A stretch of 64,000 nucleotides of DNA, taken from positions 124,001 to 188,000 of the forward strand of contig WFMF01000266.1 of NCBI GenBank assembly GCA_011033025.1. The letters are read 5' to 3'. Origin of the DNA: Beroe forskalii (Eukaryota > Ctenophora > Nuda > Beroida > Beroidae). Of this stretch, positions 1 to 64,000 are shown one piece after another. Under the pieces are notes generated by a model. That model did no database searches, was not told the DNA's origin, and saw nothing but the letters and a program-made list of their open reading frames with translations. How positions within the stretch are numbered: the first letter of the stretch is position 1; each line of letters starts with the position of its first letter. A program made the position numbers and the translations under genes.

Positions 1-2352
1 CTCATCCCTGTCCAGGTGGAGGGGGTGGAAGAGGCGGAACCCCCCTCCAAAGACCACAAGTACTCGTCAGCTAGCTCACTCATCGTCTCAGAGTCCATGC
101 CTGTCAGTAGGGTAGGCAGTTGAGAAAATATCGTATCATTTAAACGTCTTAAACTTCCTCCCTAAGTTGAGAGCAGTTAAGTTTTCATTTGAGAGTGGTT
201 GGTTAAACAACGTTAGTCTACACAATCACAGAGTTATACATGCTCTGATTCTGAAAGGTACAACAGATGTACCTGATAATGTACAACTTCTTCTACTACT
301 GAGTACTGTCAGTCTGTCACATACCTACTCCTACGACTGAAATGTTGTTGGAATCCTTGAAGTTAGCCGCCACAAAGTCAAGGACAGTATCTCGAGTGAT
401 GGTGCCACAGTTAGCCTTATTGTAGAACAAAGACCTGCCCAGACCAGTGCCACGGTATGCCAACTGAAACGGTTATTGGTTGGGAAAATTTTAGTATCCA
501 ATATTATGATGCCTCATGAAGGAAACGCGATCGAACCTAATCACACCATTGCGAGGACCACTACAACTCTGACCATGATGTCAGAGTCAGAATATCTGGT
601 CAGATCTAAGTCCATCTGGACTCGGAGTGTAACATTCCTTACCCTGTGAGCCTCGTCCATAAGGAGAGTAGCGGGGTCGGAGAGACCAGCAGCGCCCTGA
701 GCAGCTGCAGAAGCCTTAGCAGGCATCAGCTCGTGGTTGAAGAACTCCGGACAGATGATGTTCTGGGTGATGTGGTCCAAAACCCTGAGCGGTGAGCGAA
801 ATGATAATTCAGCAAAATAACTTCCTTGGTTTTCTTTTTAATCTAATGTCTTATCTAAAGATGTGTATGGGTATACTAGAAACATAAAAATACTGCAAAT
901 CGATTTTCTAATTCAAGGATTGACATGATAAGAGGCGGAAGAGACTAAACTGTGTAAAAGTGTATTAAGTATGATTGGAACCCCTTGGCAAACTCACAAG
1001 TCAGCCTTGTCTCTGGGGCAGGAAGCAGTGATGGATATCATTTCTCTGCCCAGGTTGAAGTCCACATTGGCTCCACACTGAATGGGCTCCCTGTGTCCTC
1101 CGATGTAGGTCCTCCTAGTGGTGCTGCCCAACCTGGGGTAAATAATACAGACATGAGTAACTTGGTTTAATTAAACAAAGAAGTTACTCAATTAGGTTGG
1201 TTAGTCGTCCCTCATAACTTGCTATTGTCTTCTCGGTTTGAACAGATCATTGCAGTGCAATTAATCAACGAGACTGTCTCATCAAAAACTCGAAAATGAT
1301 TTCTAGCTTGTTATCCAAGAGAATCAAAAGAATCTATAGATCCCAATTATAGATTCCACACGTCTTTCAGTTAATAGTTGCAATTAAGTTAACATCATGC
1401 GTTACTGATACTGATTTAAGTTTTTCTTGAAGCCAGGATCCTGCTCGAAGAAACTTACCAAGCATTCTTGATGACATTTAGAATTCCAGCGGTATCCCTG
1501 GTTTCTTGTCTCTTTCCAACTCCAAGATACACTCCGAGATGCACTATGGGAGAACTAGAGTCCACTGCTACAGTAGACACTCCATTCGATAGACGGACAC
1601 CAACAGCCTGATAGGGCCATGAATGAGCAAATATTATCATAGCAAGCCCGTTGGGCCTGCTAGATACACTCTACATATTATTATACAACTGGGGTCAAGA
1701 GCAAGGATACAAAACTGGTGTCAAGGTTACTAAGTAGTGTCAAGTTTAGAGAGCAAGTTAAAACGTTTAAATGATACAGTGTCAAGTTTACACTGTAAAC
1801 TGTAAAAGCTGTCCAAACACCACACAAGCTTATTTTCTGACAATATTGCCATCTTAGCAGTACATAATTCACCACTATATCATTATATCAGTGGCTATCA
1901 TCACATTACACACGCAGATCAAATTTTAACTCATGATTATCATTTTATCAGTAATTGATCATATTAAAGTTAAATGGGTTCAACTAATGCCTGCATTTTT
2001 GCCAACTAACTATAAAGACATGGATTGATCAGGGTACAGCAATTCTGTACTGTGGTTAGTAGATAAAAATACATACCTCTGCCACAGGGGCTCCATTATA
2101 TGGTAGGTGTTCCTTGTACTGCTGAGATATAAGACCTTCCTTGGCTCCCTTCATTTCCAATTCCGTCAAGTTATTCCTCTGGAGCATCTTGCTAAGTGGG
2201 ACTTCATACTTGTCTTCCAACTCGAGGTTTACATGACTCTTGTATTCCTCATCCACCCTGAACCTGCCTACAATTCTGTGCAGGATAGCAGGAAGGGTTG
2301 AGAGTCCTGCTACTTGTTGGGACCGTGCTGCCAACATCCTCAAATTTGACAT
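1..2352 (-). CDS. UQCRC2: Cytochrome bc1 complex core protein 2-like (M16 family), six 5' exons, partial
   Basis: Six exons on the minus strand join in frame with GT-AG borders: 2077-2352 (ATG at 2350-2352), 1459-1607, 998-1132, 643-784, 325-463 and 1-100, which runs off the window. The product matches the N-terminal half of the M16-peptidase-like core subunits of mitochondrial complex III, an inner-membrane structural role. Recognisable parts are RLSNGVSTVAV at the start of the M16 fold (exon 2), REMISITASCPRDKADLVLD (exons 3-4), AYRGTGLGRSLFYNKANCG (exon 5) and the NISVVGVG strand. The position where catalytic M16 proteins carry HxxEH has no such motif, which favours core 2 over core 1 or beta-MPP. 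Exon 1 encodes 92 residues ahead of the fold, with an Arg-rich, Ser/Leu N-terminus plausible as a mitochondrial presequence; this is longer than the roughly 40 residues usual in vertebrates. A fast-evolving alpha-MPP-like protein is the alternative. Confidence 0.72.
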
Positions 2353-2593
2353 ATTTAAACAGAATTGAGTTCAGACTTCAGAAATATCATAAATCATGAT
2401 AATACGTGTGTCACAAGGGTAACAGTGTTCACTCCTCATATTTTGGAAAACACGAATTTGAGATGTAAGTTGGTCAGGATGGCCAGGGTGTGTACAAACA
2501 TTTTGATGGTGAGACTGAGTCCATAGGTCTAAGATTGCCCATGTGATGCCTTTTAATGAAGTGACTGTTTGAGTTGCAGCCGATAATCAAATT
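2353..2593. other. Upstream region of the UQCRC2-like gene, no gene seen
   Basis: AT-rich sequence 5' of the UQCRC2-like start codon. It presumably holds the promoter and 5' UTR, but I see no unambiguous TATA or initiator element. It is bounded at 2594 by the palindromic repeat pair. Confidence 0.4.
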
Positions 2594-2770
2594 ATTCCCG
2601 CCCTGGCCAGGGCGGTAACCCCCCGCGGTAATAAAAAAGACTGGCCAGGGTATATATTAGACGAACGAGTGTCACAGGGTGATTCCCGCCCTGGCCAGGG
2701 CGGTAACCCCCCGCGGTAATAAAAAAGACTGGCCAGGGGTATAAGTTAGAGATTTGAGTGTCACAGGGTG
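2594..2770. repeat. Repeat R2: two ~89 bp tandem units with a CCCTGGCCAGGG palindrome
   Basis: Two direct units start at about 2594 and 2682. Each contains the palindrome CCGCCCTGGCCAGGGCGG, then GTAACCCCCCGCGG, an A-rich stretch, a second CTGGCCAGGG, and a GTGTCACAGGGTG end. A third, diverged unit lies at 53821-53911. The core GTAACCCCCCGCGG is also found in the terminal hairpins of R1. No coding potential. Confidence 0.8.
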
Positions 2771-2792
2771 ATAGATATAATATATATATATC

Positions 2793-4300
2793 ATGATAAT
2801 TGGGAGCAGATTTGGAAAGCCGAGATGTCAAGAACGGGAAATGGTAGAGCCATGATCGAGGTCAGGTTTTGTTGATCTAAAATGGGAAAATGTTATAGGC
2901 TATAAGAGAAGTTCTGGTGACGTCATTTTCACGTCACTATGACGTCATCAACTTAGCGAAATTTTATTGCTTTTTTTAGTGAAAATAGGTCATTTTCGAG
3001 CGCATTTTTCACCAAGAAGGAATGGAGATAGCTCAGAAATTTTGAAAAATCGTTAGTTGGAAATTTAAAGAGCTTTCAGAAAATCATACGGATCATTGGG
3101 CTATCTCGATTTTTCATCGAGATATACGCGATTTTCTAAGGTACGGTGAAACATCGATTTCCAAATTATAGGTCAAAGCTGAAACGAGTGAGAAGTACCA
3201 AGTATCTTGAGATGAGACCGGTCAAAGTATGTTCTACTAAGGTGGAATTGCTTAATAGGCTAAATGGGAAATTGGTTTGAGTCTATTTTGGTGCTGTGAT
3301 GACGTCATCAAAATCGCGTAAAACCACTAAAATAACGTATTTTGCGATAAAACGCTATTTTGCACTACTTTGGACATCTCCAACTCAAAGAGTTCTCATC
3401 GGATTATGTTTTACTTTGATCTGCTGCTTTTAGACCTTGAGATTTAGCTATAAAATGAGTTTCAGGGTGATCGGCCGAAAAATGTTGTCATGAGAGGCCT
3501 CTGGATATGGAGCTGCAAAATGCTTGAAATAACGTTTATGACGAAAATTTGTACTGTAGTCCTATTCTGTGGTACGATGGTCAACTGATAATGATTTCTA
3601 CATGTCTCGAAGTGAATTGGGATGGAAAATATACGATGGACTAGTGAAGCACGTGAGTTCACGCGGACGTTTTGTAGAAATTAGGGGATTCGAAGAAATT
3701 GATATTTAAACGGGATTTTCGACTTGATTACGGTGAAATGAGTTCAAATACGACTAATGTACGTGAAATTAGATCTGGTTGCTATATTTCAGCACGTGAG
3801 TACACACGGACGTTTTGTAGAAATTAGGGGATTTGAAGAAATTGATATTTACACGGGATTTTCGACTCGGTTACGTTGAAATGAGTTCAAATACGACTAA
3901 TGCACGTGAAATTAAATCTTGTTGCTATATTTCAGCACGTGAGTTCACGTGGACGATTTGTAGAAATTAAGAAATATATCAATTCTAGCAATTCCAGGTT
4001 AGAATAACGTAGTTTTGGACTTCGTCAGGGTGAGTTACGTGGGTCAGACTTGCTGGGAGCTAGTAACGTGGGTTCAGACTACGTGAGGGCAATTTACGTG
4101 GGTCCAAATTGCCTTTGGGCAAGTAACATGGGTTCAAACTACATCTGTCAAGATATCACCACCAAAACCGTTGGACGGTTGGTCTAGTAACCCCCCGCGG
4201 GTTTGGATGTGACAACGGAACCTGAAAAGAGACAAAATGGGCTGATCACATCCAAACCAGCGGGGGGTTACTAGACCAACCGTCCAACGGTTTTGGTGGT
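2793..4300 (+). repeat. Interspersed repeat R1, copy 1 (terminal hairpin 4158-4300)
   Basis: This ~1.5 kb non-coding repeat is also present at 4334-5946 and 56312-57836. It begins after an AT-repeat at GATAATTGGGAGC, contains several TGACGTCATCA motifs, and in its second half has ~144 bp subrepeats starting near 3650, 3795 and 3940 (GCACGTGAGT...TTTTGTAGAAATTA). It ends in a large palindrome with arms of about 50 bp (ACCACCAAAACCGTTGGACG...) around a ~50 bp loop. It could be a non-autonomous transposon; no transposase ORF is visible. Confidence 0.75.
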
Positions 4301-4333
4301 TAGCATAAGATATAAGATTAATAATATATAATA

Positions 4334-5946
4334 TCATGATAATTGGGAGCAAACTTGGAAAGCCGAGATGTCAAGAACGGGAAATGGTAGAGCCATGATC
4401 GAGGTCAGGTTTTGTTGATCTAAGATAGGAAAATGTTATAGGCTATAAGAGAAGTTCTGGTGACGTCATTATCAAGTCACTATGACGTCATCAACTTAGC
4501 AAAATTTTATTTCTTTTTTAGGTCATTTTTGTGCGCATTTTTCACCAAGAAGGAATGGAGATAGCTCAAAAATTTTGAAAAATCGTTAGTTGGAAATTTA
4601 AAGAGCTTTCAGAAAATCATACGGATCATCGGGCTATCTCGATTTTTCATCGAGATATACGCGATTTTCTAAGGTACGGTGAATAATCGATTTCCAAATT
4701 ATAGGTCAAAACTGAAACGAGTGAGATGTACCAAGTATCTTGAGATGAGACCGGTCAAAGTATGTTCTACTAAGGCGGAATTGCTTAATAGGCTATATGG
4801 GAAATTGGTTTGAGCCTATTTTGGTGCTGTGATGACGTCATCAAAATCGTGTAAAACCACTAAAATAACGTATTTTATGATAAACGCTATTTTGCACTGC
4901 TTTGAACATCTCTAACTCAGAGTGTTTTCATCGGATAATGTTTTACGTCGATATTTTGCTTTTAAACCTCGAGATTTAGCTATAAAAATAGTTTCAAGGT
5001 GATCGGTCGAAAAATGTCGTCATGTGAAGCCTCTAAAAATTGATATGCAAAATGCTCGAAATTACGTTTATGACGAAAATTTGTTATTTAGTCCTATTCT
5101 GTGATACGATGGTCAACTGATAATGGTTATTCTATGTCTCACAATGAATAGGGATGGGAAATATACGATGAACTAGTGGAGCACGTGAGTTCACGGACGT
5201 TTTGTAGAAATTAGGGACGGAAGAAATTGATATTTACACGGATTTTCGACTTGATTACGTTGAAATGAGTTCAAATACGACTAATGCACATGAAATAAGA
5301 TGCATGTGCTATACTTCAAGAGCGAGTACACACGGACGTTTTGTAGAAATTAGAGATTTAAAGAAATTGATGTTTACACGTACTTTTCGACTTGATTATG
5401 TTGAAATGAGTTCAAATACAAATAATGCACGTGAAATTAGATCTAGTTGCTATATTTAAGCACGTGAGTTCCGCGTGGACGATTTGTAGAAATTAGGGAG
5501 TTAAAGAAATTGATATTTACACGATTTTCGACTTGTTACGTTGAAATGAGTTCAAATACGACTAATGCACGTGAAATTAGATCTGGTTGCTATATTTCAG
5601 CACTTGAGTACACACGGACGTTTTGTAGAAATTATGACATATATCAATTCTAGTATTCTTAGTTTTGGACTCCCTCAGGGTGATTTATGTAGACTTGCGT
5701 GTGGGCTAGTAACGAGGGTTCGGACTACGTGAGGGCAAGTTACGTGGGTCCAAACTGCCTTTGGGCAAGTAACATGGGTTCAAACTACATACATCTGTCA
5801 AGATAATCACCACCAAAACCGTTGGACGGTTGGTCTAGTAACCCCCATGGTGAATGACAACGGAACCTGAAAAAGAGACAAAATGGGCTGATCACATCCA
5901 AACCAGCGGGGGGTTACTAGACCAACCGTCCAACGGTTTTGGTGGT
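4334..5946 (+). repeat. Interspersed repeat R1, copy 2 (terminal hairpin ~5809-5946)
   Basis: Direct tandem neighbour of copy 1, alignable over its whole length. It has four ~144 bp subrepeats (near 5181, 5320, 5460, 5600) rather than three. In the terminal hairpin the loop-proximal part of the left arm is degenerate while the outer arm remains paired with the right arm. Only about 33 bp separate the end of copy 1 from the start of copy 2. Confidence 0.75.
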
Positions 5947-6271
5947 TTATGTACTTTAGAGGCGTGAGACTACTATAAGCTGGTTGACAGCAAGGGAGAG
6001 AAACAGTCTAACATTTTCCAGTTTTCAACACTGCTGTTGTCCAGCAGCTAAACTTGCTTAAATATTGTCAAGCGTAAACTTGTTAAAACAATGAAACACA
6101 ACACTTGATCAAAAGTTCATGTTAATAATCACATTACTAAAGGTACAAATCACATTAAGAAGGTACTTAAACTGACTATTTATTGGAACTGCAAGTAAAT
6201 TAACAAAATTTGTGCTAATTTGATTGTAAAAGAAATTTGGTGATCTCTCTTCACAAAGAGGTATTTAAGTA

Positions 6272-7268
6272 CAGGGTGTTTCGAGTCTCGTGTCTAAAAA
6301 GTAAATCTTTATTGCTGAGTTGATTGAGGAGCAAATGTTTGACTATTGTTTTTTAAGTCTCAAGAAGTGTCCCTCATTTGATTTTCTGATGTTTTTGGAA
6401 AATTATATTGGATTTTACATGAATTTGGGCTTTGCAGAAATCGGACTACAGAAATTGTCAAAAATTTTTTGAGAGAATTACCAAAAAGAGGTAAACCACA
6501 AAATTCCTTGAATTGATCGCAGATAAAAAAGTTGCCATGGTGCAAATTACCATTTCTCTGCTCTTTGTAGAGTCTTAGTCACTAAAAAAATGCGAAATAA
6601 CTAGATTGTAAATATCAAAACTACATAATGGATAGTGAAATGAGGCATATCTGGATATGAATGGTAGATCAAAGATCATTTTCCTCTGATTCAATTATTA
6701 TGTTCACTGTGAACACTGGCGAAGACTTTCAATACTCTCAAAACTATATTTAGATTAATTATCTTCCATTTTTCAATGACTAAATAAATAGTTGGAAACA
6801 GTTTTGATTACAATTTTCTGATTTCGCAGGATCGGCTAATGTTCTTAGTCCAATGAAATGAAGTTTGAAAGATCCCTAGCAGACCAAGCTGATTCAAACT
6901 ATCACTTCTCTCATAATTTGCCAACAATTTGGGTATGTGCTTGTCCAATGATTATATTTTGTTTCGTCTTTGCACTAAAACACAGAAAAGTGGGTAATCA
7001 GCAATATAAATAGATAATATTTACTCGATTCTTGAAAAATAATGATCGACTCATTTTTTTGTTATTTTTTGTAAGAAATATTGACAATTTTCGTGGCTTG
7101 ATTTTGGTCAAGCCCAAATTTATTTGAAATCAATTTAATTTTCCAAAAACACTGGAAAATCAAATGAGGACCCTTCTTGACACTTACAAAACGATAATCA
7201 AACATTTGCTCCTCTATAAACTCGGCAATAAAGATTTACTTTTTAGACACGAGACTCGAAACACCCTA
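6272..7268. mobile_element. 997 bp MITE with long terminal inverted repeats, TA target duplication
   Basis: The ends CAGGGTGTTTCGAGTCTCGT and its complement at 7249-7268 are inverted, and similarity between the arms continues for over 100 bp. TA dinucleotides flank both sides (6270-6271, 7269-7270). The empty site exists in copy B near 20550, where AAGTACATATAATGG reads through uninterrupted with a single TA. No transposase ORF is present, so it is non-autonomous. TA duplication and this size fit the Tc1/mariner (IS630) superfamily, but the family assignment is inference. Confidence 0.85.
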
Positions 7269-7899
7269 TACATATAATGGCGCCAACCAAGCAGAGTATT
7301 TAGTGTGATACACTGCCAGATCTTATTGGCACCTCCCAATGAACAGACTGATCAGTGATTGATTCTTTTTGCTTTTGGCTCGGAATTGCAAATTGAATAG
7401 AATTAGAACGTATTATATATCTTAATACTGACAGTGAACATGAGATCGTGCAAAATATTCTAATAACTTAATAAGAAGATTATGATATTCTTAATATTCT
7501 AATTTTATTTTGATATGCTATATTTTAATTATGCAATCAAACATGGTCAATTCACATACTCTATATAGCAAGTTACAAATCAGATTTGAATAACAATTAT
7601 AAATAAATTTCACAGAAAATTTAATCGTGTCATAAAATTCAAGACATTAAAAATGGCAGACATGAGAAGCTTTTAATTCTACCATACATACCATAATTAG
7701 GTACGCTGTGAACAACGTTCAAGGTCATTGATCAAATCTCTATTTGATTGATCAACAACTGATGTGTTTAAATAGAAAATTTTGAGCTAGAAACAAATTT
7801 TGAGATACATTGTCATATTTAAAACACGATTCATATTAGGAACAGGTGACACATCATTCGGTTCAAATAAAGTTGATCGACGAATTCACCTATCACCGA

Positions 7900-10800
7900 T
7901 TGACCATAACACAGGCCCCCAAAAAGCAATTAACAGTGAAGGGTCATGGTGGGGTTTATTTTGAAAAAATTTCCATTTTGGGGGGATTGATCCCTTGGGT
8001 CTTATCTTTTTTCAATAAATAGAGGTTTCTTGGCAAAAAAATCCCCGGTTAAGGGTTTTCAAAAAGTTTAATAATAAATACATTTTTATTTTTGGTTTCA
8101 AAAAGGGCCCAAGGCGTTAATTACTTTTTATTCAGTTAAGGTCATTTTTTTTCCTGGGGGAAAAATTTTAATTTTAGCACGCCACTATATATTTTGAATG
8201 TTTCGGTATAAAAATTAGAAAAATTAAGTTCACATTAATTGTTGACCCTAAAGCGAGGGAACTTAGCGGGCTGAGTTTGGAACCTAAAAATTTAAATTTC
8301 CCAAATTTTTTAATTTTATGGGATTTAAAAATGTAGAAAAAAGAATTTTTAAATCAACCCAAATTGAATATATCATAAATTTAGGATTTTAATTGGAATG
8401 ATGGATCACTTTTTTTATTTATTGGGAAAAATTTAAAACTGAAAAAAGATTATTTACTAAAAATTTTTTAATAAAAAAAATCTGATTTCAAAAACTGACA
8501 CAAAAGAATTTTTTTAAATTTCCCCCAAATTAAAAAATTTTAAAAAAATTTATTAAAATTAAAAAAATTAACAAATTTAAAAAATTCAAAAAATTTCTTC
8601 CCAATTTTAATAATGGAAATAAAAAATACATACAATTAAATAGAAAAGAAATTTTTGGGGCCAGCCCAATTGGGCTCATTTTCATAAATTTTACAAAATT
8701 TAATAGAACTAAAAGTTTTGGATTATCTCCCCCAAAATTTTGATGACACATCAAAAAGATAGAAATATCCACCTGAAAAATTTCCTTATATTTTCCCCGA
8801 ACGTTTCATATGTCTAAAGTCCCCCTTGGGACCTTTTTTTAAAACAACCCCCTTTTTTTGTTTTTAAAATTTTTAATAAATTAAATTCTTTTTTTTTTTT
8901 TTAACCCCCAAAGGGGGTTTTAAAGGGCCCATTGAAACAAAGTCAATGGGAAAGTAAAGGTTTCAAAAATTGGTCAGAGATAGACAAGATATCGACTTAT
9001 TAAAAGGGTTTTTCCCTTAAAAGAAAATGGATGCTTTTCCCAATTTAAACCCTTTTTAAAACATCAAAAAGAAAGAGGTGTGGGATTTCCCCAAAAAAAC
9101 TTCCAATTTTTCCAGAAAATTCCGGGATAAAATAGTTTAAAAGGGGAGGCGGAAGGTTATCTTTGACCCCATAACCCAAGTTTTGGGAAAAAAAACCCAA
9201 AGCGGGTTTGAAAGTTAAGGGTTTAAAGGTGGTTCTTTTGATAAATTTAAAATTTCTTTTTTTTGCCAGAGAAAAAAAAAGTCTTTTTGAGGGGGAAAAA
9301 AGTTGGATCATAAAAAAAGTAAGAAAAGGCCCCTTTTCAAATTTGGTTGGGCCAAGCCCCAGTTAAAAGTCCCCCCATTTCCCCAAAAAATTGTTTTCGG
9401 GTTGATTCCACTTTTTTTAACCCAAAAACCCTTTCACAACCTTCGGTATTTCCCGAAAGACTCAATCTGCAGTTTTATCAACACATCTCCCCCAAACATT
9501 TTTGGGGAAAAAGGAATTTTTTGTCTTTATGTTTTTCATCATGGGGGAAAAAGAAAAATTTTGTTAGACTTCCCCGTTGACCCTTTGGGGGGCAATGCAA
9601 AAAATTCAAAGCGACCCGGTTTGCATCAGGCATTTTGGAAAAAAAACAAAGGTCCTTTTTTAAATTGTCTGTCAAAATGCTGCTAATTAGAAGTTTTGGC
9701 AAAAAAGATTGTACTTTTTCTTCAAAAGGACTAAAAAAAAACCCCAAAGTCCCCCATTTTGCCAAAACGGGGGATAAAAGGGTCCCCAACCCCCCAACTT
9801 TCATTTTTAAAAATTAATATTTAAAAAAAGAAAAGGGGGTGAACCCACATTTGGAAAAGTTATTTTTGATCGAGTTTTAAAAATTTTTATCCCCTCCCTT
9901 CGGGAGTCACATTCATGAAAAAAAATTTTTAAACTCATGCATATAAAAATAGCAATACATGACCCGGGAATTGAGGCAAAAGGAATTTTGATTTTCCCCA
10001 TCTTCCCTTTTAAAGGGAAAAAAAAACGAATTATTACATTTTCTTGCTATCTTGACCTTTTTGTTTTTGAAAGGTTTTACCTTTTCCCAACACCCTTGGA
10101 ATCAACCATTTGCTTGAGGAAGGTAATTAATATTTTTTTCCCCGGAATTTCACCTCCTTGAACTTAAACTTTAAAAAAATTTTAAATGTTGATAAATTTG
10201 TTTGTTTTAACTTTTTGAAATCTTCAATAACATTTGGGCTTTAAAATTGGGGGGAAATTCCCGGGCCCCAATTAAGCCCTAATTTTTTGGGGTCCTGTAC
10301 TGGGATATTTTTTGTTTTTTTGTTAAAAAGGCCTAATTTTCCCCAAAAGACAATGCCCCAAGCAATTTGGCAATTAAAAAATTTAAATTTAACCCCAATT
10401 AGTTTACCCACGTATAACCTGCCCCTTTTGAGCCCAATAAACCCTTTAAAAAACACAATTATCTATTTTAAACTATAAGGGAAATTTTCCCACATTTAAC
10501 AAAAACCCAATGAAAAAAACCCAAAATTTAAATGACGATTTATTTTTTTGGGATGTGAAGGTTGATGATTCCTCCCCCCAAAAATTTCAAGTCTTTTTGG
10601 GGGAAATTGTAGCCCCAAAATACCATAAAAAAAACAAAAAAAAAGCCAAGACCCCAAAATTTTGGGGTGGGGCTTTTTTTTTTGGGGGTTGGGAATTTCC
10701 CCCTTTTGGGACTTTTCCAAAATTTTTAATTTTTTATTTACATGTTCTTACCCTCTATTGATACCTCAAGGGTTTTCCCAAATTTCCAGATGGCTTGAAT

Positions 10801-13540
10801 AAATATTTTAAAATAAAAAGCTTTTAAAAGAGCCTCAGTGTTTTTGGATAAGGCAATGGAAAATCTAGAAAAGCGGGGGATTTTGGCCCAAAGGATTGGG
10901 GGAAACAGTAAAAAAAATCAAATGTTTTAAATGGGGCCCATAAGGTCTAAACAAAGGGGGCTCTGGCCACTGATTTCCCAGTGGGGATTAGTAAAGCCCA
11001 ATGGTACTTAAAAAGGGTCGTCCTTGTTTCAAAAAGGGCCGGTGATGAAAGGGCCGAAAGAGTCAGGGTGAAGTCTTCAGGGAATTTGCCCAGTGTCCCC
11101 AAAGGGGGTCAGAGAAGTGTTGCGGGGGAAAAATTTGGGAGTCACGGGGAAAAGGAAAACCCAACAGCACGGGGTAAAGGGTCGGTTTTGAAGGTAAAAG
11201 TTGGGCCCCAATTTCTTTTGTTTTTAATTATGATTGACAACGGTCCCCTGAAATTAAAACCTTTGTCCCATTTAAAGATTAAGGCTTCACCCGGCAAGGT
11301 TTGTTTAAATGTTGCGGATATGATATTTTTTCAGGGGCACAAGGAAAGGGGCAAGGGACAGGCAAGTGCCCCCAGTTTTTAATTAATGTTGATAAAAGGG
11401 TCCTACGGGCCTGTAAGTCATAAATGAGTTTAACACTGGAAAAGTGAGTCTAAAAAGGACCCAAGGGGTCTGTTAATTTGGGTTTTCTTTAAGAGGTTAT
11501 TGGGCCAAAAAGATCACGTCAGAATACAAATTGGGTTTTTGATCAGCAAAGAGTCAGAAAAATACCAGCTGGGTCAAAAAAAGTGTTGCCCAGGTTTAGG
11601 CAAAAATAAGGAGACCCCCAGTGTCATGTAGGATAAAGGAGACATCACAATCAGGTAGAATTGGGGGAGGCCGGTGGGATAGGAGAAGGAGAATGCCAGT
11701 CCCCAAATGGGCCGGGGGGGACAGTCCAGATGCCAGTGGGTAAAGGGGGGGATGGGGAACGGCCAGTCCAGGGGAAAAACCCTTTTAGGCGAGAGGGGCC
11801 GACAACCAACCCACGTTTTTTGGGCCCCAAAGCCCAAAAAAACCAATTTTCATTGTTAGCATTAAATTTGGGCAATTTACTCTCCCCAAATTTTTAAAAA
11901 AGCCCCCAATGAACCGTGATTATTAACAAAATTATTTCATTGTGTTTAAAATTTAAAACTTCATTTATGCCCGGGGAAGTAAAATCATCCAAAACCAAAA
12001 GTTAAAATTTTTAGATCTGCCCCCAAGCCCTCAGAGCTTTTTTTAAACAAAAACTTGTGAAACTTTAAAGACCTAAAAGGGTGGGTTTTTTACTTTGTGG
12101 TTTTTTAACCATACTTTAATTATTTGTAATATTTGGACCGGGAGAAACCCAGGGGAAGTCTCGTTCAAAAAAGTTCGTTTTGATGGGGCCACGCAGCCCC
12201 CAAAAAGCTAAAAAACCCACGTGATATTTTTGGTCCCCCTCGACCAAAAATAAATTACAGGTAAAACCTTATCTTTTCGCTGGTCTCAGCTGGCTCGAGC
12301 CCAACAAAAATTTTACAATATTCATTTAATTTTTATAACGAGAAGGATCGATGTTTTTTGGGTGGTTTCTTTTCGGGTCATAAAATGGACTGCCCAAATA
12401 AAAAAAAGCACAATTTTTCAAACGTCCATCCCAAAGCGATTGTCGGGTTTTTTCATTTGTTTCCAATTCTGACTGAACACCAGGTGCCTAAAAATTTTTT
12501 TCCCTTTGGTAGATGAACGTTCAAAGATTATAAATTTTTTTTTAAAATTTTTTATTATTAAAAAAAACTGTTTGAAACACAAAAATAAAGTTTTAAAAAA
12601 CCAAATTTTTTTTTAAAACGGGGGCCAATTTTTTTTCAAAATTTTTTTCCCTCTGGTAGTTTTTTTGGTTTTAAGATTCAAAAGAAATTTTAATTTTTCC
12701 CGGTTCACAAGAAATATTCAGTGGATAAAAAATCTTTTTCCCTTTGGCCCCATGATTTAAATATATTTTTAAATTGCAAATTCTTTTTCTTAAATAAAAA
12801 CCCCATGAAATTTTCAAAATTTTAAGGGAAGCAATGAAAAGGGTTGCAAAAAGGAAATTTTTATTTTCCAAACACTTTTCTAAAATTGGGCCCAAATTGA
12901 TTTTTTCCTTTTTTTTTTTTTTATAAAAATGTTTTTAAACATGTTTAAAATTTGTTAGTTAAACCAACTGTTTGGAAACAAAAAGGAAAAATATTAAAAA
13001 AAAGGCCCCTTCCTCTAAAAATTGGATCGATATTTCCCAAATTCCTTTTTTCCTTTCCGGGAAGGTTGGTTCAAACAGCCTTCGTTTTCCAAAAAAAGCC
13101 CCAGGGGGAAAAGTTGTAAAAAACAAATTTTTTAAATGTTGACAAATTACGGGAAAATTGATTTGGGGGAAAATTGGGAAAAACCCCATTAAAATTTTTG
13201 CCGGGCTGGGACAAATTAGGAAAAATTGATTTTTGAAAACAGAGGGGAAATACCATAATTTTTAAGGCCTGGGCCGGGGCCGGCGATAAAATTATCCCAA
13301 CCAAAGACCCTTAAAATTCAAAAAAAATTTTGGGAAAAAAAAACCCAAAAAATTTTTCGCCTCCTTGAATTTTTAAAATTATCGGGGAGGTTTATGGTTA
13401 GGGGGTCAGGTGGGATAAAGGGAAAATTTGGCAAAAGGGAAGTCAAACACAGTTTTGGGAAGGGATGCCTTTGTGTTTTTATTAAGTGAAAAAAAGCAAG
13501 TTTCTAGGTTCATTAGTTGGATCATGGGGGAAGTTCATTT
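7900..13540. other. Degraded, homopolymer-smeared stretch of copy A (probable assembly artefact)
   Basis: This stretch aligns collinearly to about 21190-29140 of copy B, but individual bases are replaced by neighbouring ones so that runs such as CCCC, AAAAAA, GGGG and TTTTTTT abound. Both flanks are 90-99 percent identical to copy B and the change is abrupt. The pattern is not the transition bias expected of deamination or repeat-induced mutation. It looks like a low-quality consensus. Open frames here are unreliable and are not annotated. Confidence 0.75.
8670..10001 (-). pseudogene. Unreadable copy A counterpart of the copy B multi-unit gene
   Basis: Fragments match the minus-strand gene at 22016-25087 in order: the ATG region near 10000, the middle near 9350-9800, and the 3' part near 8670-8870. 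Multiple frame breaks follow the smeared base calls. The site where copy B carries the 1612 bp element (near 8850) is uninterrupted here: sequence corresponding to GGACCTTCTTTTGGC runs straight into the counterpart of AACATTGATTTC. Whether the locus is truly broken or merely badly sequenced cannot be told from this sequence. Confidence 0.55.
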
Positions 13541-14871
13541 TTTCATCTGAGAAAACCAGGTCGCACCTAAAGAGTCAGCCAAGGTCACTGCTAGTCACAT
13601 ATGATTCCCCTGTGTCAGGTTAGGGTCCGTAGGACTTAGGCAAGGAATCAGGATAAGCTATGGGTTACCATGGGATCAAATAAAAAGGCTTGTGAGGGAA
13701 GAAGTCAGGTAAGGGCAAGCAAGGCTACAGATATTCGCTTACTCAGTTGTTATCAAGGGACAGCACGGAATAAGCCAATGGTCATGGGCAAAATGGCACC
13801 ACAGAACATGTCCAATATTAGCCTCCATTCACCTCAATTAGGCGCTGTGGAGGCTAAGTGGAGACGGTGGTGACTGGGTGGTGGCTGGAGTGGAGGCTAA
13901 TTTGGAGGATTGGCCTCTATGGAGTCTAAGGATTGCCTGAGGCTAATTTTTGAAGAAAAGCCTCCACTATGGTAATTGATTGTTCACATATCACATGTTG
14001 CTTGCCGTGCTGTTTGATATACATACACTGTATAACGTATTAACGTATAATGCTATATATTTTTAGTTGATATTTTTTAGTTGATATTTTTTAGTTGATA
14101 TTTTTATTTTATTTTATAATTGATACTTATTTCATTTATTTTAAATTATTTTAGATTATTATTATCAGGATATCAAATTTAATTATGTTATTTTAGAGAA
14201 TGATGTAAAGGGGATCGTCGTGCACATAAAGATGTCTTAACCCTGCCGAAGCCAGTCGGTAGCCTGGATATTATGATTTCTCTACAAAACTAAGCCTTTT
14301 ACTGCTTATAATCACCTAGGGGGAGGGGGGAGTTTTCAAATGATTACATTTGATTATGGGGAGGGGGTTTGGTAGTTGATTAATGTAATCAAAATTAATG
14401 TAATCAAAATTTACAATTTTTGACAATTTTTGCCACAAATTCTCCGTATTTTTAACAAAAATTTCAGAAAACCAACTCAAAAGCACCATTTTCAGCACCA
14501 TTTTTCAAACTTACCTCAATATTTTCATAAATTTTTCCAAAGTTGAAAAATAATCAATTTTAAAGTGTTTACACTGTCCATTTTCTTCATTTTCTACTCA
14601 AAAAGGTGGGGGGGTAAAGCCATGATTACATAATATTCCCCTAACCAGGGGCGTCGCAAAACTCCGTGCACGTAACCAGGGTCCTGGTTAGGGCAATTCT
14701 CCTCAAGAGGGGGGTTGGGCTTTGATTACGTTTGATTAGGAGGGGAGGGGGGCTGAAAATGGTCAAAAATTGATTACGTAATATGTGAATGATCCCTAAC
14801 TAATTAGCCTCCATTAGCCTCTACCAAGCATCCACTCAGCTTCCATGGTTCCTAAAATTTTGCTTAGCCTC
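13541..14871. other. Non-coding part of copy A, nearly identical to 29140-30170
   Basis: No gene is seen. It contains GCCTCCA/GGAGGC-rich sequence (13820-13970), a ~320 bp segment absent from copy B (13993-14305) with three tandem TTTTTTAGTTGATA units near 14061-14105, and G-rich runs (CCTAGGGGGAGGGGGG) separated by TTGATTACATTTGATTA motifs. The high identity to copy B contrasts with the smeared sequence immediately upstream. Confidence 0.6.
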
Positions 14872-17800
14872 TACTGCTGATAAGCCAACAGTACATTATG
14901 ACTATTGTGAAACTCATATCATTGAATTCAACACAAAACTCACTCAAAAACTGTCCACAGATGATTTTAGTGCTGATGAAACAGGTTTTGCCAAATTTAT
15001 TGAATGCATAAACAATACTATAGATGAGTGCTTCAAAGTTAGCTCACAATCACTTAAAGTCTCTAAGCGTAATAGGATTGAGAATCCATGGATAACTAAT
15101 GGTCTCATCAATTCAATTAACTACAAAAATTTTCTGTATGAAAAATGGAGAAAGAATAAAACAAAGAAAAATGGGATAGACAATTCTGAAGTCTATGAAA
15201 AATACAAAAAATATCGTAAGAAATTAAGATCTTTAATTAAATCTGCTAAAAGTAGGTTTTATTCCAAAAAGTTTGACAACTGCAAAGGTAGTAGTAAAAA
15301 AACTTGGGAACTGATAAACCAGCTGAGGGGAAAAGATATATCAAAATCTAAGTGCTCCTTTCTTGTTAATGGAGACTTGGTACAGAATAGAAGAATTATT
15401 GCAAATGAATTCAATAGATATTTTGCATCCGTAGCACAAGACCTCAATGAAAATGCTTTAAGATCTGAAAACCTCCCAATATCCCCCATTCCTGACTTTT
15501 CAAATTATATTGGAAGGAGGGTTAATGATAGCTTATTCTTTGAACCATGCTCAGTATTGGAAATAGAAAACATAATAGATGAGTTGGAGAATGGCAAAGC
15601 AAGTGATATTCCTATAAGAGTTCTTAAAAGTTGCAATTCTATTATAAATCCATACTTGAAAACATTCTATAACACATTTACTGAATTAGGTGTATTTCCA
15701 AATATCTTGAAAATTGGTCAAATTACTCCTGTTTTTAAGAAAGATAATAAACAAATGTTTAAAAACTATAGACCTGTTTCAATGCTCCCTTGCTTTGGGA
15801 AAATATATGAAAAGCTTATATACTCTCGTTTATACAACTTTGTAGTATCAAAAAATATTCTGTATGAAAACCAATATGGTTTTCGAAGTCACCATTCTAC
15901 CTCTCATGCTGTAAACTACTCAATTGATAAAATAACTTTTAACATTGAAAACAAGAACCATGTACTTGGTGTATTTATAGATTTGAGTAAAGCTTTTGAC
16001 ACAATATGCCATGAGAAACTTCTAATAAAATTAGAAAATTATGGAATTAGAGGTACACCTCTAAGTCTCCTAAAAAGTTATTTAACCGATAGAAAACAAC
16101 TTACTAATTATGATTATGTGAAATCTGATTTACTGCCTGTCAAATATGGTGTCCCACAGGGCTCTGTCCTTGGGCCATTGCTTTTCATTCTTTATATCAA
16201 TGATATAGTTAACTGTTCAACACTTGGGCACTTTGTTATGTTTGCAGATGACACTAATATATTTGTAACTGGTAATACTGAGCAGGAGGCATATTCTAAA
16301 GCCAATGAGGTACTAAGAGATGTTAAATTGTATATGTTAAGTAATCAAATGCACATTAATACTGAAAAATGTGTATACATACATTTTAGACCTAGACTCA
16401 ACCACAATGACCAAAAAACTTGTGCTAGAACTAGAGTATCAGGTAGTGACTTAAAGCTTTATTTGAATGGTGACAAAATAAAGAAAACGAATATGGCAAG
16501 ATATCTTGGGATTATAATTGATGAAAATTTGAACTGGGAGGGTCATCTAGAACACATCAAACAAAAATTAAATAGCTCAATTATCACAATCAAAAGATTA
16601 AAGAAATTCATCCCAGAAGAACACTTTAATAAAATCTATCACTCACTCTTCATATCACACTTAACCTATGGTATTTCGTCATGGGGCTCTGTTTCTAATA
16701 ATAAATTGAAACCAATATTTAATGTTCAGAAGAGGTGTATACGTTTACTCTTTGGAAAAAAACTGAATTTTGATCATGCTGAATATTATAAAACATGTGC
16801 CAGAGCTAGATCAATTGATGAACAATTAGCCCCTAAGGATTATGTACTAGAGCATACTAAGCCTTTGTTCACTGAATTAAAATTATTAACTGTTCATAAT
16901 TTACATAAACTTTTCTTACTTAATGAAATTTTCAAAATTAAGAAATATAGATACCCTATTCCCTTGTACACACTACTGAAAAATTCCCCTGAATCAATAA
17001 GAAGTTGTCTAAGGAATAATATAGTTGTTCCCGGTTATAAACTTGAAACATCTAGACAACAATTTTTGTTTAGCGGCTCCACTGTATGGAATAACTTTAA
17101 CTGCAAAATGGCTCAGCTGGGTTTACAATTTCTTTCAGACCTATCTACATCCTGCTGTGTTGTCAAAAATAAATTCAAAAAATTTCTTTTGGATGTTCAG
17201 TCATCGGGACATCCTGAACTTTGGGAAGACCATAACCATAATTTTTAACTGTGGTAATGCTAACAAAACTCAAATGGGCAAGTGAACTAGTTATTATTAG
17301 TATCATTTGAAATGATTGATTTATAAGTATTACTACTTCTTCCTCAGCAGCTCTTACAAACAACAACCAAAAATACATTATGTCATTGTGTAATGGATGA
17401 TGACTAATAGGCAGATATTAATTTTCATAAACTAGATGAGAGCTATAGGGACATAACTGGGCAACCTCATTCCAATGATCACTCATACAATGATAACTCA
17501 GCTAGGGTGTTATTTTCTTCTGATAAATGATTAATAGGAGATAATGATGAGAAATTCTGGGTAATTTTCCATGTCATAGAAACCTTTAATACTATTTAAT
17601 TGGTTTTTTTATTCTGAAATTTAAATTTAAATTATTTATCTTAAATTATGATTTTAATTTTAATTATTCTATTTATTTCTGACAGCAAATGGTTAAACTT
17701 TATTGCAAACTGTACCTATTTCCTCAAATTGTTAATTTGATTTCCATATTATTGTTGTACCAAAGGTGGTACCCAAGTTACCACAAGTATTTCCTGTAGC

Positions 17801-18218
17801 CGCAACACAACTCAGTTTTCGGTAGAAATTAAATTAATTATGTTATTATCTGCTGTCTTTTTCAGTTTATCTGTATATCTTTGCATTATTATGTTGACAG
17901 TTGTTTTATATTAACATTAGTTATAGGAAGGCAGTTTTCATCCACTCAGCACTATATTGGTAATTGTTTCATATAGGCTATAGGTACCTAGGTTTTTTTT
18001 AAGTGTCCAGTTTGCTACATTCCTAGTACTATTCCATAATCACTATAGCTGGCATGTTAATGTGCTATTAGATATCTTGACCTTATTAATATTTCTTTAC
18101 TATTTAAGTTATTATGTTTGTATGTTAATTTAATCTTAATCACAATTGTCATATGACCAGAAAGAATTAAGCTGTTCAAATTATGGTGTAATGTGCTACT
18201 AAATGTAAACTTATTTGT
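14872..18218 (+). mobile_element. 5'-truncated non-LTR retrotransposon (CR1/jockey-like group)
   Basis: About 3.35 kb present in copy A. Copy B has an unrelated ~160 bp segment between the same flanks (30165-30330). The 5' junction falls inside the coding region and the endonuclease domain is missing, as expected for target-primed insertion that stopped early. After the ORF stop (17248) comes a ~970 bp AT-rich 3' region with no clear poly(A) or simple-repeat tail. No target-site duplication is evident, and some flanking sequence seems to have been lost at integration. Confidence 0.85.
14873..17248 (+). CDS. Reverse transcriptase ORF of a non-LTR retrotransposon, N-terminally truncated
   Basis: The frame is open from the insertion junction (about 14873, no start codon of its own) to TAA at 17246-17248, about 791 residues. 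The pre-RT region includes KTWELINQLRGK (near 15300). RT core motifs follow in order: PVFKKDNKQMFKNYRPVSML, FIDLSKAFDTI (near 15975), YGVPQGSVLGPLLFILYIND (near 16145), the catalytic FADD (16241-16252) and LGIIIDENLNWEGH. A C-terminal thumb-like region follows. The apurinic endonuclease domain normally upstream is absent, so this copy cannot retrotranspose by itself. The layout fits CR1/L2/jockey-type elements. The reading frame is uninterrupted, suggesting a fairly recent insertion. Confidence 0.9.
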   Translation, partial: TADKPTVHYDYCETHIIEFNTKLTQKLSTDDFSADETGFAKFIECINNTIDECFKVSSQSLKVSKRNRIENPWITNGLINSINYKNFLYEKWRKNKTKKNGIDNSEVYEKYKKYRKKLRSLIKSAKSRFYSKKFDNCKGSSKKTWELINQLRGKDISKSKCSFLVNGDLVQNRRIIANEFNRYFASVAQDLNENALRSENLPISPIPDFSNYIGRRVNDSLFFEPCSVLEIENIIDELENGKASDIPIRVLKSCNSIINPYLKTFYNTFTELGVFPNILKIGQITPVFKKDNKQMFKNYRPVSMLPCFGKIYEKLIYSRLYNFVVSKNILYENQYGFRSHHSTSHAVNYSIDKITFNIENKNHVLGVFIDLSKAFDTICHEKLLIKLENYGIRGTPLSLLKSYLTDRKQLTNYDYVKSDLLPVKYGVPQGSVLGPLLFILYINDIVNCSTLGHFVMFADDTNIFVTGNTEQEAYSKANEVLRDVKLYMLSNQMHINTEKCVYIHFRPRLNHNDQKTCARTRVSGSDLKLYLNGDKIKKTNMARYLGIIIDENLNWEGHLEHIKQKLNSSIITIKRLKKFIPEEHFNKIYHSLFISHLTYGISSWGSVSNNKLKPIFNVQKRCIRLLFGKKLNFDHAEYYKTCARARSIDEQLAPKDYVLEHTKPLFTELKLLTVHNLHKLFLLNEIFKIKKYRYPIPLYTLLKNSPESIRSCLRNNIVVPGYKLETSRQQFLFSGSTVWNNFNCKMAQLGLQFLSDLSTSCCVVKNKFKKFLLDVQSSGHPELWEDHNHNF

Positions 18219-19081
18219 TTGAAAAACCAGTAGATAGATTTAAAATCTCAGTCAGACAGTCAGATCCCAATATCCTTCACTCAGTCTCAATTAGCAACGG
18301 CTTGGCCTCCATTAGCAACTATTCAGACTTCATTCAGACATTTTAACAACCATTCAGCCTCAATAAGCCACAACTTAGCCTCTTTGTTTACTTGTTAGCA
18401 ACCACTCAGCAACCATTAGTGGTTATGCCATTCTCATAATTCTTTTTCTTGCTTAATTTTATCCATCCATGATCCCACCCACTGTCCCAGGGATGTGATT
18501 AAGCTGACAAGGCGAGAGCATCCTTTAGCTGCAGTGAAGTGTCACCCAAAAGTTGAAACTATCAAAATAATATAATACTGAACTGGGATTGCCTGAATTA
18601 TTGGTTTACTTAAGCCAACAAGGCATCTCTTGCATACTGAATAAGTACCATAGACACCTAGGCCTAAACTAGGATCAGTCGATTAAGAAATCAAGATCTC
18701 AGATCAATTATCCTACCCTGAAGCCTGAAACAACTACTCAATTTTCCTTCTTTTTTTTTTTTTTCTTTTTTCCTGCTATCCTCCCAAAACCTCCAAAACC
18801 ATCCTCAGATTAATACCAGATTAATCTCAACCCTGTATTAACTTAGCAAACCAACAATTTTGCTATTCAGTTAATCTGCAAGGCTGAGTCCTTTCAGTAA
18901 AAATATCTCTATCTGTACTATATCTGTACTCTTGAAGTTCTTGAAATTTCTGTTTAAAAGGGTGCCATTGAAAATGATATTTGAAATTTCATACCAGATT
19001 TATTTATTACTGTGTTTTTCAATAAAGAAATTCTGTAAGCTATAAAGATTAATCTTTGTTTCACTAATCTTTGTTTCACTA

Positions 19082-19268
19082 CTACCCTCGCGCGCGGCGC
19101 AACGTTCCACATTTGGATGTCACTTTGATAGCCATCCAGTCAAAAGAAATAGACAGGCAACGCGACGTCCGTCGACATTCGACGGACATTGCCCGTCTAT
19201 TTCCTCTGCTGAAGGCGCAATTAAGTGACGTCCAAATGTGGAACGTTGCGCCGCGCGCGCGAGGGTAG
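19082..19268. mobile_element. 187 bp MITE with ~42 bp terminal inverted repeats (copy A)
   Basis: The arms start CTACCCTCGCGCGCGGC and end with its near-perfect complement GCGCGCGCGAGGGTAG. They continue through AACGTTCCACATTTGGA and its complement, with one mismatch and a 2-nt indel. The same element occupies 31199-31385, so it predates the A/B duplication. It is strongly GC-rich in an AT-rich setting. A 65-codon open frame spanning it is a by-product of GC content. Confidence 0.75.
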
Positions 19269-19345
19269 GGTATCGGGTAACATCCTACGATTCGATTGTC
19301 AGACGTTGTCTGACCCCTTCGCCTTCGACATGAACAACGACTCAG

Positions 19346-20324
19346 TATGGTGGCCGAGGTGGCTCACTAGAAAATAATTTTTCATGTTTTTGAAAAAGTG
19401 AGCCATTTCGGCCACCGCGTGGCCGAGCTGGCTCACCTATATTTTTCCAACTTTGATGCAAAATTTCAATGCCAATTTTAATTCGAAAAGACAAAATTCG
19501 GCATGTATCTGAAACTAGAAAAGTTGCTCTTTCCAACGGTGTAAAGATGAGACCAACGGACCCAAAATGGCGGAGTATAGCTCCAAAAAGTGGGACGCCT
19601 CGGCCACGCGGTGGCCGAATTGGCTCACTTGTAGTTTCAGTCTTCAAAGTGAGCCACGCCGGCCACCGCGTGGCCGAACTGCTCATTTGAAGAGCAACAA
19701 ATGCGCGTTTCATACGTACGTGGTATATTAAACGCTTTCGCGCCGTACATACAGTAATTTACAGTTAATATTGTAAATTTTGACGCGCATTCACAGATTG
19801 ACAGAACCGTATAATCTGGAACCAGCACTCAACGAGGAGGGTATCGATCCTCTTCGAGCCAGACTGCCGCCTTGCTTTCGGTTGACCACGATTTCATCCC
19901 TCACCAAACCTAACCATATCATCCATCCAAACTCATAAAACCACACTCATTAACTTCTGCGTGTATGGGAAGTGAGCTCATTTCAACCGCCTGTAAGTAC
20001 TCATCAGTCAAAAGCATCCAATGGGTAATAAAATGAGTCAGTAAGGTCCCGAAGCCTTCCATGGTGGAAATAACATCGTATCCAAAGAACCCTTTATAGT
20101 TAATAGCAACGTATTTTCCATGACTTTTCACTGATGAGCACACATAGCCGGAACGTCTGATAGTCTATTTTTGCACTTTGCGTGCCCCAAGCAAGGTTGC
20201 CCTCTTCGCCTTTATTCAAGTTATGCTCCACCGTTATTATAGTAAGCGTGCAAAACTACCACAAAGTGCAGATTTAAGCACATTGGAACTACTTGGGAAA
20301 AGGCCGGGAAATTTGACCTAAACT
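19346..20324. other. Spacer between duplicated copies, with GGCCACCGCGTGGCC palindromes
   Basis: 19344-19690 carries four occurrences, in alternating orientation, of a motif built on GGTGGCCGAGCTGGCTCAC, two of them embedded in the palindrome GGCCACCGCGTGGCC or CGGCCACGCGGTGGCCG. The remainder has one open stretch on the minus strand (19919-20143, 74 codons) with no recognised similarity. I see no splice or codon evidence strong enough to call it a gene. Confidence 0.5.
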
Positions 20325-20991
20325 TGCTTAAATATTGTCAAGCGTAAACTTGTTAAAACAATGAAACACAACACTTGATCAAAAGTTCGTGTTAATAATT
20401 ACACTACTAAAGTACTTAAGGTACAAATAACATTAAGAAGGTACTTAAACTGACTATTTATTGGAACTGCAAGTAAATTAACAAAATTTGTGCTAATTTG
20501 ATTGTAAAAGAAATTTGATGATCTCTCTTCACAAAGAGGTATTTAAGTACATATAATGGCGCTAACCAAGCAGCATTTATGTGATATTAACGTCAGGATC
20601 TTATTGGCACCTACTTAATGACTGATCAGTGATTGATTCTTTTGCTTTTGGCTCGGAATTGCACCTATTGAATAGAATTAGAACTGTTTAATTTTAATAC
20701 TGATACAGTGAACATGATCAAAAAAATTATTCTAATAACTTAATAAGAAGATTTGATATTCCTTTTAATAATATTCTAATTTTTTATTTGATGCTATACT
20801 TTTAATTATAATCAAACATAACAATCACACATACTCATATAGCAAGCAAATCAGATTTGAATAACAATTATAAAATAACTTCAAGGAAAATTTAATCGTG
20901 TCATAAAATTCAAGAGAAAACTCAAGCATTAATAAAAACGGCAGACATGAGAAGTTAATTCACTATACATACCCATAAATTGTAAGGCACC

Positions 20992-21199
20992 CGTAACGTT
21001 CGTTGGTCGATCGATCAACTTCATTTGATCAACTGATGTGTTTTAAATAGAAAATCTTTGAGCTAGTAGGGAAACAACTTAATATTGCTCATTTAAACAC
21101 GATTCAAGACATTAGGGACCAGTAAACACATCATTCGTTCAAATGAAGTTGATCGATCGACCAATTCCATTCGATCGACCGACGAACATTATGGGCACC
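20992..21199. repeat. ~0.2 kb inverted-repeat element with GGTCGATCGATCAACTTC arms
   Basis: The left arm (21004-21030) and right arm (21139-21163) are complementary over GGTCGATCGATCAACTTCAT and beyond. Weaker complementarity extends outward through GGCACC and GTTCGT to the ends. A decayed version occurs at about 7700-7910 in copy A. This is probably an old MITE. Confidence 0.55.
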
Positions 21200-22015
21200 T
21201 AAAAAGCAATTAACAGTGAATGGTCATGGTGTGGTTATGGCGTGAATAGTTACAGTTTGGGGATTGATACCAATTGTCAGGTTATCATTTTTCAATAAAT
21301 CCGGTTATGGTTTCGGTTAACCGGGCTAAAAATGCCCGGTTAACAGGTATTTCCCTAAAAGTTTAATCACGAAATCAAAATATTCAGTTACGTCTTCGGT
21401 TTCAATAAGCTGAAAATGTTCAGTTAACTGGTATTTCGGTTTTGGTTCAGTTAACGGGTCATTTCATTTTCCTAGGGAATGCAATTTAATCTTAGCACGC
21501 CACTAGTATATAATTTGAATGTGATTCTGTGATAGAAATTAGAAAATGTAATGTGTTCACATGTAGTATCCTGTTGACCTCTAAAGCGATGGACTTAGCT
21601 GCTGAGTGTTGGGGCACTCAAAATTAATTCCAAATGTTTAATTCATAGGATTTAAGAATGTAGAGCAAATTGAATTTTTAAATCAATCAATAGATATATA
21701 TCATATAATTTATGATTCTTAACTGAATGATCGGATCACTGTTTATTAGTTGCATACTTATACTGATTAATGATGATTATATTATCTGATTTTAATAAAT
21801 AAATCTGATTTCATAAACTGACATCGGGAATATTTTCGGAATTCTACCCCGTCATCAACCTATAAAATATTAAAATTTATTAAAATTAAATAATGTACAA
21901 AAGTTAAAATTCAAGAAATAATTTCATACTAATTAATAATGTGGTAAGGCTATACAAAATACATACAACTAAATAGAAATAGAAATATTTGCTACAGTCT
22001 AATTACGGCTCATTT

Positions 22016-25000
22016 CTACATAAATTTTACAAAATATATGCTATGAACATCTAAAGTTATTGGATTATCTCCTCCAATATATTTTGATGACACATCAGCA
22101 GAGATAGAGACATGCCAGCCATGCTGAGCAGCAACTGCCATCATTTTCCCCAGAACTGCTCTCATATGATACTGACAGTCACCCTTGGACCTTCTTTTGG
22201 CAAACCAAGGACGTCCCATACAGGTGAATGCCTCACAAAATTCCATGCCTCACAAAAGTCCTATCGCATAAAATGTCTGCACAAGAAATTATATCCTACA
22301 TATGAGTAGTTTTTGATCCTGAAACTGTGTTAATGAAAGAACAAAGTAAACTTCCTCAGACCATTTAAGCTTAAATGGTTTTTATTTTACAGGCAATGAC
22401 TCAATAAATACAAATTTTTAGGCCATGAAATTGTTCTGGGTGCCTATCATGATTAATCTGTTGGAGATAAGTCATGAAAAGGGGGTATGATTGAATTGGA
22501 CCCATATAAATAGAACATATAAACGAAGTTTTGAAAATGTGTGATCAAGAACAAGAAAAAAAAGATGAAAAAAAACCATAGCCTCACAAAAGTACCATAC
22601 CATGAAATAGAATTTGGTTGTATTGGCTTTTAGATGTTTTATAAAAAGCATATTGGTCTTGTAGTATGAACTTTCATGACCTATTTATAGTAAATAATCA
22701 TGCTTGAAAATTCAAAATGCCCAGAATATTTTCAAAAAGGACTTTTGTGAGGCATTACACATTTTCAAGCCCACAAAAATATCATGGACTTTCTTTATAA
22801 TGCCTGGAATAGCAAAATTAAGCAAGGTTATTTGATTTTCAGAATATCAGATTAATATCAGCAGCATCAATGCTTCATTGCATCTATAAAAAAGGAACAA
22901 AAATGATTGGACTTTTGTGAGGCAATGAGAGAAATCACCATTTATGCCTCACAAAAGTCCAAACTTTCAAAAAAAAGTTTTGCACGAAAAATAATTTTGC
23001 ATTTGCCAATTCCTTTCTATTAGGCAGATCTTTGGGACAAAAAGGAAGCTAACATAATGGATGGTGACTCAAATAGCTACCATTTATCCAAATTTGACTG
23101 AAAAAATCAATATTTTGTGGGTAGAAATTTTTGTTGAGGCATTTACCGTCAATTTTCTTTGTAAAAGGTTGTAAATACGAAATCTTTTCATAGGTCAATG
23201 AACCTCTTCAAAAATACAATGCAAAATTTGAGGATAAGAAAATTACGCAATTTGTTTAGATAATATAGCCAAATAAAATATTGCCTCACAAAAGTACCAA
23301 TTGATTGCATGAAATTTTTACTCCATTTAGCCATTCAGGTGTTTAAGAAAACCATCTATTACGCAAATTTAACTTATTTAGCATCCTTATAAACAGTAAT
23401 ATAAAGAGATTTATTTTTGATTAAACAAAAATATAGCTTTATTTCAAATCATGGGACTTTTTGTGAGGCATAATTTATTTCAAATCTCCAAAATATGACA
23501 TTAATTTCGTTTGTAAACACCAAAAATGCTTTCAGAATGAAGGCAATTGAATCGAATAACGAGCCTGCATAGTTTCAATTATGTAGCATTTTCATAACAG
23601 AGGAAAAAGAAAGATTTGTCAATGGGACTTTTGTGAGGCATGGTGTAGACCTATAGGTTTTTTAGGACAAAATTTCAAAATGAAAACTCCAATTTTCTCC
23701 ATTTCAATCATCCAGGAAGAAAATTTCAGCTTCTCCTACATCCTTAGAGATGATTAAAAAACAAAATAATAATGAATTAGATGATTTATGGCATGATGAA
23801 AAATAGTGGGACTTTTGTGAGGCAAACACCTGTAACATTGATTTCTAGATTTGAATCAGGTAAATTCTTTTCATTTTTTACACCAAATGGGTAGAATTGG
23901 TACAGGCTGTCTTTCATTGAAACACCAACGTCAATGGGAAAGTCAAGGATTCGAAGCCTGTCAATACTGGTCAGAGATAGACAAGCATATCGGCAGCTTA
24001 TTGGGTATGTATTTTTCCTGAAGAGAATGGATGCTTTGTCAGTTAACCTGCGACTAACATCAATAGCATACAGAGGTGTGTAGCCATGTTGCCCAAAAAC
24101 TTCCATTATCCGAGAAATACTTCTACGTGCTGCAATAGCTTCAGAATCAGAGGAGTGCCAAGGGGTGCCATGGACCTTGATCTCGTGACTGCCATGATAC
24201 TCAAGCTTCTCTTGAATCGAAAAACCTGCAGCAGTAATTGCAGTTTCCAAGGGCTCAAGAAGGTGGTTACCATTGATCAATCTAAATCTGTCCATTTTTG
24301 CCAGAGTTAGCATACAAAAGTCATTTTGATGGGCAGAAAAAGTTGGATCATAAATAAAAAAGTAAGAGTCAGCCGTCCCTTTCAAATTTGTTGAAGCAAG
24401 AAGTCGCCAGTTAAGTCCTCCCATCCTTCCCACCAAATTGCAAATTGCTTTTCGTGTGTTGATTCCATCTTTGTGTGTCCAGCCCCAGAAACCATTCAAC
24501 GTAATTTCATGCAGTATTTCTCCTGAAGACTCAACGTCTGCAGTTTTATCAACACATCTCGGCCAAGCATCTTCGAGAGCAAGCATAACTGCTGTCTTTA
24601 TGTGTTCATCATGGTGTAAAAGAACAAGTTTGTTAGACTTACCCAAGCTTGATCCCCCTGGGGCAATGCAGCAAATTCTAGCTTGACCTCGGTTTGCATC
24701 AGGTACTTCACTTTTAGCAAAAAACAAAGTGGCTTTGTCTAATTGTCTGTCTAAATCGCTGCTAATTAGAAGATTATAGCCAAGATTGTACATTTCTTCT
24801 AGCAGACGTAAAACAAAAAACTTTCCAAGAGTAGCCCTATCTTTGCCAGCACGAGGATAAAATGTACGCCAATCCCCAACTTTCATCTTTAGTGTACCAT
24901 AGTATTCAAAAAGTGGCCCACGGGTGAACCCACATTTGGCAGTTATTTCTTGATCGAGTCTAACAAGCATATCTCTCACCTCTGGAGTCACATTCATGAC

Positions 25001-25087
25001 CCTTATCTTTGAACTCATACATATGGAAATAGCAATACATGAGTCTGGAATTGAGGCAACAGCGAACTTTGATGATTGGTCCCCCAT
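22016..25087 (-). CDS. Unrecognised protein of about four related domain units, interrupted by a 1612 bp element
   Basis: The minus-strand frame starts at ATG 25087 and stays open for over 415 codons before entering the inserted element at 23832. Beyond it the frame resumes at 22218 and stops at 22016-22018. Without the element and one TA copy the coding length is 1458 nt (485 residues), exactly in frame. The protein consists of diverged units of ~110 residues starting near residues 64, 192, 301 and 413. Shared features are an opening like HEIKVHGTPW (HEITLNG, EINVMGRPW), an Arg-containing helix with HG[WY] or LGY, then a D.S/D.D motif followed by DK and a hydrophobic [IL][LF]F strand. I cannot name the family. 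No signal peptide or membrane segment is evident, and function is unknown. The ATG directly follows AG, so an upstream exon is possible. The element may disrupt the gene or be spliced out. Confidence 0.6.
22221..23832. mobile_element. 1612 bp inverted-repeat element with ten GCCTCACAAAAGT motifs, TA target duplication
   Basis: The ends CAGGTG-AAT-GCCTCACAAAA and TTTTGTGAGGC-AAA-CACCTG are inverted and flanked by TA (22219-22220, 23833-23834). The 13-nt motif GCCTCACAAAAGT or its complement occurs at 22247, 22581, 22741(-), 22911(-), 22946, 23283, 23628(-) and 23811(-), with one-base variants at 22230 and 23456(-). Copy A has the empty site near 8850. No transposase ORF is visible, so it is non-autonomous. 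Such distributed motifs resemble subterminal transposase-binding sites, which is inference. Confidence 0.82.
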
Positions 25088-27604
25088 CTTACCTTTAAGA
25101 AAATAAACGAATTATTACACTTCTTGCTATCTTGACCTTTATTTGATTTTGAAAGGTTTTACTTCTATTCCAACAGCCATACGGCAATCAAGCCAGTGAC
25201 GGTTGAGGAAGTGTAATTAATATTTTATTTGCCGGAGACTTCACTGCCCGAGACTTAAACGTTTAATAAAAATGGCCCAATGTTGATGAATTGCTCGTGC
25301 ACTGGCTGTTAACTTAGTTGCACATCTTACAATAACACTGGCTTTAACAAATTGAGGGGATTCACAGGCCCTAAGCTAATAGGGTCCTGTACTAGGATAT
25401 CTTTTGATTTTGTTAAGAAGGCCTAACTTTACCTAACATGACAATGATACCCTAAGCTTAATTAATAAATTAATTAATCTAACTTAGTTATACCCACGGT
25501 ATAACCTGCTCCTTTTTGTGAGCCCAATGAACTATTCCCAACACAATTATCTACTTTCAACTATAATGCAATTTCGCATGTTAACAAATAACCTAATGAA
25601 ATAAACCTAAGCTTAAACTAGACGATTTATTTTCTTATATAGATGTGCAGCTATGATGATTCCTCCCTAATCCTCAAAAATTTCAACGTCATTATTCTGG
25701 GGGGATTGTAGCTCAAAAAATACCATAAAACAAAAACAAAAAAACAAGCCCAAGATCCCAAATTTAGGGTGAGGCTTGTTTTTTTTGGTTGGATTTTCTG
25801 AACTTTTTGGACATTTCACACCAATTTTTTATTTGTGTTATTTACATGTTCTTATTCCCCTTATTGATACTCAATGGTTTCCAATTACAGATGGCTTGAA
25901 TCACTATTTTGAGGAAATAATTAGCATTTAAAGAGCTCTCAGTGCTTTTTGATAAGGTACAATGGAAAATCATGAGATAGCATGGGACCTTGGTCCAACA
26001 GTGATTGGAGAGGAACAGTAAAGAATCAAATGTTGTCGAATGAGGCCATACTGGTCTAAACAAGAGGGCTCTGGCCACTGATTACCACGTAGGGATTAGT
26101 CAAGACCCAATGGTACTTCAAAAGGTCGTCCTTGATTCACCAGGGGCCGGATGACGAAGGGCCAGATAAGAGTCAGGGTGAAGTCTTCATGAGGAGGTCA
26201 GACTAGTGTCACCAGAGGGTCAGAGAAGTGTTGCAGGGAGTCAACTGGGAGTCACAAGGGGGCAAGAAAGGACCAACACAGCACCAGGTGAAGGTCGCCA
26301 GATGAAGGTCAGCTAGTTGAGAGCAATTTAGCATTCTTGCTTTAATTATGATTGACAACGGTCAGCCACAATAATCGCCAGAAGACCAGTTTGTAGGCAC
26401 TTAGTCACCAAGCAATGATTAAGGCTTCATCAGTCAGCAAGGCTTGATTACTGATGCTAAGCATATCTTTCACGAGGTCACAAGGTAATCTGTGTTGCTA
26501 AGGGACAGGCAAGTGCCACCAGCTTCTTGTGAGAGTCGACATGTTGATGAAATGTGTCCTACTGTCCTGTGAAGTCATAAATGAGTAATTAACACTGGGA
26601 GAAGTGAGTCTGAAAAGGATACTGCCAAGGGTCTGTTCAGACTCTGGTTCTTGTAAGAGGTTATTCGGCCAGAAGATCACGTCAGAATCACTAGTGGGTT
26701 ACTTGATCAGCTAAGAGTCAGCCAGACAAGAAGTACCAGCTGGGTCATAAGATAAGTGTTGTCACCAGTGGTTTTGGCAAGATAAGGAGACACCAGTAAG
26801 TCATGTAGGATCAGGAGACATCACTAGGTCAGGTAGAATTAGGAGGCTCAGGTAGGATCAGGAGAATAGGAGATGCCAGTCTCCAATGGGTCAGGTAGGA
26901 TCAGTCCAGATGCCAGTAGGTCAGGTAGGATCAGGAGACGCCAGTAGCCCAGTGACAGAACCCTAGCGAGCGAGAGAGCGTCGCTCGACAACCAACAGCC
27001 ACGTTTGTGGCGACCCAAACGTCCAAACGACCGAATTTTCATTGAAATTAGCATTGAAGTTGGCAATTTACTACTCACGATACTGTAAAAAAGCCGCCAA
27101 ATTGTAACCGTGACTTATAATAACTAAGTATTTCATTGTGTTTGACAATTGTACAGCTTCATTTATGTCGTGGAGAGTAAGAATCATCCTGACAAAAGTC
27201 TGTAGTACATTTACGATGACTGCCTCAAGCCCTCAGAGCTGTATTGTACCGCAAAACTTGTGATAACGTACTCTAAAGATCTATAAAAATGCGTGGGATA
27301 TTTACTTGTGTTTGAAATAGACTTGTATTAACCATACGTTAATTATTTGTAATATTTGAGCACGTGGAGAAACTCCAGAGTAGTCTCGTTCAAATGTAAG
27401 TTCGATTGATAGAGGCACACGCAGCTCTAAAATGTGCTGGTCGTCAGAAAAAAGCTGAAAAAGCTACGCTCGATATTGGTGGTCGTCACGCTCGACGACC
27501 ACAATACAATTACAGGTAAAATCTCATCCTACCCTCGCTGGTCGTCAGCTGCGCTCGACGACCAGCGAAATAAATAATTACAATATTCACTGTGTACACT
27601 GTTT
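25088..27604. other. Non-coding part of copy B with a GTCAGGTAGGATCAGGAGA minisatellite
   Basis: No gene is supported. 26780-26960 and 28948-29030 contain repeats of CCAGTAGGTCAGGTAGGATC and shorter variants. 27480-27565 has complementary TGGTCGTC...GACGACCA segments around CGCTCG. The remainder is AT-rich sequence without an open frame that shows splice support. Confidence 0.5.
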
Positions 27605-27807
27605 TGGCTATAACTTGAGAACGGATCGATGTTTTTTTAGGTGGTTTCATCGTTCTGCGTCGATCAAATGGACTGACCAAATGAAAAATGCGCGCAATAC
27701 ACTTTTACGAAGACGTCCGCGCAAAAAAGCAAGCGCGAGCGATTGTCTGCGTTTTTCATTTGATCAGTTCATTCGATCGACGTGCAACGATGCAGGTGCC
27801 TCAAAAT

Positions 27808-28495
27808 TCTTTTTTCCTCTGGTAGATGAACGATTTACAAAGATTATAAATATGCTTGAATATGTTTATTATTAATAACAAACTGTTGAAACACAAGGAA
27901 ATATTAAGTTTACGAAAATCCAAGTTTTAGCTATAACATTGCATCTGGGCAATATTTTTTCAAAATTCTTTTCCCTCTGGTAGATGTTTGTGTTGCGAAG
28001 ATTCTAAACGTGCTTAAATGTGTTGATTATTAAGCGGTTGAAACACAAGGAAATATTCAGTTGATGAAAAAATCTAGTTTTGGCTATAACATTGCACTCG
28101 ATCGATATATATTTATATATTTATTACGTAAATTCTTTTTTCTCTAGTTGATAAATAATCCATGAAATTTTTCATAATGCTTCAGAGGCTAAGTAGCAAT
28201 GAAAAGCGGTTGAAACACAAGGAAATTTTTAGTTTCTAAAAGCTTACTTTTGGCTGAAACATTGCGGCTGATTGATATTTTTCCTTAATTCTTTTTTCCT
28301 TTGATAGATGAATGTTTTTAAACATGCTTAAATAAGTTGAGTTATGCCAACCAACTGTTGAAACACAAGGAAATATTAAATTCATGAAAAAGTAAGTCTT
28401 GGCTCTAACACCTCGTTTGATCGATATTTCTTCCAAATTCTTTTTTCCTCTGGAAGATGAACGTTCTAAACATGCCTTGATGTGTTCCAAACAAT
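27808..28495 (+). repeat. ~155 bp tandem satellite, about five units
   Basis: Units begin near 27808, 27960, 28132, 28290 and 28436. Each has ATTCTTTTTTCCTCTGGTAG, then AACATGCTTAAAT, then GTTGAAACACAAGGAAATAT, then TTGGCTATAACATTGC and TCGATCGATAT. The smeared counterpart is at about 12340-13190 in copy A. Confidence 0.7.
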
Positions 28496-28497
28496 TT

Positions 28498-28866
28498 TCA
28501 GCTGTGGCGGGCTGTTGTGATCAAAATGTTTCTAAATCGATTTAGAGGCAGATTACTGAATTGATTTGGTGGCAGATTCAGATAGGAAATACCATAAAAT
28601 TTTTCGCCTGCGGCGGGCTGTTGTGATCAAATTATACATTAGCAAATTGATCTTAGAGGCAGATTCAGATGGGAAATACCATGAAATTTTTCGCCTGCGG
28701 CGGGCTGTTGTGATAAAATTATACATTACCAAATTGATCCTAGATTCAGATGGGAAATACCATAAAATTTTTCGCCTGCGGCGGGCTGTTGTGATCAAAT
28801 TATACATTACCAAATTGATCTTAGAGGCAGATTCAGATGGAAAATACCATAAAATTTTTCGACAGA
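28498..28866 (+). repeat. 80-90 bp tandem repeat, four units
   Basis: The sequence TTTTTCGCCTGCGGCGGGCT followed by GTTGTGATCAAATTATACAT recurs near 28601, 28691 and 28771, with a partial first unit at 28498. Both strands are open across the array because the unit lacks stops, giving spurious repetitive ORFs. Confidence 0.75.
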
Positions 28867-29060
28867 TAAATAATTCTGGAAACGGTGGCGACCAAATTGA
28901 GTAGTGAAAGTCTGCGCTTGACGACCCACAGGAGGTATTCTGTCACTGGGGCCAGTAGGTCAGGTAGGATCAGGAGGTGCCAGTTATAGGTCAGGTAGGA
29001 TCAGGAGACACCAGTACACAGGAAGTCAGTACACAGTATGGGAAGTGGATGCTCTTAATG

Positions 29061-31198
29061 TGTTGTTATTAAGTGAGCCAGCAAGTTTCTCAGGGCTCAC
29101 TAGTTGGATCATGACTGGTTAAGTTCAGCCTATTTTCATCTGAGATACACATGGTGGCTTGCACCTAAAGAGTCAGCCAAGGGTCACCAAGTAGTCACAT
29201 ATGATTCCCCTGTGTCAGGTTAGGGTCCGCAGGACTTAGGCAAGGAATCAGGATAAGCTATGGGTTACCATGGGATCAAAAGGCTTGTGAGGGAAGAAGT
29301 CAGGTAAGGGCAAGCAAGGCTACAGATATTCGCTTACTCAGTTGTTATCAAGGGACAGCACGGAATAAGCCAATGGTCATGGGCAAAATGGCACCACAGG
29401 AACATGTCCAATATTAGCCTCCATTCACCTCAATTAGGCGCTGTGGAGGCTAAGTGGAGACTTGGTGGTGACTGGGTGGTGGCTGGGTGGAGGCTAATTT
29501 GGAGGATTGGCCTCTATGGAGTCTAAGGATTGCCTGAGGCTAATTTTTGAAGAAAAGCCTCCACTATGGTAATTGATTGTTCACATATTACATAATCACC
29601 TAGGGGGAGGGGGGAGTTTTCAAATGATTACATTTGATTATGGGGAGGGGGTTTGGTAGTTGATTAATGTAATCAAAATTAATGTAATCAAAATTTACAA
29701 TTTTTGACACAATTTTTGCCACAAATTCTCCGTATTTTTAACAAAAATTTCAGAAAACCAACTCAAAAGCACCATTTTTCAGCACCATTTTTAAAACTTA
29801 CCTCAATATTTTCATAAATTTTTCCAAAGTTGAAAAATAATCAATTTTAAAGTGTTTACACTGTCCATTTTCTTCATTTTCTACTCAAAAAGGTGGGGGG
29901 GGGTAAAGCCATGATTACATAATATTCCCCTAACCAGGGGCGTCGCAAAACTCCGTGCACGTAACCAGGGTCCTGGTTAGGGCAATTCTCCTCAAGAGGG
30001 GGGTTGGGCTTTGATTACGTTTGATTAGGAGGGGGAGGGGGGGGCTGAAAATGGTCAAAAATTGATTACGTAATATGTGAATGATCCCTAACTAATTAGC
30101 CTCCATTAGCCTCTACCAAGCATCCACTCAGCTTCCATGGTTCCTAAAATTTTGCTTAGCCTCTGCTAGCCTCAACTGATGAAACAGAAGATGAAACAGA
30201 AGAAGTCATTGTTATTGTTTTGGAGACTCAAGCATTAATATGGAGGCTAATAGAAGGTATGTGGAAGCTAAATGTAGGCCAAAATATAACAAAATTTGTC
30301 TCTGAAACCAGCAAATGTGGCCAAATTTGAAAAACCAGTAGATAGATTTAAAATCTCAGTCAGACAGTCAGATCCCAATATCCTTCACTCAGTCTCAATT
30401 AGCAACGGCTTGGCCTCCATTAGCAACTATTCAGACTTCATTCAGACATTTTAACAACCATTCAGCCTCAATAAGCCACAACTTAGCCTCTTTGTTTACT
30501 TGTTAGCAACCACTCAGCAACCATTAGTGGTTATGCCATTCTCATAATTCTTTTTTCTTGCTTAATTTTATCCATCCATGATCCCACCCACTGTCCCAGG
30601 GATGTGATTAAGCTGACAAGGCGAGAGCATCCTTTAGCTGCAGTGAAGTGTGTCACCCAAAAGTTGAAACTATCAAAATAATATAATACTGAACTGGGAT
30701 TGCCTGAATTATTGGTTTACTTAAGCCAACAAGGCATCTCTTGCATACTGAATAAGTACCATAGACACCTAGGCCTAAACTAGGATCAGTCGATTAAGAA
30801 ATCAAGATCTCAGATCAATTATCCTACCCTGAAGCCTGAAACAACTACTCAATTTTCCTTCTTTTTTTTTTTTTTTTTTTTTTTTTCCTTGCTATCCTCC
30901 CAAAACCTCCAAACCATCCTCAGATTAATACCCAGATTAATCTCAACCCTGTATTAACTTAGCAAACCAACAATTTTGCTATTCAGTTAATCTGCAAGGC
31001 TGAGTCCTTTCAGTAAAAATATCTCTATCTGTACTATATCTGTACTCTTGAAGTTCTTGAAATTTCTGTTTAAAAAGGGTGCCATTGAAAATGATATTTG
31101 AAATTTCATACCAGATTTATTTATTACTGTGTTTTTCAATAAAGAAATTCTGTAAGCTATAAAGATTAATCTTTGTTTCACTAATCTTTGTTTCACTA
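29061..31198. other. Non-coding right part of copy B
   Basis: Counterpart of 13541-14871 and 18220-19081. No gene is seen. It has the same G-rich and TTGATTACATTTGATTA blocks, a long T-run near 30860 and an AATAAA-bearing stretch near 31138. The ~160 bp at 30165-30330 replaces the copy A retrotransposon. Confidence 0.55.
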
Positions 31199-31385
31199 CT
31201 ACCCTCGCGCGCGGCGCAACGTTCCACATTTGGATGTCACTTTGATAGCCATCCAGTCAAAAGAAATAGACAGACAACGCGACGTCCGTCGACATTCGAC
31301 GGACATTGCCCGTCTATTTCCTCTGCTGAAGGCGCAATTAAGTGACGTCCAAATGTGGAACGTTGCGCCGCGCGCGCGAGGGTAG
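31199..31385. mobile_element. 187 bp MITE with ~42 bp terminal inverted repeats (copy B)
   Basis: Same element as 19082-19268, with the same flanks. The two differ by only a few substitutions, so the duplication of the block is young relative to the insertion. Confidence 0.75.
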
Positions 31386-31544
31386 GGTATCGGGTAACAT
31401 CCTACGATTCGATTGTCAGACGTTGTCTGACCCCTTCGCCTTCGACATGAACAACGACTCAGCCTGCATTAAACAATAAACCAGGGGCTTTGCGTCGTCG
31501 CGCGCACGCGTAAAACGGAAAACTATCGTTATCGTCGCGCGTTC

Positions 31545-31855
31545 CTAAGCCCGCATAGGTGTGTGTACGCGCCGCGCGCTTCCCTACGGAGAAGCGCGCC
31601 GCGCAAGCCACACAGGGATATACGTGTTTAGCAACGTCGCGCGTAAGGAACACGCGGCGCGTACGCGCACGCCGTACACCACCTATAGCAGTATAGCTAT
31701 GCGGGCTTAGAAAACGACACCTATGCAGGCTTTACTCTAATAGTCTTACTTCTTAGGAATCTTCCTTCCTAAGCCCGCATAGGTGCGTGTACGCGCGCGG
31801 CGCTTCCTTGAGGAAGCGCGCCGCGCAACGCAAACAGGGATATACTGTATAGCAA
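31545..31855. repeat. GC-rich inverted-repeat element (31545-31710) and partial second copy (31769-31855)
   Basis: The terminal CTAAGCCCGCATAG (31545-31558) and its complement CTATGCGGGCTTAG (31697-31710) bound a ~166 bp element rich in CGCGC. A second, partial copy starts with the same CTAAGCCCGCATAGG at 31769. Inside both, a hairpin pairs GCGCTTCC with GGAAGCGC. CpG density is far above the surroundings. Confidence 0.6.
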
Positions 31856-32930
31856 GAATCTTCCACTCTGCACTCGCTGACGCCAGCCGCTTTGCGATTG
31901 CGAAGCGATCAACCGCGTCAACTCGACAATTCTGACGAAGCCACGAAGGTCTGTCAACGACATACAAGAATTGGTATTTGGGAAATATGGAATTGATTAA
32001 ATCAAAATGAGAATAGATTTAGAACTGCTGCAGTGTGCGGCATAAGCAAGAGAATCAAAACGAATTTCGTATCATATCAAATTTGCTAATGCATGTATTT
32101 TAATAATAATTTGACAGTTTGACTTTGACACAATGACAATCACAGTCACATAAACATAACATGGATTCGGATAAATGCAATCCGCGGGCTGTTTCAGATC
32201 ACTCTAAGCATTAACTGTAAAATCTCAATTCTCGGATTGTACAATTTACATCAGAGAAACTAAAAGGTATTATACATTCGAAGTGGCGTCAACGACCATT
32301 ATTATTAGTATTACTATGAGTATTACCAAGAATGAACAAGCGAAGTAATTGCAACTAAAACCACCAATATTCATCGGCTCCTAATTGTATAATTCCAGTT
32401 TTAATCGACTGAATTCGGTATAAAAGGTATCTATTTTGGAATAATTATATTCTTATTCATCGAAAAATTAAAGCTAAAATTAAAGCTCCAGCGGGGCATT
32501 ATTTATTAAGGGCCAGTTCAATTTAGAGTCGCGGCAGAACTGTGATAATAATAATATCTGGTAAACTCCTAAAATACATAACCTGTGAGACTGACACAGT
32601 TAATGTTGATAACTGCCCGATAATTCACATGAATAGTCCATCCTAACTTAGGACCTTAGCTTAAGTAAAAGAAGTTTGAGGACAGAATGGCAACGAAAAC
32701 CATATTTAATTTTGACATTAAATTTTCAAAACCAAGCTCATTCTAAACATCTTTTAAGTAAAATGGACAACGACAAAGTCGTTCAGTTAATACCTCTCTG
32801 TTTAATTTTATATACAGCTTATTATAGTATTATTTCTAAGATCATTTATCTAGTTCACTAATCGTATGTACAAATAATACAAATTTTCTTTACAGTTCGC
32901 GTATTTACAACTGATAAAAATCCTCCCGCC
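31856..32930. other. Intergenic sequence and 3' flank of the dynein gene
   Basis: No gene is seen. It lies downstream of the dynein stop codon (32931-32933) and must contain its 3' UTR. Candidate poly(A) signals are weak, for example ATTAAA on the minus strand near 32805. Confidence 0.4.
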
Positions 32931-63799
<30,869 letters not shown>

Positions 63800-64000
63800 C
63801 TAATCAGGAGGGGAGAGAGAGGCTTAGGAATTGACATAAGCGGGAAGAATGGAAACCACAGCTATATGATTTACTAAACGTGCTTTAAGGAAGCAATCAG
63901 GAATGGTTTATCTATTGGATGAGCCGATGAGAGGCAGCTAATTTCAAAGGGAGTCCATTCACCATTGATTAAGACGATATTAGGAAGGAAGAAAAGGGAA
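63800..64000. other. Dynein intron at the window edge
   Basis: Sequence upstream of the linker exon on the minus strand. The polypyrimidine-AG acceptor lies at 63800-63801. Nothing else is recognised. Confidence 0.6.

Follow-up and report, generated by a model that had tools for sequence, protein, structure and literature searches.

A probably pogo-like, non-autonomous DNA transposon that inserts at TA and carries a motif array along its length, and a coding relative, in the genome of Beroe forskalii

The window analysed here is a stretch of 64,000 nucleotides of the Beroe forskalii genome (C321:124001-188000), and the genome searched comprises 216 Mb in 1134 contigs. On the minus strand of the window, an open reading frame is interrupted by an insertion of 1612 bp located at 22221-23832: the 5' part of the host frame, which ends with EINV, occupies 23835-25087 with its ATG at 25087, and the 3' part, which begins with MGRPW, occupies 22019-22218. 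The insertion is directly flanked by a TA on the left (22219-22220) and on the right (23833-23834). Deletion of the insertion together with one TA results in a frame of 493 codons from stop to stop, 485 of them counted from the ATG, that runs across the EINV/MGRPW junction. A preliminary description of this DNA, made from its letters alone, had proposed that a mobile element lies within a coding region and that its removal restores a frame of 485 codons, and both points are borne out. The 5' part of the host frame has no Pfam match up to E=1; over 22019-25087 (minus strand) the frame shows internal repeats, with EIxxxGxPW recurring (self-match with E=3e-4). Elsewhere in the window, a 623-codon frame at 15377-17248 (plus strand) resembles a LINE reverse transcriptase and several successive frames at 47974-61007 resemble seven-helix receptor genes, both read by eye, while 143-bp tandem repeats are located at 54558-55488 and 3671-5622.

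The host region is part of a block that is duplicated within the contig (7269-14875 versus 20548-30167). Copy A, at 8186-10308, is a low-quality duplicate of the host region that has no element and thus represents an empty site: it aligns with the insertion site at 70% and has no 1.6-kb insert. In the empty-site searches, for which the flanks of an insertion were joined with a single TA (400 bases; 40 matches scored per search), copy A was the sole other place found for the window copy, at 70% over bases 1-358 of 400. To the right of copy A, the duplicated block matches copy B at 98% (14308-14875) and, just before that, at 91% (13438-13996), while identity falls to 70-74% in the body of the duplication. 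Within the block 9226-13054, homopolymers of at least 4 bases make up 36% of the bases versus 9% in the copy B partner, and 235 of the 271 gaps are only 1-3 bases long. The simplest account of copy A is a second haplotype, or a duplicate, that was badly assembled. The empty site described earlier in copy A stands in part, as the absence of the 1.6-kb insert is believable, while the sequence is poor and its base-level detail is not to be relied upon.

The insertion is bounded by terminal inverted repeats (TIRs) of 24 bp (CAGGTG...CACCTG), the left one with the sequence CAGGTGAATGCCTCACAAAATTCC at 22221-22244 (plus strand) and the right one at 23809-23832 (minus strand). With the flanking TA counted in, the inverted arms (22219-22244 and 23809-23834) are 88% complementary. 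The inner part of the terminal repeat is a motif that is best written as the 16-bp TGCCTCACAAAAGTCC, and the remaining copies of this motif lie inside the element in mixed orientation. Motif 1 (22229-22244, one mismatch) and motif 10 (23809-23824) are contained in the left and right TIR, respectively. Between them are found motif 2 (22246-22261, plus), motif 3 (22580-22595, plus), which is a GTAC variant, motif 4 (22739-22754, minus), the left and right halves of a central inverted pair formed by motif 5 (22909-22924, minus) and motif 6 (22945-22960, plus), motif 7 (23282-23297, plus), again a GTAC variant, motif 8 (23455-23470, minus), with one mismatch in the window copy, and motif 9 (23625-23640, minus). 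The window copy has eight exact 13-mers and two with one mismatch, so that the ten 13-nt motifs in both orientations listed in the preliminary description, as well as its CAGGTG/CACCTG ends and TA duplication, are all present. The majority sequence derived from 20 full-length copies has TGCCTCACAAAAGTCC exactly at seven sites and with one mismatch at three, and 60 mononucleotide shuffles contained no site at up to three mismatches. The genome-wide count, made with the 13-mer, gave 247 occurrences versus 19 for the reversed control. Copies of the family described below account for 96 of the 100 places listed and the other four are on C25, C185, C207 and C249, so the motif is not widespread elsewhere. 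No structural RNA was found by Rfam at the gathering threshold in 22000-24100.

The insertion is one copy of a dispersed non-autonomous DNA transposon family (family A), for which the genome contains 42 matches, some of them pieces of one copy. The 20 full-length copies aligned have a mean pairwise identity of 94.5% (88-99%), and the nearest relative of the window copy, on C110, is 99% identical. Within the family the ten motifs are 97-100% conserved versus a mean of 96% over all columns. The pattern of TA plus TIR (up to two mismatches) has 57 hits in the genome, 53 of them exact, versus one for the reversed control. TA directly flanks both ends in 23 of the 24 copies examined, a number that includes the coding relative as well as four split copies, each treated as a whole (L028 re-joined as L047, L031 as L045, L036/L038 as L040 and L037 as L046); the one exception, L018, lacks the first TIR base. 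This count leaves aside L024, L027, L030, L032, L034 and L035, which are truncated, degraded or at contig ends, as well as fragments on C392, C1025, C1087 (second), C336 and C294. Beyond the fixed TA, no strong target consensus was seen at the 24 copies. The copy on C208 (L040) is split by approximately 3.8 kb with repetitive frames, probably a nested insertion, and repeats with a period of approximately 143 bp adjoin the family A copy on C110 (L010:3553-4557).

Empty sites were found for two further insertions, that of L016 and that of the coding relative on C581, both located in frames that resemble LINE reverse transcriptase when read by eye. The joined flanks of the C581 insertion gave unbroken 400-base matches on C469 (99%), C1 (97%), C1024 (98%) and C698 (94% and 93%), and those of L016 gave unbroken matches on C592 (98%), C299 (97%) and C228 (97%). 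The other matches among the 40 scored per search were mostly at 74-92%.

The coding relative, of the kind the preliminary description had suggested looking for, is a 4121-bp element at C581:736807-740927 (L039:2808-6928), which has the same TIR as family A, TA flanks, and nine motifs, divided into groups of five and four by an open frame of 833 codons on the minus strand. This frame is transposase-like, with a weak match to the Pfam domain DDE_1 (E=1.7e-4, 21.6 bits versus a curated cut-off of 22), and is not among the 22 matches of a genome-wide DDE_1 search. Residues D230, D347 and D383 are invariant across the C581 frame and three other open frames of the same genome that are 20-28% identical and whose loci score 94-97 bits to DDE_1; the 35 residues between D347 and D383 correspond to a DD35D spacing, and the three residues are predicted to be catalytic. 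Among the six matches listed for the protein, one is full-length and represents its own frame. More distant relatives are open frames on C396, C872 and C714 and a fragment on C845. In the N-terminal 204 residues Pfam recognised no helix-turn-helix domain up to E=10, nor a CENP-B_N, BrkDBD or HTH_Tnp_Tc5 domain. No relatives were found in the PDB up to E=1, and of seven pattern matches to viral relatives of the transposase none was confirmed. In alignments with family A the C581 element is 77-78% identical over the columns that align (gap columns: 254 and 133), and it gives no match to the centre of family A; being diverged and lacking this match, it is not the direct parent of family A.

With regard to its classification, C581 possesses the TA duplication and TIR of at most 40 bp as well as the D-D-D triad with DD29-56 spacing that are used to recognise pogo elements. 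Since no N-terminal DNA-binding domain was recognised, we describe it as pogo-like and stop short of assigning it full membership of the pogo superfamily. The TIRs of pogo elements often begin with CAG. In the excerpts of the literature used here, pogo elements range from 1.2 to 5.2 kb and their proteins from 300 to 977 aa (PMC7386202, PMC9976928), DD35D spacing is reported for Passer-type pogo elements (PMC9976928) as well as for some pogo groups (PMC7325037), and intact Passer elements measure 1.6-4.0 kb with proteins of 400-500 aa. The likeness to pogo thus comprises the TA duplication, the short TIR and a DDE_1-like protein with DD35D, and the 4.1 kb and 833 aa of C581 are within the pogo ranges, although it is larger than intact Passer elements. 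Unlike pogo, C581 has no detected HTH_Tnp_Tc5 or CENP-B_N domain, and it has a Cys-rich stretch and a long C-terminal region. The motif array of family A and C581 runs throughout the element, and the pogo descriptions mention no such array in the parts used here; no pogo or Tc1/mariner element with a whole-length motif array was found in the literature searches made here, as judged by titles and the beginnings of abstracts.

The function of the motif was approached through the comparison of family A with C581, which share four motif-to-motif intervals of 318/318, 157/155, 154/153 and 168/168 bp. The spacers between these motifs have an ungapped identity of 53, 32, 42 and 57% (75-78% when gapped), and the motifs at their ends are retained, including a common GTAC variant at two sites; the variant of motif 3 is found in C581 at the same distance (334 bp). 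The correspondence is incomplete in the left arm of C581, which has an additional site and whose site near motif 4 is 8 bp off and oppositely oriented. Because interval lengths and motifs are kept while the spacers have diverged, and because the motif lies inside the TIR, the simplest reading is that of a transposase-binding site, which on these comparisons is the most likely function of the motif. We consider it quite probable that the window element is a non-autonomous, TA-duplicating cut-and-paste element, that it is mobilised in trans by a transposase such as that of C581, pogo-like and of the DDE (DD35D) type, which would recognise the 16-bp motif, and that the inner copies are extra binding sites. 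Cutting would occur at the terminal repeats, each with one recognition site, and the inner sites, present about every 175 bp, may serve to load the transposase or to form loops with it, in the manner of an extended IR/DR.

Several known systems carry additional motif copies, and those compared here have their extra transposase-binding sites close to the ends. Sleeping Beauty produces a TA duplication and has DRs approximately 165 bp apart. Its IR/DR contains repeated transposase-binding sites inside the ends, all four of which are needed for transposition according to the part of the source used (PMC7827188), and by analogy the inner sites of family A may aid synapsis. Family A resembles Sleeping Beauty in having repeated, here putative, sites inside its ends, and differs in that Sleeping Beauty has two sites per end, while in family A ten sites are spread along the full length, some of them paired as doublets and with both orientations represented. 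En/Spm (CACTA) and hAT elements also carry many short motif copies in both orientations near their ends; these subterminal repeats, unlike the whole-length array of family A, cluster in the few hundred bp at each end, and the elements produce duplications of 3 bp or 8 bp and use other transposases.

Foldback elements, to which the insertion had been likened in the preliminary description, have inverted repeats and no coding capacity, as does family A, and are recognised by long terminal inverted repeats built of short tandem repeats. We reject a Foldback identity: the TIRs are approximately 24 bp (arms of 26 nt with the TA), there are no long repetitive inverted arms, the motifs are dispersed in mixed orientation, and the element duplicates TA and shares its ends with a TA-inserting element that codes for a DDE_1-like protein. 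The insertion is real and its nature largely resolved: it is a pogo-like DNA transposon that is non-autonomous, inserts at TA and has a coding relative elsewhere in this genome.

The spacing of the motifs is regular. With doublets merged, the gaps in family A are 342, 159, 189, 355, 173, 170 and 184 bp, and the best period is 175 bp (R=0.97), which was matched by none of 4000 random placements of the same span and number of sites for each of two minimum gaps; in all period tests doublets closer than 60 bp were merged beforehand, and the tests were made after the regularity had been noticed. A second non-autonomous family, family B, was met at the pogo-like relative on C396, where a family B copy (C396:43702-48868; L065, L060, L063 and L066) is interrupted by a nested pogo-like element. 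This nested element has a 733-codon frame and a perfect 22-bp TIR that is distinct to it, and its own motif is present in a few copies that form no grid. Family B is 1598 bp in length, has the TIR TATGTCCAATTCCACG and carries the motif CGTTACGTAATTCACA nine times (up to two mismatches). Of the 76 matches to its right 1309 bp, 32 are short ones of 30 bases and 23 extend over 1300 bases or more with 96-100% identity, and its TIR pattern has 105 hits, some representing a one-base TIR variant, versus none for the control. TATATGTCCAAATCCACG, which differs from the family B end by one base, occurs at many listed places and suggests another related family. At C447:691176-694281 two family B ends are separated by 3.1 kb and a DDE_1 fragment lies immediately internal to one of them; this could be a coding relative of family B or a nested insertion.

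Families A and B have no homology beyond short words (best E 0.026). The merged gaps of family B, read on one copy, are 164, 340, 332, 199 and 177 bp with a best period of 173 bp; the chance level for this one copy is 0.002-0.006 at 174 bp, a value near the best period of family A, and 0.018-0.058 with the period left free. Phasing of base composition at 174.5 bp outside the motifs is weak in family A (p=0.037) and absent in family B (p=0.28), so that the sequence evidence for positioned nucleosomes is not convincing. A third array at C872:48980-50099, with the motif GGGTAAAGTGGGACA, has a best period of 158.5 bp (p 0.001-0.014), or 158 bp for seven hand-read sites (p 0.017-0.076). Its standing as a further grid is doubtful, as it is probably composite: C872:49439-50126 is a dispersed repeat of approximately 690 bp with 39 other matches among the 40 scored, at 74-76% identity. 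For the frame that adjoins this array the best TIR-like pairs match at just 16 of 22 bases, and 5' of the frame its motif is absent from 45500 on.

An origin of the array other than selection on binding sites would be that the inner motifs are relics of an old satellite-like tandem repeat that became enclosed by the ends of a transposon. The motif spacing is near the size of a satellite monomer, the same genome contains 143-bp tandem repeats, and the spacers score slightly above shuffles in every comparison (mean local scores of 14.2 and 13.8 versus 12.6 and 12.0 in family A, and of 12.0 and 12.6 versus 11.3 and 11.4 in family B). This excess, however, is small and may stem from bases beside the motif; as the spacers are barely more alike than shuffles, recent tandem duplication does not account for the grid. 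Given further that the motifs occur in both orientations and are kept while the spacers diverge, we regard a captured satellite as unlikely. Slightly less likely still is that the array is a platform for a host protein, such as a domesticated CENP-B-like protein, a zinc-finger protein or a repressor, with the terminal copies alone serving transposition; against it stand the near confinement of the motif to the elements (the 96 of 100 listed places given above) and its being part of the TIR itself. What speaks for such a platform is that CENPB, a domesticated transposase of pogo origin (PMC7386202), is described in the parts of the sources used as acting on 17-bp boxes in monomers of approximately 171 bp, usually in every other one (PMC8997354); the gaps of family A near 170 and 335 bp resemble these steps of a short site, often alternate, for a transposase-derived protein. 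As a system for comparison, CENP-B boxes differ from family A in lying in satellite arrays and not in a mobile element, and the family A motif is unrelated to the box sequence.

It had also been suggested that the element could act as an intron, which would make it an introner-like transposon that carries splice signals, is removed from the host mRNA and leaves the host gene functional. The TIR does supply a donor-like CAG/GTG end, an acceptor-like GTGAG/GC motif is present near the other end, and eight donor/acceptor pairs keep the frame, four of them without a stop, including ACAG/GTGTTT paired with an AG that lies 28 bases from the end. The part of the literature used describes introners that have TIRs and duplications, among them one that adds residues to a protein (PMC9860276). 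An in-frame splice pair would nevertheless be expected by chance about once in three cases, the 16 bases preceding the candidate AGs have a pyrimidine content of 44-62%, and the copies are not concentrated in genes: among 24 restored sites the window copy alone is in a long frame without resemblance to a LINE, L016 and L039 sit in frames that resemble reverse transcriptase when read by eye, and the 21 others are in no frame of more than 185 codons. An intron-like role is thus not supported, and we judge it very improbable, well behind the captured satellite and the host platform.

What is unusual in the transposon reading preferred here is that the presumed binding sites are placed at nucleosome-sized steps along the whole element, with hints of a similar layout in the unrelated family B. 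Tentatively, and at considerably lower confidence than mobilisation in trans by a C581-like transposase, at least two unrelated transposon families might carry their own motif once per nucleosome repeat (approximately 173-175 bp, often skipping a step, with doublets 14-36 bp apart), such that the sites would have a fixed phase in a nucleosome array and the transposase, or a CENP-B-like derivative, would assemble on chromatin and not on naked ends. The coding relative with its open frame makes the binding question directly testable. If true, the arrangement would allow the influence of chromatin spacing on transposon architecture to be tested in a natural setting, and would be relevant to the question of how CENP-B and other transposase-derived proteins came to act on arrays of approximately 171 bp.
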